In this document: positions 1 to 60,299 of the stretch, piece by piece | How the letters are laid out: each line of letters opens with the position of its first letter | How positions within the stretch are numbered: the stretch's first letter is position 1 | Source: a virus | IMG/VR virus record: IMGVR_UViG_3300005581_000014 | Span: 1 to 60,299 of that record | Reading direction: 5' to 3' (one strand) | Length of the DNA: 60,299 bases | The notes under the pieces: model-generated | The model's input: the letters and a program-made list of their open reading frames with translations, nothing else | Databases searched by the model: none | Told to the model about the DNA's origin: nothing | Position numbers and translations under genes: made by a program

Positions 1-740
1 AAGAAGTCGATCGGTTTTTCCCACTTGCTTTCCATTTCATCCTCAAGCTTGTCGATCTCAGCATTAGCATCATCCCAAAGCTGGCGGCCATTCATAGTAA
101 CTCCACCAGGAAGCTGAATACCTTCAAACTTGATCAGATTCGCTCCCCATTGTTTCTTGATAAGAGCAGTGGTATAGCGCTTCAAAAACATATCGTTATA
201 GACATCGGTATACTGATCCGGGTCAATTGTGGTGGACGCATCAATTATAATCCAGTCGCCAGGGATAATTGTATTGGCAAAGTCCACATCAATATACAGC
301 CGATTCATATGGCGGTTGAACCGCACCGGAGGAACGCCATTCAGAGTCATATCCAGCATCTCTAGAAACTGGCGAGTCATCTCGTAGTTGACCAGTGCGC
401 CAGCATACTGCAGATCATAGACATCATTCAGATGCATTTGATAGCGAGCAGACCACATACCCGATGAGCTCGATGAGTTATTCGTCATCGGAAAGATGCG
501 AGAGACGAATATATAGCGATCCGGAATATCGATATACTTATTCGTGGCATTAGCAGTAGTAATCTGATGCTTGACGTAGGTACGAATCACCGCATCGGAG
601 TGATACTCGCGGTAATACTGCACTGCATCATCTACGCGGTCTGAGATCTGGTCATCATCGATGTTGATCTCGATGACTGGAGCGCCTAGTTTCCGCAGGC
701 AGTAGTCAACAAGTTCTTGTCTAGAGGATGGTAAAGCCAT
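1..740 (-). CDS. 13: Neck protein gp13 (3' end outside window)
   Basis: T4-type neck protein gp13 helps close the filled head and forms the head-tail joining collar. The visible 246 residues begin MALPSSRQELVDYCLRKLGA and continue with APVIEINIDDDQISDRVDDA, the N-terminal pattern of gp13 in cyanophage-type T4 relatives. The reading frame is open to base 1, so the C terminus lies beyond the window. The ATG at 740 is chosen because a perfect TATAAATA late promoter ends 7 bases upstream, leaving almost no leader. The gene is separated from the upstream gene by a clear terminator, so it begins its own late transcript. Family assignment is from recalled motif similarity. Confidence 0.85.
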   Translation of the reverse strand, partial: MALPSSRQELVDYCLRKLGAPVIEINIDDDQISDRVDDAVQYYREYHSDAVIRTYVKHQITTANATNKYIDIPDRYIFVSRIFPMTNNSSSSSGMWSARYQMHLNDVYDLQYAGALVNYEMTRQFLEMLDMTLNGVPPVRFNRHMNRLYIDVDFANTIIPGDWIIIDASTTIDPDQYTDVYNDMFLKRYTTALIKKQWGANLIKFEGIQLPGGVTMNGRQLWDDANAEIDKLEDEMESKWEKPIDF

Positions 741-747
741 AGTATAC

Positions 748-755
748 TATTTATA
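748..755 (-). promoter_or_regulatory. T4-type late promoter for gp13
   Basis: A perfect TATAAATA on the minus strand lies 7 bases before the gp13 ATG. In T4 this element at about -13 to -6 is recognised by the gp55/gp33/gp45-modified RNA polymerase. The predicted start site falls only one or two bases before the ATG. Confidence 0.8.
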
Positions 756-770
756 CTACTACTTTAACGC

Positions 771-794
771 AAAAAGCGCAAACCGCGGTTTGCG
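771..794 (-). terminator. Rho-independent terminator after the zinc-cluster gene
   Basis: The 18-base perfect palindrome CGCAAACCGCGGTTTGCG (777-794) is followed on the minus strand by C and five T (775-771). It lies just after the stop of the gene ending at 802 and before the gp13 promoter. Confidence 0.8.
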
Positions 795-801
795 GTGTAT
801 T

Positions 802-1602
802 TCACACCGGATCTAGCTTGAAAGTATGTACTTGGGAAAAAGCATGCTGCATTATTTCTTTGTTGATTTTGAACACAAGCGGTTCGTTTTTGCTTGAAGT
901 TATATCAACAAAATACTGCTCATTCTCAAAATCGAAGGTTTTCGGTTCCGACGGATTGCTATGCTTTTTCACTAGATCTTCAAAATTTGAGTCGCGGGTT
1001 TTATCCACTGTGATTGTAACTGGCTTAATCTTTTTTACCATATAGGTGTTCCCTTTGTATGGAAATCTCGCCTCCAACTCAGGAGAATCAATCATTTTGC
1101 TCATCTCAGACACAATATTGTTAATCCTGGATGCTACCCAAATTTCTTCAGTAGGTTGTTCTGAAAGATTTGTTACGTTTATTTCTTTTCGCGGCAACTC
1201 ATTTTGCTTAATATTTTGAACTGGCTGCTCAACCCGAGTCATTGCGGCATTCACTTGCTCTGGCGAATTCATAACTTGTAGTTCTGGTCCCCATTTGTTT
1301 ATTGGACATCTGGAACTTTCTACGTGAATTTTAGCAGTCATAAAACATCCGCATTTTATGCAGCGACCTTGCTTATAGAACTCACAGCCCTCACAAATCT
1401 TTATTCTTTCTGCTGCTTTTTCTGCAGTGGATAGCAATGGCTTCCCCTTTGCAACATCCACTCCACTCAACCAAGCTTGTTTTGCAAGATTTCGTGCTTG
1501 CTGAAACACCGATGGAAAAGACTCGAGATTTTCGTTCTCAAGTTTAGTTTTTATTTCCTGATAATTTTCGGGTGTTAAATTTTCTTTGATAGCACAGCTC
1601 AT
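802..1602 (-). CDS. Hypothetical protein with cysteine zinc-cluster
   Basis: A 266-residue protein of unknown function. Residues 70-104 hold Cys70, Cys73, Cys81, Cys84, Cys86 and Cys99, ending CPINKW. This resembles small zinc-ribbon domains of the DUF6171 type, so metal binding is likely. The N-terminal 65 residues are predicted helical; the C-terminal half (about 150-266) is a mixed, charged domain containing VKKIKPVTITVDKT. It lies between gp13 and the fibre region, with no promoter seen, and ends in a strong terminator. It may be a virion or assembly protein, but nothing in the sequence proves it. Confidence 0.6.
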   Translation of the reverse strand: MSCAIKENLTPENYQEIKTKLENENLESFPSVFQQARNLAKQAWLSGVDVAKGKPLLSTAEKAAERIKICEGCEFYKQGRCIKCGCFMTAKIHVESSRCPINKWGPELQVMNSPEQVNAAMTRVEQPVQNIKQNELPRKEINVTNLSEQPTEEIWVASRINNIVSEMSKMIDSPELEARFPYKGNTYMVKKIKPVTITVDKTRDSNFEDLVKKHSNPSEPKTFDFENEQYFVDITSSKNEPLVFKINKEIMQHAFSQVHTFKLDPV

Positions 1603-1667
1603 GATAATATAATATAGGTTTTCATTAACAGATCAACTTAAATACTAATATATAACTGGTTTTGCGG

Positions 1668-2048
1668 TTAGGCTGTAGGCGTTGGTACAGCAACTGTAGC
1701 CGTTGGTACAATAGAAGTGTGTATGATAAAGCTACCTGTAGTTGGCTCTTTAATTTCAATATTTAGGCCGCCAATTGTAAATTTCCTATCATCTGGATTA
1801 GATGACTCTTTTCCGGTTTTTACTTTGTTTCTGAACTCTATCTCGATTCGTGATGGCCAGTCCCACATGATAGATTGTGACGAGATTCCTTCATATATAT
1901 CAACACCTCCAGCATCAGTTCTGACTGCCGTGTATTGTGTTGAGTTGTATAAGAATTCACTGCTGCCAGAATCAAGAGATTCTGTGGCCAATCTGAGCAT
2001 TTCTGCTCGTAGTGTTTCATCGAAGGTTGTTAGATTTACTATTGTCAT
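1668..2048 (-). CDS. Hypothetical protein
   Basis: A 126-residue soluble protein with no recognised family. It begins MTIVNLTTFDETLRAEMLRL and is rich in beta-strand-like segments (VDIYEGISSQSIMW, KFTIGGLNIEIKEP), ending in a Pro/Thr/Val tail. There is no signal peptide or membrane segment. It starts 27 bases after the Cys-rich gene and probably shares its late transcript, which makes a virion role possible. Confidence 0.5.
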   Translation of the reverse strand: MTIVNLTTFDETLRAEMLRLATESLDSGSSEFLYNSTQYTAVRTDAGGVDIYEGISSQSIMWDWPSRIEIEFRNKVKTGKESSNPDDRKFTIGGLNIEIKEPTTGSFIIHTSIVPTATVAVPTPTA

Positions 2049-2075
2049 GGATTTGCGATTACGTACTGGTTAAGA

Positions 2076-3224
2076 CTAAAAGTTAAATGGGTTGGCGTCG
2101 TATGGAAGCGCACCAGCTCTCGCGTATGGGAAATGTCCGTCCCACCTTGATGGACGAACGAGGTAGACACCGGCGGTACCACCTTCGTCAACGCCGGCCC
2201 ACGCCGCGCACTGGCTACATCCAGTAGTGCAGTCGCAGTCGTCGCAATTCGTAGTGCAGTAGCAGTCGTGTGGATTGCACTCTTCGCAATTTTCGTTGTT
2301 CTCGTCGCAGCACTCATCGTAGCAAGTATCGCAACCGCCAGTGCAATTGCAAGGGGTGCAGCCGGTAGTGCAGTTGCAGCTGTATGTATAGCGCGCCCAC
2401 CGCTTTTCCACTTTAGTCCAACCAGAATATATGGTTCCAGCTGAATTCGATACCTTTAATCTCCACCACCCAGATGACGATTGGGAGGTGTAGTAGTTGT
2501 AGTCGGGGAGCGGCGGGAAGATAAATTGACCTTGACCGTTATAGTCAGGCGAATTATAATAAGCCGCCGCGCTGGCAAAAGCTCTCTGCGTAATAGATAG
2601 AGTTGAAGTATTCGAGACTACCGGTCTGTCGCCGCCTGTTCCATTGCTCGGGTTGTCGTACCACCCCATCTCGTTGGCCTGAGGGCTTGCGTTATAAAAT
2701 TGCGGAGAGTCGAATCCATCAGAGTACCACCCCCCGCTGCCTGGACTGCTGACGTTGTTGACAGACTCGGCAGTGCCCCTGACATCAGAATAATACCCGC
2801 CCGGTGCCGGTAAGCTGGGGGAATGCTGCCAGCGGTATACGTTATTAGTACCGCTGACAGAATACGTTATAGTCAAAGGACTACTATACAAGCTGCCCTC
2901 TGTGGCGCTTAAATCAGAGTCTCTGACCAATATATGCGGATTATTGGCAGTGAGGTATTCCAGATTAGTATGGTTAGCATTGCTATAACTGATGGTTTTA
3001 CCGCCAGCAGTCCACACGAACGCACTCGGATTAGCGGTTATAACTGGAGCAGTTACAGCACTCTTTCCATGCCCATCACTCATTGCTATTGCACCACTCG
3101 ATTTAACAAATAAAGTTCTTACCGCTGCATCGTTCAATGTGATTGACTGGGTAGACGATGCATAACCGAGCTCAGTATTAACTAGCCCTAATGAAATTTC
3201 GTTTGGGTATACTGGTAATGGCAT
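2076..3224 (-). CDS. Cysteine-rich putative virion protein
   Basis: A 382-residue protein, first gene after the fibre array, with its own TATAAATA promoter. Residues 1-270 are Ser/Tyr/Asn/Gly-rich and beta-like, as in phage appendage proteins, and contain no cysteine. Residues 283-339 pack 18 cysteines into about 57 positions in repeats such as CNCTTGC, CNCTGGC, CYCTTNC and CDCTTGC. The last 43 residues are again free of Cys and end in DANPFNF. No signal peptide is visible. The cluster could bind metal or form disulfide cross-links in the mature particle. No family was recognised; a virion role is inferred from promoter and position. Confidence 0.55.
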   Translation of the reverse strand: MPLPVYPNEISLGLVNTELGYASSTQSITLNDAAVRTLFVKSSGAIAMSDGHGKSAVTAPVITANPSAFVWTAGGKTISYSNANHTNLEYLTANNPHILVRDSDLSATEGSLYSSPLTITYSVSGTNNVYRWQHSPSLPAPGGYYSDVRGTAESVNNVSSPGSGGWYSDGFDSPQFYNASPQANEMGWYDNPSNGTGGDRPVVSNTSTLSITQRAFASAAAYYNSPDYNGQGQFIFPPLPDYNYYTSQSSSGWWRLKVSNSAGTIYSGWTKVEKRWARYTYSCNCTTGCTPCNCTGGCDTCYDECCDENNENCEECNPHDCYCTTNCDDCDCTTGCSQCAAWAGVDEGGTAGVYLVRPSRWDGHFPYARAGALPYDANPFNF

Positions 3225-3230
3225 AAAGTA

Positions 3231-4418
3231 TTAGTTGTGTTTATTTATAGACTTGCGAAGGTCATCGATCTCTATTTGTTGTGCTTTAATTGCCTCGATC
3301 AGCAGAGGTATAAGCTTTTCATATCGGACAGTCATATATTGCGAGTCAATTGGCGCAGGAGCAATGATTTCTGGGAATAGCGCTGCTACCTCCTGGGCAG
3401 ATACACCAATATCAACTTTTTTATCATATCCCAGTGCCACAGCGGTATCATTTGGCACAAAGTAGAAACCGCTCAGCGCTTTAACTTTATCAATGGGACT
3501 AGCAATGTTTCCAATGCGTGTCTTCAGACGCTCATCTGAGTAATACGCGGTGATATTATTGGTTGCACGGATTTCACCTGAAGTTCCGGATGCGGCAGTG
3601 CCCACGCCCAGTCCCTGAATTCCCAGAGATCCAGTAGATGCATCAAACTGAAAATATCCAGATGTCGTCGTTGCATATGGAGTTTGGTTGCTGCCAGTAG
3701 CGGCAACCATGACAGGATATAGCGGATTAGATGTAGTATTTGCGGTTACGTTAATGGATGTAGATGATCCACTAATGCCTTGTTGACCTTGTGTTCCTTG
3801 TGTTCCAGCACCAATAGTACCTTGTGTGCCTAGAGTGCCTTGAGAACCAATAGTACCCTGAGATCCAATAGTTCCTTGTTGGCCTTGAGTACCTTGCGAT
3901 CCAATAGTACCCTGAGATCCAATAGTTCCTTGTTGGCCTTGAGTACCTTGCGATCCAATGGCACCTTGAGAACCAATAGTGCCTTGAGAACCAAAAGTAC
4001 CTTGAGATCCGGTAATGCCCTGTTGGCCTTGAGTACCTTGCGATCCAATGGTACCTTGAGATCCAATAGCACCTTGCGATCCAGTAATACCTTGTTGGCC
4101 TTGAGTACCTTGCGATCCAATGGTACCTTGGTTACCAGTAATGCCCTGTTGGCCTTGAGTACCTTGCGATCCAGTAATACCTTGTTGACCTTGAGTGCCT
4201 TGCAATCCAATGGTACCTTGGTTACCAGTAATGCCTTGAGATCCAATAGCACCCTGCGATCCAGTAATACCTTGTTGACCTTGAGCGCCCTGAATGCCCT
4301 GAGTACCCTGAATCCCAGTATTTACCGCATTCCAGTATGTACCATTCCATGCCCAGCTTTTTGTGCCGGAAATATAAACCTGGTTAAGTGTGGGCCCTGT
4401 GGGAAAATCAAGCGCCAT
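3231..4418 (-). CDS. Collagen-like fibre protein with S74 chaperone domain (395 aa)
   Basis: Tail-fibre-type protein. Residues 1-36 form an N-terminal domain (PTGPTLNQVYISGTKSWAWN) shared by this fibre family. About 37-220 are G-X-Y collagen-like triplets, mostly GTQ, GIQ, GSQ and GQQ. A linker (STSINVTANTTSNPLYPVMV) precedes a C-terminal peptidase S74 intramolecular chaperone domain with the [12 protein letters not shown] motif, whose Ser and Lys form the autocleavage dyad in endosialidase tailspikes. The domain ends in a predicted coiled coil (LIEAIKAQQIEIDDLRKS). It is one of five adjacent paralogues and probably forms trimers. The exact receptor role is inferred. Confidence 0.85.
   Translation of the reverse strand: MALDFPTGPTLNQVYISGTKSWAWNGTYWNAVNTGIQGTQGIQGAQGQQGITGSQGAIGSQGITGNQGTIGLQGTQGQQGITGSQGTQGQQGITGNQGTIGSQGTQGQQGITGSQGAIGSQGTIGSQGTQGQQGITGSQGTFGSQGTIGSQGAIGSQGTQGQQGTIGSQGTIGSQGTQGQQGTIGSQGTIGSQGTLGTQGTIGAGTQGTQGQQGISGSSTSINVTANTTSNPLYPVMVAATGSNQTPYATTTSGYFQFDASTGSLGIQGLGVGTAASGTSGEIRATNNITAYYSDERLKTRIGNIASPIDKVKALSGFYFVPNDTAVALGYDKKVDIGVSAQEVAALFPEIIAPAPIDSQYMTVRYEKLIPLLIEAIKAQQIEIDDLRKSINKHN
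3242..3249 (-). promoter_or_regulatory. T4-type late promoter for the Cys-rich gene
   Basis: A perfect minus-strand TATAAATA, 17 bases before the ATG at 3224. It overlaps the last codons of the preceding fibre gene. Confidence 0.75.
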
Positions 4419-4423
4419 TTTTT

Positions 4424-5524
4424 CTATTTACACTTATTATCTAGCTCAATCAATTTTTCTTTGATCTGCCGAATAACCACATTCTGCTCTTTAAGTGCCT
4501 CAATGAGCAATGGAATCAATCGATCATAATATACTGTCTTATAGTTTGCATCAATTGGAGCTTGAGTAATAATCTCGGGCAGAATAGCTTCAACTTCCTG
4601 AGCAGATACTCCTATCTCTAATTTCTTACGATACCCCAGGCTTTGAGCTTTTTCATTGGGAATAAAGTAGAATCCATTTAGAGTATCAACCTTATTCATT
4701 GCATCTGTAATGTTGCCCTGACGATCTTTTAGCCGATCATCGGAAAAGTAAGCTGTCACATTTCCAGTTGTACCGAAATCTCCGGTCGATGGATTAAATG
4801 TAAATTTAGTACAAGTTTTAGCAAGCTGCGTACCTGCTCCTGCAACAATTACTGGATAAAAATCAGAACTAGAAACCGTGTCGAGGGCAGTATCAATAGA
4901 TGAAGCGGTACTTGCTCCAGCAGTTCCTTGTATTCCGGTGATTCCAGACATAGCAGATACCCATTGCTGGGAATTTCCATCATCATAATAAACCATCAGC
5001 ACGCCATTTCCCGAATCCCACCAAAAATCATTTACCGATGGACTAGTAGGTGCAGTTTCTGATGAGCTTACTTTAGTGCCTTTTATACCTTGAACGCCCT
5101 GGATACCTTGGTTACCAGTAATACCTTGCTGACCTTGAGTGCCTTGCGTTCCGGATCCAGTGATTCCTTGTTGGCCTAACGTGCCTTGGATACCTTGTTG
5201 GCCTTGAGTACCCTGAGTACCAGTAGTGCCTTGTTGGCCTTGAGTGCCCTGAGCACCAATAGTGCCTTGATTACCAGTAATACCTTGTTGGCCTTGAGTG
5301 CCTTGGGCTCCAGTGCCAGTGATACCTTGTTGACCTTGAGTTCCCTGAGCACCTGTAATTCCTTGGTGGCCTTGAATGCCTTGTGCTCCAGCGCCGGTGA
5401 TACCCTGCACACCTTGGATACCCTGATTGACAGCATTCCAAAACGCGCCAGTCCATTGCCAGCTTTTTCCACCAGAAGTGTATATCTCGTTAGTCGCTGG
5501 ACCTGATGGAAAATTAAGTGCCAT
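4424..5524 (-). CDS. Collagen-like fibre protein with S74 chaperone domain (366 aa)
   Basis: Same architecture as its neighbours: N-terminal fibre domain (SGPATNEIYTSGGKSWQW), a G-X-Q collagen-like tract (about 36-155), then the small module DFWWDSGNGVLMVYYDDGNS (about 165-200). A strand-rich linker follows, then an S74 domain with YFSDDRLKDRQG and [13 protein letters not shown]. The module and flanks share a 54-base identical stretch with the next fibre gene (4916-4969 versus 6064-6117), which points to recent duplication or gene conversion. The C terminus is a helical coil typical of S74 chaperones. Confidence 0.85.
   Translation of the reverse strand: MALNFPSGPATNEIYTSGGKSWQWTGAFWNAVNQGIQGVQGITGAGAQGIQGHQGITGAQGTQGQQGITGTGAQGTQGQQGITGNQGTIGAQGTQGQQGTTGTQGTQGQQGIQGTLGQQGITGSGTQGTQGQQGITGNQGIQGVQGIKGTKVSSSETAPTSPSVNDFWWDSGNGVLMVYYDDGNSQQWVSAMSGITGIQGTAGASTASSIDTALDTVSSSDFYPVIVAGAGTQLAKTCTKFTFNPSTGDFGTTGNVTAYFSDDRLKDRQGNITDAMNKVDTLNGFYFIPNEKAQSLGYRKKLEIGVSAQEVEAILPEIITQAPIDANYKTVYYDRLIPLLIEALKEQNVVIRQIKEKLIELDNKCK
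4425..4432 (-). promoter_or_regulatory. Late-promoter-like element (TGTAAATA)
   Basis: One-base variant of TATAAATA, 6 bases before the ATG of the 395-residue fibre and overlapping the end of the next fibre gene. The position matches the other late promoters. Confidence 0.45.
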
Positions 5525-5529
5525 AGATT

Positions 5530-6768
5530 CTATTTATCGGTAAGATCAATTATGCGTTGCTGCAGCGCTTTAACGTGCTCTTTAATGCATTCTATTTGAA
5601 CTAGCATATAATTGCGATCTAAAGTTATTTCTTTGATAGATTCAATCAGCAATGGAATTAAGCGCTCGTACCTAACTGTAAGATATTCTGAATTAGATTG
5701 CGCTGGAACAACAACTTCGGGCAATACCATCTCTGCCTCCTGAGCAGAGATGCCCACATCCATTCTTTTAGCATATCCCAATTTAGCTGCTGTATCGTTC
5801 GGAATAAAGTAGAATCCGTTTAGTTTATTAACTTTTTCCAAAGCATTAGTGATATTGCCTTGCTTATCTTTTAGACGATCATCAGAAAAGTAAGCAGTCA
5901 CATTTCCGGCTGCAGCTAAATCTCCGGTCGATGGATTAAATGTAAATTTAGTATTACTTATTTTAGCGGTTTGAGCGCCGCTACCTGCAACGATTACTGG
6001 ATAAAATGTAGAATTAGAAGATACATCGTTTGTGGAATCAATAGATGCTGAACTACCACTAGATCCAGCAGTTCCTTGTATTCCGGTGATTCCAGACATA
6101 GCAGATACCCATTGCTGAGAATCTCCATCGTCGTAATAAACCATCAGCACGCCATAATCTGAATTCCACCAAAAGTCATTAACGGAAGGAGAAGCAGGTG
6201 GTGAAGCAGCAGCAGTAACCTTTGTGCCTTTGACTCCTTGAACACCCTGGATTCCTTGAGCTCCTTGAACACCCTGGATTCCTTGAGCTCCAGCACCAGT
6301 GCTACCTTGAATACCCTGAGATCCGGTAATACCTTGAGTTCCAGCACCAGTAATTCCTTGTTGGCCTTGAGTGCCTTGTGTGCCTTGAGATCCAGTATTA
6401 CCCTGAGTGCCTTGAGATCCAGTGATGCCTTGAGATCCAGTGATGCCCTGTTGGCCCTGAGTGCCTTGTGTGCCGGCACCAGTATTACCTTGAGTGCCTT
6501 GAGTTCCGGTAATACCTTGTCGGCCTTGAGTACCCTGTGCACCAGATCCAGTAATTCCTTGCTGCCCTTGTATCCCTTGGTTACCAGTAATACCTTGCTG
6601 GCCCTGGATTCCTTGCTGGCCTTGCGTTCCTTGTGTACCTTGAGTTCCAGTACCTCCGCCCCCACCCGTAATTCCCGTTAAGGCGCTACCGTCACCGTAG
6701 TATTTGACTGCGGTGACATCGCCAATAACTTGGATACTCCGCGTGATCAGTGAAGGTGAGGTAGACAT
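5530..6768 (-). CDS. Collagen-like fibre protein with S74 chaperone domain (412 aa)
   Basis: It begins with a different N-terminal segment (MSTSPSLITRSIQVIGDVTAVKYYGDGSALTG), of the kind phages use to attach short side-fibre proteins. A G-X-Q tract follows (about 40-190), then the DFWWNSDYGVLMVYYDDGDS module, a linker, and an S74 domain with YFSDDRLKDKQG and ISAQEAEMVLPEV. It ends in a long helical tail (about 370-412). It is closely related to the 366-residue fibre except at the N terminus, suggesting domain shuffling between fibres. Confidence 0.85.
   Translation of the reverse strand: MSTSPSLITRSIQVIGDVTAVKYYGDGSALTGITGGGGGTGTQGTQGTQGQQGIQGQQGITGNQGIQGQQGITGSGAQGTQGRQGITGTQGTQGNTGAGTQGTQGQQGITGSQGITGSQGTQGNTGSQGTQGTQGQQGITGAGTQGITGSQGIQGSTGAGAQGIQGVQGAQGIQGVQGVKGTKVTAAASPPASPSVNDFWWNSDYGVLMVYYDDGDSQQWVSAMSGITGIQGTAGSSGSSASIDSTNDVSSNSTFYPVIVAGSGAQTAKISNTKFTFNPSTGDLAAAGNVTAYFSDDRLKDKQGNITNALEKVNKLNGFYFIPNDTAAKLGYAKRMDVGISAQEAEMVLPEVVVPAQSNSEYLTVRYERLIPLLIESIKEITLDRNYMLVQIECIKEHVKALQQRIIDLTDK
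5531..5538 (-). promoter_or_regulatory. Late-promoter-like element (GATAAATA)
   Basis: One-base variant of TATAAATA, 6 bases before the ATG at 5524, overlapping the last codons of the next gene. Confidence 0.45.
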
Positions 6769-6775
6769 AATATAT

Positions 6776-6810
6776 TAGTGCTCAGGCATATTTATGCCGC
6801 CTGAGCACTA
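6776..6810 (-). terminator. Terminator-like hairpin with a late-promoter-like element in its loop
   Basis: A 12-base perfect stem (TAGTGCTCAGGC at 6776-6787, GCCTGAGCACTA at 6799-6810) lies between the giant fibre gene and the 412-residue fibre gene. The loop carries CATAAATA on the minus strand (6789-6796), 20 bases before the next ATG. No long T-run follows, so termination strength is uncertain. Confidence 0.55.
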
Positions 6811-6826
6811 TGTCAATCGGCGCTAA

Positions 6827-9800
6827 TTACTTAGCACGATTTTCTAGCTCATTGACGCGATCGGCAAGTACCTTGATTGCTTCAATCAGCAGAGGCACAA
6901 GCTTTTCGTAGCGAACAGTCATATACTTCGAGTCAATTGGCGCTGGAGCGATAATTTCTGGCAGTATTGCCTCAACTTCCTGAGCAGAGACACCGACATC
7001 AATCTTCTTTTCATATCCTAGAGCAATCGCGGTGTCATTTGGAACGAAGTAGAATCCGGATAGCGACTGAACCTTGGCAATAGGATCATCGATTTTTCCG
7101 ATACGTGTCTTGAGGCGCTCATCAGAGTAATAAGCAGTGATGTTGTTGGTTGCGCGAATTTCGCCAGCGGTACCAGAAGGAGCGGTACCGATACCTAGCG
7201 AGGCTACTTGCAATCCACCGTTAGTTGCATTGAACGAGAAGTATCCAGCGGTCGTGGTCGAATATGGAGTTGCATTACTTCCAGTAGTAGTAACCATCAC
7301 AGGATACAGTACGGTGGATGTAGTATTAGCAGCGGAATTTACTGATGTCGAAGGTCCAGCAGCACCAGTAGTTCCTGTATTACCTGTAGTACCAAGTGTG
7401 CCTTGAGTACCTTGAGATCCAGTATTACCAGTAGTTCCTGTATTACCTGTAGTACCAAGTGTGCCTTGAGTACCTTGAGATCCAGTATTACCAGTAGTTC
7501 CAGTATTTCCAGTATTACCTGTAGTACCAATTGTACCCTGAGTGCCTTGAGATCCAGTATTACCAGTAGTTCCAGTATTTCCAGTATTACCTGTGATACC
7601 TTGGCGCCCTTGGATTCCTTGGATTCCTTGTTGACCTTGTGTACCTTGAGATCCTGTATTACCTGTAGTTCCAGTAGTACCAATTGTACCCTGAGTGCCT
7701 TGAGATCCAGTATTACCAGTATTTCCAGTATTACCAGTATTACCAGTATTACCAGTGATACCTTGTTGACCTTGAGTGCCTTGAGATCCAGTATTACCTG
7801 TAGTACCAATTGTGCCTTGGGATCCAGTATTACCTGTAGTACCAATTGTGCCTTGAGATCCAGTATTACCTGTAGTACCAGTATTACCTTGGATACCTTG
7901 GCGCCCTTGGATTCCTTGGATTCCTTGTTGACCTTGTGTACCTTGAGATCCTGTATTACCTGTAGTTCCAGTAGTTCCAGTAGTACCAATTGTACCCTGA
8001 GTACCTTGAGATCCAGTATTACCAGTAGTTCCAGTATTTCCAGTATTGCCAGTGATACCTTGTTGACCTTGAGTGCCTTGAGATCCAGTATTACCTGTAA
8101 TACCGTATTGGCCTTGAGTGCCTTGAGTACCTTGAGATCCAGTATTTCCAGTATTACCTGTAGTACCAGTATTACCTTGGATACCTTGGCGCCCTTGGAT
8201 TCCTTGGATTCCTTGTTGACCTTGTGTACCTTGAGATCCTGTATTACCTGTAATACCGTATTGGCCTTGAGTGCCTTGAGTACCTTGAGATCCAGTATTT
8301 CCTGTAGTTCCTGTAGTTCCAGTATTTCCTGTATTACCTTGGATACCTTGTTGACCTTGAGTGCCTTGAGATCCAGTATTACCTGTAGTACCGGTAGTTC
8401 CGGTATTACCCGTATTTCCAGTGATACCTTGTTGACCTTGAGTGCCTTGAGATCCAGTATTACCAGTATTACCGGTAGTACCGGTATTACCTTGGATACC
8501 TTGGCGCCCTTGGATTCCTTGGATACCTTGCTCGCCTTGAGTACCCTGGCGTCCCTGTGTTCCTTGAGTACCTAGTGTGCCTTGAGATCCAGTAATACCT
8601 TGTTGACCTTGAGTACCTTGAGTACCTTGGGATCCAGTAATACCTTGTTGACCTTGAGTACCTTGAGTACCTTGAGTACCGAGTTGGCCCTGTGTTCCCT
8701 GTGTTCCTTGTTGGCCTTGTGTACCTTGTGCACCAGTATTACCAGTAATACCTTGTTGACCTTGCGCGCCTTGAGATCCAGTAATACCTTGTTGGCCCTG
8801 TGTACCTTGGTTACCTTGGTTACCAGTAATACCTTGTTGTCCTTGGGTTCCTTGTGTACCTTGGTTACCAGTAATACCTTGTTGGCCTTGGGTTCCTTGT
8901 GTACCTTGGGATCCAGTATTACCCGTATTTCCAGTATTACCAGTTATACCTTGTTGACCTTGAGTACCTTGAGTACCTTGGGATCCAGTATTTCCCGTAT
9001 TTCCTGTGGCACCAGTATTACCTTGGATTCCAGCGGTTCCAGAAAGGTCATTGATGAAGGTATAGGTTGAACCATTCCATAGGTACAGCTTAGAATTATC
9101 TGCATCTTGAACATTTCCAGTATCAATCAGCGCAAATTGGCCGGCAACAATTACAGTTGGTGAAGTATCTGCTGTTAGTGCAGCAACAGATGCATATGTT
9201 TTACCAATTGTAAATGCCAGACCCGTTATACCTTGGATTCCTTGGCGTCCTTGAGTTCCTTGAATACCCTGGATTCCTTGTTGGCCTTGAGTACCTTGAG
9301 TTCCCTGCGTACCTTGAGTACCGAGTGTGCCTTGGCTACCAGTAATACCCTGGATTCCTTGTTGGCCTTGAGTGCCTTGAGTTCCCTGAGTGCCTTGGAT
9401 ACCCTGTTGGCCTTGCGTACCTTGAGTACCTTGAGTGCCTTGAGTACCTTGAGTGCCTTGAGCACCAGTAATACCTTGGATTCCTTGTTGGCCTTGAGTG
9501 CCTTGAGTTCCTTGGGTGCCTTGAGTTCCTTGAGTTCCTTGAGCACCAGTAATACCTTGGATTCCTTGTTGGCCTTGCGTACCTTGAGTTCCTTGCGATC
9601 CGGTAATGCCTTGTTGACCTTGAGTTCCTTGAGTTCCTTGAGATCCAGTGATTCCCTGGCGGCCTTGAGTTCCTTGAGTACCTTGGATACCTTGTTCACC
9701 CTGCGTGCCTTGAGTACCTTGCGTACCTTGAGTACCTTGCGCGCCTTGCGATCCGGTAATGCCTTGTTGACCTTGTGTGCCTTGAGTTCCTTGGCGTCCT

Positions 9801-12800
9801 TGTGTACCTTGAGTTCCTTGGATACCCTGGGTTCCTTGTTCACCTTGAACACCTTGCTCACCTTGAGTTCCTTGGCGTCCTTGAGTACCTTGTTGGCCTT
9901 GAGTTCCTTGATTACCTTGGATGCCTTGCTCGCCTTGTGTACCTTGAGTTCCTTGGATTCCTTGGCGTCCTTGAGTACCTTGAGTACCTTGAGTTCCTTG
10001 CTCACCTTGAATACCTTGGATTCCCTGGCGTCCTTGAGTACCCTGAGTGCCTTGTGTGCCTTGTGTGCCTTGTGTGCCTTGTGTGCCTTGTGTGCCTTGG
10101 ATACCCTGTGATCCAGTAATACCTTGAATACCAGCAGAACCAGACAAGTCGCTAACAAAAACATACGATGAACCGTTCCATAGGTACAGCTTAGAATTAT
10201 CTGGATCCTCCACATTTGCAGTATCGATCAATGCAAATTGACCAGAAACAATTACAGTTGGTGAAGTATCTGCTGTCAGTGCAGCAACAGAAACGTAAGT
10301 CTTGGCAATAGTAAATGCTAGACCAGTTGCACCTTGGATTCCTTGGCGTCCTTGAGTTCCTTGTGTTCCTTGTGTTCCTTGAATACCAGTAATACCTTGG
10401 ATACCTTGGACAGAACCAGGAACAGTGTCGATCCACTGTGCGGAATCACCGTCAGAATAGTAAATGCGAAGCATACCTTCGACGGTATCCCACCATAGAT
10501 CACCTGGGACAGGATAAGCAGGAGCTTCATCACTTACTAGAACATTTGCATTTGCAGCAGTGATACCCTGAATACCTTGAGCGCCTTGGATTCCTTGGAT
10601 ACCTTGTTCGCCCTGTGTTCCTTGATTACCTTGGATTCCTTGGCGGCCTTGAGTTCCTTGAGTTCCTTGGATACCTTGCTCACCTTGGGTTCCCTGTGTG
10701 CCTTGAATACCTTGGCGTCCTTGAGTACCTTGAGTACCTTGTGTGCCTTGAGTACCTTGGATGCCTTGAGTTCCTTGTTCACCTTGAGTGCCCTGAGTGC
10801 CCTGAGTTCCTTGGCGCCCTTGGATTCCCTGTTGGCCTTGGATACCTTGGATTCCTTGTTCACCTTGTGTGCCTTGAGTACCTTGAGTTCCCTGAGTACC
10901 TTGGATTCCTTGTTGGCCTTGGATACCTTGAATACCTTGTTCACCTTGTGTGCCTTGTGTGCCTTGCGTGCCTTGGATACCTTGTTGGCCTTGAGTTCCT
11001 TGGGTGCCTTGTGTGCCTTGCGTACCTTGGATACCTTGTTGGCCTTGTGTGCCTTGAGTTCCTTGTGTGCCTTGGATACCTTGTTGGCCTTGAGTTCCTT
11101 GAGTGCCTTGGATACCCTGTTCACCTTGTGTACCTTGAGTACCTTGGATTCCTTGGATTCCCTGAATACCTTGTTGGCCTTGAGTACCTTGAGTACCTTG
11201 AGTACCTTGAGTGCCTTGAGTTCCTTGGATACCCTGTTCGCCTTGAGTGCCTTGAGTGCCTTGAGTTCCTTGGATTCCTTGTTGGCCTTGAGTGCCTTGA
11301 GTTCCTTGGATACCTTGTTGGCCTTGAGTGCCTTGAGTTCCTTGGATACCTTGTTGGCCTTGAGTGCCTTGAGTTCCTTGGATACCTTGTTGGCCTTGGA
11401 TGCCTTGTTGGCCTTGAGTTCCTTGAGTGCCTTGAGCACCAGTGATTCCTTGAATACCAGCAGAACCAGACAAGTCATCGACAAAAATATACGATGAGCC
11501 ATTCCACAGATACAACTTAGAATTATCTGCATCTTCAACGTCATTCGTATTGATTAGCGCAAATTGGCCAGCAACAATTGCAGTTGGTGAAGTGTCTGCT
11601 GTCAGTGCAGCAACGGAAACGTAAGTTTTAGCAATGGTGAAGGCAAGCCCGGTGGCGCCTTGCACACCTTGGATTCCTTGGATTCCTTGGATACCTTGGA
11701 TACCTTGTTGGCCTTGAGTGCCTTGCGTGCCTTGGGCACCTTGAGTTCCCTGAGTTCCTTGAGTGCCTTGGATACCTTGTTGGCCTTGAGTGCCTTGCGT
11801 GCCTTGGATACCCTGAATGCCTTGTTCGCCCTGCGTTCCTTGCGTACCTTGAGTTCCTTGGATTCCTTGTTGGCCTTGAGTGCCTTGAGTGCCTTGGATA
11901 CCTTGGATTCCTTGTTGACCCTGTGTACCTTGCGTGCCTTGTGTGCCTTGAGTTCCTTGGATACCCTGTTCACCTTGAGTGCCTTGAGTTCCTTGGATAC
12001 CTTGTTGGCCTTGAGTTCCTTGAGTACCTTGGGTTCCTTGAATACCCTGTTGGCCTTGAGTTCCTTGTGTACCTTGGGTTCCTTGTGTACCTTGGGTTCC
12101 TTGTGTACCTTGAGTTCCTTGCGTACCTTGAGTTCCCTGAGTTCCCTGAGTACCTTGGATACCTTGATGTCCCTGTGCACCTTGAGTTCCTTGGATTCCT
12201 TGCTCACCTTGTGTGCCTTGTGTGCCTTGCGTTCCCTGAATGCCTTGGCGTCCTTGAGTACCTTGAGTTCCTTGGATACCTTGCTCACCTTGAGTTCCTT
12301 GCGTGCCTTGTGTACCTTGGATTCCCTGTTGGCCTTGAGCACCTTGGGTGCCTTGAGTTCCTTGAGTCCCTTGGATACCTTGACGACCTTGTGTGCCTTG
12401 GATACCTTGCTCACCTTGAGTACCTTGAGTACCTTGAGTACCTTGAGTACCTTGGGTGCCTTGAGTACCTTGGGTGCCTTGGATACCTTGCTCACCCTGA
12501 GTTCCCTGTGTGCCTTGCGTTCCTTGAGTACCTTGGATGCCCTGTTGCCCTTGGATACCTTGAATACCCTGCTCGCCTTGCGTGCCTTGCGTGCCCTGTG
12601 TTCCTTGCGTACCTTGGATTCCTTGTTGGCCTTGGATGCCTTGGATACCTTGCTCGCCCTGTGTTCCTTGAGTACCTTGCGTTCCTTGAGTACCTTGAGT
12701 ACCTTGGCGCCCCTGGATTCCTTGGATACCTTGCTCACCTTGAGTTCCTTGAGTGCCTTGAGTTCCTTGGATACCCTGTTGGCCTTGAGTGCCTTGAGTT

Positions 12801-14791
12801 CCTTGGATACCTTGGATTCCTTGTTGACCCTGTGTACCTTGCGTGCCTTGGATACCTTGCTCACCTTGGGTTCCTTGTGTGCCTTGGATTCCTTGGATAC
12901 CTTGTTGGCCTTGTGTACCTTGTGTACCTTGAATACCCTGTTGGCCCTGTGTGCCTTGAGTTCCCTGAGTGCCTTGAATACCTTGGATACCCTGTTCGCC
13001 TTGGGTTCCCTGTGTGCCTTGAATACCTTGTTGGCCTTGTGTACCTTGTGTTCCCTGTGTTCCCTGTGTACCTTGTGTTCCTTGAGTGCCTTGAGTTCCT
13101 TGCGTACCTTGGATACCTTGTTGGCCTTGAGTACCTTGTGTACCTTGGATTCCTTGTTCACCTTGTGTACCTTGTGTGCCTTGGATACCTTGTTGGCCTT
13201 GAGTGCCTTGAGTACCTTGGATACCTTGGATACCTTGCTGGCCCTGTGTACCTTGTGTACCTTGAGTTCCTTGTGTACCCTGAGTTCCCTGTGTGCCCTG
13301 TGCACCTTGAGCGCCGGTTATTCCTTGAATACCAGCAGTTCCAGAAAGGTCATTAACGAAAATATATGATGAGCCGTTCCACAGATAAAGTTTAGAATTA
13401 TCTGGATCTTCAACATCGTTAGTGTTAATTAGCGCAAATTGGCCGGCAACAATTGCAGTGGGAGATGTATCAGCAATAAGTGCAGCGACAGAGACATAAG
13501 TCTTGGCAACGGTAAAGGCCATTCCGGTTGTACCTTGGATACCTTGTTGGCCTTGCGTACCTTGGGTTCCTTGTGTACCTTGGGTTCCTTGTGTGCCTTG
13601 AGTACCTTGAGTTCCTTGAATACCCTGGATACCTTGTTCGCCTTGAGTTCCTTGAGTTCCTTGCGTGCCTTGTGTACCCTGAGTTCCCTGAGTGCCTTGG
13701 ATACCTTGCTGGCCTTGAGTTCCTTGCGTGCCTTGGATTCCCTGTTCACCTTGAGTTCCTTGAGTGCCTTGGATTCCCTGTTGGCCTTGGATACCTTGCT
13801 GGCCTTGAGTGCCTTGAGTTCCTTGGATACCTTGCTGGCCTTGAGTACCCTGAGTTCCTTGAATACCTTGTTGGCCTTGTGTGCCTTGGGTTCCTTGTGT
13901 GCCTTGGGTTCCTTGTGTGCCTTGGGTTCCTTGTTGGCCCTGAGTACCTTGTGTACCTTGGATTCCTTGTTCACCCTGTGTGCCTTGTGTGCCTTGAATT
14001 CCTTGCTGGCCTTGAGTACCTTGAGTACCTTGGATTCCTTGTTGCCCTTGGATACCCTGGATTCCTTGCTCGCCTTGCGTGCCCTGAGTTCCTTGTGTAC
14101 CTTGGATTCCTTGATGGCCTTGAGCGCCTTGAGTTCCTTGAATGCCTTGTTGGCCTTGAGTTCCTTGCGTGCCTTGAGTACCTTGGATTCCTTGTTGGCC
14201 TTGAGTACCTTGAGTTCCTTGAATACCCTGCTCACCTTGAGTTCCCTGAGTACCCTGTGTGCCTTGGATCCCTTGGTGTCCCTGTGCACCTTGGGTTCCT
14301 TGGATACCCTGTTGACCTTGCGTGCCTTGAGTGCCTTGAGTTCCTTGAATACCCTGGCGGCCTTGAGTTCCTTGAATACCCTGGATACCTTGCTCACCTT
14401 GAGTACCTTGGATACCCTGTTCGCCTTGAGTACCTTGAGTACCCTGAGTTCCTTGGATGCCTTGGATACCTTGTTGGCCTTGGATACCTTGAATACCTTG
14501 GTGTCCTTGTGCACCTTGCGTACCTTGTGTGCCCTGAGTACCCTGAATACCCTGTTGGCCTTGAATACCTTGGTGTCCTTGTGCACCTTGAGTACCTTGA
14601 GCGCCTTGGGTACCTTGGATACCTTGTTGGCCTTGGATACCCTGTTGGCCTTGTGTGCCTTGGATACCCTGGCTGCCTTGAACACCGGTGACGGTGTTAT
14701 TGGCCCAGTGACTACCACTCCATGTCCATGTTCTGGTACCTGAAGTAACTTGTTGCCCTACGAAGGGTGATTGTGGGAAATTTAGTGCCAT
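6827..14791 (-). CDS. Giant collagen-like fibre protein with S74 domain (2654 aa)
   Basis: One uninterrupted 2654-residue fibre protein. After the N-terminal fibre domain ([20 protein letters not shown]), roughly 2,100 residues are G-X-Y triplets, mainly GTQ and GIQ. No Pro is visible in them. Charged X residues are limited to scattered GEQ, GRQ and GHQ. The tract is interrupted by four copies of a globular module ([20 protein letters not shown] to [13 protein letters not shown]; nt about 13331-13530, 11455-11660, 10135-10330, 9020-9232). One [20 protein letters not shown] module lies at about 10405-10560. Towards the C terminus triplets change to GNT, GTT and GSQ, followed by an S74 domain with [12 protein letters not shown]. 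Probably a very long trimeric fibre. Confidence 0.88.
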
Positions 14792-14801
14792 AAGTTTTTA
14801 G

Positions 14802-14809
14802 TATTTATT
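14802..14809 (-). promoter_or_regulatory. Late-promoter-like element (AATAAATA)
   Basis: One-base variant of TATAAATA, 10 bases before the ATG of the giant fibre gene. Confidence 0.45.
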
Positions 14810-14826
14810 AAAATAGATAACTGAAA

Positions 14827-14841
14827 GCAGAATTATTCTGC
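14827..14841 (-). terminator. Small hairpin after the 711-residue fibre gene
   Basis: GCAGAA-TTA-TTCTGC, a 6-base stem with a 3-base loop, lies between the stop at 14882 and the next start. There is no strong T-run, so this is only a possible terminator. Confidence 0.35.
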
Positions 14842-14881
14842 GTGATACTCTTAACGAAATTGAAGGTGGAGATATATGCTA

Positions 14882-17017
14882 TTACGCAAATCTGGTTTGT
14901 GAAGCAAATACAGAATAAGTTGGCGTGGCGGCAGTCTTAACAATAGTATAAGTATACGAATCTATTGAATTTGAATTGCCCGAAATAGGAGTCACGCCTC
15001 CTGACCATTTTGGAGTAACTGCAACAGAATCAATAGTGATTGCTTGCGGATAAAAGGCAGAACTTCCATTTGTTACCATAATCGTTACTATTACGCGACG
15101 ACCAGTTTCAATTGCTGAATCGAACGAGGCTTCTGATCCAGCACCTCTAAAATTGAATGTCCAATTTGCACTTGAGTTAGCAGTATAGTAATATAATGTG
15201 CCCAAAAGAATATCAATATTGATTATTCCCGTTGCTACAGTTGCGCTTATTTCGATTGCTTCATTTACTCCTACTACCGGAGTAAAACCTGGGTCAGCAT
15301 CAACCCATTGTGAGGATGTTCCGTCATTATAGTAAATGCGGAGCATACCCACGCTCGAATCCCACCATAGATCGCCAGCGGCAGCATAAGCTGGGGCTTC
15401 ATCGCTTGTAAGAATGTTTGCGTTTGCGGCAGTTATACCTTGAATGCCTTGAATGCCTTGGATACCTGTTTCGCCCTGAGTTCCTTGAGTGCCCTGAATT
15501 CCCTGTATTCCTTGAATACCTTGCACACCCTGAATTCCGCGAGTTGCATATAAAACCCAATCTGCTGACGCATTGGCCGGATCAGTATAAACAAGTTCAG
15601 TTGATCGAATAGAAATATAAGTATTTCCATCCACCGTAGATACTGCAATAGTGTCTTTTACGAAAGAAGAACTATACCAGGTTCCAATAAAGTTTAGGAT
15701 AGTACCTTGAATACCCTGAATACCTTGCTCACCTTGGATACCCTGTGTGCCTTGAGTTCCTTGTGTGCCCTGGATTCCTTGCTCCCCTTGAATACCTTGA
15801 ATACCCTGAATGCCTTGAATGCCCTGTGCTCCAGTTTGTCCTGAGAGAGAAATATAAACACCGGCCTGTGTCTTATATCCAGGATTTGCCGAATCTGTAA
15901 CAGTCGCAACAAGCGTTCCGTCTACAGAATTATATGAACTAATTAAAATGTGCTGTACTATACCGCCTTCATTCGGAGCCCATACAGATAATACCTGGCC
16001 GGCAGACCACGCCATTCCTGCAAATGAGAGGCCGTTGTAGAGACTGCCTACAGCCTGAAAATAATAATCTCCTGCCAAAAATGGCGTATTGAGCAAAGGC
16101 GTTAAACCTTGGATACCCTGTATACCTTGCTCACCCTGGATACCTTGAGTTCCCTGAGTACCTTGAGTTCCCTGAGTACCTTGCTCGCCCTGGATACCTT
16201 GCTCGCCCTGGATACCCTGAATACCTTGCTCACCCTGAATACCCTGAATACCTTGCGTGCCTTGAGTACCGGTAATTCCTTGAATGCCAGCAGATCCAGA
16301 AAGATCATTAACAAAAGAATATGAGGTGCCGTCCCAAAGATAAAGTTTCGAGTTATCCGAATCTTCAAGATTTCCGGAATCAATAAGCGCAAATTGACCA
16401 GCAATAATTCCGGTAGGAGATGTATCGGCAACCAGCGCTGCGACAGAAACATAAGTCTTAGCAACAGTAAATGCTAGACCGGTTGCACCTTGAGTGCCTT
16501 GAATACCTTGCTGGCCTTGAGTGCCTTGAATACCTTGCTGGCCTTGAGTACCCTGAGCGCCTTGGATTCCTTGTTCACCTAGCGTTCCTTGAGTACCGGT
16601 AATTCCTTGGATTCCTTGACCACCTTGGATACCCTGAATTCCCTGTGTGCCTTGAGTACCGGTAATCCCTTGGATACCCTGGATACCTTGGATTCCTTGC
16701 TCACCTTGGATACCCTGAATTCCCTGTGTGCCTTGAGTACCGGTAATCCCTTGGATACCCTGGATACCTTGGATTCCTTGCTCACCTTGGATACCCTGAA
16801 TTCCCTGTGTGCCCAGCGCGCCTTGCACGCCCTGGATACCTTGTGCGCCCAATGTGCCCTGAATTCCTTGAGCTCCTTGAATTCCTTGAAGTCCTTGGAT
16901 ACCCTGTGTTCCGGCACCAGTAATACCTTGGCGCCCTTGAATACCCTGTATACCCTGCGGGCCACGCGCACCTACACCAATTGCTTTGACAGTTATATTT
17001 TGGTCAGATTGGCGCAT
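14882..17017 (-). CDS. Collagen-like fibre protein without S74 domain (711 aa)
   Basis: N-terminal residues 1-18 (MRQSDQNITVKAIGVGARG) lead directly into G-X-Q triplets. These are broken by several small modules: the [13 protein letters not shown] module (nt about 16282-16490), a TPLLNTPFLAGDYYFQAVGS module, an ILNFIGTWYSSSFVKDTIAV module resembling carbohydrate-binding fibre inserts, and a DLWWDSSVGMLRIYYNDGTS module. The C-terminal domain of about 130 residues (from VGVNEAIEISATV to YTIVKTAATPTYSVFASQTR) is a beta-rich end domain found in marine phage structural proteins and replaces the S74 chaperone. It therefore probably trimerises and matures differently from the other fibres. Confidence 0.8.
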   Translation of the reverse strand: MRQSDQNITVKAIGVGARGPQGIQGIQGRQGITGAGTQGIQGLQGIQGAQGIQGTLGAQGIQGVQGALGTQGIQGIQGEQGIQGIQGIQGITGTQGTQGIQGIQGEQGIQGIQGIQGITGTQGTQGIQGIQGGQGIQGITGTQGTLGEQGIQGAQGTQGQQGIQGTQGQQGIQGTQGATGLAFTVAKTYVSVAALVADTSPTGIIAGQFALIDSGNLEDSDNSKLYLWDGTSYSFVNDLSGSAGIQGITGTQGTQGIQGIQGEQGIQGIQGEQGIQGEQGTQGTQGTQGTQGIQGEQGIQGIQGLTPLLNTPFLAGDYYFQAVGSLYNGLSFAGMAWSAGQVLSVWAPNEGGIVQHILISSYNSVDGTLVATVTDSANPGYKTQAGVYISLSGQTGAQGIQGIQGIQGIQGEQGIQGTQGTQGTQGIQGEQGIQGIQGTILNFIGTWYSSSFVKDTIAVSTVDGNTYISIRSTELVYTDPANASADWVLYATRGIQGVQGIQGIQGIQGTQGTQGETGIQGIQGIQGITAANANILTSDEAPAYAAAGDLWWDSSVGMLRIYYNDGTSSQWVDADPGFTPVVGVNEAIEISATVATGIINIDILLGTLYYYTANSSANWTFNFRGAGSEASFDSAIETGRRVIVTIMVTNGSSAFYPQAITIDSVAVTPKWSGGVTPISGNSNSIDSYTYTIVKTAATPTYSVFASQTRFA

Positions 17018-17051
17018 TTTTGCGATTGATCAGTGCAATTCAGGCTAAAGA

Positions 17052-17387
17052 TTATGAAGGGCGAGTAATGCGAGGATTAACCTCGATCTGCCCTTCAACA
17101 ACGCGCATCACAATAGCGGCAGAAACAATTTCAACATCGAATTGATAACGGCCCGGCTTCATCGTTGCAGTAGTCACTGCACTTAAGTGCAAAACGAGTT
17201 TGCCATGAACTGGCTCGTTGATTTCTGTTACAAAATCAACTGCTGTAGTAGACAAATATGTTTTGCGAATCTGGCCTCTAGCTGTGTATCCTGTCAGGTC
17301 AAAAACCATGCCATCTAAGCCCTCAACTGTAAGTGTTGTGGTAAAACTAATTCCAGAATCAACCGAGAAATTTGCATAGACAGCCAT
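17052..17387 (-). CDS. Small beta-rich virion-type protein
   Basis: A 111-residue protein (MAVYANFSVDSGISFTTTLT) with the DLTGYTARGQIRKTYLST pattern seen in a small conserved structural-type protein of T4-like marine phages; the fold resembles the baseplate-upper-protein N-terminal sandwich. It has its own perfect late promoter 10 bases before the ATG and sits between the glycan island and the fibre array, so it starts the transcript into the fibre genes. The precise role is unknown. Confidence 0.6.
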   Translation of the reverse strand: MAVYANFSVDSGISFTTTLTVEGLDGMVFDLTGYTARGQIRKTYLSTTAVDFVTEINEPVHGKLVLHLSAVTTATMKPGRYQFDVEIVSAAIVMRVVEGQIEVNPRITRPS

Positions 17388-17397
17388 ATATAGCGTC

Positions 17398-17405
17398 TAT
17401 TTATA
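17398..17405 (-). promoter_or_regulatory. T4-type late promoter
   Basis: A perfect minus-strand TATAAATA, 10 bases before the ATG at 17387. Confidence 0.78.
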
Positions 17406-17419
17406 CATAGAATCAATTA

Positions 17420-18982
17420 CTAAAATCCAAGGTGCTTCTGTCTAACAAACCTTAAATCATATGTGGTAGATGAAATTGGAAACGCTCCATTACAGTCGCT
17501 GAAGGGCGTCTCGGTAGGAGAGCAATGACGCCAGCCAGCGCCCCATTTACGAGTCATATACTCTATATTTAGCTCATTAGCTCTGTCAAGTTTACTGCTC
17601 ATAACCTGATCAGTCTTTCGAGTCTGGCTACCGTGAATGTGGTACTCGTTTTTCTTGCCTTCTCCATGATAATACTCAGACTTTAGACTCATCAGCCTGC
17701 GAATTGGCTTGTGTATAAACCTCAGAAAATAGTCAGAATCCTCGTTATACGCTGGATAGAGATTCTCGTCAAATAGACCATACTCTGCAATGACATGATC
17801 TCGAATCAGAAAGAGGTCCCAGCTGCCAATACCGTGCTCACCTTGGTAACCATGAATCGTTCCTAAAGAAGGATCTTTCAGAGTCTCATTGTGCATCTCT
17901 TTCAAAAATCCTTCGCCAAAAGCCACGTCATCATTTACTATAATCCAATATGGGCACTTCATATATGCCTTAATCATTAGATTCCATGATGCAGCTACAC
18001 CAATATTGGCGGGCATATGGGTTACTCGGATTTTCCCGATGAATGGATGCGGTGTCTTAGCAATTTCATCAAGCTCTGCATCGATCTCACCTTTACCATT
18101 GTTATTGATAACGAAGAATTCTTTGACTGGATGATCTACGCTGCCAATTAGTCGCTTAAGCCACTTGGTGTTCTTAACAACAGCAGTGCCGATCATTGGG
18201 ATTTCTGGTGCTTCAACTTGAGTATTCATAAACTTGTATAGCGAGGTAACCTTTCCATTATTTAGCCACCAGCTGGTGACGTCTCTGCACGAATCAGCAT
18301 TGTAGTCTTTCACCTTCTTTCCAGCAACTGTAAAATTAGTGCTGAAGGTGTTCATTTCAGTAAATAGCGGAGCGATGTATGTCTTTCCTGGAAAGTACAT
18401 TAGATTCTCCACAATCGGAATAGCCTTTGAATCGCCGGGCACATCGATTTGGTAATTGGTATCTTTAATATACCAATCTACCAGTTTCTGGGCATATTCT
18501 CGGCGCATCAGATATGCTGTCACTGACCAATCTGCAGTCACACGAGCGCGAAAGCAGATGCTAGGAATCTCCTCAGCTTTGATGAGGCACATCTGAATAC
18601 AGTCCCAGTCTGCAGGTAGCGATGCAGCAAACTCTTTCCAGGTAAAGCTCCAGTTGTAGCAATTGCGTAAGTTAACATCATCTTCCAGAAATACTGCATA
18701 CTCAGAATCTGATGTCTTCAGCCATGCATTGAGCATTTCAATATGTCCAAGCGAGACTGCAATCTCCTGCGACTTCATAGAGACAAAGTATGGGCCGCGC
18801 ACAGCTGGGTGGTTTCGATAGTCGTTAGTTCGGCCATCGAATCCCACACCGTTTCCGTGCGCCATCTTTGTTGTAGCAATTAAGTCAAACTCAGCGAACT
18901 GCTGTTTCATTGAGGTATGACGATCTACTGAATCAGCTAGTGTGATCCAGTAGACTGGAGGAAATCCTTCTAGTGGATTCAT
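17420..18982 (-). CDS. Two-domain glycosyltransferase (GT25-like + GT2-like)
   Basis: A 520-residue fusion. Residues about 5-240 match the GT25 pattern: PPVYWITLADSVDRHTSMKQ, then SLGHIEMLNAWLKTSDSEYA and FLEDDVNL, with the acidic metal/sugar-nucleotide motif EDD. Residues about 255-420 look like a GT2-type domain (GTAVVKNTKWLKRLIGSVDH, PANIGVAASWNLMI, WIIVNDDVAF). GT25 includes LPS sugar transferases and eukaryotic collagen galactosyltransferases. The ATG at 18982 is preferred over an upstream TTG because it follows the previous stop by one base (TGAGATG), indicating translational coupling. Substrate is unknown: phage fibres or host surface glycan. Confidence 0.72.
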   Translation of the reverse strand: MNPLEGFPPVYWITLADSVDRHTSMKQQFAEFDLIATTKMAHGNGVGFDGRTNDYRNHPAVRGPYFVSMKSQEIAVSLGHIEMLNAWLKTSDSEYAVFLEDDVNLRNCYNWSFTWKEFAASLPADWDCIQMCLIKAEEIPSICFRARVTADWSVTAYLMRREYAQKLVDWYIKDTNYQIDVPGDSKAIPIVENLMYFPGKTYIAPLFTEMNTFSTNFTVAGKKVKDYNADSCRDVTSWWLNNGKVTSLYKFMNTQVEAPEIPMIGTAVVKNTKWLKRLIGSVDHPVKEFFVINNNGKGEIDAELDEIAKTPHPFIGKIRVTHMPANIGVAASWNLMIKAYMKCPYWIIVNDDVAFGEGFLKEMHNETLKDPSLGTIHGYQGEHGIGSWDLFLIRDHVIAEYGLFDENLYPAYNEDSDYFLRFIHKPIRRLMSLKSEYYHGEGKKNEYHIHGSQTRKTDQVMSSKLDRANELNIEYMTRKWGAGWRHCSPTETPFSDCNGAFPISSTTYDLRFVRQKHLGF

Positions 18983-18983
18983 C

Positions 18984-20183
18984 TCAGGCACCGAATTTAG
19001 CAATCATTTCTGGTGTGTATGACTTAAGATGCTTTAGATTATTGATGACAGACACTCGATGGCCATCATCTAGATTGTAGTTAAGTAGCAGATCGCTGAA
19101 AATATCACGCGCCTCAGCACATTGACCTACCCACCATCCTGTCACAGCCTTCTCAAACATGAGTCCATATGGGCCGGGATATTCTACCCAGGTACGCAAT
19201 GGCGAGCTGGTATCGTTTGCAATCACTAGTCCCATTGATGCTAAAGTATAACCGTTGACCCAACCTTCTACTGTAGCGTCACGTTCCCACCAACGGCTTA
19301 GCAAGAAGTATGCTTCAGGCCGCTTAGGAAGAAGTGCCATCGCACGCTGCAGCAATCCACGTACTGAAAGACCGCGCGTTCCCTGAGAAATGAAACACAG
19401 CGCTGCGCGCACTAATGACTCATACTGTAGTAAGACATTGCTGGAACGTTCAGCTGCACGGATGTAGAATGAAATAGCAGAGGCTTTCTGTCCAATGCCG
19501 TCATAGTACATTGCAAGCGCGAAGTTGTTCTCATCATATTCCGGATCGCCCAGATATGTATTGAGCAGAATAGGCAGTTGTGCACCGCCGAGAATATCAT
19601 TAACAAACCGCTGCACGCTTATTAGATTTAGCCAATTTGCACGATTCTGCTTAAAGTTATTCCATGTAAGAGGAAGACGATTTGTGAACGTATTACCAAC
19701 TCCTTTCCAGATCACGCCACACCCCTGATCAGTATCAACAGTGGCAAAATTCCAGTCTGTATTTTTAGCACGCAGTTCCACAAATGCTTTCCAGCAATCT
19801 CCATTCCAATGCCCACCATTGTACTCCGGTGTCTGGTGCTCCTCAATCAAAGGATTCATATCATGGCAAAGAATGAAGCCTCCGGTACTCAGACGTTTCA
19901 TTGCATTGCTGATGTCAAGCTTTACCTGAGCAGCAGTATGAAGTCCATCGATAAAGATGACATCGAACATATGGTCATCAGCAATTGAATTGAAGAATTC
20001 ATTTGATGTGCTATGAAAGTACTTGTACTCTCCCGTTATTGGTGGTGGCGTGACCGGATCAACTGCCGTACGATTAGCACAGCAGATCTTATTAAAGTTC
20101 TCACCTTGGTGCACACCGATCTCAAGATAAGATTTAGCGCCGATCTTGGCGATCAGCGAGTTAATTAAGGAAGTACGATTCAT
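18984..20183 (-). CDS. SAM-dependent methyltransferase fused to helical repeats
   Basis: A 399-residue protein. Residues about 1-150 form a class I methyltransferase of the Methyltransf_24 type: SYLEIGVHQGENFNKICCAN (SAM-binding loop), FDVIFIDGLHTAAQVKLDIS and GGFILCHDMNP. Residues about 190-399 are helical, TPR-like (NNFALAMYYDGIGQKASAIS, LYSRAxxL-type pairs). The start is the ATG at 20183, which overlaps the preceding stop as ATGA, showing tight coupling to the GT17-methyltransferase gene. Likely methylates a sugar during glycan assembly; the substrate is inferred only from the neighbours. Confidence 0.7.
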   Translation of the reverse strand: MNRTSLINSLIAKIGAKSYLEIGVHQGENFNKICCANRTAVDPVTPPPITGEYKYFHSTSNEFFNSIADDHMFDVIFIDGLHTAAQVKLDISNAMKRLSTGGFILCHDMNPLIEEHQTPEYNGGHWNGDCWKAFVELRAKNTDWNFATVDTDQGCGVIWKGVGNTFTNRLPLTWNNFKQNRANWLNLISVQRFVNDILGGAQLPILLNTYLGDPEYDENNFALAMYYDGIGQKASAISFYIRAAERSSNVLLQYESLVRAALCFISQGTRGLSVRGLLQRAMALLPKRPEAYFLLSRWWERDATVEGWVNGYTLASMGLVIANDTSSPLRTWVEYPGPYGLMFEKAVTGWWVGQCAEARDIFSDLLLNYNLDDGHRVSVINNLKHLKSYTPEMIAKFGA

Positions 20184-21637
20184 AGTTTGTCCACGATAAA
20201 ACAATTTTCATTCACGCGAAAGCCGGTGCCGAAGATCTCGGTTACAGCTTTATATACACCACCAAATTCTGGGTTGTTCGGATAGCAGTCATGCCCCGCA
20301 AAAACCCCGCCTTTCTTAACTTTGGGATACCACTTAAGAATGTCAGCTTTTACAAGCTCATACTCGTGGGCTGCATCGATGAAAACGAAGTCTACCGATT
20401 CATCATTGAATCGTTCGGCCGCTTTCAGTGATTCCATCTTCATCGGAATACAGTACTCTTTCAATGGCAGAAGATTGTTCTCAAAGATGTCATATAAGCC
20501 TGCAAGCTCTTTATCGCTTACAGCCCAGCTGCCATTCGTCTTATGCTCAGATGATCCTTCCCAGGTATCCACGCAGTAGCACTCGATGTTCTTTTTTGAG
20601 TTGTAAACTTCGGTGGTAAGATATGCAATCGACCGCCCTTTCCAGACACCTACTTCCACGAACTTGCTACCAGACGGAAAGCGGTTAACCATCTCTCGAT
20701 AAAGGTTTGGATATGTGAACCAGTTCTCGCCGAAGATTGCATCATTCTCATGGAAGTGCTCGCGTTTGAATTCTGGCGGGAATAAGTAGTTCTTAATGCG
20801 TTTATGCTCGAATACTTGTCGTGGCAGAGAATGAATCGGGTATCTACGCAGGCGGTGATTTGTTCGGCCGATCGGATCAGTAGATCCTTGCTGAGGATCA
20901 TATGCTGAAATGAACTTCTCAACTTCTTGTTTATTGCCCGCGCCAGCTGCAGTAGGCAGCTTGTCATTCTGATCTGCAAACGCTTGCCATTTTTCTAGCA
21001 TCTTTTCGCGCCCGCCCATCCATGCAAAGTGCCATCCGGCCATTAAGTTAATACCCCCATCAAGCTGAAACATATCTGCAAACTTGACGTTGTTTCTGCG
21101 CCATGCATGAGACTCACGAATCTTACTTGGAGAGTAGCAGTCAAAATGATGCTTCATACCCATGAAACCTGAGGCCCAGAGCGCATCGCTTCCATTGTCG
21201 GCAATAAGCTGAAGATCAGCTTTTGCGTTAAGATAGGCCATTGGAATACGCAGGATTCCTTTCTTGTTCTGGTATGCTACATTAGCATAATACTTCACGA
21301 AGGACGGATCCATGATCTCATCTGTATCGGTAACAATACAGACTGTCTCATAGTCAGTAACCATACGAGTTAAAGCATCGCGCTGCAAATTCTCGCGAAT
21401 CCAGTTGTCCGGGACTTCCTCGCGCGATGGCAAGGTGATCTCTATAACAGTTACTTTTTCATTAAATAAGCCAAGTTCTTCAAGAGTCTTGCGAGCGCTA
21501 AATGGCTTAGGATCGCCATTGTGCGTGCGGTTTGCATCACAGATCACAAAATGATCTACAACTGGAGACAGCAGACGGATACGAAACTCCATCAGCTCTT
21601 TCTCGTTAAAGTATGGAAAGCAATCAAGAATTTTCAT
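20180..21637 (-). CDS. GT17-like glycosyltransferase fused to methyltransferase
   Basis: A 485-residue bifunctional protein. The N-terminal half (1-about 290) matches the GT17 family: MKILDCFPYFNEKELMEFRI, FVICDANRTHNGDPKP, and an acidic VTDTDEIMDPSFV motif. GT17 contains beta-1,4-N-acetylglucosaminyltransferases. The C-terminal part (about 315-485) is a Methyltransf_24-type domain: GSKFVEVGVWKGRSIAYLTT, VDFVFIDAAHEYELVKADIL, GGVFAGHDCYP. It overlaps the upstream gene by 14 bases and the downstream gene by 4 bases. The fusion implies sugar transfer and methylation on one acceptor. Confidence 0.72.
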   Translation of the reverse strand: MKILDCFPYFNEKELMEFRIRLLSPVVDHFVICDANRTHNGDPKPFSARKTLEELGLFNEKVTVIEITLPSREEVPDNWIRENLQRDALTRMVTDYETVCIVTDTDEIMDPSFVKYYANVAYQNKKGILRIPMAYLNAKADLQLIADNGSDALWASGFMGMKHHFDCYSPSKIRESHAWRRNNVKFADMFQLDGGINLMAGWHFAWMGGREKMLEKWQAFADQNDKLPTAAGAGNKQEVEKFISAYDPQQGSTDPIGRTNHRLRRYPIHSLPRQVFEHKRIKNYLFPPEFKREHFHENDAIFGENWFTYPNLYREMVNRFPSGSKFVEVGVWKGRSIAYLTTEVYNSKKNIECYCVDTWEGSSEHKTNGSWAVSDKELAGLYDIFENNLLPLKEYCIPMKMESLKAAERFNDESVDFVFIDAAHEYELVKADILKWYPKVKKGGVFAGHDCYPNNPEFGGVYKAVTEIFGTGFRVNENCFIVDKL

Positions 21638-22634
21638 TGATAAAGTTAATTACGTGCTGTGTGGGAACTCGCAGAATATATGCTGCATTGTCTTGGAAAC
21701 CAAAGGTAATGAGCAGTTCGCGATCATTGAGATGGCACATACCCACACCGAATTCTACGCGGCCGTCCATCATAAAGAATTCCTTTGAGTACTTAACGAT
21801 ATTCCAGTCTTTATCCCACATCAGAAAGCGGTGATGGTAGACACCATCTTTTCGCCCAACCTCTGAGCTAAACAGATCGACCTCATGAGTCATAGCAATT
21901 CGATTGCCATTACCCAGTGGAACAATCTGAGAACCACCGCGAACATCTCGGCGAAGTCCTGGCTTATTCTCTGGGCTACTATTCTCATTCATTACTACTG
22001 TCTTACACTCCTTGGTCTCAGGAAATGCCTGAACAACTTCAGTAGGTGCTGACCACTTGACGAAGTGGTATGGCATATCGAGTACTGGCATCCAGTTCTT
22101 CTCACAGTATGAGTTTGGATTATTTGGTGCAGGAATACGGAAGCGGCTTACTTCCTTGACTGAGTCAGGCCCAACCACAATCTCGCAGAGTTCCATGCGC
22201 CCTTGGCCATTCGTGGTGGTATCGCGGCGCACACCGCAGATATACAACTTGCCATCCCACCGAAATAGGCGCGCATCCTCGAGACCGATGAAGTCCCAGA
22301 TTGGTGTGTACTGGCTATCGCCAAACGTCATGTCGATTTTGTCGAGACGCGAAATGTTGAGCTTATCATCCATCTCGCAGTAATAATTCGTGGTCCTGAG
22401 CTTGAGGTCATTCTCAGGATGGAGATATGTCAGCGGACCCCATGGGTGCAGAAATACCTTATTCTCGGAATGGTAGAACGTGTAGTTCACATGCCGGATA
22501 TTTACCAGAATCTTACCGTTGTCATTGAAGACAGACGGATTCATCAGGCCAGTTCCGCCCGTTAGATTAGACGGAACAATTAGAGGGTGGATCGATCCAC
22601 CAGCTTGGATAGCAGATTTGACGAAGTTATTCAT
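21624..22634 (-). CDS. Beta-propeller glycosidase/phosphorylase-like protein
   Basis: A 336-residue protein with features of the five-bladed propeller of the GH130/GH43-like superfamily: NPSVFNDNGKILVNIRHVNY, GLEDARLFRWDGKLYICGVR, EKNWMPV, and repeating strand pairs. GH130 enzymes act on beta-mannosides. The conserved acid in GLEDARLF is present, but I cannot confirm the rest of an active site. It is the first gene of the glycan island, overlapping the next gene by 14 bases. It may trim or remodel host glycan, or act as a non-catalytic glycan binder. Confidence 0.6.
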   Translation of the reverse strand: MNNFVKSAIQAGGSIHPLIVPSNLTGGTGLMNPSVFNDNGKILVNIRHVNYTFYHSENKVFLHPWGPLTYLHPENDLKLRTTNYYCEMDDKLNISRLDKIDMTFGDSQYTPIWDFIGLEDARLFRWDGKLYICGVRRDTTTNGQGRMELCEIVVGPDSVKEVSRFRIPAPNNPNSYCEKNWMPVLDMPYHFVKWSAPTEVVQAFPETKECKTVVMNENSSPENKPGLRRDVRGGSQIVPLGNGNRIAMTHEVDLFSSEVGRKDGVYHHRFLMWDKDWNIVKYSKEFFMMDGRVEFGVGMCHLNDRELLITFGFQDNAAYILRVPTQHVINFINENS

Positions 22635-22691
22635 AAGATGACGGCGTGCATGCCGATCATCATTATGTATATGTCCTGCCAGAAGTAAATC

Positions 22692-23501
22692 TTATTTTTT
22701 AAGTAAATCTACTTCAGCCTTCAATTCTTTGATGGCTTCAATAAGTAGAGGAACGAGCAATTCGTAGCGCACAGCTTTATATCCATCAGGACGCGTAGCT
22801 ACTACATTTGGAAATACCGCTTCAACCTGCTGAGCAATGATACCGGAGTTATTGTCGCGCACGAAATATCCATCTACCTGACCATGTATTTTCTTATATT
22901 CGTTGTTCCAGTTATAGATCACACCGTCAATCTGAGATAGTTTGTTGAGAGCATTATCGATCTTGACGATGTTGGTCTTAAGGCGCTCGTCAGATGCAGC
23001 GTATGCAGTAATATTACCAGTAGCACGGATTTCACCTGCAACTGCAGATCCAGTGGGCCCACCAACACTCAGGCTTTTAATTCCTAAATCGCCAGTAGAT
23101 GGATTGAACTGGAAATACCCAACTGTAGTAGTTGACTGTGGTGCCTGAATTGAACCTGTGGCGCCAACCATTACTGGGTATAGTATGGTATCGTTGGTAT
23201 TTGCAGCGGAGTTAATCGCGGTTGACGGACCAGCAGTTCCAACTGTGCCTTGAGCACCGGTGACACCTTGGATTCCTTGAATACCTTGTGTGCCAGCTCC
23301 AGTAATACCTTGTTGGCCTTGAGTACCTTGAGATCCAGTAACACCTTGGCGCCCCTGAATGCCTTGCAATCCTTGAGCGCCAGTAATGGCCTGAACTGCA
23401 GCAACAATGCCCTGAAGCGACTGCAGCGTACCAGCATTCTCATTTGACTTAACGCGCCATTGCTCGAATGTGTCAGTACGATATACCTGTTGAGTTGCCA
23501 T
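22692..23501 (-). CDS. Short collagen-like fibre protein with S74 domain (269 aa)
   Basis: The sixth collagen-like fibre, separated from the main array by the glycan island. It has an N-terminal segment (VYRTDTFEQWRVKSNENAGT), a short G-X-Q tract (about 43-93), a linker with SAANTNDTILYPVMVGATGS, and an S74 domain (AASDERLKTNIVKIDNALNK, SGIIAQQVEAVFPNVV) ending in a coiled coil. The S74 subtype with VIYNWNNEY differs from the FYFVPND type in the array, so it is an older or independently acquired paralogue. It follows the 76-residue protein by 6 bases. Confidence 0.83.
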   Translation of the reverse strand: MATQQVYRTDTFEQWRVKSNENAGTLQSLQGIVAAVQAITGAQGLQGIQGRQGVTGSQGTQGQQGITGAGTQGIQGIQGVTGAQGTVGTAGPSTAINSAANTNDTILYPVMVGATGSIQAPQSTTTVGYFQFNPSTGDLGIKSLSVGGPTGSAVAGEIRATGNITAYAASDERLKTNIVKIDNALNKLSQIDGVIYNWNNEYKKIHGQVDGYFVRDNNSGIIAQQVEAVFPNVVATRPDGYKAVRYELLVPLLIEAIKELKAEVDLLKK

Positions 23502-23507
23502 GATGTT

Positions 23508-23738
23508 TTACTTTGAAAGATTATTCTGCTGCACCGAGATAAGCTGTTTGACTAAATCCTTGAGTTCGGATACTTCACACTTAAGTTTTTCCATCTCTAT
23601 TTCCTTAGCCTGTGTGGCGCGTTTAATGGAAAGACGTCGAAAGTAGTCATTATTGTTTCTATTTATGATAGCACTATTGGATCCATCCCGTGTTAGCGAT
23701 GGATCCTCTTTTACAATAGAATGTCCAGCAGATGCCAT
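23508..23738 (-). CDS. Small coiled-coil protein
   Basis: A 76-residue protein. The C-terminal half (RATQAKEIEMEKLKCEVSEL to VKQLISVQQNN) is a strongly predicted coiled coil; the N-terminal half is polar. It sits between the 638-residue structural gene and the short fibre, 5 bases after the former's stop, consistent with a small fibre-attachment or chaperone protein. A CATAAATA element lies inside it (23661-23668) and could serve the fibre gene downstream. Confidence 0.55.
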   Translation of the reverse strand: MASAGHSIVKEDPSLTRDGSNSAIINRNNNDYFRRLSIKRATQAKEIEMEKLKCEVSELKDLVKQLISVQQNNLSK

Positions 23739-23743
23739 ACTCG

Positions 23744-25660
23744 TTATGTCACTGCAATTGCGCGGAAATCGCGGCAGGACGGCGCGGCAGATGAATTGCT
23801 TGAGAGGAATACAATCTTTACTGCAAATGCGGTAAATCCTGAATTATTATTCAGCGCTTCTTCAGTGACATTATACTCGATCTCGGTATAGTTATTTGGA
23901 TTAGAACTTGTGGGAATAGAAGAGTTTGGCGATACTGCAGCCCATGGCAAAGAATCAAAGTCTATATCTGAATTGTCAGTAGCAAGAATCTTATAGTAAA
24001 CATCGATACTGCTCCCGGCCGGCCGATTGATCGAGATAAACATTCTCAGCGCAAATGCAGCATGACTCAAATCAATGCGACGAGTGATATACTTTGCCAA
24101 AGCAGATGATCCGTGTGCTGTAGTTTCTGGTTTATAATTCAGTACTACATTATGTTCGCTTATGTCAGTTGCAGCAGGATTATCCAGACGGTTATTGATT
24201 GTGACAACAGATACTCGGTTTAGATCAATTACCGGTGAGAGTGTAGTTGTCTCACTGGTCATCGTGGCTTTCAGATAGAAACTCTTCGTGGTAGGGTTAG
24301 AGGGGTCGTAGCGAATGACCTTAGGAGAAGGCATATAGACGCTAGAATTAACCGGAATGTTATAGTAACTTTCTAGGTTGCTATAAGGACTTTCGTCGCC
24401 TGCCAGCGATTTTCCGTTAGTAGTGCGAACTGACCAATTAGTATTGGTAGTCTGAAATGCCAATTGCTGGACATTCGGATATAGCACATCGAACATACGA
24501 TTCTCAGTAGCAGTAACTGCGTTTCCACCGCATCGACCAGCTGCAGTAGCAGCTAAGTACAAAGGCGAAGCAGAAGCAATCTCAATGGTGTATGAATCCT
24601 GCTCAACTGATGTCACTTCATGAGTTCCGTTGATTGATGCTGCTGGAATACCATTGACTGTAGTACCTGCAACAATACCAGCAATAACTACCTCTGCGGC
24701 CGCTGCAACATGGCCATGATCCGGATGATATACGCGAACGGTCTTTGAGCCTTTTACCACCAGCCCGAGTCCAGTAGTGATTAAGACACGCGGCGACGGA
24801 ATAGCAACAGTGTTTGTAGATGGAACACGAAATACGAAGTCGGTTCCGGAACCGACTGGAATAGAGGTAATGAGCCATGTTCCATTTGGTGCATTGGTAG
24901 CACCGGAGATAGTGATCGAATCGTTTACCGCCAAGCCGGTATTACCGGTATTCGGCGATATATTGGATAACGTAACAGTAATTACTTTGTATCCAGCATC
25001 GCCGCCAGTGGTGCCAGCGATAATATCCATGCCAGTTACAGCAAGAGTGGTGGTATATGTCTCAAGCGGATTAGCATCCAGTGTAACAGGAGGAATCGTT
25101 GCCTCATTTAGCACAACAGATCCGGATGTCAAAAAGTTTGCACGGTACATCGTGAACTTAATATCCTTGGTGAGCTCCGGAGTCCAGGTTGATGCATTCT
25201 GTGACTTAAACATCACTCCGCTATATGGCTGCTTGTCAATCAAGAATGATGGGTTTATAACATCTCTTCCGCCAATATTTGCACACCATAGTTTGTATAG
25301 CCCAGAATTGGCCGTGATTTCAAAGCAATACTCAGTGGTATCACGCAGAAATATAGGAGCCTCAAATGTGAATCGAGTTGGGGTTGCTGCAGCAGCAGAT
25401 ACTGCAATGTTTGCTGCAGATACTGTTACTGTTGAGAAAGGAATGATAACAGAGGTTGGTGTGCCATTCTCAATAGTCCGTAGACGCACAGTCACTGGCA
25501 TGCTATCAATAGTGTCTTTCTGTTTAAAGAAAAGATCAAGTGATGTTACAAAGGCCCCGCCGGGAGTATCTATTACAAATGTCTGTGCCAGCGGATATAT
25601 CGAGCTAACGGTTTGTGTAGCAGTTGATATCTGTGCTGATGTTAGGGAAACGTTGCTCAT
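23744..25660 (-). CDS. Virion structural protein (baseplate/fibre type)
   Basis: A 638-residue beta-rich protein starting MSNVSLTSAQISTATQTVSS. The N-terminal portion (LAQTFVIDTPGGAFVTSLDL, SMPVTVRLRTIENGTPT, FTFEAPIFLRDTTEYCFEIT) matches a domain common in cyano- and pelagimyophage structural proteins next to DUF4815 genes. The C-terminal part (about 470-638: DLNRVSVVTINNRLDN, YKILATDNSDIDFDSLPW, FRAIAV) is typical of the same proteins. It directly follows the DUF4815 gene in transcription order. Likely a baseplate-periphery or fibre-connector protein; T4 gp9/gp10 could be functional analogues, but I see no clear homology. Confidence 0.65.
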   Translation of the reverse strand: MSNVSLTSAQISTATQTVSSIYPLAQTFVIDTPGGAFVTSLDLFFKQKDTIDSMPVTVRLRTIENGTPTSVIIPFSTVTVSAANIAVSAAAATPTRFTFEAPIFLRDTTEYCFEITANSGLYKLWCANIGGRDVINPSFLIDKQPYSGVMFKSQNASTWTPELTKDIKFTMYRANFLTSGSVVLNEATIPPVTLDANPLETYTTTLAVTGMDIIAGTTGGDAGYKVITVTLSNISPNTGNTGLAVNDSITISGATNAPNGTWLITSIPVGSGTDFVFRVPSTNTVAIPSPRVLITTGLGLVVKGSKTVRVYHPDHGHVAAAAEVVIAGIVAGTTVNGIPAASINGTHEVTSVEQDSYTIEIASASPLYLAATAAGRCGGNAVTATENRMFDVLYPNVQQLAFQTTNTNWSVRTTNGKSLAGDESPYSNLESYYNIPVNSSVYMPSPKVIRYDPSNPTTKSFYLKATMTSETTTLSPVIDLNRVSVVTINNRLDNPAATDISEHNVVLNYKPETTAHGSSALAKYITRRIDLSHAAFALRMFISINRPAGSSIDVYYKILATDNSDIDFDSLPWAAVSPNSSIPTSSNPNNYTEIEYNVTEEALNNNSGFTAFAVKIVFLSSNSSAAPSCRDFRAIAVT

Positions 25661-25699
25661 ATTTTTGACAGAGTAATGGTAATGTTAAGGTAAGGTGTT

Positions 25700-25759
25700 G
25701 AATGTGCCCGTCGGTGGATTAACCGAATGTCCCTGTCGGTGGATTACGGTGGATTAACC
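25700..25759. repeat. Imperfect tandem repeat at the 3' end of the DUF4815 gene
   Basis: Two 22-base units (25700-25721 and 25725-25746) differ at two positions, and a partial third copy (25747-25759) carries the core GGTGGATTAACC. Part encodes the C terminus and stop of the DUF4815 protein; the rest lies in the gap before the next gene. Confidence 0.7.
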
Positions 25760-28700
25760 AAATTCTGTATGAGGTTAGAAGTTACTGTTTTACCGCTCGC
25801 AGTTGTAGCAATTACTTCCCATTCATACTGCCCTTGCAAGCCTACAGGCCCGGTGTAGGACACTGTGTAGACCGCCTCGCCACGCTCCGGCGGTTGTAGG
25901 TTAGTTGCTACCGGCACCCAATTTCCCTCGCTCGATGATGTTGCTCCAGAACGTCCTCGCACGATGACGGAAGTAATCTTATCGGCTTCATTGTAAGAGT
26001 ATTGCATTCCGTCATTTAGACCTATTTTCAGGTCGATCGGACTTCCAAGATATCCCGTTGCCGGACCCCGAGCCCGCTGGGCCAGAAAGCCCGAATAATT
26101 CAATTCAGCTCCTGGGGTATACATAAGCACAGATGGTTCAGCTGGTCTAGAATATTGCGGCTGAACTATCTGAGCAACTGGCCGCACTATAGCTGGAACA
26201 GTAGAAACCACTGTATTATTTGCCACGCTAGTCTGATGTGTCTCAAGAATTCCAGAGGCAGTATAAGTAATATCTGCATAAGTGTACGCAGCATTGATAT
26301 TATTGGTTACATTATCTATCAGACGAAACACTCGGCTACCTGTTAGGAATTTGAGAGTAGAATTATTTGGAATAATGAACGATCCAGCGATATTTCCGCT
26401 AGCATCTGTTGTCAATGTGCTAGCGCCAGATGGAGATGGGTGCACAGTATAATCTAGATAATTGGTATTATCTGCCGCAGTTGTGTAGTCTACAAATGTA
26501 TCTGTAGAGTTGATGTAATCTGCAATCTGAATTCCATCAAAGAAAGCATATAGACGAGAATTGGGCTTTAATCCAGATACACTGAAGTATACCTTGCGCG
26601 AGCGAATATACGACACCAGCGATGTGCTTACAATTAAGTCACTATATGTTTGTGTAGTAGTAAAGTTGTATGTTCCGCTATTGAGATATGCTGTTCCGCT
26701 CAATGTGCTGCTGCCAGATTGCTGGGCAGTTAGCGAGGATATAGAATTTACTTGTAGTTCTGTTCCACCTGCAGTTGTACCAGATACTGGCGGGGATCCA
26801 TACCAATTGCCAGTCCATGCATTATAAATGACTTTATTGCTGGAATTTTCACTAATATCAGAGAACCAGCTAAGTTGAGGATCGGCATTTGCAGCAAGAG
26901 CAGGTGCAATCTGTGTTTCCTTCCAGTCATCACCTGGAGGAGATAATCTGATTTCTCCACGCCATCCCCAGATAGCATGAGGATTCACGATTTCTGAGCC
27001 AGATGCATAGGGCTGAGTAATTGCGGGTACCTCAGTATAGTCGAGAGTAATAAGCGGCCCAGTCTTCCTCACTCTACTTGTACCGCTATCGGTTAGATTA
27101 ACAACCAGCGCAGTATTGTCCTGATAGAATTCTGGACGCAGAATACCTTTATCAATATCCACAGAACAATGGTAATCTGGATGGCTGATAGCGCCAATGC
27201 CATGACCCACAAAAGAATCTACTACAAATCCATTCTTGTACCGTTGGTTCGTGCCATCCATGATCTGCTTTGAGGCAGTTTCTTTTTCAAGCAGCGATAG
27301 CGAGGTGTAGTATTCTACATTTGCAATGCGCTGTTCAAGACGACCGATGTCGCGCATAGTGTAGCGGCGGTTATCGACTGCAGTAGCAGTTAGATCAGAT
27401 TTACCGAAGGTATATGCACCCAGCGAGAGCGCGTATAGCACCATAGAATCTGTAGGATTAGATGGAGCAGCCGGTTTAGCATCTGAGATACCGTATTGCA
27501 CGCCGAATGTGCCAGTCTTATTGACATAGATCTTATCGGTGCGCGGAAGGTAATACTGAATATCAGTGATAATCAATGATCCTGGAACAATTGTATGTGA
27601 GGTATTGCCGCCGGTACCAGTAAATGCAGTTCCTGTAGTATCCTTTGTGGGGCGAAAGTCAAGAGCATCCCGTAGCTCAATCTTACCCTTGATAGAATCG
27701 AAGGAAGGAATTAGACTATACAGTGTTGAATCATAAGAGTTAACCGAGAAGTAATCACCAGCTCCGTGTGCGAAATAATCAAACACAACTGTTATTTGGC
27801 CAGTTGGTGCAGAACTTCCTGGTTTAAGACGAATACGAGCAAGATCATAGAAATTCTCGCGTTGTCCATTATCTAGTTCGTAACGACCAGATATATCTGG
27901 ATCATTAGCAATATCTGGAACAGTATTACGATTAGCAGACATATAGATGCCCTTTATACGCAGCACATCAGTTTTGCCCAGAACATCATAATTACCTAAA
28001 GTAGTATTTGGAGTAGAAAGCGTGATTTGTGAATTTACCGTTAGTGTCTTGGATTTCTCACTGATATTGCTGTGTGTCACCGGAGCAATAATCGTAAACG
28101 AATTAGATGCACTACCCGCGAATGTTAGGGAAATTGTTTGTAAGCCGGCAGAAGTAATAGTCATCGGTGTTGCTACTGCACCGTTGCTGGTGTTATTCAC
28201 ACAGATAAAATCTGCAGCATTATTTGAGGTGAAGACCTTATTCGACGATCCGGTGTCAAGCTGAACAATGCCGCTACTGGCAGTAATGCTATCAAACTTA
28301 CGTCGAACATTGTAAACTAGATCAACTGAATTATTTAGATCGCGAAGTGTTTTAGTTGCGGTTGAAGGCAACTTATACAACAAAGAACTCGTGGATGTGT
28401 TGTATAGCACTGCATCACTAATACCAGTACTAATATCGCTAATGGCGGCGCTGAAGGGAACAGGCAAATTGCTATCAACGAGAGTACGAACGTCCGCAAA
28501 TGTATAATTATAAGATGTTGCAGGAATGTTAATATCGAATAGATAAAGCTTGTATCTTGTCCCCGAAACATATTGAAGACCACGAGCGCGCGCAGTACCG
28601 ATTGAGACAGCGTCAGCTTTCTTTAGTGTAATTACAGAATAAGTGGTGATATTTGGTATACCCACAAGCGTGTCAATATAGACATATCCTCCAAGCTCGC

Positions 28701-29961
28701 ATGACAGCACTGCAGAATTAGAAATTGCAATATCCCGCGCCTTCAGTACTGGAACATATGTAGTGTCTAGTGTTTCTATTCGGTATCCATTGACATATGC
28801 AACAGCGGGCTCAAGACCTACTGCTAAGCGATTACCACCATAAGTAATAGCTTGCGCTGCTGCCACTCCATCTTTTGAAACAATCTGTAATGCAGTATAC
28901 AGCCCGCCATTTGTGCCATCATTGTAGTACTCACGGACATTGAGCTGAAATGCGCGAACTGTGTAATTTCCAGACTCCTCATAAGTACGAGTAGCTAGAG
29001 TATTTGCTAGCTCAGAATATTCTGTGCGCGCTTTACCAATGATTGCTCCGTTGCGAATCGATAGAACATTGATAATATCATCTTCAACGCGTTTAGGCAG
29101 ATCTAGAGATTCAACTGCTAGATCTAATGCAATCTGATAGCGATGTGCACCAGGAGCAGAATCATTTGGAGTGCCTAGAGCATTGTCGACCAATGATGGA
29201 TCTTCTGCAGATGTGACGATATTCTCTGAGATCTTATAGACCACACGTGCTGAAGGATATGAACTATACTTCGAGACAATAATGGAAGAAGCAGGTGTAT
29301 AGACAAAATTGCCATTGATGTAGTACACACCATCGTTTACTGCTACACGAGTTCCATATCCTGTTGCGCTAGCTGCAACAACCTTGAATCTATGAGCGTA
29401 CACAGCCGGGGTGGTGCCGTTGGCGGGGATATACACTGGGGTTTCAACAGTATTTAAGATTGCCCCGGCAGAAAAGACATGGGCGGTTTCATTGGCGGCA
29501 GTATACTTAACATAAGCTGTCAGATAATCTGATGTTGTGCTGGGCAGAAACTCTAGAATTGTGGCAGTAATACCAGTTGGACTTCCAATACCTGTATCGG
29601 TAATAAGCTTAAGAGTTTCGCCTACTGAAGCAGTCAGATATTCGGTAGCACCTGTACCAGTATTTCCCTGTGGATAATTGGTAGTCGGCCCAACTAAATC
29701 TGCAGCTGTATAATTAAATGATGTCTCTAGCTTAATATAAGCATAGGACGTATCCAGCGAGGCCTGACCGCCCATAACTTGAGAACCATTCTGAAATACA
29801 TGGTTACCGAAACGTTCAATCTGAGATTGAATTGCAGTCTGAAGCTGCGTCAGCTCGCGTGCCTGTACTGCATACCCAGGACGAAATAGCACACGAAGAT
29901 AATTCTTCTCTGGATCGAAGTCGTCGTAGTAAGGAGGAACGTTGTAAGTTGTAATTGACAT
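25744..29961 (-). CDS. DUF4815-domain virion structural protein
   Basis: A 1405-residue protein. The N terminus (YNVPPYYDDFDPEKNYLRVL, FRPGYAVQARELTQLQTAIQ, FGNHVFQNGSQVMGG) is the signature of DUF4815, a domain of large baseplate or fibre proteins in T4-like cyanophages. The rest is beta-rich with many Ser/Thr, including RRYTMRDIGRLEQRIANVEY at about 880, a typical late segment. The C terminus (QGQYEWEVIATTASGKTVTS) resembles a fibronectin-like strand. Followed by gp8 upstream and the 638-residue protein downstream, it probably forms the outer baseplate or the fibre base. Confidence 0.75.
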   Translation of the reverse strand: MSITTYNVPPYYDDFDPEKNYLRVLFRPGYAVQARELTQLQTAIQSQIERFGNHVFQNGSQVMGGQASLDTSYAYIKLETSFNYTAADLVGPTTNYPQGNTGTGATEYLTASVGETLKLITDTGIGSPTGITATILEFLPSTTSDYLTAYVKYTAANETAHVFSAGAILNTVETPVYIPANGTTPAVYAHRFKVVAASATGYGTRVAVNDGVYYINGNFVYTPASSIIVSKYSSYPSARVVYKISENIVTSAEDPSLVDNALGTPNDSAPGAHRYQIALDLAVESLDLPKRVEDDIINVLSIRNGAIIGKARTEYSELANTLATRTYEESGNYTVRAFQLNVREYYNDGTNGGLYTALQIVSKDGVAAAQAITYGGNRLAVGLEPAVAYVNGYRIETLDTTYVPVLKARDIAISNSAVLSCELGGYVYIDTLVGIPNITTYSVITLKKADAVSIGTARARGLQYVSGTRYKLYLFDINIPATSYNYTFADVRTLVDSNLPVPFSAAISDISTGISDAVLYNTSTSSLLYKLPSTATKTLRDLNNSVDLVYNVRRKFDSITASSGIVQLDTGSSNKVFTSNNAADFICVNNTSNGAVATPMTITSAGLQTISLTFAGSASNSFTIIAPVTHSNISEKSKTLTVNSQITLSTPNTTLGNYDVLGKTDVLRIKGIYMSANRNTVPDIANDPDISGRYELDNGQRENFYDLARIRLKPGSSAPTGQITVVFDYFAHGAGDYFSVNSYDSTLYSLIPSFDSIKGKIELRDALDFRPTKDTTGTAFTGTGGNTSHTIVPGSLIITDIQYYLPRTDKIYVNKTGTFGVQYGISDAKPAAPSNPTDSMVLYALSLGAYTFGKSDLTATAVDNRRYTMRDIGRLEQRIANVEYYTSLSLLEKETASKQIMDGTNQRYKNGFVVDSFVGHGIGAISHPDYHCSVDIDKGILRPEFYQDNTALVVNLTDSGTSRVRKTGPLITLDYTEVPAITQPYASGSEIVNPHAIWGWRGEIRLSPPGDDWKETQIAPALAANADPQLSWFSDISENSSNKVIYNAWTGNWYGSPPVSGTTAGGTELQVNSISSLTAQQSGSSTLSGTAYLNSGTYNFTTTQTYSDLIVSTSLVSYIRSRKVYFSVSGLKPNSRLYAFFDGIQIADYINSTDTFVDYTTAADNTNYLDYTVHPSPSGASTLTTDASGNIAGSFIIPNNSTLKFLTGSRVFRLIDNVTNNINAAYTYADITYTASGILETHQTSVANNTVVSTVPAIVRPVAQIVQPQYSRPAEPSVLMYTPGAELNYSGFLAQRARGPATGYLGSPIDLKIGLNDGMQYSYNEADKITSVIVRGRSGATSSSEGNWVPVATNLQPPERGEAVYTVSYTGPVGLQGQYEWEVIATTASGKTVTSNLIQNLVNPP

Positions 29962-29969
29962 GGGTTTTC

Positions 29970-31415
29970 TTAGAATTCAATGACCAAACGAATATCTTCA
30001 ATCTGCGATATTGCTCGAGTAATCGGCGCGCGGTTTTCAATAAACATAATATCACCAGAACACGGCTTAACTTCAGGATTACCTAAGCCACCAGAAGCAA
30101 TTGTAGCGCTTTGATCGCCGAATGAGGTAATTGCCTCGCCGCTAGAAAATGTGCCATATCCAGTCTTATCATTCTGATGGTAACGGATAATATGAGTTGT
30201 ATCTTCTAGGGCATATGAATCCACAAATGCACACGCAGTGCTTGAACTGCCAGTGATATAATCGCCAGATGCAAGTGTACCACCGCTGGGGGCGGCGGTC
30301 AATCTCATTGTTTTTAGTGCGGATAGTGTGGCTGTGTTTGAGATAACAGCTGTATTAAAGTTAAGTGGATTCTTAACAAGCGCAATCTGACGGAAATTAG
30401 CACCGGTGATAAAGTCGGCGCCTGCTCCTTCTGCTCCTGTCAATGTCACATTTGTTTCTACATAGAATCCGCCAAGCTCCCGCGTCTGATCAGTTCCATG
30501 CCCATTCTTAGGTGAAAGAATTGCACGAGCGGTCGCCGTAACACCGGCCACGGGGCTTGCAATCGTAACATATGCACTAGTATATCCAATTCCACAATTG
30601 TTTCTATATGTTTGTGGGCCGTTGCCGGTGGCATCCATCATAGCACTTTCTCCCGTCACATTTATGGCAGTAATTATACCATTAACAACAACTGCTGTTG
30701 CTGCAGCGCCACTGCCATTTCCAGATATAGTAACAGTAGGTGGATTCTGCGTACTATATCCACTTCCTCCGTTAGTTACTACATAACGGTAAATCTTTCC
30801 AGAAGTATCAGTAGCACAACTTGTCTGATAAGCATATTGTGTTGCTTCATCAGCACTCAACGAGCTGGCGTCAACGCCGGGCAGAAGAGTGATTGTCTTA
30901 ACCGGCATATAATTGACTGTCATGAACTTCGTGACATTCGGTGTGGAAATCTTACCCATATACTTCCAGATATATCCGTCCGGGGTACTAAATGCGTGCG
31001 GAGATGCCGTAATGGCCGGTGCATTAGTAGAAGTAATAAGAGGGTCGAGTGGCGCTTTTAGACACTTAAAAAGATCGTAGTTCTCATTCAGCACATAAAA
31101 CCTTTTAGTAAAAATTGCTGCATCAAAATCATCCCAGCCAACATACCTAGTACCGCTAACCCAGTTATAGCGAGGAACTACATTGATTGCATCAGATGCT
31201 CCAAGCTTCTTCAGCGCAATTGCGTTCTGCCACATATCATTCTCCTCAAGCTGAACATCCAGTGGAGTAGGAGCAGGGCTATCTTGGCTAGTATCTTTAT
31301 TGGCTGACCACGCATCTGACTTGCCCAGCATAATATACACGCTGTCATTGGCTATGGATTTGATGAATGTGTTAGCATTCTCCAGGCGAAACTTGGTTGT
31401 GATTGTAGCTGCCAT
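29970..31415 (-). CDS. 8: Baseplate wedge protein gp8
   Basis: The N-terminal half aligns by eye with T4 gp8: ITTKFRLENANTFIKSIAND, VYIMLGKSDAW, a P-x-D spacer, ENDMWQNAIALKKLGA, and INVVPRYNW (T4 has AVIPRRDW). DGYIWKYMGKI matches T4 GDGYVWEYLFEI. At 481 residues it is longer than T4 gp8 (334). The extra length includes a GSGY-type beta repeat (about 215-330: VTNGGSGYSTQNPPTVTISG). gp8 dimers bind gp7/gp10 in the T4 wedge. It starts 15 bases after the gp7-like gene. Confidence 0.78.
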   Translation of the reverse strand: MAATITTKFRLENANTFIKSIANDSVYIMLGKSDAWSANKDTSQDSPAPTPLDVQLEENDMWQNAIALKKLGASDAINVVPRYNWVSGTRYVGWDDFDAAIFTKRFYVLNENYDLFKCLKAPLDPLITSTNAPAITASPHAFSTPDGYIWKYMGKISTPNVTKFMTVNYMPVKTITLLPGVDASSLSADEATQYAYQTSCATDTSGKIYRYVVTNGGSGYSTQNPPTVTISGNGSGAAATAVVVNGIITAINVTGESAMMDATGNGPQTYRNNCGIGYTSAYVTIASPVAGVTATARAILSPKNGHGTDQTRELGGFYVETNVTLTGAEGAGADFITGANFRQIALVKNPLNFNTAVISNTATLSALKTMRLTAAPSGGTLASGDYITGSSSTACAFVDSYALEDTTHIIRYHQNDKTGYGTFSSGEAITSFGDQSATIASGGLGNPEVKPCSGDIMFIENRAPITRAISQIEDIRLVIEF

Positions 31416-31430
31416 ATATCTGTATGTGTG

Positions 31431-33248
31431 TTAGGAAGAAATGAGTTCGACTCCCAGAGTTGTAGTAGAATTATTATCCGAGTATACGATAGTGTTATTT
31501 ATCATATAGTTAATGGTATAATTTCCATGAGGATACCGCGGATTTGAACCGCCATTGTCATCTGCCTGCTGTATCGTCAGATGAGACCAAAGATTCATCG
31601 GCCATCCGTTATGAAAGTGCATAAGCTCGCTTGTATCGATAGCACTCGAAATCTGTGAAGTTATCTTAACGCGTGGGTTTTCGATCCCACTATCTAGATA
31701 TAGTGGAATAGACGGTGCAAGGCTATTGATTATATCCTGAAATATGTAAACCTGAGCCAATTGCGTGCTATCTACAAACCCAGGAGAAAAGTCTGGCATC
31801 TTAGCCTTATCTTTCAGAAACTCAAGGAATATGAGAATCTGCCCAAAGAATTTGAATCCTGCAGGATGTACTAGCTTGTTAAAGCTATCCTGCCATAGAT
31901 CTACATTGTTTCCAGTACGAATAACATACGAGAACTTCTGATAGAACAATGAATCCTGCAGTTTACTAGTATCTGAGAGAAATCCTTTATTATCAATATA
32001 AACGCCAGATTGATCACCGATTAAAGTGCCTGGAAAAGTAGTTTCAGATGTATAATTTGCTCCAGGATATACTAGATTGTATGATCGAATCTCGCCATCA
32101 GTAATGTTTGGAATTACGCGTGCTGGCTCCCAATTACTGGGAGCGTCATACATCGGAATAGTTACTTTGGCGCCAGCATAATATCCAGGCACAACATTGT
32201 TGTATCCAGACCCAAAATTAACAGGTGCAATACTCGTGATACTATCGCCAATATATGCATTTAGATTTGCTCCGCTCCCACCGCCACCAGTAACGGTAAT
32301 AGCGGCTGTATCGTAATCCGCTCCAAAATTAGTAATATTTACTCTAGTAATTACTCCAATAGTATCAGGTATAACTGATAATACCGCATCAACCACGCCT
32401 GCACCACTAACATGAGATGCACAAGTGATACTTGCAGTTGCAGATGTATATCCAGATCCTTGATTAGTAATTTCAATATATGCAATTCCGCCATCCTGCC
32501 TTAAATGTACTTCGGCTGTCGCGCCCGTACCATTACCGACAATTGCCACTGTAGCAGGATATGCATAATGAGATCCGCCTGTTGTCACCTCTATACGGTT
32601 TATTTGGCCATTGCTAATTGTCGCAGTAGCTGTAGCAGTTACCGAAGAGTCTCCAGTAACTGTCAGCGTGGGCGCAGATATGTATCCAGATCCGCCATTG
32701 ACGATTGCAATTCGATACAGCGCGCCGCGCGTCATTATTGCTCGAGCTCTAGCACCTTTTCCGGCGCCTTCAATAATTACTTCAGGAGCAGTAGCATATA
32801 TTGAGCGGTTAGCGGTTGCATCCCATACTCCATCGCTAGCAATGAGCATATCATTGCGTGGATAATATACCTCTGCGGAATCATTGAATATAATTCGGAA
32901 AAATAGCTCAATTGATTCTGGCGATCCGCGAGTGGTGTAGTACCGAACAATATTCTTATAAAGATTCACTCGGTTTGCAATAGTTGTCCGAGGAATCGAT
33001 ACCGCGATTTCTTGCTGAAGCTTATCCAAGAAGATTGAATCTGCTTGATCTATGTCTCGAGCAGGGCTAATAGAATTGAGCGCATAACTTGCCTCACCGC
33101 TTTTATTGATAAAAGTGTAGTAATCTTGTAGCAGCTCAATTAAATTGGCAGATTTATCTCTCAGCCCCTCGGGTAGTAATTGCTCAACACGAGCTACTTC
33201 TCTAGTTTTCTTGCGCGTGCTAGCGAGTAACTCTATTGAGTTCGGCAT
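31431..33248 (-). CDS. Baseplate wedge-region protein (gp7 position)
   Basis: A 605-residue protein. Residues 1-140 are helical, with IELLQDYYTFINKSGE, IPRTTIANRVNLYKNIVRYY and TRGSPESIELFFRIIFND, a domain seen in baseplate proteins of many myophages. Residues about 160-420 are tandem beta repeats around GSGYISAPTLTVTGD and GSGYTSATASITC. Residues about 430-500 are helical again (KLVHPAGFKFFGQILIFLEF). It lies between gp6 and gp8, the place of T4 gp7. I do not see convincing sequence similarity to T4 gp7 itself, so the name is positional. Confidence 0.6.
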   Translation of the reverse strand: MPNSIELLASTRKKTREVARVEQLLPEGLRDKSANLIELLQDYYTFINKSGEASYALNSISPARDIDQADSIFLDKLQQEIAVSIPRTTIANRVNLYKNIVRYYTTRGSPESIELFFRIIFNDSAEVYYPRNDMLIASDGVWDATANRSIYATAPEVIIEGAGKGARARAIMTRGALYRIAIVNGGSGYISAPTLTVTGDSSVTATATATISNGQINRIEVTTGGSHYAYPATVAIVGNGTGATAEVHLRQDGGIAYIEITNQGSGYTSATASITCASHVSGAGVVDAVLSVIPDTIGVITRVNITNFGADYDTAAITVTGGGGSGANLNAYIGDSITSIAPVNFGSGYNNVVPGYYAGAKVTIPMYDAPSNWEPARVIPNITDGEIRSYNLVYPGANYTSETTFPGTLIGDQSGVYIDNKGFLSDTSKLQDSLFYQKFSYVIRTGNNVDLWQDSFNKLVHPAGFKFFGQILIFLEFLKDKAKMPDFSPGFVDSTQLAQVYIFQDIINSLAPSIPLYLDSGIENPRVKITSQISSAIDTSELMHFHNGWPMNLWSHLTIQQADDNGGSNPRYPHGNYTINYMINNTIVYSDNNSTTTLGVELISS

Positions 33249-33263
33249 ATGATGATAAGAAAA

Positions 33264-35120
33264 TTATGATCCTGCGCGGTGACGCGAAGGAGTGGTATAT
33301 GTAATTCCGCCAGAAGATCCGCCAACAGCGATACTATCAACCTCTCCAGTAATTGAGACAAAGTTAAAATCAATATCTAGAAGCTGATTTCTCTTCGGTG
33401 CGAGATCATGCGAATTCGGAGTTACAGTAATACGAATACGAGCAGTAGTATCTGGCTGAACTCCATTGATAACTACTCGGCCATCAGCAGTATAAATTGT
33501 GCCCACCGCGCGAACTGCAGTTTTGACGCCGCCGATATACTTATATAAGAATACTGTGCGGTTGACTGATCCGACAATGGGAATATCTCCAATTTCATGG
33601 TCAACCGCCGCAATCTGAAAGATACTAGAGCTCAATACTGGGCTGCTTGAGGATGTCTGATAGATCGGTGAGGAGAACAAAAGATCAAAGTAATTTATTC
33701 CACTAGCGCGCGGAATTGCATACTTGTGCATATAAACGCGCAAATCTGAGTTCAATATAGATCGATCAGTCTGATCAATATTCTTGAGCAGATTTGAGTA
33801 ACGAAACACGCCGTCGAACCTCTTTAGATTATCATCAGCATAGGTCTGAATAGTTGCTCGCACTTTCCTCTGTAACTCAAATTTGAGTTCATCTGTCAAA
33901 TTTGGATTATACTTAAAGAATACATCAAGCTCAAGATAGGTGTATTCTGGATCGACGATATACGGGCGAATTGATACTACATTCTTTCCTGCTAGAATAG
34001 TATTCAGAATCACTTGTTTATCTTCAGCAGTTAGTAAAAGGTTGGTGTTAGATTTTTTAATAGAGATAAACACTTTTCCAAAGTCAGGTTCAACCGCATT
34101 CTCGCCGCCCCAGACAGAGATCGAATCAATTCCACTGAATTCTTTTGAAATGATCGCCTTATAGTCATCAGCAGTTACTGCGCGATTCTGCGATGCAAAA
34201 GTAAGTGGTGCATTATAGCGAATAGATTCAATAGACTCACGTGCTGATCCACCGCTAGCGATGGTGGCAGTAGTAGCATTAAGCTCAAGCGAGTTAACTC
34301 GATCTACAGCAGTGAATACACTTGCGCCGTTTGCAAACTCGCCATTACCATAGACATACTCTAATTCAACAATGCTATTCGACGTAGGCTTCTTTCCTAT
34401 GTAGTTATCACCGAAGTATACCTCAAATTTGCCTGAAGAATTTTCTTGAGTAAAGTAAATGGCTGATGTAGATGTAACTGCAGTCAGTGTGTAGAATTTG
34501 CTATATGTGATATAATCAGTAGAGGTCTCAGTTGGCTTCACGCGCACTCGTAGAGTAGATATGTCCACATTTTCCTCAGGAATAATAAATTTCTGATTTT
34601 CAATTGATGTATCTACGCGATAGATCATTCTCTTTAATACACCTTGCTTGATATGAAGCTGATTTAGGTGCTCAGCATCGAACAGATAATGTGTGCCGCC
34701 GCTCAGACTAGCTTCAGCCGAGGAAATAGTCACAAATGGATATAGTATATTATCGATTTGTGTATTAAATCGAGTTCCGCGAGGAATGTTAAGTGTGCTC
34801 GGTGGGCTGATAGCAGGTGCAGTAACGGTAATATCAAGTACTGCAGTAGGTGCATTGACAGACTTGGGCGTATATCCTATCAGCTTAGCATGAGACACTA
34901 CATTACCGCGAATCTGCGCTGAATCCAAGAATGTCTCATTTAGCGAGAAATGCGCCACCATTGCATTGTAGTGCGTATTGTATGCTAGAATATCTACCAC
35001 AGTCGATAGGCCCGCGCCGTCAAAGTCCCAATCGCTATACTTAGTTTGAGAACGAAAGTGAGCTTTGATCGATGCTTTGATCTTATCAAAGTCGAGTTCA
35101 GTAACATTGAATTGTGCCAT
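33264..35120 (-). CDS. 6: Baseplate wedge protein gp6
   Basis: A 618-residue gp6 homologue, close to T4 gp6 in length (660). It contains the baseplate J-like signature: FNVTELDFDKIKASIKAHFR, YSDWDFDGAGLSTVVDILAY, NTHYNAMVAHFSLNETFLDS and AQIRGNVVSHAKLIGYTPKS. A later region has SIWGGENAxEPDFGKVFISI-type sequence (about 335). gp6 forms the dimeric inner ring of the baseplate that drives sheath contraction. It follows gp25 by 19 bases in transcription order. Confidence 0.92.
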   Translation of the reverse strand: MAQFNVTELDFDKIKASIKAHFRSQTKYSDWDFDGAGLSTVVDILAYNTHYNAMVAHFSLNETFLDSAQIRGNVVSHAKLIGYTPKSVNAPTAVLDITVTAPAISPPSTLNIPRGTRFNTQIDNILYPFVTISSAEASLSGGTHYLFDAEHLNQLHIKQGVLKRMIYRVDTSIENQKFIIPEENVDISTLRVRVKPTETSTDYITYSKFYTLTAVTSTSAIYFTQENSSGKFEVYFGDNYIGKKPTSNSIVELEYVYGNGEFANGASVFTAVDRVNSLELNATTATIASGGSARESIESIRYNAPLTFASQNRAVTADDYKAIISKEFSGIDSISVWGGENAVEPDFGKVFISIKKSNTNLLLTAEDKQVILNTILAGKNVVSIRPYIVDPEYTYLELDVFFKYNPNLTDELKFELQRKVRATIQTYADDNLKRFDGVFRYSNLLKNIDQTDRSILNSDLRVYMHKYAIPRASGINYFDLLFSSPIYQTSSSSPVLSSSIFQIAAVDHEIGDIPIVGSVNRTVFLYKYIGGVKTAVRAVGTIYTADGRVVINGVQPDTTARIRITVTPNSHDLAPKRNQLLDIDFNFVSITGEVDSIAVGGSSGGITYTTPSRHRAGS

Positions 35121-35139
35121 TGGGTGAGTATTTCTAAAA

Positions 35140-35580
35140 TTACCTGATCCGCTCTAGTCTGACAATCATATCTGCACTCTGATTTTGAGCAATTACTCGG
35201 AATGCCAGTGAGACGTTGTATTGACTGCTGCTATCATTGAAGTCAACTCTGATTCTGACCTGATCTATTCTGGGCTCAAATTTAGTAATGGCAAATCTAA
35301 TGTCCTCATGGATTGCAAAGATCGTGAACTGATCTGCTGGCTCAAAAAGCAGTGCGCGCAGGTTAGCGCCCAGATAAGGCTGAAACGGCCTATCTCCATG
35401 ATTTGTCAGCAGTATATTTCGCACAGATGTCTTAACTGCATCTAGATCTGTCAGCGGTACAATGTCTTTCTTGCTAGTACGCACCAGGCTAAGATCCAGA
35501 TCAGAGTACTGCTGTCGTCTAGAAACTATTAAGGCCTGTTTTTCATAGACATTTTTATCTGAAAGAAGGCCGGTGCTCAT
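35140..35580 (-). CDS. 25: Baseplate wedge protein gp25
   Basis: A 146-residue gp25 homologue. It has the family's TNHGDRPFQPYLGANLRALL segment and the FEPRIDQVRI (EPR) motif. gp25 nucleates sheath polymerisation on the baseplate and is conserved in contractile injection systems (TssE). It has a perfect late promoter 15 bases before the ATG, so the gp25-gp6-gp7-like-gp8-DUF4815 block can be transcribed from here. Confidence 0.93.
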   Translation of the reverse strand: MSTGLLSDKNVYEKQALIVSRRQQYSDLDLSLVRTSKKDIVPLTDLDAVKTSVRNILLTNHGDRPFQPYLGANLRALLFEPADQFTIFAIHEDIRFAITKFEPRIDQVRIRVDFNDSSSQYNVSLAFRVIAQNQSADMIVRLERIR

Positions 35581-35595
35581 CTGTTAGGTAATGAC

Positions 35596-35603
35596 TATTT
35601 ATA
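35596..35603 (-). promoter_or_regulatory. T4-type late promoter for gp25 and the wedge block
   Basis: A perfect minus-strand TATAAATA, 15 bases upstream of the gp25 ATG and just inside the gap after the TIG-protein stop. Confidence 0.8.
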
Positions 35604-35608
35604 TTGTT

Positions 35609-36517
35609 TTAGCTACGGCCGGTGTATGCGAAGGCCTGATCTAGCGTAGCGCTTTGGCCATCGGTATTAGTAACAGTGATTGCGTATGGAAAGCCTGTGA
35701 CCAGTCCCGGTACAGTACATTGAATACGGCCGTTAATGATCTCAATATTGCCACACTCGACATCGCCCATCGTAACTGTAACACCTTCGAGAAATCCAGA
35801 GCCAGTGATAATGATTGGCGTCTGATATCTCCCAAAACTGGGGGCAATACCATCTTCATCAATAGTCGGTGCAGGATTTTCCAATATAATATCCGTGGGT
35901 GATACAAATGTGGGTATAGCGGGTACATCCGGAACAACTGCTGGCTGATATTTGTCAAGCATCTTTGACATAAACGGAAGTGTACCGCCGTATTGATTTG
36001 CTAAGGCTGGCAGACCATCTATATTCACGCCCAATCCAGATGCAATCACTGAGAGAGGAGGCACTCCATTTTTAAGCTTAGTTGCAATGTCTAGCAGCTG
36101 CGATAACGACGAGTTTCCGGAATATAGCTTCTGATATGCTTTACTTTGCATATCAATCTTTAGCTGATTGATAATGGAAGACGCAGAAATTGAGCAACGC
36201 AGATTAGCAAGTTTATCCTGAATAGCTTTAAGCACCTCTGCAAATGCTTTAATCATTATAACCATTTGACGAATAGCAGCCAGATACGGCCCAAGGTACT
36301 GTGTAGCCAAATTCTTGAGGTACTTGATGATCTTTGCCAGGCTTGTGGGTGGAAGAACCATGCCCACGAGCTTGGCAATCTGCTCAAGAATATCCTCGAT
36401 GAGTTCCATAAACATCTCTTTTAGCCAGGCAATCAGCTTATTTAGAGATTTGCAATCTGGAATTGCTTCGATCTGCTCTTTAAGGTTTTTAAGCCATTGA
36501 GTGTTTATATCAGCCAT
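35609..36517 (-). CDS. Putative baseplate protein with C-terminal IPT/TIG domain
   Basis: A 302-residue protein between gp5 and gp25. Residues 1-150 are strongly helical (LKEMFMELIEDILEQIAKLV, VMIKAFAEVLKAIQDKLANL). Residues about 220-302 form one immunoglobulin-like TIG domain: PSFGRYQTPIIITGSGF, EGVTVTMGD, and VTNTDGQSATLDQAFAYTG. A virion role near the hub is likely from position and from TIG domains in phage tail proteins. No T4 counterpart recognised. Confidence 0.6.
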   Translation of the reverse strand: MADINTQWLKNLKEQIEAIPDCKSLNKLIAWLKEMFMELIEDILEQIAKLVGMVLPPTSLAKIIKYLKNLATQYLGPYLAAIRQMVIMIKAFAEVLKAIQDKLANLRCSISASSIINQLKIDMQSKAYQKLYSGNSSLSQLLDIATKLKNGVPPLSVIASGLGVNIDGLPALANQYGGTLPFMSKMLDKYQPAVVPDVPAIPTFVSPTDIILENPAPTIDEDGIAPSFGRYQTPIIITGSGFLEGVTVTMGDVECGNIEIINGRIQCTVPGLVTGFPYAITVTNTDGQSATLDQAFAYTGRS

Positions 36518-36535
36518 AATTTAGTTGGTCGATGG

Positions 36536-37645
36536 TTAAGGTGAGATATTAGTAACAATGCCTTTGACCACAGTAATGTTCTTTCCATCAGTTGTAGTAA
36601 AATTAGAATTCGGAGCAATATCGCACGCAAAGTTCCCAAAAGCATCAATCTGAGGATGAACGAATGAAATGCCAGATAAACCTTCTAAATCAGATATTTT
36701 TGATTTTAGAGCAAGGGTGATAGTGCTATCAACTGCAGTCACTGATTGCTTGCTGTCCATCTGATCAAATTTAGCAACACTGGAGAATCGGCTACCCTTG
36801 ATTTTCTCAAACTTATCGCCATCGACCTCCAGAATGTAATTGCCCTTCACATAGGTGCGTAGGTTACCTTCCACAGTTAGGTTACATTCACCCTTAATAT
36901 AGACGTTATTGTCCTTGATAAGCACCTCGTAGTTATCGCCTGTCACTACAGTTGTTTTATCGCCCGCTGCATCGACCTCAACATAAGTGCCAGTTCTGTG
37001 CATATCCAGAGTACGCTCAGATCCGGGAGTGTCATCGACCTCACGCACATGGCCAGATTCTGATCTGAATACTTGATTCTTGGGATATTGCGGAGCTACT
37101 ATATCATAGCGGCTCTTCATATCCCAGGCCTGCTCGGGCGATGCAGTTGCAGATCCAGCGCTCATTGCTGGAACAGATGCAAGTTTGATACCATTTTCTG
37201 TTAGTGATTCTCTCTTGATTAGCGATTCTGCACTTCCATAATTTGCTGTTGCCTCTCTGGGAGTATCGATTCCTTCTCTGGCGGGATACTTACCAGATGG
37301 ATCGCTGAATCCCTTACTCTTATCTGCCGGTGACGAGTATGATGGAATAGTGCCTAGCACAATTGGATCTTGTGCAGAACGACCATCGCGAAAGAATCCA
37401 ATCACCCATGATCCAGGCAGAATACCAGTAGCTGACTGGCCGATACCAGACATAGATGCTGACTGAATCGAAGTCATGACAATAGACCATGGCAACGAAT
37501 CTGTGGGAATCTCGTTCCTGTCCTCAGTATGATAACCGATACACCGGACGCGTACTCGTCCCATTTGCATGGGATCTTTTACGTCCTCTACTACACCGGT
37601 AAACCATGCGAAGTTCTGACTGATTAAATCATCTACTGTATTCAT
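36536..37645 (-). CDS. 5: Baseplate hub/central spike protein gp5 (no lysozyme domain)
   Basis: A 369-residue gp5/VgrG-type spike. Residues about 12-105 are the OB-fold (FTGVVEDVKDPMQMGRVRVR, LPWSIVMTSIQSASMSGIGQ, GSWVIGFFRDGRSAQDPIVL). Residues about 190-310 are short strand repeats of the spike beta-helix (GDNYEVLIKDNNVYIKGECN, LTVEGNLRTYVKGNYILEVD). T4 gp5 (575 aa) carries a lysozyme between these parts; here the linker is too short and has no lysozyme motif. The start overlaps the gp27-like stop by one base (TAATG). Confidence 0.82.
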   Translation of the reverse strand: MNTVDDLISQNFAWFTGVVEDVKDPMQMGRVRVRCIGYHTEDRNEIPTDSLPWSIVMTSIQSASMSGIGQSATGILPGSWVIGFFRDGRSAQDPIVLGTIPSYSSPADKSKGFSDPSGKYPAREGIDTPREATANYGSAESLIKRESLTENGIKLASVPAMSAGSATASPEQAWDMKSRYDIVAPQYPKNQVFRSESGHVREVDDTPGSERTLDMHRTGTYVEVDAAGDKTTVVTGDNYEVLIKDNNVYIKGECNLTVEGNLRTYVKGNYILEVDGDKFEKIKGSRFSSVAKFDQMDSKQSVTAVDSTITLALKSKISDLEGLSGISFVHPQIDAFGNFACDIAPNSNFTTTDGKNITVVKGIVTNISP

Positions 37646-39000
37646 TAGGTAAACTTCTCTGACATTGAGTCTCTCTTTACACGCACCTCGCAGGTATGTT
37701 CTTCGCTAAAATTGTGTACTACGGTGGTAGCAATATACTGCCCAGATAGCAATAGATCATAATCGCCATCAGAATGTTTACTTCGCTTTACATTTGCGCT
37801 AGGATCAATTGCTTTCGGCAGTTTTAGCTCAAGTTTATTGCCTGCGTTCATATAAAAGTCACCCGCCAATGTCAGATCATGAATGATATTCTCAAGATTC
37901 TCCACATAGGAATTAGCGCGATTTAGCATGCCATTCTGTGTAGGTGAGTGATAGTTGCCACTACCACTAGAAAATGCTTTACTATTGATTGGAATATAAT
38001 TGATCTTAGCATCAGGCAAAGATGCTAATGTCTGATCATCTAGCTTAAAGTCGCTGGCTAGATTGACGCCTTTATTACTCCAGCGCATTTGAGAAAATTC
38101 CTGTAAGTAATTAAACTTCTTGATTACTCGGCTTTTTGTAGCAATATCCACATATTCGGTAGTTGCTCCGTATGCGCCATTTCCTCCGGAGATATACTTT
38201 GACATATTGAATCTGCTCGAAATTGAAAGAATACGCTTACGGCGCTGTTCATAGTCTTCTGGAGTATTTGGCGCATATGTAAATGCTACTGCTTGCTCAT
38301 ACTCTGAGTACGAGTCATAGTAAGAAGATAGGTCAGACTGCGGCAGTATCCAGATTGTACCGCCCGGAACTGATCCTCCTTCTTGCAATGATTCGTAGCA
38401 ATACCATGGGCTTCCAGTCTCGTCATATGCTCGGCGTAGCGCCCATGCAATTGCATCGATTGGATTGAGAGCAGGAACAATGAAAGAGATGTTAGCGGTT
38501 TGCTTTTCTGACTTTTCAATAAAGTCAGGATTATATCCAAGATCTTTGGTCAGAACACTAAAGACAAAGTCCTGAATTGTTCCGCTCCATGCTCGAGATA
38601 TAATCTTAAACTTATTGTAAAAGACATGAGGCGAGATACCTTTGACAGTATAGACCTGCAAATAATTCTTGAACTTTCCGTATACTGGGTACTCGGATAT
38701 CAGAAACTCATGCTGAATATGTTCTTCTTCACCAGTACTCCGCTTTTTCCAAATACTGACAGTTATCTTTTCCTGGCCAGATAGCTCTAGTTCTTCCAGC
38801 ATATTGATTGGATCCTTGATGCTGACACTTAGAAGCAGCGAAGGAGTGTATATGCTCTCGGTGATCGTGAAATCTGTGACTAGCGGATAAATATCATATT
38901 TACGCCCAGCATGGTTGGTAAGAACCATTTCATGTACTCTGTATGCTGTGGGATACGGAACTGTATCTCCGCGCAAACTGACATTGATATTCTTAGGCAT
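37645..39000 (-). CDS. 27: Baseplate hub protein, gp27-like
   Basis: A 451-residue protein in the place of gp27, directly coupled to gp5 (TAATG) and overlapping gp53 by 8 bases. The N-terminal segment (YPLVTDFTITESIYTPSLLL, SVSIKDPINMLEELELSGQE, KITVSIWKK) is the tube-like first domain of hub proteins. ISPHVFYNKFKIISRAWSGT and VPALNPIDAIAWALRRAYDE match cyanophage gp27-type hubs. gp27 trimers bind gp5 and match the sixfold tube to the threefold spike. Confidence 0.75.
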   Translation of the reverse strand: MPKNINVSLRGDTVPYPTAYRVHEMVLTNHAGRKYDIYPLVTDFTITESIYTPSLLLSVSIKDPINMLEELELSGQEKITVSIWKKRSTGEEEHIQHEFLISEYPVYGKFKNYLQVYTVKGISPHVFYNKFKIISRAWSGTIQDFVFSVLTKDLGYNPDFIEKSEKQTANISFIVPALNPIDAIAWALRRAYDETGSPWYCYESLQEGGSVPGGTIWILPQSDLSSYYDSYSEYEQAVAFTYAPNTPEDYEQRRKRILSISSRFNMSKYISGGNGAYGATTEYVDIATKSRVIKKFNYLQEFSQMRWSNKGVNLASDFKLDDQTLASLPDAKINYIPINSKAFSSGSGNYHSPTQNGMLNRANSYVENLENIIHDLTLAGDFYMNAGNKLELKLPKAIDPSANVKRSKHSDGDYDLLLSGQYIATTVVHNFSEEHTCEVRVKRDSMSEKFT

Positions 39001-39808
39001 TGATCAGTTCTCGAAATGTCTTTGCAAAATTGTAAATTGCTTCAGGACGAACTATTCGAAGATTTGCTCGCTCATCATTGAGCTGCATCTCGTACTCGTA
39101 ATTTGAAACAGTAGTTAATACCCGTGACGGTGATACTCCCTCATTTATCGATAAACTAGTATATGTAATAAGCCCATCTGCATCTTCATAGTGGTGTGGT
39201 GCATCTCTATGGCTAAAAACTTTAGCAATTGTTACCGATCTATCGTTAGTACCAGTATAGTATACAAGATTTTCCGTTCCATTCTCTTTGAAAAACGCGC
39301 CACCAGATCCATCTGTTACATCTCTTAAAAGCAACTGGCTGAGCTGAACATCAGTGGATACTACAAATCCATTTGCACCAGATCGTACTCCTTGCACGCG
39401 ATCTCCTGGGTGAAACATATCCGGCCCGGCTAGCGAATTTGTGTATAAAATAGAGACTCCGTTTGCCGCCAGACCAAGTTGAGGATATGTCTGAATAACA
39501 GTGCCAGCATATTCCTGATCCATATAGGCATCAAACTCGCCAGCGCTCATTGGCCATTCCGACAGCCCAGACTTAAGTTTGTCATTTACCACAAAGAATG
39601 TCCAGTAATACTCAGGTGTTCCATATAGCGTATTAGACAGAATATCTGGCCTCTCGCCATTATTGATATTGTAATAGGTATATATCGATAAATCATCAGA
39701 GTATAAATTCTGAACTTTTACAGATCGAAAAAGATCTACAACTTGTGTGTCAATACCATCACTCTGAAAGTCATAAACAGTCTTAGGAAATTGTCGGAAG
39801 AATGACAT
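38993..39808 (-). CDS. 53: Baseplate wedge protein gp53
   Basis: A 271-residue gp53 homologue: MSFFRQFPKTVYDFQSDGID, DILSNTLYGTPEYYWTFFVV and NDKLKSGLSEWPMSAGEF are characteristic. gp53 clamps neighbouring wedges together around the hub. Its last codons overlap the gp27-like start by 8 bases. The middle region (about 95-200) is more divergent, with small beta motifs. Confidence 0.9.
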   Translation of the reverse strand: MSFFRQFPKTVYDFQSDGIDTQVVDLFRSVKVQNLYSDDLSIYTYYNINNGERPDILSNTLYGTPEYYWTFFVVNDKLKSGLSEWPMSAGEFDAYMDQEYAGTVIQTYPQLGLAANGVSILYTNSLAGPDMFHPGDRVQGVRSGANGFVVSTDVQLSQLLLRDVTDGSGGAFFKENGTENLVYYTGTNDRSVTIAKVFSHRDAPHHYEDADGLITYTSLSINEGVSPSRVLTTVSNYEYEMQLNDERANLRIVRPEAIYNFAKTFRELINA

Positions 39809-39820
39809 TGTGAGAGATTA

Positions 39821-40591
39821 TTAGATTATACCTTGATTTAGTTTCTCGATCTGCGATCTGTTCAGCGCTTTAACTTCCTGGAATGCCATCGAGACATCAA
39901 CCTCAACTGGGCTTCCGTCCTCATGGAACATATTAGAGGATGAATTATATGTTGAGCTAAAAGAAGTCAAGTATGACTCATAGATTGCGGGAATCCATAT
40001 ATTGCGGCCGCCGTTATCCAGAAAACTGATATACCATGTACCGGGATATTCCATGATAGTTTCATTACCTCCGGGATACATATTTTCGCGGAATGCTTCG
40101 ACGATAGAGGTAATTGTCTCAGATTCATCCTCAGAGCGAGAAACTAGCTTAAACCTGAATGAAAAAGATCGAATATTCGAGTTTTGAAAATTGGTATTTG
40201 AATTTGGCGCGAGTAATTGCTTAGCACCAAAGTCAACTATACCAGATATAGATGAGGATGAATCTATGGTGGGCAATGCTTTAGCAGCAATTGAAAGTGC
40301 TGCAGCGGCATTCATGGTTTTGATCTTTTCCAATGACTTTGCAGATCCTGCAGTAATTGCTTTGCCCAGGCCAGCTTCTGTGCCACCCTTAACTGCTTCA
40401 TCGACTATTCCACCGATCTGTCCCAACTCAATCGGGCTGTATTGCATTGAATCGCTGATTTCTAAACCGGGCGGCATCGGCAGAAAGATCTTTTCCCCCG
40501 GAACTCGGTCTTTTGAACAATACGCAAAGCAAATAGCAGGATATTGCTTGCCTGCTACTGACTGTCTGAAATCTTTGGGGAAGACGAGCAT
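39821..40591 (-). CDS. 48: Baseplate tail-tube cap protein gp48
   Basis: A 256-residue protein of the gp48/gp54 tube-initiator family. The C-terminal half (NIRSFSFRFKLVSRSEDESE, EAFRENMYPGGNET, EYPGTWYISFL, EVDVSMAFQEVKALNRSQIE) is the conserved tube-like domain. The N-terminal ISDSMQYSPIEL is also typical. It sits on top of the hub and begins tube assembly. A late promoter lies 24 bases upstream, and the start of gp4 on the other strand overlaps that promoter. Confidence 0.85.
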   Translation of the reverse strand: MLVFPKDFRQSVAGKQYPAICFAYCSKDRVPGEKIFLPMPPGLEISDSMQYSPIELGQIGGIVDEAVKGGTEAGLGKAITAGSAKSLEKIKTMNAAAALSIAAKALPTIDSSSSISGIVDFGAKQLLAPNSNTNFQNSNIRSFSFRFKLVSRSEDESETITSIVEAFRENMYPGGNETIMEYPGTWYISFLDNGGRNIWIPAIYESYLTSFSSTYNSSSNMFHEDGSPVEVDVSMAFQEVKALNRSQIEKLNQGII

Positions 40592-40615
40592 AATCGTGGA
40601 GCTTAGATAAGTACC

Positions 40616-40623
40616 TATTTATA
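40616..40623 (-). promoter_or_regulatory. T4-type late promoter for gp48 and the hub block
   Basis: A perfect minus-strand TATAAATA, 24 bases upstream of the gp48 ATG. Its last base is the first base of the gp4 start codon on the plus strand. Confidence 0.75.
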
Positions 40624-41069
40624 TGACTTACCAAGGTAAATTCTCGCCGCGCAATCCATCTAAATATCGTGGCGATGTCACGAATATAGTCTATCGATCA
40701 CTCTGGGAAAGGCAGGTATTTCGCTGGCTGGACGAGCAATCCAATGTGCACTCATGGTCATCCGAGGAAGTTGTAGTCCCGTATCGCTGCAAGACAGATG
40801 GCAAAATGCATCGCTATTTCGTGGATGTTAAGATGACTCTTGCTGATGGCAAGACATTCATTATCGAGATCAAACCTAAGAAAGAGACGATTCCGCCAGT
40901 CAATCCTGGGCGCAAGACTAAGCGCTTTATCACGGAAGTTATGACGTATGTTAAGAACATCAGTAAGTGGGAAGCGGCAGAAGAGTATGCTGCAGATCGA
41001 GGCTGGTCCTTTCAGATCTGGCATGAGGACACACTCAAAGCTATGGGTATTAAGATACTGACAGGGTAA
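40623..41069 (+). CDS. 4: Head completion protein gp4 (nuclease fold)
   Basis: A 148-residue gp4 homologue, the same size as T4 gp4 (about 150). The motif series GKFSPRNPSKYRGDVTNIVY, RSLWERQVFRWLDEQ, SSEEVVVPYRCKTDGKMHRY, FVDVKM and FIIEIKPK gives the E / D / E-x-K catalytic pattern of the TnsA-like nuclease fold. In T4 it is needed to finish packaged heads before tail joining. First gene of the plus-strand block; divergent from gp48, with the start codon touching the gp48 promoter. No clear plus-strand promoter is visible. Confidence 0.9.
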   Translation: MTYQGKFSPRNPSKYRGDVTNIVYRSLWERQVFRWLDEQSNVHSWSSEEVVVPYRCKTDGKMHRYFVDVKMTLADGKTFIIEIKPKKETIPPVNPGRKTKRFITEVMTYVKNISKWEAAEEYAADRGWSFQIWHEDTLKAMGIKILTG

Positions 41070-41078
41070 GAAATTGCC

Positions 41079-41086
41079 TATAAATA
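41079..41086 (+). promoter_or_regulatory. T4-type late promoter
   Basis: A perfect TATAAATA on the plus strand. A first ATG lies 1 base downstream and a second 7 bases downstream. The predicted transcript start excludes the first, which decides the start at 41094. Confidence 0.8.
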
Positions 41087-41093
41087 GATGTTT

Positions 41094-41696
41094 ATGGCTT
41101 CACTTTTTCAAAAGCTGCACGACGAACTGGCCAAATATGGCCTAGAGGAACGTTCTAGGCGCTCACGGCTCTGGTTTACAGATCGCGTCAAGAGCTTGAC
41201 CGGCAGAATCAACCGAAATGTTTTGCTAAGGGACGAAGCTCTAAAAATAAAGAAGACACCTATGTGGGGATATATGTATATGTTTGCATATGATCCCAAA
41301 ACAAAGGAAGATATGCCGTATTATGATAAGTTTCCGCTTATCATAATGGTCGACAAAGCTCCTGGCGGATTCTATGGGCTTAATTTGCATTATCTGGCGC
41401 CCAACATTCGTGCGCTTTTTCTAGATAGGTTAGTCAATACAATGGTCACGGACGATATTCTTACTGAGCGCAGTCGTATCCGCTTAAGATATCAGATTCT
41501 TAAAGGCGTTAAAAAATATCGAGAGTTTGCCCCATGTTTTAAGCATTATCTTTTTGATCACATGAAGACTCGAGCATCGCTAGTTCCTGCCGCAGAATGG
41601 GACATTGCTATCTTCTTGCCCACTGAACACTTTAGCGGAGCATCAAAGACGAAAGTCTGGGCTGAGTCTAGGAAACAATATCTCAAGCAGCGCTAA
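41094..41696 (+). CDS. Conserved T4-type phage protein of unknown function
   Basis: A 200-residue protein with the conserved block DKFPLIIMVDKAPGGFYGLN, LHYLAPNIRALFLDRL, then YREFAPCFKHYLFDH and ASLVPAAEWDIAIFLPTEHF, recurrent in T4-like aquatic phages. The start MASLFQKLHDEL is chosen at the second ATG because of the late promoter spacing. It follows gp4, which in T4 is near gene 2 (DNA end protector), so a head or packaging role is possible, but I cannot assign gp2 from sequence. Confidence 0.65.
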   Translation: MASLFQKLHDELAKYGLEERSRRSRLWFTDRVKSLTGRINRNVLLRDEALKIKKTPMWGYMYMFAYDPKTKEDMPYYDKFPLIIMVDKAPGGFYGLNLHYLAPNIRALFLDRLVNTMVTDDILTERSRIRLRYQILKGVKKYREFAPCFKHYLFDHMKTRASLVPAAEWDIAIFLPTEHFSGASKTKVWAESRKQYLKQR

Positions 41697-41703
41697 TACA
41701 ACT

Positions 41704-42237
41704 ATGCCATCTATCACTGATTTCGTAGGACAGCTGAAAAACAGAGAAGGTCTTGCCATGGCAAATCGGTATCGGATTGAGATGAGTATACCAGACTCCA
41801 TACCGTATAATAGTGATATGCGCGTTCTGAACCTTCTTTGTGATGCTACTAGCTTGCCCGGGCGTCAAATCGCCACTTTGGATTATCAGGCACAGAAGCA
41901 ATCAATCAAGGTGCCATATGGATTTTTGAATGAGGATGTGACATTCACTTTCTTACTAACGAATGATTACTATATCAAGAAAGTCTTCGATGCATGGGCT
42001 GAAGCAATTATTGACTTTAAGACATATAGAGCAAAGTATCTAGACAAACACGTCGCTGATGTGCGAGTATTTCAGACATCAAAAGGTGAAAAGGACGATA
42101 ATACTGTCTATGGCGTTGTTCTAAGGAATGCATTTCCCGTTACTATTGGTGGGATAAATCTAGATAATACCGCAGAAAATAGTATTCAGAAGTTGTTAGT
42201 TGTGATGACATATGAGAATTTTGAAGTTATAGCATAA
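41704..42237 (+). CDS. Tail tube protein family (gp19/gp54-like)
   Basis: A 177-residue protein. MANRYRIEMSIPDSIP, LCDATSLPGRQIATLDYQAQ, KQSIKVPYGFLNEDVTFTFL and TYENFEVI match the tube fold of the T4 gp19 family (first hairpin, LPG turn, final strand). It starts 7 bases after the preceding stop. Located just before gp26 and the tape measure, it could be the major tube protein or the second tube initiator (gp54). Major gp19 usually sits next to the sheath gene, which is not in this window, so the choice is open. Confidence 0.72.
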   Translation: MPSITDFVGQLKNREGLAMANRYRIEMSIPDSIPYNSDMRVLNLLCDATSLPGRQIATLDYQAQKQSIKVPYGFLNEDVTFTFLLTNDYYIKKVFDAWAEAIIDFKTYRAKYLDKHVADVRVFQTSKGEKDDNTVYGVVLRNAFPVTIGGINLDNTAENSIQKLLVVMTYENFEVIA

Positions 42238-42259
42238 ACCATTAAATTATTATTGCATT

Positions 42260-42976
42260 ATGGCACTACCAAGGATTGAAGCTCCAAAATACAGCGTAAA
42301 AATTCCGTCTACTGGAAAGACATTTCAGTATCGACCATACCTCGTCGGCGAGGAAAAGATTCTAATGATTGCCATGGAATCTGAGAACCAAGCACAGATA
42401 TTGCAGGCTATCAAGGATGTCGTTAAAGCATGTACCTTCGATAAGATCGAGCCTGACAAGCTATGCACATTTGATCTGGAGTATCTTTTTCTCAAGCTTC
42501 GAGCAAAATCAGTCGGAGAGATCAGCAAGGTCGGTCTGAAATGTGAAAAGTGCGAGAAAGCCACCACAGTTGATGTCAATCTCGATGAGATTGCGGTAAA
42601 GACGGATGACTTGCCGGACAGCAAGATCAAGCTGACGGAAACAATCGGAGTGACGATGACATGGCCTAAGGTAAAGCTAATTGACCAGCTTGAGGGAGCT
42701 AATAAAGACAGCAAGCTGAATAACATCACTGACATTGTGCTATCCTGCATTGACAATATCTTCGATGACAAAAAGGTTTACCCAGCAGATGAACAGACTC
42801 GCGAGGAACTAGTTCAATTCCTGGATTCGCTCAATCAATCTCAATTTGCTAAGATTCAGGAGTATATCGAGAAGATGCCTAAGCTTGAGCATACTATAGA
42901 ATTTGATTGCACGAATAAAGATTGTAAGCACCACAATGTGCTGACGATCTCTGGGATGGCCAGTTTTTTCGCCTAG
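42260..42976 (+). CDS. 26: Baseplate hub/tail assembly protein gp26 (zero-frame product)
   Basis: A 238-residue gp26 homologue (T4 gp26 is 208): PRIEAPKYSVKIPSTGKTFQ, YRPYLVGEEKILMIAMESE, LEYLFLKLRAKSVGEI. Cys95/Cys98 and Cys217/Cys222 (CEKC and CTNKDC) form a likely zinc site. The protein ends SGMASFFA, and the last codons read A-GT TTT TTC GCC TAG. The T TTT TTC heptamer (42964-42970) permits a -1 shift into a 62-codon open frame. Placed between a tube-like gene and the tape measure, gp26 occupies the position of lambda G. Confidence 0.88.
   Translation: MALPRIEAPKYSVKIPSTGKTFQYRPYLVGEEKILMIAMESENQAQILQAIKDVVKACTFDKIEPDKLCTFDLEYLFLKLRAKSVGEISKVGLKCEKCEKATTVDVNLDEIAVKTDDLPDSKIKLTETIGVTMTWPKVKLIDQLEGANKDSKLNNITDIVLSCIDNIFDDKKVYPADEQTREELVQFLDSLNQSQFAKIQEYIEKMPKLEHTIEFDCTNKDCKHHNVLTISGMASFFA
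42964..42970 (+). promoter_or_regulatory. Candidate -1 ribosomal frameshift slippery site T TTT TTC
   Basis: An exact X XXY YYZ heptamer in the correct register of gp26: AGT TTT TTC, with P-site and A-site codons TTT and TTC. It is 3 bases before the final GCC TAG of gp26. A possible stem starts 6 bases downstream, the usual distance for a stimulatory structure. Confidence 0.75.
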
Positions 42977-43158
42977 CCCTCTCGCATGACAACCTGGCTA
43001 ATCACTTTCAGACAAATTTTGCTATGATGCAGCATCATAAATACAGTTTGTCTGAATTGAATGAGATGATGCCTTGGGAGAGGGAAATCTATGTTTCGTT
43101 ATTGGTACAGCATATCAAGGAAGAAAACGAAAAGGCGAAAGCGCGAGCACGAAAGTAA
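42970..43158 (+). CDS. -1 frame extension of gp26 (GT-like tail chaperone domain)
   Basis: After the slip, 62 codons follow to TAA at 43156-43158. They read RLALSHDNLANHFQTNFAMM, then QHHKYSLSELNEMMPWEREI, then YVSLLVQHIKEENEKAKARARK. The fused product would be 299 residues (237 + 62). The sequence is helical and well formed with a conserved-looking MMPWEREIY segment, and its final codons are Lys/Arg/Glu-rich. An independent 44-codon version starting at ATG 43024 is possible but leaves 18 clean upstream codons unexplained. It ends 12 bases before the tape measure start, matching lambda GT. Confidence 0.72.
   Translation, partial: RLALSHDNLANHFQTNFAMMQHHKYSLSELNEMMPWEREIYVSLLVQHIKEENEKAKARARK
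42977..43084 (+). other. Nested RNA stems downstream of the slippery site
   Basis: An outer stem pairs CCCTCTC (42977-42983) with GAGAGGG (43078-43084). A middle 10-base perfect stem pairs TTCAGACAAA (43007-43016) with TTTGTCTGAA (43047-43056). An inner palindrome ATGATGCAGCATCAT occupies 43024-43038. The stems nest without conflict and could act as the frameshift stimulator. Confidence 0.6.
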
Positions 43159-43170
43159 CACAATATAGCT

Positions 43171-45813
43171 ATGGACAAAGACGCTACATTTCAGGATATT
43201 CTACTCGAGTTGATGGTCGCAAACGAGACCTTAGAAAAAATTGAGAAGAATTCCTCGTCTTTGCTTCCCTTGCTAGATTCAGTTCTAACAGCTGCAAAAG
43301 AGCCACAGAATGAGCTAAAAGAGACCGGTAACAGCGAAAGCTCACAACTACAGCTATCAGATTGCTGCTCACAGATTTTGGCAAGTGCCCAGAATATGGC
43401 AGATAGTCTAGAATACCTAGTAAAATCTGCAGGCGATTCAAACGCGGTTCTGCAGGATATCAGAAATAATCTGATGGGGTTAAGAGATGAATTTTTGGAG
43501 TCACGGCGCGGCGCCGGCCTTAAGAAACTACAAGGCATGGAGAATACGGCGGAGTCTAAGAAGACAGCAACCTCAGAGGTACAAAAGCAGACAAAAATTA
43601 AAGTAAATGTAGGGAATATGGATTTTGGAAAGACAGTGGCAATGATTGGCGGTATGCTAGTTGGATTTGTTACCGGATTGATAATTGAGCTAACCAAAAT
43701 GATAAAATCTGCGCTAGCTATTGTAGCAGGTCCATTAAAGAACCTATTAGGTGTAGTAACAACAAAGATTGCTGGAGCCTTTGAAGCAGTATCGTCTAAG
43801 TTTAAAGCTCTCGGACGATTAGTGGAATTCAAGATGGGGCCATTGCTTGCCCCGATCATTAAGTGGTTTAAGTCAATTCAGCTTGCTGGAAAAATGATGC
43901 TTGCAGCAAAGCTTGGTAAATATCTAGATCCGATATTAGACTCATTTAATATCATAAAGGCTGAAGCAAAAGTGATATCTTCTAGTATTGGTGTAGCGGT
44001 AAAAGGTCTATTCGGATCAGTATCCTCTGCCTTTTCTAAGGCTGTAGCCTCTACTGCAGAATGGGCAAAACCCTTGAAGACAGCGTTCGGAGGATTCTTC
44101 ACCGAAATGAAGGCGTTCTGGACTACACTAACCGACCTACGCCCAGAAAAGCTTTACCGATCTTTCCTTAAAGCATTCCCAGACCTATTGGGGAAAACTG
44201 ATCCAGTAGCAACAGCGATCAAGACTTTTGCCAAGAAACTTGCAACATTTCCCGCCGCAATTGGCAACTGGATAAGTGGTCTGAAGACCGCCTTCAATGT
44301 TGGCAAGACGATCGGTCGTACTATTGCAAAACTTGCGGCACCGCTTACTATCATCATGTCAGTATGGGATTCGATTACTGGAGCAATCGATGGCTTCACA
44401 AAAACTTCTGGAAATATTGTGCAAAAACTGATCGGTGGCCTGAAAGGCGGAATTATTAAGTTACTACAAGGTCTAATTGGTGCACCGGCCGATTTGCTTA
44501 AAAGTTTGATTTCATGGTTTGCTAGTTTCTTTGGCGAAACTGGCAAGAAAATTGAAACATTCTTAGACAGTTTCTCGTTTGTAGAGATAATTGCAAAAAC
44601 GATCAGCGCTATTGTGGATGGTGGAAAAGTAATCTTTGCGCCGATGCTAAAATTTCTGCCAATGGTCTTGCAAGCAATGGGAAAATTAGGAGAAACGTTT
44701 TCACTGCTAAAATTCCTGCCAAAAGTATTCAACCTATTCAAAACTGTTATTGGAAAAATTGCATTGCCGCTTACAATCCTGTTGTCAGTATTTGATGGAA
44801 TCACTGGCTTTATTGATGGATTTACGAAAACAGAAGGATCTCTGCTTGATAAGATTGTAGGAGGGCTGAAAGGAATGGTCTCTGGAGTTATCAACGGTCT
44901 AATTGGAGGCTTGCTAGACCTATTGAAAGACGGCATATCGTGGTTGGCAAAAGCATTTGGATTCGATGGCGTTGCGGCAGCACTGGATAGTTTCTCAATC
45001 AAAGATGTTATTACTGAAATGGTGTCGAGCCTTTTTGATAATCTGATTGGATATTTCACCGAATATTTTGCAGCAATAACCGAGATTGTTGGGGGAATTA
45101 AAGATCTATTCTCTGGAAAAATTGACTTATTGACCTTTGTCAAAAAAGCGCTTGCGGGAGTCCTTACTTCACTGCTCGCGCCATTTAATTTTATTGCTAA
45201 ACTTGCTGGATTTAATATAACCGATAAAGTACTTGACCTCCTAGGATTACCAAAGACTGGATCCGGTGCTACTACTGTGGCTAAAATTGCAGATTCAGCC
45301 GTACCGAATACTGATGCGGCTAAAATTGCAGATTCAGCCGTACCGAATACTGATGCGGCTAAGACAGATGGTGATAGCAAGCCTGAGAAGCTTCTCAGCA
45401 GCGCAGCCACCATTCGCGGCCTTGCGCTTGAAGGTGAAGATACAGCAACTACAATGGCTCGGATAAGTAAAGAGATTGGGCCAACAAACGGGCCGATCCA
45501 AATGATCGAGGGCGAGTCACTGCCTCAATTGAAAGAGCGTATTCAACGCGGCCGTACAGATTTGCCAACGCCAGAAATGCGAATTGTTAGCCCGCAAGCA
45601 AATCTATCTACTGCTAACAATACTGGTGCTGAAATGGCAGCATATCAGAATCAAACGAATGAGCTGAATACTTCAGCCACCACGAGTAATGTGGTGGCGC
45701 CTGCTGCTTCTGCTCCAATCGTCAATAGCTCAACTGTAAATTCGACAACTGTTAATAATACCAATATGCCGGATCGAACGCAGAACTTTATGATGCCTGC
45801 GTTTGGATACTAA
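43171..45813 (+). CDS. Tail tape measure protein (gp29 role)
   Basis: An 880-residue protein following the tail chaperone. The N-terminal 130 residues are helical and polar (ILLELMVANETLEKIEKNSS). The middle has repeated hydrophobic helices typical of tape measures (AMIGGMLVGFVTGLIIELTK). Two copies of a block of about 70 residues occur: APLTIIMSVWDSITGAIDGF...LLKSLISWFASFFG and LPLTILLSVFDGITGFIDGF...LLKDGISWLAKAFG. The C-terminal 170 residues are polar and Thr/Asn-rich, with a short tandem repeat. T4 gp29 is 590 residues; tail length scales with this protein, but the relation here is uncertain. Assignment rests on position, size and composition. Confidence 0.75.
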   Translation: MDKDATFQDILLELMVANETLEKIEKNSSSLLPLLDSVLTAAKEPQNELKETGNSESSQLQLSDCCSQILASAQNMADSLEYLVKSAGDSNAVLQDIRNNLMGLRDEFLESRRGAGLKKLQGMENTAESKKTATSEVQKQTKIKVNVGNMDFGKTVAMIGGMLVGFVTGLIIELTKMIKSALAIVAGPLKNLLGVVTTKIAGAFEAVSSKFKALGRLVEFKMGPLLAPIIKWFKSIQLAGKMMLAAKLGKYLDPILDSFNIIKAEAKVISSSIGVAVKGLFGSVSSAFSKAVASTAEWAKPLKTAFGGFFTEMKAFWTTLTDLRPEKLYRSFLKAFPDLLGKTDPVATAIKTFAKKLATFPAAIGNWISGLKTAFNVGKTIGRTIAKLAAPLTIIMSVWDSITGAIDGFTKTSGNIVQKLIGGLKGGIIKLLQGLIGAPADLLKSLISWFASFFGETGKKIETFLDSFSFVEIIAKTISAIVDGGKVIFAPMLKFLPMVLQAMGKLGETFSLLKFLPKVFNLFKTVIGKIALPLTILLSVFDGITGFIDGFTKTEGSLLDKIVGGLKGMVSGVINGLIGGLLDLLKDGISWLAKAFGFDGVAAALDSFSIKDVITEMVSSLFDNLIGYFTEYFAAITEIVGGIKDLFSGKIDLLTFVKKALAGVLTSLLAPFNFIAKLAGFNITDKVLDLLGLPKTGSGATTVAKIADSAVPNTDAAKIADSAVPNTDAAKTDGDSKPEKLLSSAATIRGLALEGEDTATTMARISKEIGPTNGPIQMIEGESLPQLKERIQRGRTDLPTPEMRIVSPQANLSTANNTGAEMAAYQNQTNELNTSATTSNVVAPAASAPIVNSSTVNSTTVNNTNMPDRTQNFMMPAFGY
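45280..45357 (+). repeat. 39-base perfect tandem repeat in the tape measure gene
   Basis: Two identical 39-base units (45280-45318, 45319-45357), each encoding 13 residues (AKIADSAVPNTDA), in the polar C-terminal part of the protein. Confidence 0.9.
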
Positions 45814-45845
45814 AAGAGTGGATCAATTAAGATCCACTCAGTATT
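45812..45845. terminator. Bidirectional terminator between tape measure and gp32
   Basis: GAGTGGATC (45816-45824) and GATCCACTC (45831-45839) form a perfect 9-base stem with a 6-base loop, between convergent genes. It is preceded by AAAA, so the T-run is on the minus-strand side, favouring termination of the gp32 transcript. Confidence 0.65.
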
Positions 45846-45868
45846 GAGTTAACTGTTTTTAGTTAGGA

Positions 45869-46807
45869 TCAGTCTTCCTTCGCAAGCTTAGCGAAGTAAC
45901 TCAGTGTATCCTCATCGCCAGCTTCATCACTGTCTGCCTGAACTGCAGCCTTATGAGCAGGAGCAGCCTCGCGAGGTGCAGAAGCGTCAGCAGCGGCTTT
46001 GCGCGGAGCAGGTGTAGTCTCATCGAGTTGAGTGCGTTCAGCAGTGCTGAGCACCTGGCCCGATTCACCCAGCACATCACTGAGCTTACGAGAAAGCTCA
46101 TCGTATGACTTGTAGCTCTTAGGGTCAATAAACTCAGCCAAAGGATGCAGTTGATTGTAAACTGCCTCGAGCTTGGCTTCATCGCCTGCAAACAACTGCG
46201 TGGGAGCCGAGAACTCAGATTTGTCGTAGTTGCGGTATCCCTCAACATTACGAATCTTGAGTTTAAGGTCAGCACCCGTCCAGAAGTCAAACGGATTAAC
46301 TGGTTTCTCGTCCTGGAATTGTGGCTGCATCAAGTCCAGGATCTTATCAAAGATCTTCTTACCGAACTTGTAGCGGAACACCTTTCCATCATTACTCGGG
46401 TTTGAAGGATCAGAGATCACCATGATATTGGCGACATAGTGTAACCGACGTTTGCGCTCGCGAGCAAGCTCCTTATCGGAATCAAGGCCTGAGTTCCAAA
46501 GCTTTGAATTAAGCTCGGCAACTGGATCCTTTTGACCGATGGATGTTAATGAATTCTCGATGTACCACTTACCAGTGGAACCCTTGAATCCATGATTCCA
46601 GTAACGAACCCATGGAAGTTCCTCGCCTTTACCAGCAGGAAGAAAGCGGATCACTGCATAGCCGTTACCAGCTTTGTCCACCGTTGGAGCCCAGAGTGTG
46701 TCGTCCTTATAGGACTTCTCACCGTTTCCGACCGCTTTAGCCGCCTGCGATTGCAGGTGCGCGATGTTATTTGCTGAGCGATTATTTTTTAGATCTGCGA
46801 ATGACAT
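45869..46807 (-). CDS. 32: Single-stranded DNA-binding protein gp32
   Basis: A 312-residue gp32 homologue (T4: 301). It has the basic N-terminal segment (MSFADLKNNRSANNIAHLQS), the core with AVIRFLPAGKGEELPWVRYW, NHGFKGSTGKWYIENS, ERKRRLHYVANIMVISDPSN and DFWTGADLKLKIRNVEGYRN, and an acidic C-terminal tail (DSDEAGDEDTLSYFAKLAKED) for partner binding. T4's zinc ligands (HX12CX9CX2C) are absent: there is no Cys in the core, as in cyanophage gp32. It coats replication-fork DNA and works with gp59, encoded just upstream. Confidence 0.93.
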   Translation of the reverse strand: MSFADLKNNRSANNIAHLQSQAAKAVGNGEKSYKDDTLWAPTVDKAGNGYAVIRFLPAGKGEELPWVRYWNHGFKGSTGKWYIENSLTSIGQKDPVAELNSKLWNSGLDSDKELARERKRRLHYVANIMVISDPSNPSNDGKVFRYKFGKKIFDKILDLMQPQFQDEKPVNPFDFWTGADLKLKIRNVEGYRNYDKSEFSAPTQLFAGDEAKLEAVYNQLHPLAEFIDPKSYKSYDELSRKLSDVLGESGQVLSTAERTQLDETTPAPRKAAADASAPREAAPAHKAAVQADSDEAGDEDTLSYFAKLAKED

Positions 46808-46846
46808 TTTAGTATGTGTTTAGTATGGTTAACGTATTGTATGCTA

Positions 46847-47473
46847 TCATCCGGCGTTTGCAAACCTTTTTAGTGCAATTTGTTTACACTTTTTGAGGTC
46901 CACGTTTTGACGCAGGAAAGGCCTATACTTGCGAATTGACTTCTCAAACTCCGGCCAGAAGATCGTCTCTGTTACGTTCTGATGCTTCATAAAGTTGAGT
47001 AGCTCGTCAAAGACGGTGAGTGTGTCGATTGAGATCGATCCACTCTCCGCCAGGAAGACGATTGTGGGATAAGTGCGATTACCAATTCGAGCAAATAACT
47101 GCTCAAATGAGTAATTGTTTTTCTCACTGAATGCCGCAATGACATTGACTTGCTCAGTGAAGTAATATGAGAACGAGTCTCGCCTTTTAAGCCAGTCTCG
47201 GTATACTTCCTCCGCTGTGCCGTCAAGAAGGTCACCAGCCCATTTGCCTTTTCCGTGTTTGACGAAATTAGCAACTAGAAAGTTGACCAAGGTTTTTTGT
47301 TCGGGATACTTCTTCGCAAGCTTAGCAAAGTGAAAGCGATCCCGTCTGTTAAGAAACGACTTCTGCGTAGCATTAGTCCTGAAGTTGTACTTTAGAGCAT
47401 CATATGATTCGGACTCAAAATGCAGCTTTACCGCTGTATATATTTGATATGCCTCAAAAGGTTTCACGATCAT
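46847..47473 (-). CDS. 59: Helicase loader gp59
   Basis: A 208-residue gp59 homologue (T4: 217). It shows FEAYQIYTAVKLHFESESYD, ALKYNFRTNATQKSFLNRRD, RFHFAKLAKKYPEQKTLVNF and WAGDLLDGTAEEVYRDWLKR, aligning with T4 YDVIKYNW..RRDKYFFQKLSEKY and AWIGDISDADALVFYREY. It loads gp41 helicase on gp32-covered forks. It lies between gp33 and gp32, close to the T4 order. Confidence 0.9.
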   Translation of the reverse strand: MIVKPFEAYQIYTAVKLHFESESYDALKYNFRTNATQKSFLNRRDRFHFAKLAKKYPEQKTLVNFLVANFVKHGKGKWAGDLLDGTAEEVYRDWLKRRDSFSYYFTEQVNVIAAFSEKNNYSFEQLFARIGNRTYPTIVFLAESGSISIDTLTVFDELLNFMKHQNVTETIFWPEFEKSIRKYRPFLRQNVDLKKCKQIALKRFANAG

Positions 47474-47482
47474 ACCCGCTTA

Positions 47483-47710
47483 TCAGGAAAATTTCAGAGA
47501 GTTTGACTTAGGAAGAAGATTGACAGCCATTGCTTCAGCTTCAATTTTAGATTTGATCGAAGGAACAATTAGCTTACTGATGTCAGCAGGATCTATTCCA
47601 TGCTCATTGCAGACATAAAGCATAGCTTCGATATAGGACATCTTCTCAAGAGAAACAAGTTCTTCTACTCGTTGAGTTAATGTGGTTTTAGTTAAAATAT
47701 TGTCTAACAT
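47483..47710 (-). CDS. 33: Late promoter coactivator gp33
   Basis: A 75-residue protein. TQRVEELVSLEKMSYIEAML, YVCNEHGIDPADISKLIVPS and IKSKIEAEAMAVNL fit the compact gp33 of cyanophage-type T4 relatives (T4: 112). gp33 binds the RNA polymerase flap and links it to the gp45 sliding clamp for late transcription from TATAAATA promoters, which are plentiful here. The start is the ATG at 47710 (MLDNILTK) rather than far-upstream codons, as the family is short. It is 9 bases from the gp59 start. Confidence 0.78.
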   Translation of the reverse strand: MLDNILTKTTLTQRVEELVSLEKMSYIEAMLYVCNEHGIDPADISKLIVPSIKSKIEAEAMAVNLLPKSNSLKFS

Positions 47711-47786
47711 TAGTAGTTTCAAGAATATAGATAATACATCATAGTGCGGAACTTGTAAATAATAAAATAGTCGGTGATCGATGTAT

Positions 47787-48980
47787 TTAGTCTTTCTTAT
47801 CAAAGACGCGCAGCAATACCACGTCCTCATTGATTCGTACCTTAGGTTTGCTTTCCTTGGTCGTCAGCTTTTCCCATGCCTTTTCAATCTGCTTAGCGGT
47901 ATTATTTAATGCGATCTCTAGAAACTCATTGGGTTTACGGAGACGAGTGCATCGGCTGTTCGTTTCATCGACATTCTTCAGGGAACTACCCTTGATCGAG
48001 AAACCTTCAGCGGATTGAGCAACATAGTCAAGTAGTATGCGCCTCTTTGTATTAAATGCAAGCAGACGATATGCGCCCACCACTCGCGTTGGATTGATCG
48101 ATGCAATCTTGAAGTCAGTGTCTTCCTTGAGATACTTGAGCTTGGTGATCTGCTTATCTGCAGGCTTGACTCGCTTCTTGCGTGGCGCTCGTGTAGCCTT
48201 TGCAGCATGGGAATAACGGCCTAGATCAGCCAGCATCTGCTCAATTGCAGCAATTCTATCGCGCAACTCGGCGCCAGTAAGGAGGCGATAACCTTCCACG
48301 CAGTCAGGATCGGTTTTATCGCGAGCTGCCAACATTTCACCAAGCAGACGTGTCAGCCAGCGTTCAGCCATTGGGCAAGCTAGTGCAGATAGATCATGCC
48401 GCTTCATTGCCTCATACAGATCAATGCGTTGCACTTTCTCGCCTTTAGTCTTGATCCAGACATCAAGTAGAACATCTAGATCGAGGATGACAGTACGCTG
48501 TGCCTTGGCCTGCAGCAAAACCATGGGTGATACTGCAGGTGCAGATTCAGCCTGTGGAATGCTCTGTTGCTTCTCAGCATTCTGGCCAGCAGCAATTGCA
48601 GCGGCCAGAGCATCGCGTACAAATAAGTTATCAGGCATCTGCGTGGCACTCAGATCCGGATGAACGGCTGGCATGCCGCGATTCATACAGATGCAGAGCG
48701 TGCCAGCAGTAATACCCGGCAAGTAACCTGGAGCAGCCTTTACAGCAGCAACAGCGTCAGCAGAGTAACCATTGTGCTCCATCCACTCGGAGACAGCACT
48801 TTTGGTCTGTACTGCATCCAGATAGTAGTTATAGAAGTTAAAGGCGCGAGAGCGCTCGTTCTTGAACTTCTCGAGATCCCAGCTTGACCATCCATCCCAC
48901 ACTGGCTCATCACCAGTGTAGCGGCTATCAGTTGCACGGATCTTGTAGCTAGTATTCGGAACTTTTGCGTTGCGCGCCAT
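47787..48980 (-). CDS. Conserved T4-type phage protein of unknown function
   Basis: A 397-residue protein starting MARNAKVPNTSYKIRATDSR. The N-terminal block (PVWDGWSSWDLEKFKNERSR, AFNFYNYYLDAV, GTLCICMNRGMPA) is recognisable in related aquatic myophages, where it is uncharacterised. The middle is Ala/Glu-rich; a basic linker (TRAPRKKRVKPADKQ, about 290-304) precedes a C-terminal alpha/beta domain. Ten bases after the WYL_2 gene and in the replication/transcription block, so an intracellular nucleic-acid role is possible. Confidence 0.6.
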   Translation of the reverse strand: MARNAKVPNTSYKIRATDSRYTGDEPVWDGWSSWDLEKFKNERSRAFNFYNYYLDAVQTKSAVSEWMEHNGYSADAVAAVKAAPGYLPGITAGTLCICMNRGMPAVHPDLSATQMPDNLFVRDALAAAIAAGQNAEKQQSIPQAESAPAVSPMVLLQAKAQRTVILDLDVLLDVWIKTKGEKVQRIDLYEAMKRHDLSALACPMAERWLTRLLGEMLAARDKTDPDCVEGYRLLTGAELRDRIAAIEQMLADLGRYSHAAKATRAPRKKRVKPADKQITKLKYLKEDTDFKIASINPTRVVGAYRLLAFNTKRRILLDYVAQSAEGFSIKGSSLKNVDETNSRCTRLRKPNEFLEIALNNTAKQIEKAWEKLTTKESKPKVRINEDVVLLRVFDKKD

Positions 48981-48990
48981 ATTGATAGTA

Positions 48991-49275
48991 TTAGCTAGCC
49001 TCGATGAGAGGAATGACGCTGTGTGCAGTGACAGAATCCACGCGGAATGAGCGCCATTCATCTGCCTCGCCAAGATCAAAGGCACGAATCACTGTAAGAT
49101 TCTCCTTGATCTTCTTAGTGTTCTTCGGAACTTTATCCTTAGGAATCAGTTGTAAGTTAAGCGTGCAGTATAGGTCACGAACAGTTCCGTCGATCTTGGT
49201 GAATGTCACCACTACCGGATCTTTGGCACGCAGGAGTTCGAGCAATTGCTCGCGATCATATTTGGTCTTAGTCAT
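48991..49275 (-). CDS. SH3-like beta-barrel protein (WYL_2/DUF2693 type)
   Basis: A 94-residue protein: LLRAKDPVVVTFTKIDGTVR, DLYCTLNLQLIPKD, VIRAFDLGEADEWRSFRVDS. The V-x-F-T-K-x-D-G-T and WRSFRVDS pieces match small Sm-like/SH3 barrel proteins of the WYL_2 group, widespread in T4-like phages with no proven function. A 15-base near-perfect palindrome (49279-49293) sits directly before its start and could be an operator or mRNA hairpin. Confidence 0.65.
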   Translation of the reverse strand: MTKTKYDREQLLELLRAKDPVVVTFTKIDGTVRDLYCTLNLQLIPKDKVPKNTKKIKENLTVIRAFDLGEADEWRSFRVDSVTAHSVIPLIEAS

Positions 49276-49278
49276 AAT

Positions 49279-49293
49279 GTAGAATCATTCTAC
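49279..49293. promoter_or_regulatory. Palindrome upstream of the WYL_2 gene
   Basis: GTAGAAT-C-ATTCTAC, a 7-base inverted repeat around one base, ends 4 bases before the start codon. Possible operator or leader hairpin; no function shown. Confidence 0.35.
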
Positions 49294-49504
49294 CTTAAAT
49301 TGGCGGAATGTAAATCAAAAAATTCTTTCAAATGAACCTACTTCAATTTGAGTTGAAGTATGCTTTATTTTAGTTAGGCCAATAGTGTTCAGCATATGGA
49401 TGAAACGAGGGCCGGGGTGTATAATCTAGATCTACTTACTAGAAGTAGGCTCATCTGAAAGAACAAACGTATTTATTATTTAGAGGTTTTGCGCCCGTGG
49501 GTAT
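49294..49504. other. Intergenic region with hairpins
   Basis: No convincing gene. It holds a perfect 8-base stem TACTTCAA/TTGAAGTA (49339-49360, 6-base loop), a 6-base stem CTACTT/AAGTAG (about 49432-49448), and a minus-strand AATAAATA late-promoter-like element near 49463. It could carry the early or middle promoter for the WYL_2-to-gp32 block. No tRNA was found here. Confidence 0.4.
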
Positions 49505-49591
49505 TCAGCGCCGGCTGACTTCTTCGACTAAGATATTTTTCGCGGCACTGTGGCAGAGGGGCAGACGAAGGCTGGGTGTTGGTTTTTTCAT
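49505..49591 (-). CDS. Possible 28-residue ORF
   Basis: ATG at 49591 follows the stop of the preceding 65-residue gene with no gap (TAAATG). It encodes MKKPTPSLRLPLCHSAAKNI then LVEEVSRR. Basic, with no known relative. Coupling is the only support. Confidence 0.25.
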   Translation of the reverse strand: MKKPTPSLRLPLCHSAAKNILVEEVSRR

Positions 49592-49789
49592 TTAAGCGGA
49601 TTGAGTTAAAAGGATATAGCTTAGAATAGCTCGGATAGTCCTGAATTCTTTGGCAGTAAGTTCTCCGCAGATTAGAGAAAGTTGCGCATTACTTGCCTCG
49701 GAAAGCTTCTTGGCTCGTGCATATGCTAGCTCCTGTTGGCAGGTGGGCGTGGTTTTCTCGGTTTTATCACCGACAATTATTTTATTCAT
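49592..49789 (-). CDS. Small hypothetical protein
   Basis: A 65-residue protein starting MNKIIVGDKTEKTTPTCQQE, helical afterwards (LAYARAKKLSEASNAQLSLI, ELTAKEFRTIRAILSYILL). The start is the ATG at 49789, 7 bases after the transglycosylase stop. No family recognised. Confidence 0.45.
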   Translation of the reverse strand: MNKIIVGDKTEKTTPTCQQELAYARAKKLSEASNAQLSLICGELTAKEFRTIRAILSYILLTQSA

Positions 49790-49796
49790 AATGTAA

Positions 49797-50267
49797 TTAG
49801 AGGGCTTTAGCGACCTTGTTCCAGTATACCTCGAGGTTGCGCTGTTTCGCATCATCGATAGGGACGCTAGCTCGCTTCCATGCGCCCGCACCGCCGTTCC
49901 AGATGAACGCGAGCTCCTTGTTGGTTGCATTGCGGCCAGTGGTTTTACTAATGTGTTTAGAGTAATAGGTTAGCACAATCTTCGCTACAGAACGAGCTTT
50001 TACTGGATCAAGCATCTCACGGTGTGTGAAGTGTGTGCTAGCGATGCGGTTAGCGTCGAGTACCATCGAGAGATGAATCTGGAGGATACCGAAGGCCTTA
50101 CCGTTATCTCCAACCGCGGCAGCATTGCCATTTGACTCGACTTTCGCCAGAGCAACGATCATTCTGTCAGTATCCTGAGCGCGAGCAAAGGAACCCACGG
50201 CGAGCATTGATCCAAGGAGCAGTAAAGTCTTGGTACGGTTGAGGATCATGCGCGTGCGTGTTTTCAT
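49797..50267 (-). CDS. Secreted lytic transglycosylase-like endolysin
   Basis: A 156-residue protein with an N-terminal signal sequence (MKTRTRMILNRTKTLLLLGS, then MLAVGSFARAQ; cleavage plausible after ARA). It is followed by a lysozyme-like SLT domain: DRMIVALAKVESNGNAAAVG with catalytic Glu44, DNGKAFGILQIH, then FIWNGGAGAW. It probably cleaves peptidoglycan in the periplasm at lysis, exported by the host Sec system or held as a signal-anchor enzyme. The ATG at 50267 is chosen to give the signal peptide. Small early-type genes surround it. Confidence 0.75.
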   Translation of the reverse strand: MKTRTRMILNRTKTLLLLGSMLAVGSFARAQDTDRMIVALAKVESNGNAAAVGDNGKAFGILQIHLSMVLDANRIASTHFTHREMLDPVKARSVAKIVLTYYSKHISKTTGRNATNKELAFIWNGGAGAWKRASVPIDDAKQRNLEVYWNKVAKAL

Positions 50268-50278
50268 GTTGCGTTTTA

Positions 50279-50473
50279 TTATTTCCAAAGAATTCCTGTC
50301 GCGCCTGAAGATTTAACTGCCAGCATCTCCTCAAGGTCGGACGGGGTACTCATAACCTTATCATTCAGTCGGCGAAGCCAAACGCCGAGCGGCTCGCCGA
50401 TTTTACCGTCATTTGCAGGAGCGAGCACTTGGGTATTATTCATTTTGATGGAAGTGAGTTGATTAGCTTTCAT
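50279..50473 (-). CDS. Small hypothetical protein
   Basis: 64 residues (MKANQLTSIKMNNTQVLAPA), soluble, with GVWLRRLNDKVMSTPSDLEE. An alternative ATG at 50443 would give 54 residues; no ribosome site distinguishes them. It ends 11 bases before the transglycosylase start. Function unknown. Confidence 0.4.
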   Translation of the reverse strand: MKANQLTSIKMNNTQVLAPANDGKIGEPLGVWLRRLNDKVMSTPSDLEEMLAVKSSGATGILWK

Positions 50474-50498
50474 GTTGATTGAGATAGAGAATGATGAT

Positions 50499-50768
50499 TC
50501 ACGCAACCCTTGACTCTGAAAAATCACCGTGATCCTCAAGGATAAAGGTGCGCGTTCCATCAGTGACGATGGTCCCGGTAGTAAACTTGAAGTTACACCA
50601 GTCAATTCCCTCGTCACGGTGAGATTTAACTAGGCCGTGTTTCTTTAGGTCAGTGTAATTCCCCTTCTCGCTGGGCGAGAGGTCAAGCATTGGCATGTTT
50701 GACCAATTGCCGGAGTCGGCGATGAGATTGAGCAGCAAGTTGAGGGAGGCTGGAGTTAGGGTTTTCAT
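50499..50768 (-). CDS. Small hypothetical protein, possibly winged-helix-like
   Basis: 89 residues: MKTLTPASLNLLLNLIADSG, LKKHGLVKSHRDEGIDWCNF, TDGTRTFILEDHGDF. The LxxHGLV-K then strand pattern resembles a small winged helix, but this is weak. It shares a 29-base leader, including the start codon, with the next upstream gene. Confidence 0.45.
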   Translation of the reverse strand: MKTLTPASLNLLLNLIADSGNWSNMPMLDLSPSEKGNYTDLKKHGLVKSHRDEGIDWCNFKFTTGTIVTDGTRTFILEDHGDFSESRVA

Positions 50769-50790
50769 TTTGTTTTTTGTTTAAGTTGGT
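50762..50790 (-). repeat. Duplicated 29-base leader, copy 1
   Basis: Identical to 51022-51050. It covers the A-rich leader (AACAAAAAACAAAATG) and first codons of the 89-residue gene. Confidence 0.9.
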
Positions 50791-50809
50791 CGTTGGGTTA
50801 TTTGCGCTA

Positions 50810-51028
50810 TCAGGCGAGCGCCGCGTCGCGTCGCGTCGCGATCGTCGATGTTTTGAAAGCGACATACCGTCGCCCGCCGTAAGGTGGGAAACGGAGAGCT
50901 CTAACTCTAGCTGGAATCTCAACCCATGTTAGGTTGGGTTGGGCGTATTCCCCCGAAGCTCTAACAACCTTGGCTGAATACGAAATAATGCTGCCGTCGC
51001 TATGAGTAGTAGATAGATGTATTTTCAT
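50810..51028 (-). CDS. Small hypothetical protein
   Basis: 72 residues (MKIHLSTTHSDGSIISYSAK ... WVEIPARVRALRFPPYGGRR), beta-rich and basic at the C terminus. The last codons run through a GCGTC microrepeat (about 50820-50838). The start carries the duplicated A-rich leader. Function unknown. Confidence 0.45.
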   Translation of the reverse strand: MKIHLSTTHSDGSIISYSAKVVRASGEYAQPNLTWVEIPARVRALRFPPYGGRRYVAFKTSTIATRRDAALA

Positions 51029-51050
51029 TTTGTTTTTTGTTTAAGTTGGT
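51022..51050 (-). repeat. Duplicated 29-base leader, copy 2
   Basis: Second copy of the A-rich leader and start-codon region, in front of the 72-residue gene. No Shine-Dalgarno sequence is present in either copy. Confidence 0.9.
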
Positions 51051-51249
51051 TTTGCGTTGTCCACCTGACTCGCATATTCAATTGCGGCTACCAACCAATG
51101 TAAATAACAAAATAAGCATTTGTGCTGCTATTTTCCTAAGTTGCACACTAGCAACGACTTAAAATACTGTGCTTTTAGCAAAAACTGACATTGTTTTCTA
51201 ATGAAATACGCGCTTAAACCAGTAAGCCGTTCTGCTTATGTCACAATAC

Positions 51250-53292
51250 TTATTTCGAGGTGGCTCTAAAAATAGTATCCCAACTTGTTCCGGGATCATT
51301 ATCGCGCAGATACTCAATCCGCTCGACCATCATCTCGTAGTATCCAGCCATGAAGTCCATACTAGCAGCAAGGTGCTTTGCCAGCCTGATTGCTTCATTC
51401 CATTCGCGAGTACGATATAGATCCAGAAAGCTATCATGGCTCACCGGATAGATATGAGTGCCTTTGTCAAAGACGGTGTAGATTCGCACGCCTTCTTTCT
51501 TACCTTTTACTGCGATGCAATCAAGCTCTAGCGTAGGATAGACATCCTTCACGCGCTCACGAGTAAGTGGTCCCAGAACGATCTTCACACCGTACGGTTT
51601 TGACTGTCCTTCTAGGCGTGATGCAAGATTGACATGATCGCCCAGGCAGGTGTAGTCAAATCGCTGCTCAGATCCCATATTGCCTACCACCACAGTTCCG
51701 GTGTTGATACCCAGACCCATACCAAAAGCCGGGACACCTTCCTGAGTGATCTCTGCATTAAAAGCCTTCAGACTTCTCATCATCTCCAGACCAGTTTCAA
51801 CCGCATGAATGGCATGAGAATTGTCATCGAGAGGAGCATTCCAGAATGCCATCTGAGCATCGCCGATGTACTTGTCGAGAGTACCTTTCTTCTCAATGAT
51901 TGACCTAGTCATTGCTGTCATGTAGCGATTCATGATCTGAGTCAGTCCCTGGACGTTCTTTCCGTAGTGCTCAGAGATTGCGGTAAACCCACGGACATCG
52001 GTGAACATGATGGAAAGCTCGCGTTCCTCACCTCCGAGTTTGAGTGCATCTGGATTCTTCTGTAACTGCGCAACCTGATCTGGCGATAGGTATGTCTCAA
52101 ACTGCTTTTTAATCTGCTGCTTTAACTTAAATTCCATCACGAATCGCATGAACAGCGCAGATCCCCAGCTTGCTGTCAACGCGATTATCAGCCATGTATA
52201 GTCGGCTAGCAATCCGAGGTGAAATAGGTAGAATCCTATACCGATGGGAATTGCAGCAAGTAGCACAAAGATCAGCCCGGCAAGTTTATAACTCAGATAG
52301 CAGATAGTCACTACTGCTATTGCGCAAATCAGCACACCTGCAGCAAGCTCATAAAGATCAAATTCCGCTGGCCGTTCCAAACGCGCCTCATCAATCAGCA
52401 TCTGCAATGCATGAAGATTGACCTCATAACCGTATGTAGTACCCAGAGGTGATGCTACAGTATTTGCCAGACCTTCTGCCGTCGGTGCAATAATAGCAAT
52501 ACGACCCTTTAGACTGCTCCAGTCTTTATCAGTGTAAGATACTGAAGAAAAGGTATACTTAAAGTTAAGCCAGACTCTGGCATTAGCATCAGTCTTAATT
52601 GGCGCAATACCTGCCACGCGCACTGCCGCAATACCAGCTTCTGTGACTTTTGCCTGATTACTCGCCTCACCGCCAAAGACGCGCAGCACCTCGAGTGGTA
52701 AAGTAGGATACTTCTCACCTTTGACTTGTATGATTAGCGGAAGGCGACGTACCACGCCATCAAGTTCAGGTGCTGTTAGCAGCATACCGACACCTGCTGC
52801 GGCTTTGCCAATTTCATCAATCGGCCCAATTGCAGCAGGATAGTCGAACAGCCAATCCTCTGCTGCTCCACCGATAGTAGCTAGGCCCCGAGGCACTGGA
52901 TATCCTTTGCCCTTTTGGGATGCAGACTGAGAAATGATTACTGCTGTTTTATTAAGCTGCTCTACGAACTGAACATCTCCGCCAAGCCGGTCAGGCTCTG
53001 CAAAGATGACGGGCAGAACTACTGCTGTTGCTCCTGCGTCTGCGGCGCGTTGTATACCGGCAGCAAGTACATCGCGTTTCCAGGGCCATTGCCCATTTGC
53101 TTCTAGAGCATTCTCGTCGATCTCAATAACCGCGATATTCTCGGATAGCTTCTTTTCTTGCGCTCGTTGGTAGTAATCTAGACCTTTTAGACGAAGTACT
53201 TCAATTGGGTATGGATCCAAGATTCGCAGAATGGCCGCGGCTGCAAGCACGCCAAATCCCACAGCAAGAGTCTTGAGCATATGTTTCTTCAT
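51250..53292 (-). CDS. CHASE2-domain class III nucleotidyl cyclase
   Basis: A 680-residue membrane protein. There is one N-terminal membrane segment (about 6-24), then an extracytoplasmic CHASE2 sensor (about 30-305; ENIAVIEIDENALEANGQWP), three membrane helices (about 315-385), a short linker and a class III cyclase domain (about 420-610). Catalytic residues are present: metal Asp432 (FTDVRGFT) and Asp478 (YIGDAQMAFW), adenine-selecting Lys474 and Asp552, transition-state Asn555 and Arg559 (NLASR). Lys/Asp predicts cAMP rather than cGMP. Last gene of the curli operon, 2 bases after FecR. A tail of about 70 residues follows the cyclase domain. Confidence 0.9.
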   Translation of the reverse strand: MKKHMLKTLAVGFGVLAAAAILRILDPYPIEVLRLKGLDYYQRAQEKKLSENIAVIEIDENALEANGQWPWKRDVLAAGIQRAADAGATAVVLPVIFAEPDRLGGDVQFVEQLNKTAVIISQSASQKGKGYPVPRGLATIGGAAEDWLFDYPAAIGPIDEIGKAAAGVGMLLTAPELDGVVRRLPLIIQVKGEKYPTLPLEVLRVFGGEASNQAKVTEAGIAAVRVAGIAPIKTDANARVWLNFKYTFSSVSYTDKDWSSLKGRIAIIAPTAEGLANTVASPLGTTYGYEVNLHALQMLIDEARLERPAEFDLYELAAGVLICAIAVVTICYLSYKLAGLIFVLLAAIPIGIGFYLFHLGLLADYTWLIIALTASWGSALFMRFVMEFKLKQQIKKQFETYLSPDQVAQLQKNPDALKLGGEERELSIMFTDVRGFTAISEHYGKNVQGLTQIMNRYMTAMTRSIIEKKGTLDKYIGDAQMAFWNAPLDDNSHAIHAVETGLEMMRSLKAFNAEITQEGVPAFGMGLGINTGTVVVGNMGSEQRFDYTCLGDHVNLASRLEGQSKPYGVKIVLGPLTRERVKDVYPTLELDCIAVKGKKEGVRIYTVFDKGTHIYPVSHDSFLDLYRTREWNEAIRLAKHLAASMDFMAGYYEMMVERIEYLRDNDPGTSWDTIFRATSK

Positions 53293-53294
53293 AA

Positions 53295-54458
53295 TTATTT
53301 CTTTTGTATGATCTTCACATTTAATTTATCACCGAAGTTGAGAGGATATGTCTTGGCTCCCTCACCGTTAGTGACTTCAACTGTAGCGCTGATATTTGCT
53401 TTAGTGCTATACCGAATGATATTTCCGCTACTATCGATATACAGCGTGGCGTTAACTCCATCAGTTGACCAGCCAGTATTTACTGTTGCAGACACTATCA
53501 TATTAGTAGGTGGCTCCACTGCTATAACTGAAACTGCTGGAGCTGCTGGAGCAATAGTCTTTGAAATTGCCTCAGCAACCGCTTGCATCACCTGTGGCTG
53601 TATAGAGCTTAGATCTAACTTAGTCTCGACGGCAGGTATATCTTCTGCTTTAGCCACTGGTTCATTATTTGCTGGCGTATCAATCTGAGAAACTGCAACC
53701 TTAGCATCTGCTTTCGCAGCAGATTTTTTTGGCTTATTATCTTCATTGTCGCTTGTGGATTGTGATTGTTTGTCTTTCTTCTGTTCTTTCACTGCCTGCG
53801 TGACTTGCTTAGGTGTCTCGACCATTAGCATATTGTTGATCTTAGACTCATCCTGAAAGTCTAGAATGATGGGAGGAGTGGGAGCGGTATTTGCCGAGGA
53901 TACGAATGTTGCCTGATATGCTTTAGTCATTAGCACAGTGCCGCTCATATTCGAGACCTCAATCTCTCCTACTATTGCTTTTTCGCCAGCGGCGTTAGGA
54001 ATTGATGGTAGAAGTACAATCAGACTCTTGCCATCTTCAGATACTGTCATTGAAAAGTCAGTGCCACGCACCGATACTTTTGCGGTAGGTGTCTGCACCT
54101 TGACGTTTTCACGGCTGTTCTTGGCGATTGCTCCAGAAGCATACCGCACAGTGCCAAATGCAGCTTTTATACCCAGACTACCTTTACCAGTCTTTGAGTC
54201 ATATACAAATTCATCAATTTTTAGCTTTGAGAATTCTGTAACCTGCATCCGGGTATTATCCTCGAATGTAATCGAGACACGAGACTTAAGCGTTTCCACT
54301 GAATCGTTCATCTCAACTTCTACATTGACTTTGCCCTCAATCTTATCTTTCCCACGAACAATCTGAGTAGGCCCAGTTACCTCTAGCATCTTTCCAATCG
54401 ACCCATACGCAGACGAAAAAGCCGCTAAGCTAATAGCAATAGCGGCTTTAATATTCAC
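53295..54458 (-). CDS. FecR-domain periplasmic protein
   Basis: A 387-residue protein with a signal peptide (MNIKAAIAISLAAFSSAYG) and a FecR domain (about 25-190): VTGPTQIVRGKDKIEGKV, TFEDNTRMQVTEFSKLKIDE, GTVRYASGAIAKNSRENVKV and QTPTAKVSVRGTDFSM. The second half is a Lys/Gln/Ser linker (about 225-260) and a C-terminal beta domain. Bacterial FecR-domain proteins of this type often pair with CHASE2 cyclases. It starts with GTG, 3 bases after the curlin-like stop, and ends 2 bases before the cyclase. Proposed to relay periplasmic or envelope state to CHASE2; inferred. Confidence 0.82.
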   Translation of the reverse strand: MNIKAAIAISLAAFSSAYGSIGKMLEVTGPTQIVRGKDKIEGKVNVEVEMNDSVETLKSRVSITFEDNTRMQVTEFSKLKIDEFVYDSKTGKGSLGIKAAFGTVRYASGAIAKNSRENVKVQTPTAKVSVRGTDFSMTVSEDGKSLIVLLPSIPNAAGEKAIVGEIEVSNMSGTVLMTKAYQATFVSSANTAPTPPIILDFQDESKINNMLMVETPKQVTQAVKEQKKDKQSQSTSDNEDNKPKKSAAKADAKVAVSQIDTPANNEPVAKAEDIPAVETKLDLSSIQPQVMQAVAEAISKTIAPAAPAVSVIAVEPPTNMIVSATVNTGWSTDGVNATLYIDSSGNIIRYSTKANISATVEVTNGEGAKTYPLNFGDKLNVKIIQKK

Positions 54459-54461
54459 GGA

Positions 54462-55274
54462 TTAAAGTGAAGGAGGAACGATTGAATTGGTGGTAGTGGC
54501 AGGACCTGCTGGGCCATTTGTTCCGGATGTAGTCATCACCGGAGCATAACCGGTCGTGGTCTGCACAATGCGCACCGTATTGGTTGATCCGGCCAGTGTG
54601 TAGTTGAACAGTTGCTTTTCGAGTCCGCCCTGATAGATTGTCAAGTCATTGGAAGATCCGGTAAGCACAACGGTCTGTTCATGGCCAGCCTTTGCAGCAG
54701 AACCCGCCGTGTTTCCGATTTGAGTTGATTTGATAGTATTGGAGTTACCAGTGACTTTGTAGTCCAGATAGTTGTATTTACCTGAACTAATTCCAAGACG
54801 GATGTCATTCGAGTTACCTTGAACGTCGAACAACAGGTCCGAATTGGTAAAGGTAGCCTTAGCTGTATCTGTGCTCGATGTGTGATCCACGGTAGTGTCT
54901 CCGTTGAGTAAGAACTTATTTGAGTTTCCATTCAGTAGTATATTTACATTATTGCTAGCACCAGAGAAGTAATACTGCTGGGCATTGCTATTGCCGGTAG
55001 CAACAGTAAGCAGCTTCAGGTTGTTTGCGCTAGCAATGGAAAACTTGGTGTCATTGCTGTCGCCAATCTGACGCATTTCAAACACGATATTATCTCCGGT
55101 GATGTCACTCGGAGTTTGTGAGGTCCCGACTTTATTGAGGCTTCCGACTTGGACTAAGGTGGTATTTCCGCCTGTAGTAACTTGATTTACATAGATCTGG
55201 TTCTGCGCATATGCTGCGGTGAGGAACAATCCGATCAGTGCAAATCCGATTATTAGCTTAATGAGAGTTTTCAT
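54462..55274 (-). CDS. Curlin-like secreted repeat protein
   Basis: 270 residues. The signal peptide (MKTLIKLIIGFALIGLFLTA-AYA) is followed by about eight loosely repeated 20-25-residue units with a G-[NDS]-S-N turn: VGSLNKVG, IGDSND, ATGNSN, LNGNSNKF, VQGNSNDI, VTGNSNTI, LTGSSNDL, LAGSTNTV. Such strand-turn-strand repeats are typical of curlin (CsgA/CsgB) beta-solenoids, although the Gln/Asn ladder is weaker than in E. coli CsgA. It ends in a Pro/Thr/Gly-rich tail. Encoded directly after CsgG, it is the likely export substrate. Confidence 0.72.
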   Translation of the reverse strand: MKTLIKLIIGFALIGLFLTAAYAQNQIYVNQVTTGGNTTLVQVGSLNKVGTSQTPSDITGDNIVFEMRQIGDSNDTKFSIASANNLKLLTVATGNSNAQQYYFSGASNNVNILLNGNSNKFLLNGDTTVDHTSSTDTAKATFTNSDLLFDVQGNSNDIRLGISSGKYNYLDYKVTGNSNTIKSTQIGNTAGSAAKAGHEQTVVLTGSSNDLTIYQGGLEKQLFNYTLAGSTNTVRIVQTTTGYAPVMTTSGTNGPAGPATTTNSIVPPSL

Positions 55275-55286
55275 AGTGCAATTATC

Positions 55287-56096
55287 TTAAGGATTTGTGG
55301 TTAGTGGTAGTGTCGTGACGAATTTCCATAATCCAGTCTTCGCCCCTTGATGTATGATCTCTATAACAGCCTGATCAATTGCGCTACGAACCGCGATAGT
55401 ATTCGGCTCATTAGCTGTCAGGCCCAATTCAGATTCTGCGGGCGTTGTACCGTGTTCATAGAACTTGAAAAGATTTCCAGAGACGCTCACACTTGTGATT
55501 GTTTTTGTAACTGCTACAGAAAGCAGTACTTCTCCAGTCTGAACCGAGACAAATCTCAAGGAGACTGTCACGACATCTTTTCGGTATTGTGTATTTCCGG
55601 ATATACCTAAGAGACTAGCTCCGGCACCTCCAGTCAAAATGTTAGTATCGTATCCGATAATCCCGCCCTCAGCAATGATACCGGCGAATAGCATCGGAGA
55701 AAGTTTTTCAGCATCTCTGCCCAGAAACGACTCGCGCGTCTGTGCAATAAGCTGCCGTTCCTTAATTAGATTGTCCAAGGATGTTCGCTCTAGCACCTGA
55801 AACCACCTACCTGATCCAGCAGTGCGCAGTGAGTCAATTAGCCAAGAATCTGCTCCTTGTGTGACCGCTGATGAGAATGAAGCATAAGCATCCTGAGTCT
55901 TGCGCTGACCTGTCTTATCTGCGAAACCGTAGATAGCAACAGTGATCCGGTTACCATCAATTGGTGGAACCCCGATCAATTGCTTCTCAAGCGGAGATAC
56001 TTGGCTGCGTGGCATCTCAAGAATACTCGGCGAGCGAGGTATTGAAGCGCAGCCAACTAAAGACAGCGCGAGTAGGCTCATGGCAATTACTTTCAT
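55287..56096 (-). CDS. csgG: CsgG-like curli secretion pore lipoprotein
   Basis: 269 residues. Lipoprotein signal MKVIAMSLLALSLVGC with lipobox LVGC (Cys16), then the CsgG family pattern: ITVAIYGFADKTGQRKTQD, WFQVLERTSLDNLIKERQLI, AGIIAEGGIIGYDTNILTGG, TQYRKDVVTVSLRFVSVQTG and EVLLSVAVTKTI. CsgG forms the nonameric outer-membrane channel of curli secretion. E. coli CsgG is about 277 residues. The start overlaps the CsgF-like stop as TGATG. No CsgE was found nearby. Confidence 0.9.
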   Translation of the reverse strand: MKVIAMSLLALSLVGCASIPRSPSILEMPRSQVSPLEKQLIGVPPIDGNRITVAIYGFADKTGQRKTQDAYASFSSAVTQGADSWLIDSLRTAGSGRWFQVLERTSLDNLIKERQLIAQTRESFLGRDAEKLSPMLFAGIIAEGGIIGYDTNILTGGAGASLLGISGNTQYRKDVVTVSLRFVSVQTGEVLLSVAVTKTITSVSVSGNLFKFYEHGTTPAESELGLTANEPNTIAVRSAIDQAVIEIIHQGAKTGLWKFVTTLPLTTNP

Positions 56097-56605
56097 CAGC
56101 TAGATGGAGGCGGCGATAGAGATCCTACCGGCACCTGAATTGAAGTAATGTTGCCGGTGGAAGGATCAGTAATGTATAGAGTGACAAAGTCACCCGCTCG
56201 ATTCCATGTTACTGTTGATCCACCTTGCAAGTTAATGACACCAAAAGTTGCACCAGATGCATTGAAGATCTGATCTGTTACCTGAGATGCAAGCTGCGAG
56301 TAAATACGCGCCTGCAGATTCACAATGAAGCTATTCAGAGGAGTATTCTGGCTTGCAAGCTTTAGATTTTCTGCCTCTGCTTTAGCAACATCTTTGATTG
56401 TTTGCTTGCGAGTGCGTGCTAAATTCTCCTGAGTAAATATATGCGAGGAGTAGCCAATTCCGCTAAATGCCGGCGACTTAAATGAATGTACCATATCCGA
56501 GGCCCGGCCACACGACTGCAATACACACAGGAATAGCAAAATTCCTACTAGTAATAGGAATCCAGTATCGGCGGCCTTATAGCTGTTTCGGCTGTGATTG
56601 TCCAT
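56096..56605 (-). CDS. csgF: CsgF-like curli accessory protein
   Basis: 169 residues. A hydrophobic N terminus ends in a possible lipobox (LCVLQSCG). SFKSPAFSGIGYSSH follows, matching the CsgF N-terminal F-x-x-P-x-F-G-G segment that plugs into the CsgG channel; then SFIVNLQARIYSQLASQVTD and VTLYITDPSTGNITSIQVPV, resembling the CsgF helix and final strand (VTDRKTGQTSTIQV). It lies directly before csgG, as in curli operons. The start lies inside the end of the upstream gene (29-base overlap). Confidence 0.75.
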   Translation of the reverse strand: MDNHSRNSYKAADTGFLLLVGILLFLCVLQSCGRASDMVHSFKSPAFSGIGYSSHIFTQENLARTRKQTIKDVAKAEAENLKLASQNTPLNSFIVNLQARIYSQLASQVTDQIFNASGATFGVINLQGGSTVTWNRAGDFVTLYITDPSTGNITSIQVPVGSLSPPPSS

Positions 56606-56915
56606 CGGTAGGAGGTAGATTAAATGGCGAAGTTGTTCCAGCAGGCCGTTCGGGGTTAGCTTTAAGCGGATTCTCTACACGTTTAACCTCGATAGCAGTA
56701 TTGATCTTCTGCTCGAGACGTATTAAATCGTTATCTAGCATTCTAATTCTATCGATTAGCTCAATCATTATTTTCTTCGCGTTCGAGAGCTCTACATTGA
56801 TATTCTCAGTTACAAATTTCCAGACAAAGTAAATAAAGTAGCCCATTCCACCAGCTGCCATAATCGGTAGGCCATACTGGTTGACCATCGTCTTGAATGT
56901 ATTGATCTCCTCCAT
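56577..56915 (-). CDS. Small membrane/coiled-coil protein B
   Basis: 112 residues: one membrane helix (YGLPIMAAGGMGYFIYFVWK), a coiled coil (ELSNAKKIMIELIDRIRMLD, NDLIRLEQKIN) and a polar Pro-rich tail. It resembles its upstream neighbour in layout (helix, then R-x-L-D/N-N-D-L-x-R). Holin-like or a curli accessory. The start is the ATG at 56915, one codon after a GTG; an AAGGA sequence about 10 bases upstream is one of the few Shine-Dalgarno-like sites here. Confidence 0.6.
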   Translation of the reverse strand: MEEINTFKTMVNQYGLPIMAAGGMGYFIYFVWKFVTENINVELSNAKKIMIELIDRIRMLDNDLIRLEQKINTAIEVKRVENPLKANPERPAGTTSPFNLPPTDGQSQPKQL

Positions 56916-56920
56916 CACGG

Positions 56921-57205
56921 TCAGTCCTTTCGAGCATCGGTCTTGCCATCAGTGCGCGATAGCCGCTCAAGATCGACGCGCAACCCAAATCGAGAAGAAA
57001 TTAGAGCATCGATCCGGACCAGATCGTTGTTCATTGTGCGCACGCGGTTATTCAGCATTCCTGCTAGACCGCTGATAGACTTTACATCAGAAACAACTCC
57101 TGCCAAAATATACTTAAGTAGGATAACAATGAAAACGCCGCCAACAGTCACGGCTGCAACTGAGAAGCCCAGATCCATGATTGATTTGAATGTATCTAGA
57201 TTCAT
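56921..57205 (-). CDS. Small membrane/coiled-coil protein A
   Basis: 94 residues: LGFSVAAVTVGGVFIVILLKYILAGVV forms one membrane helix (about 12-38), followed by a short coiled coil (GMLNNRVRTMNNDLVRIDAL) and a charged tail (LSRTDGKTDARKD). It overlaps the previous gene by ATGA. Paired with protein B; together they may be a two-component holin or inner-membrane partners of the curli apparatus. Confidence 0.6.
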   Translation of the reverse strand: MNLDTFKSIMDLGFSVAAVTVGGVFIVILLKYILAGVVSDVKSISGLAGMLNNRVRTMNNDLVRIDALISSRFGLRVDLERLSRTDGKTDARKD

Positions 57206-57462
57206 CCATTGACAATCTCCGAAATCATCTTCTCAAATTCTTCGACCTTCTTCACTCGGTTAGGCCATTTAATGTATTCCTTCTCAGGATTCTTCTTTAA
57301 ATTCTGCAGCAAAGGAAGGATCGCATCATATAGTTTGGCGAGCTTGTCCTCGTGTTTTGCAGCTTGCTTGTATGCCACATCAACTTGCTTCGTGGCATCA
57401 AGATCTTGCTCTGCTACTGCAGTGAATCCGAAGTCAAATAAGTCTTTCGGTGCAGCAGCCAT
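57202..57462 (-). CDS. Conserved small T4-type phage protein
   Basis: 86 residues: PKDLFDFGFTAVAEQDL, a helical middle, and NPEKEYIKWPNRVKKVEEFE. The KEYIKWPNRV block is familiar from many cyano- and pelagimyophage small proteins of unknown function. It starts 2 bases after the 52-residue gene's stop and overlaps the next gene by 4 bases. Confidence 0.65.
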   Translation of the reverse strand: MAAAPKDLFDFGFTAVAEQDLDATKQVDVAYKQAAKHEDKLAKLYDAILPLLQNLKKNPEKEYIKWPNRVKKVEEFEKMISEIVNG

Positions 57463-57464
57463 TT

Positions 57465-57623
57465 TTATCTATGCTTGACGAGTATCCAGACAATCATTCC
57501 AAGCCAAAATCCGCATATACCGCCACACGTCATTGCGAGGTACATATCTGTATTACACCAGATTCGATTACCAATCGAATCAAGAGCATACTTCCAATTC
57601 TTCTTTTCCTCAGGCGATTGCAT
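57465..57623 (-). CDS. 52-residue single-pass membrane protein
   Basis: A short gene starting at ATG 57623, overlapping the beta-helix gene's stop by one base (TAATG). MQSPEEKKNWKYALDSIGNR is followed by a Met/Cys/Gly/Trp-rich membrane segment (LAMTCGGICGFWLGMIVWIL) and VKHR. Coupling on both sides (2 bases to the next ATG) supports translation. Possible holin or accessory; no family recognised. Confidence 0.6.
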   Translation of the reverse strand: MQSPEEKKNWKYALDSIGNRIWCNTDMYLAMTCGGICGFWLGMIVWILVKHR

Positions 57624-58213
57624 TACTTGGTAGTGATAAACATAGTTGGATTGACTGGCTTAGCGACATTCCTAATTCCACGAGTCTGAGCAGCGCGGAA
57701 TACAAAGTATGGCCACCAGATAATCTTTGGAACACGAATAATCTGGACATTCGATTTTTCGATTACTGGATTAGCAGCATCCCATAGGCGAACCTTTATC
57801 GGAGAACCATTTGCACAGTAGACATTTCGGATTACCACATTGCGCGTGGGCGCTCGGCCAGTCCACCAGTAATTATCAAACTGGCCGATGTCAATGTCGC
57901 AATCCGCTCCGTGCCCATCGAACTCTACGTTTTCGATTAGCGCCCCATCAATAGATCCTTTAAGCGTGATTCCATTTTGACTTGGAATCAGCTTGGTATT
58001 CATAATAGTATAGTTTGATCCGCGCACTGCATCGATGCAGTCTTCCTTGCCGCCCTGAATGGTGCATCTATTGACCAGGATATTGGTGCAGTTTGAAAAC
58101 TTCAGAATGTCTGAGTAATCGAGCGGGCTAACCCCAATCTGAGGAATTGCTCGGCCCTCGACTACTGTGCCAATTGCTGCAACATGGGATTCGTAATTCT
58201 TATCAGCGGACAT
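57623..58213 (-). CDS. Right-handed beta-helix protein (C-terminal hydrophobic tail)
   Basis: 196 residues with pectate-lyase-like repeat rungs: YSDILKFSNCTNILVNRCTI, QGGKEDCIDAVRGSNYTIMN, NGITLKGSIDGALIENVEFD and RNVVIRNVYCANGSPIKVRL. The KEDCID segment resembles a conserved family in marine T4-like phages. The C-terminal segment (VPKIIWWPYFVFRAAQTRGI) is hydrophobic. It could be a virion-associated glycan-binding protein. Starts 3 bases after the preceding stop. Confidence 0.6.
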   Translation of the reverse strand: MSADKNYESHVAAIGTVVEGRAIPQIGVSPLDYSDILKFSNCTNILVNRCTIQGGKEDCIDAVRGSNYTIMNTKLIPSQNGITLKGSIDGALIENVEFDGHGADCDIDIGQFDNYWWTGRAPTRNVVIRNVYCANGSPIKVRLWDAANPVIEKSNVQIIRVPKIIWWPYFVFRAAQTRGIRNVAKPVNPTMFITTK

Positions 58214-58216
58214 ATA

Positions 58217-58471
58217 TTAGAAAGCAATAGGAACCATGCGGATGGTAGCGGTACTAAACATGCTTTCTGCTGGTAGTTTTCTGACAAATACCGTTTCGTA
58301 TGAACGAAGGGTAAAACTACCAGTAGTAACTGCTTCAGCATCTTTTACAAGAACCGAAACATCCGAAGCAGTGTTATTGTATACTCTGATGAGAGTGCTT
58401 CCGTTGAAATTATTACCGCCAGTGCCGACAGCAACTTCTTGGCCTAGTACTTTTAGAATTGGTGATACCAT
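58217..58471 (-). CDS. Small virion-type protein
   Basis: 84 residues (MVSPILKVLGQEVAVGTGGN), beta-rich, with STLIRVYNNTASDVSVLVKD and LRSYETVFVRKLP. This small type is common among marine myophage structural proteins. The start is the ATG at 58471, 8 bases after a perfect late promoter; a longer frame from 58495 would begin upstream of the promoter and is rejected. First gene of the operon that ends in the cyclase. Confidence 0.65.
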   Translation of the reverse strand: MVSPILKVLGQEVAVGTGGNNFNGSTLIRVYNNTASDVSVLVKDAEAVTTGSFTLRSYETVFVRKLPAESMFSTATIRMVPIAF

Positions 58472-58479
58472 AGTATTGC

Positions 58480-58487
58480 TATTTATA
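58480..58487 (-). promoter_or_regulatory. T4-type late promoter of the curli/cyclase operon
   Basis: A perfect minus-strand TATAAATA inside an 18-base perfect palindrome (ATTGCTAT-TT-ATAGCAAT, 58475-58492). It drives eleven closely spaced genes down to 51250, and no strong terminator was seen inside. Confidence 0.78.
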
Positions 58488-58514
58488 GCAATCATGACTT
58501 GGCACCTAACTAAG

Positions 58515-58522
58515 TATAAATA
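58515..58522 (+). promoter_or_regulatory. T4-type late promoter of the coiled-coil lipoprotein gene
   Basis: A perfect plus-strand TATAAATA, 7 bases before ATG 58530, back-to-back with the curli-operon promoter 27 bases away. Confidence 0.8.
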
Positions 58523-58529
58523 GGAACAA

Positions 58530-59519
58530 ATGAAGCGATTGCTTATAGTATTACCTATGCTGGCGCTGCTTACAGGATGTCAAATGATGATGGGCCTGGG
58601 TAGCAAGATAGGTAGTCTGGGCGACAGATTGAACAATAAAGGCGGGGATACCTCGGGCACAGTAGCAGGTGCTACAGCTACTGCTGGCGCTGTTGATAGG
58701 ATGACAGAAATTGCTCGTCGTGAGTCAGATGCACGCAAAGCGCTTGAGGCACAGTATGAAAAGTTTCGCCAAGAACTTGCTGCAGCATATGCAAATCGTG
58801 AGAAGGTGGATAACGAGAACTTTGACAAGATCTCTGAGATCAACTATGGTATTATGGTTGCAACTGAGGAAGTCGTTGGGCTCGACAAACGCGTGCTGAT
58901 TGCAAATCTGAAGTCTAAGGAAAATGCAGAAATGCTCATGCCCGTGCCGGAGGATAGAAAGAAAGCAATTGCTGCTGACATCGATGCTGCCGCAAAAAAG
59001 GAAGCAGCTGAAATCGCTAAGATTTACGAGACACGCGCCAAGGAAGCTCAGGCTGCAGCTAAACGCTATGAGGAAGCTGATGCTTCAGTCAAAAAGAAAG
59101 AAGCTGAGAAATCAAAGCTGCGCAACGATCAGGCTATCGCGCTCAATAAACTTCAGGAAGAACAGGCTGTCGTGCGCGAGCGTATGCTCAAGGAAGCTCG
59201 GGATGCTGTTGAGATCGCAAAGGAAAAGCAACGTCTAGAGATGGTCGGATGGATCGTCAAGTCGTTACTTGCAGTAGGAGTTTTGCTCTTGCTCGTGGGC
59301 TTCTTAATGAAGTCACCAACATTCATTATTTCTGGTATTTCAATGCTCGGACTGTCTTATGTAGCTGCTACTATCCCATTCTGGGTTGTTGCCACAGTAA
59401 TGGGATTGGGAGTACTTGCGATGGTGTTGCTTGATCCAAAAGGCCGCCCGCATTTTGCCAAGAAAAAGGCGGAAGCGCCACCATTGGCACCTCCGCCTAC
59501 AACTTTACCATCTGCGTAG
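58530..59519 (+). CDS. Coiled-coil lipoprotein with C-terminal membrane helices (spanin-like)
   Basis: 329 residues. Lipoprotein signal MKRLLIVLPMLALLTGC (Cys17), Gly/Thr-rich linker, long charged coiled coil (about 55-235; RRESDARKALEAQYEKFRQE ... KLQEEQAVVRERMLKEARDA), then two or three membrane helices (about 240-310; WIVKSLLAVGVLLLLVGFLM, ATIPFWVVATVMGLGVLAMV) and a Pro-rich tail. An outer-membrane lipid anchor plus an inner-membrane anchor is the layout of unimolecular spanins, which fuse the membranes at lysis, though multiple helices are unusual. Late-expressed from its own promoter. Alternative: envelope-spanning partner of the curli system. Confidence 0.55.
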   Translation: MKRLLIVLPMLALLTGCQMMMGLGSKIGSLGDRLNNKGGDTSGTVAGATATAGAVDRMTEIARRESDARKALEAQYEKFRQELAAAYANREKVDNENFDKISEINYGIMVATEEVVGLDKRVLIANLKSKENAEMLMPVPEDRKKAIAADIDAAAKKEAAEIAKIYETRAKEAQAAAKRYEEADASVKKKEAEKSKLRNDQAIALNKLQEEQAVVRERMLKEARDAVEIAKEKQRLEMVGWIVKSLLAVGVLLLLVGFLMKSPTFIISGISMLGLSYVAATIPFWVVATVMGLGVLAMVLLDPKGRPHFAKKKAEAPPLAPPPTTLPSA

Positions 59520-59700
59520 TTGCTATCCTTGCCGTTATTCTTACCGGTTCATCCGGAGAAGTATTCTCCAAATTGATAGACTTTTACAATTGGTTTAACT
59601 GACCAGCAGTGATAATCATTGCGAAAGATTCGAACCCGAAATCCTTCGGTGATTTGAAGATGCCACTTGATGTATCGAATGTTGAGGATGAGATCGTTCA
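59520..59700. other. Intergenic region with an overlapping hydrophobic open frame
   Basis: A frame at -1 to the lipoprotein gene continues to TGA at 59596-59598 and encodes a membrane-like segment (VVAILAVILTGSSGEVFSKL). No ATG is in frame. A tRNA-like GATTCGAAC near 59630 does not pair into a T-arm. Confidence 0.4.
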
Positions 59701-59916
59701 TTAGTTAAATTCGTTAATATTGTCAATTGACAACTGGATAAGTTCTTCAGCATCTTCATGAATGCATTCAATGATATTCTGTAGAGCATCGGATGGCGTA
59801 ATTCCAATTTCAATTGATGTGCGTTTAACATCGTCAGCTATGCTTTGTAGAAATTTCCGGTAATTTTCGCCGGAAGTATGAGATTCAATATTGATGGTAT
59901 CGGATTCAGTATTCAT
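59701..59916 (-). CDS. Small acidic hypothetical protein
   Basis: 71 residues (MNTESDTINIESHTSGENYR), acidic and helical (SIADDVKRTSIEIGITPSDA, LQNIIECIHEDAEELIQLSI). No family recognised. It sits alone after a terminator-like hairpin, with an AT-rich leader lacking a ribosome site. Confidence 0.5.
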   Translation of the reverse strand: MNTESDTINIESHTSGENYRKFLQSIADDVKRTSIEIGITPSDALQNIIECIHEDAEELIQLSIDNINEFN

Positions 59917-60012
59917 AATAAAATTAGTTATTGCTCAGAAGTAAAACGGTGGTTAGTATCAATCATGCCACAATCCTAACAAATACGCAGAAAATGTAAA
60001 TAGCGTAAAGTA

Positions 60013-60050
60013 TTGATGGCCAACACCTATTATAAGGCATTGGCCATCAA
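60013..60050. terminator. Strong hairpin after the partial gene at the window end
   Basis: TTGATGGCCAA (60013-60023) pairs perfectly with TTGGCCATCAA (60040-60050), 11 bases, with a partly self-complementary loop. It lies between two minus-strand genes, 22 bases after the stop at 60072. The T-run is weak. Confidence 0.6.
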
Positions 60051-60064
60051 TGATCTATAAACTA

Positions 60065-60082
60065 GCGCAGATTATTCTGCGC
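60065..60082 (-). terminator. Hairpin overlapping the stop codon of the partial gene
   Basis: GCGCAGA-TTAT-TCTGCGC, a 7-base stem, contains the last codons and stop. It may act with the following larger hairpin. Confidence 0.4.
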
Positions 60083-60299
60083 CTTCTGAGTCAGAATCTC
60101 TACCTTCGCCTTCTACAAAAGCATAAAGCTTCTTGGCAGTCTTGAGTGCTTCGCGGGTGCGCTTATCCTCTGGCAGCTGGTATACTTTGCCTTCACCTGC
60201 AGTGGTGCGGGCAAGATCAACCTGATTGTAGTATGCGCCGTCAGCTTGGCTGACTGCGATACTGAGAACCTCGAGACGAATCTCGTAGGCGTTTTTACC
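60072..60299 (-). CDS. Hypothetical protein (5' end outside window)
   Basis: The last 75 residues of a gene that runs off the window: GKNAYEIRLEVLSIAVSQAD, YNQVDLARTTAGEGKVYQLP, EALKTAKKLYAFVEGEGRDS, ending DSEGAE. The NAYEIRLEVL-type start is common in short T4-like phage proteins, so probably only a few residues are missing. Function unknown. Confidence 0.6.
   Translation of the reverse strand, partial: GKNAYEIRLEVLSIAVSQADGAYYNQVDLARTTAGEGKVYQLPEDKRTREALKTAKKLYAFVEGEGRDSDSEGAE

Follow-up and report, generated by a model that had tools for sequence, protein, structure and literature searches.

Curli-type gene clusters in phages were first seen in 2020 (PMC7029224), and a type VIII cluster of pelagiphages containing FecR, a 'histidine kinase' and an adenylate cyclase was reported in 2022 (PMC9599517). 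As far as the consulted excerpts of the published accounts go, the function of the phage cluster is called unclear or is speculated on. The locus analysed here lies in a stretch of 60,299 nucleotides from a virus of aquatic bacteria (the window; IMG/VR record IMGVR_UViG_3300005581_000014) and belongs to this already known phage type VIII (curli) cluster. Its gene set is not new, since CsgF, CsgG, a curlin repeat protein, FecR and an adenylate cyclase stand in the same order in the excerpted 2022 report (PMC9599517), and the coupling of FecR and a cyclase to curli genes, which a preliminary description of this DNA took to be undescribed, had therefore already been published for pelagiphages. 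Compared with that cluster, as excerpted, four genes (g1 to g4) are additional in this phage, one curlin is found where some pelagiphage clusters have a second, and small membrane proteins that lack a kinase domain stand where the 'histidine kinase' is placed. The GC content of the locus is 45%, so the host probably differs from that of the pelagiphage clusters; tRNAs gave no clue to the host. In Pelagibacter phage HTVC008M and Methylophilales phage Melnitz, g5, g6, CsgF, CsgG, curlin, FecR and cyclase are syntenic with the genes here, at 41-47% identity in cyclase and CsgG, although in both phages FecR and cyclase are separated by a second curlin that is missing here.

The eleven closely spaced genes of the preliminary description were all confirmed as ORFs on the minus strand, tightly packed from 58471 to 51250, with spacings from g1 to g11 of 3, -1, 2, -4, 2, -29, -1, 12, 3 and 2 nt. 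The features are as follows.

58480..58487, minus strand: T4-type late promoter motif TATAAATA, from a motif scan; enriched near cluster starts in relatives
58217..58471, minus strand: g1, 84 aa with corrected start, phrog_19805, lineage-specific (PHROGs and locus survey)
57623..58213, minus strand: g2, 196 aa, beta-helix-like, lineage-specific (Pfam Beta_helix, 25.4 bits, slightly under the cut-off of 25.9)
57465..57623, minus strand: g3, 52 aa, one apparent membrane helix by inspection, lineage-specific
57202..57462, minus strand: g4, 86 aa, phrog_2727 (weak; PHROGs), lineage-specific
56921..57205, minus strand: g5, 94 aa, membrane helix and coil, phrog_18771 (PHROGs, alignment)
56577..56918, minus strand: g6, 113 aa, with membrane helix and coil, related to g5 (phrog_18771; PHROGs, alignment)
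56096..56605, minus strand: g7, CsgF-like, 169 aa (PF10614, 61.8 bits, E 9.4e-17)
55287..56096, minus strand: g8, CsgG, 269 aa (PF03783, 171.2 bits, E 2.4e-50)
54462..55274, minus strand: g9, curlin-like, 270 aa, predicted beta-solenoid (homology and structure model)
53295..54458, minus strand: g10, predicted exported FecR-domain protein, 387 aa (PF04773, 41.7 bits, E 1.6e-10; model)
51250..53292, minus strand: g11, CHASE2 and class III nucleotide cyclase, 680 aa (CHASE2, PF05226, 139.3 bits, E 2.2e-40; Guanylate_cyc, PF00211, 73.0 bits, E 3.2e-20)

The assignments of CsgF, CsgG, FecR and the CHASE2 cyclase were upheld by the Pfam profile search, all of them above curated cut-offs, and each of the three small membrane proteins that had been noticed (g3, g5 and g6) has an evident membrane helix on inspection. 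PHROGs matches of the cluster genes were mainly to families of unknown function, the few named ones having E above 0.04.

Eight copies of TATAAATA occur in the window against 3.14 expected, a number reached in 3 of 100 shuffles. Counted from the first recognised gene of the cluster, the motif falls in the range -80..+30 in 12 of 67 dereplicated loci, while random positions gave a mean of 0.51 loci and none of 2000 draws was as high as 12. This enrichment near cluster starts in relatives lends statistical support to the late-promoter reading, and, to judge from the motif, the operon would be expressed late. The first ORF exists as previously described, but its start at 58495 is untenable because the motif falls within that ORF, which could not be translated from there off this promoter; an ATG at 58471, 8 nt past the motif, gives a protein of 84 aa, the usual length of its homologues. 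Scans for sigma-70 promoters (12 vs 13.9) and terminators (9 vs 5.4, sd 2.3) were at about the chance level.

Phage-borne curli clusters are widespread, with 523 tblastn-confirmed stretches in one IMG/VR scan. The viral loci compared here were the best 80 of 523 and the best 80 of 347, a sample biased to near relatives; 135 sequences gave 69 dereplicated groups, and groups whose contig ended too early were left out of the count concerned. In 50 dereplicated viral loci the sequence continues for more than 5.5 kb downstream of CsgG; all 50 carry FecR and 48 carry the cyclase, and CsgF, CsgG, curlin, FecR and cyclase are therefore a five-gene core, near universal in this sample. The eleven-gene operon is present here, but as a unit it is confined to one lineage: upstream of the core, g1-g4 occur in 6 of the 63 dereplicated loci, five of them with g1. 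One scan of genome contigs gave 7 loci at 45-50% identity, in bins titled Rhodobacteraceae, Pelagibacter, Pirellulales and Flavobacteriaceae, which we take to be phage contigs in MAGs.

The curlin-like reading of g9 draws on its homologues and its model. Of the 44 aligned curlin members, 19 matched Curlin_rpt (PF07012; E up to 0.05), and the model of g9 is a predicted beta-solenoid, while the window protein itself matched no Pfam family. Foldseek found no PDB match of this model under E 0.001, and VIA gave Z 17.9 to SufD-type beta-helices, a match that points to a solenoid fold only; no curlin or amyloid structure is among the structure matches listed, which excludes nothing. With CsgF, CsgG and the predicted beta-solenoid curlin in conserved order, the end product could be surface amyloid, with fibres that aggregate or coat infected cells and with FecR and cyclase as ordinary regulators, physically uncoupled from them. 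Capture of siblings or protection from superinfection has been proposed in this sense in the excerpted reports (PMC7029224, PMC9599517). We regard this as unlikely, since it leaves the constant FecR-cyclase pair unexplained, and Melnitz cells were not clumped in cytograms or electron micrographs, according to the portion of that study consulted (PMC9004378).

The lipoprotein cysteine of CsgG, C16, is kept in all three aligned sequences. The authors of the Melnitz study, in the same portion, propose from structure and synteny that CsgG/CsgF, acting like a gated secretin or a pinholin, form a pore with a part in the timing of lysis (PMC9004378). CsgE, the gate protein, had no match in any of 11 records of relatives, searched without that of the window, and this and the late-type promoter motif fit such a pore. 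CsgG sits in the outer membrane, however, whereas pinholins act in the inner membrane, and the pore has no role for curlin, FecR and cyclase, which are kept in 48-50 of 50 loci, so that lysis timing appears quite unlikely as the function of the cluster.

According to the excerpted pelagiphage report, a histidine kinase stands before CsgF in podoviruses (PMC9599517). In the relatives compared here a kinase at this position appears unlikely: none of the 34 g5/g6 members matched a kinase family, and HATPase_c was above cut-off in 0 of 42 records, the L091 contig giving one sub-threshold match (E 8e-4, 15.1 bits) in a frame of 736 aa. In the alignment of g5 and g6, the g5-type rows end in GKxDAR[RK]D.

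All 44 aligned phage FecR members matched the FecR domain, and no anti-sigma or other regulator family was found in them besides it. In the model of g10, a signal helix is followed by the FecR domain (residues 22-200), a disordered linker and a C-terminal beta domain; before the FecR domain there is just the signal-like helix at 2-15, with no further membrane helix. The best PDB match of the FecR head is the cell-surface signalling domain of PupR (Z 15.2, 137 residues, 2.9 A). Phage FecR is thus predicted from the model to be an exported two-domain protein without an anti-sigma part. A different role has been put forward in the excerpted pelagiphage report, in which FecR is an anti-sigma regulator of the iron-citrate type and the cyclase controls curli by a CRP/CsgD-like route (PMC9599517). 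The universal FecR domain agrees with it, but the predicted architecture speaks against an iron-citrate regulator, as no anti-sigma family is matched and the signal helix abuts the FecR domain, and 40 of 41 SAR11-family genomes have no cNMP-binding domain to serve a CRP/CsgD-like route, leaving this role highly improbable. Our results argue against both published labels, that of an iron-dependent regulator and that of a histidine kinase upstream of CsgF.

A C-terminal strand motif, defined after having been seen, is shared by 59 of 61 FecR proteins, 37 of 67 first curlins and 20 of 27 second curlins, and is found in 2 of 67 CsgF, 1 of 68 CsgG, 1 of 52 cyclases and 4 of 618 other ORFs, proteins cut by the end of a locus being left out. 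Profile comparison links the FecR tail to curlin weakly (E 0.0017, probability 15%). Possibly, though we hold it doubtful in this specific form, FecR is a chimeric coupler whose head docks on CHASE2 and whose curlin-like tail enters the fibre or pore, so that the phage would read the assembly of its own amyloid or export pore as cAMP. If true, such a sensor, tied into the secretion of an amyloid, would amount to a novel type of checkpoint on the envelope, for which phages of one lineage would supply the cAMP receptor too.

In the cyclase, D432, K474, D478 and R559 are kept without exception by the 53 phage cyclases compared (53 of 53), and the window cyclase has them too. We take D432 and D478 to be the metal aspartates, K474 the adenine lysine and R559 the transition-state arginine; N555, presumably the transition-state asparagine of class III adenylate cyclases, is present in the window, with Asn in 31 and Ser in 22 of 53 relatives. 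With these catalytic residues, the phage cyclase would have cAMP as its output. No cNMP-binding domain was found in HTVC008M or Melnitz, and it was absent from 40 of the 41 SAR11-family genomes (0 of the 40 other genomes of the sample). One related phage lineage encodes a membrane-anchored cNMP-binding protein, on the CsgG contig in 5 of 13 contigs. The cyclase might act on the host directly, altering its physiology through cAMP or consumption of ATP, with the curli genes of this late operon serving a function of their own. The kept catalytic residues would suit this, and so would the lack of an obvious cAMP receptor in both phages and most SAR11-family genomes. We nevertheless find it improbable, given the constant linkage of cyclase with FecR and curlin and a CHASE2 part that all 53 aligned full-length phage cyclases retain, with 27 of 274 columns invariant.

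Relatives of the phage cyclase were examined in bacteria, in 32 regions hand-picked from the listed matches, mainly top ones with some lower. FecR directly adjoins the cyclase in 9 of them, with gaps of 2-140 nt, and lies within 3.3 kb in 2 more. A bacterial curli cluster as direct source was rejected: the 7 genome-contig loci are presumably of phage origin, and none of the 32 regions has CsgG, CsgF or curlin. In the tree, a branch with 100/100 support places the phage cyclases and all 9 FecR-adjoining bacterial rows on one side, and among unselected bacterial rows 9 of 15 on the phage side are FecR-paired compared to 0 of 17 on the other (one-sided p 1.8e-4). L178 and L179, picked for FecR, are in the tree but outside these counts, and the FecR-paired L179 falls on the opposite side of the branch; L180, with its cyclase in two pieces, was kept out of the tree, and both G001 matches, L181 and an unlisted one, were excluded because they are probably phage contigs. 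The tree does not single out the exact sister group of the phage cyclases. At CHASE2 loci FecR was found in at least 4 of 30, a lower bound with flanks of 1.5 kb. The FecR of giant neighbours was likewise missed with flanks of that size.

We consider the best account of these data, at a probability of about 0.4, to be that an exported FecR couples the curlin fibre or pore to the CHASE2 cyclase, which reports the envelope state as cAMP. Late in infection, this T4-like phage would install a reduced curli-type export system, with CsgG and CsgF as the outer-membrane pore and the curlin-like beta-solenoid protein as cargo. The N-terminal signalling domain of exported FecR may engage the periplasmic CHASE2 domain, the flexible linker and the curlin-like strand at its C-terminus would either become part of that pore or fibre or compete for it, and the cyclase would convert the assembly state into cytosolic cAMP. 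FecR and cyclase may have come from bacteria together, as a signalling pair, and been joined to the type VIII genes. The conserved core, the bacterial FecR-cyclase pairing, the FecR model and tail motif, the kept catalytic residues, the late motif and the cNMP-binding protein of one lineage speak for this account, as do the Burkholderia operon and the Sinorhizobium CHASE2 cyclases described below. Against it stand the weak profile match of the FecR tail, the window curlin without a Pfam match, the place of L179 in the tree, the Ser at the N555 position in 22 phage cyclases, the cNMP-binding domain not found in HTVC008M, Melnitz and most SAR11-family genomes, the Melnitz cells without clumping and a Sinorhizobium FecR-domain protein that signal perception did not need. 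We infer the export, the contacts of FecR with CHASE2 and with the fibre, and the direction of signalling. The earlier suggestion that the cyclase reports envelope state has gained from the bacterial FecR-cyclase pairing and the curlin-like end of FecR, but it is still something we infer. The question of function becomes specifically testable through the pairing of FecR with the cyclase, the tail of FecR and the lack of a cAMP receptor.

Known systems share parts of this arrangement. In the Burkholderia BiofilmReg operon, as excerpted, a LysM-FecR protein adjoins a CHASE2 histidine kinase, so that an exported FecR is encoded beside a CHASE2 sensor as here, but the output is a kinase rather than a cyclase and no curli genes are described in that excerpt (PMC5192318). 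Sinorhizobium CyaD1/CyaD2/CyaK combine CHASE2 with a class III cyclase, as in the phage, and act with an outer-membrane protein through which the signal passes, which can be likened to the phage system; unlike in the phage, they lie outside a curli cluster and their receptor, Clr, is known (PMC13001267, in part). A Sinorhizobium FecR-domain protein under cAMP control is dispensable for signal perception, according to the consulted part of another report (PMC5498481). PupR/FecR cell-surface signalling domains (PDB 6ovk, 4m0h) have the fold of the phage FecR head (Z 14-15), but those regulators have a cytoplasmic anti-sigma part, which phage FecR is without. Bacterial curli (csgBAC/csgDEFG) have the CsgG pore, CsgF and curlin-type cargo in common with the phage cluster, which, without CsgE in the 11 related phage records, adds FecR and a cyclase.

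The eleven-gene curli-related cluster reported in the preliminary description proved to be real. It lies on the minus strand of an IMG/VR virus record of 60,299 bases, its 11 ORFs being separated by -29 to 12 nt, and the baseplate wedge protein of this phage is nearest to that of Methylophilales phage Melnitz, then to those of pelagiphages Mosig and HTVC008M, and of cyanophages. The CsgF, CsgG, FecR, CHASE2 and nucleotide cyclase domain assignments all exceeded curated Pfam cut-offs. No Pfam family matched the curlin-like protein g9 itself. Of 44 aligned members of its family, 19 matched the curlin repeat (E up to 0.05), and AlphaFold models g9 as an all-beta solenoid (pLDDT 79.7, pTM 0.75).

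58515-59519 (+): 329 aa lipoprotein-like coiled-coil protein, downstream of a + strand TATAAATA
58480-58487 (-): TATAAATA, a T4-type late-promoter motif, operon copy
58471-51250 (-): cluster genes g1 to g11
57205-56577 (-): g5 and g6, small membrane proteins
50288-49797 (-): SLT-type transglycosylase (PF01464, 28.0 bits) that looks exported, ~1 kb past the end of the cyclase gene; candidate peptidoglycan gap-maker for the pore, or endolysin

The operon copy of the motif falls within the first ORF as listed, and a g1 start at ATG 58471 agrees both with the motif position and with the homologue median of 84 aa. Among 67 dereplicated loci, 12 had the motif within -80 to +30 of the first recognised cluster gene and 55 had none there; random positions gave a mean of 0.51, and 12 was reached in 0 of 2000 draws. 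Judging from sequence, late expression is likely for the window phage. The + strand copy is divergent from that of the operon, 7 nt ahead of the ATG of the 329 aa ORF.

To survey conservation of the cluster, the window and two cultured phages were combined with 132 IMG/VR loci, giving 69 groups at 95% CsgG identity; the viral sample (best 80 of 523 and best 80 of 347 loci) leans to near relatives. Counts were limited to groups with sufficient flank, namely >5.5 kb downstream for curlin, FecR and cyclase and >1.5 kb upstream for CsgF. Curlin and FecR occurred in all 50 such groups, the cyclase in 48 of the 50, and CsgF in 63 of 63, while g1-g4 were upstream in 6 of 63 (g1 itself in 5). Two or more curlin ORFs were present in 20 of 35 longer-flank groups. 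Across 50,697 phage records, matches covering 80% or more of the cyclase came from 6, all of the HTVC008M or Melnitz kind, and g5 was found only in those 6. On a 297 kb contig (L094:12803-15670) the cyclase gene is split into 591 and 101 aa pieces, between which lies a homing-endonuclease-type ORF (T5orf172 20.0 bits, cut-off 20; DUF723).

Directly ahead of CsgF in the window, g5 and g6 encode proteins of 94 and 113 aa with one apparent membrane helix each. Of the 35 longer-flank groups, 8 carry their homologues upstream and 18 downstream, and none was found within the flanks of the other 9; the genes stand ahead of CsgF in some loci and past the cyclase on the opposite strand in many others. 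GKxDAR[RK]D forms the g5 C-terminus in g5-type alignment rows. None of 34 aligned g5/g6 members matched histidine kinase families, and in 42 curli-bearing records HATPase_c gave no match above its cut-off and one below it. By position, the 'histidine kinase' named in PMC9599517 may be these small membrane-protein genes.

The phage cyclase was searched against 299 genomes, and 32 chosen bacterial regions were read around the matches. A FecR ORF directly adjoined the cyclase in 9 of the 32 and lay ≤3.3 kb away in 2 more; no curli genes were found in these regions. Four FecR partners were scanned for domains: two (1,639 and 1,773 aa) combine FecR with RTX-type C-termini and with Ig, cadherin or laminin-G domains, a third (1,229 aa) has FecR and TPR repeats, and the fourth (502 aa) has FecR alone. 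In a 48-row cyclase tree, rooted by midpoint only, 14 phage cyclases formed a single clade (100/100) whose closest sister the tree did not resolve, and one 100/100 branch united them with all 9 FecR-paired rows. Among unselected bacterial rows, 9 of 15 on the phage side were FecR-paired vs 0 of 17 on the other (one-sided p 1.8e-4); a counter-example is the FecR-paired cyclase of bacterial locus L179, picked for its FecR, which sits on the non-phage side. FecR neighboured at least 4 of the 30 strongest CHASE2 loci (Pfam: 4 of 33 neighbour proteins), a lower bound because flanks were short. PMC5192318 describes a Burkholderia biofilm operon in which a LysM-FecR protein adjoins a CHASE2 histidine kinase, and PMC13001267 describes Sinorhizobium CHASE2 cyclases responding via an outer-membrane protein. 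In Sinorhizobium, however, a FecR-domain protein under cAMP control was dispensable for signal perception (PMC5498481). We take the pairing as evidence for a single signalling unit made up of FecR and cyclase.

All 53 phage cyclases compared retain D432, K474, D478 and R559, four of the 32 columns (of 181) that do not vary in the cyclase domain. N555 was replaced by Ser in 22 of the 53, and position 548 was Thr in 26, Asp in 23 and Ser in 4; therefore, activity may differ between lineages. As to a cAMP effector, no cNMP-binding domain was matched in HTVC008M or Melnitz, and 2 of 42 longer curli-bearing viral contigs had a match above cut-off. The search also covered 41 genomes of one family, that of a MAG titled Candidatus Pelagibacter. 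Only this MAG, which at a size of 1.6 Mb may contain contaminating DNA, gave matches to cNMP-binding domains and class III cyclases; CRP-type cAMP use is therefore not evident in these genomes. Thirteen phage contigs encode a 218 aa protein (L143:1396-2052 and L244-L256) that carries a cNMP-binding domain, an apparent membrane helix and a GEGALVSxxPRNAS cassette conserved in 13 of 13. CsgG was present on 5 of the 13, ~17-20 kb away; g5/g6 were not found within the surveyed DNA of the 4 of these 5 in the survey.

In the model of FecR (g10; pLDDT 71.9, pTM 0.50), a signal-like helix is followed by a confident beta domain at ~22-200 and then, across a disordered linker, by a second beta domain at the C-terminus. 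The head is most similar to the cell-surface signalling domain of PupR (Z 15.2); a weaker match is 5ix9 (Z 7.5), a 'cell surface anchoring domain' of an RTX adhesin. In 59 of 61 FecR proteins the C-terminus consists of alternating hydrophobic residues and a closing Gln. First curlins share such an end in 37 of 67 cases and second curlins in 20 of 27, compared with 2 of 67 CsgF, 1 of 68 CsgG, 1 of 52 cyclases and 4 of 618 other ORFs. Profile comparison of FecR tail and curlin was weak (E 0.0017, probability 15%; controls E 0.19, 0.81 and 0.92). Nine FecR proteins near bacterial cyclases were inspected (loci L234, L241 and L242 aside) and 0 had a curlin-like tail end; one, from L178, is 162 aa and may be incomplete. 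The shared tail hints that FecR may be a link to the fibre.

The coupling of curli genes to FecR and a cyclase had been thought undescribed; it is already published for pelagiphages, PMC9599517 listing curli genes with FecR, histidine kinase and adenylate cyclase. Our literature search found no publication that mentions phage, CsgG, FecR and CHASE2 together; three mention both FecR and CHASE2. The cluster content is thus already in print, and what is added here is evidence for a FecR-cyclase signalling unit, a hint of FecR as fibre link, and the question of a receptor. We infer that FecR would couple the curlin fibre or pore to the CHASE2 cyclase. PMC7029224 reports CsgF and CsgG in pelagimyophages and PMC9004378 proposes a lysis pore for Melnitz, which, like HTVC008M, carries cluster genes syntenic with those of the window.
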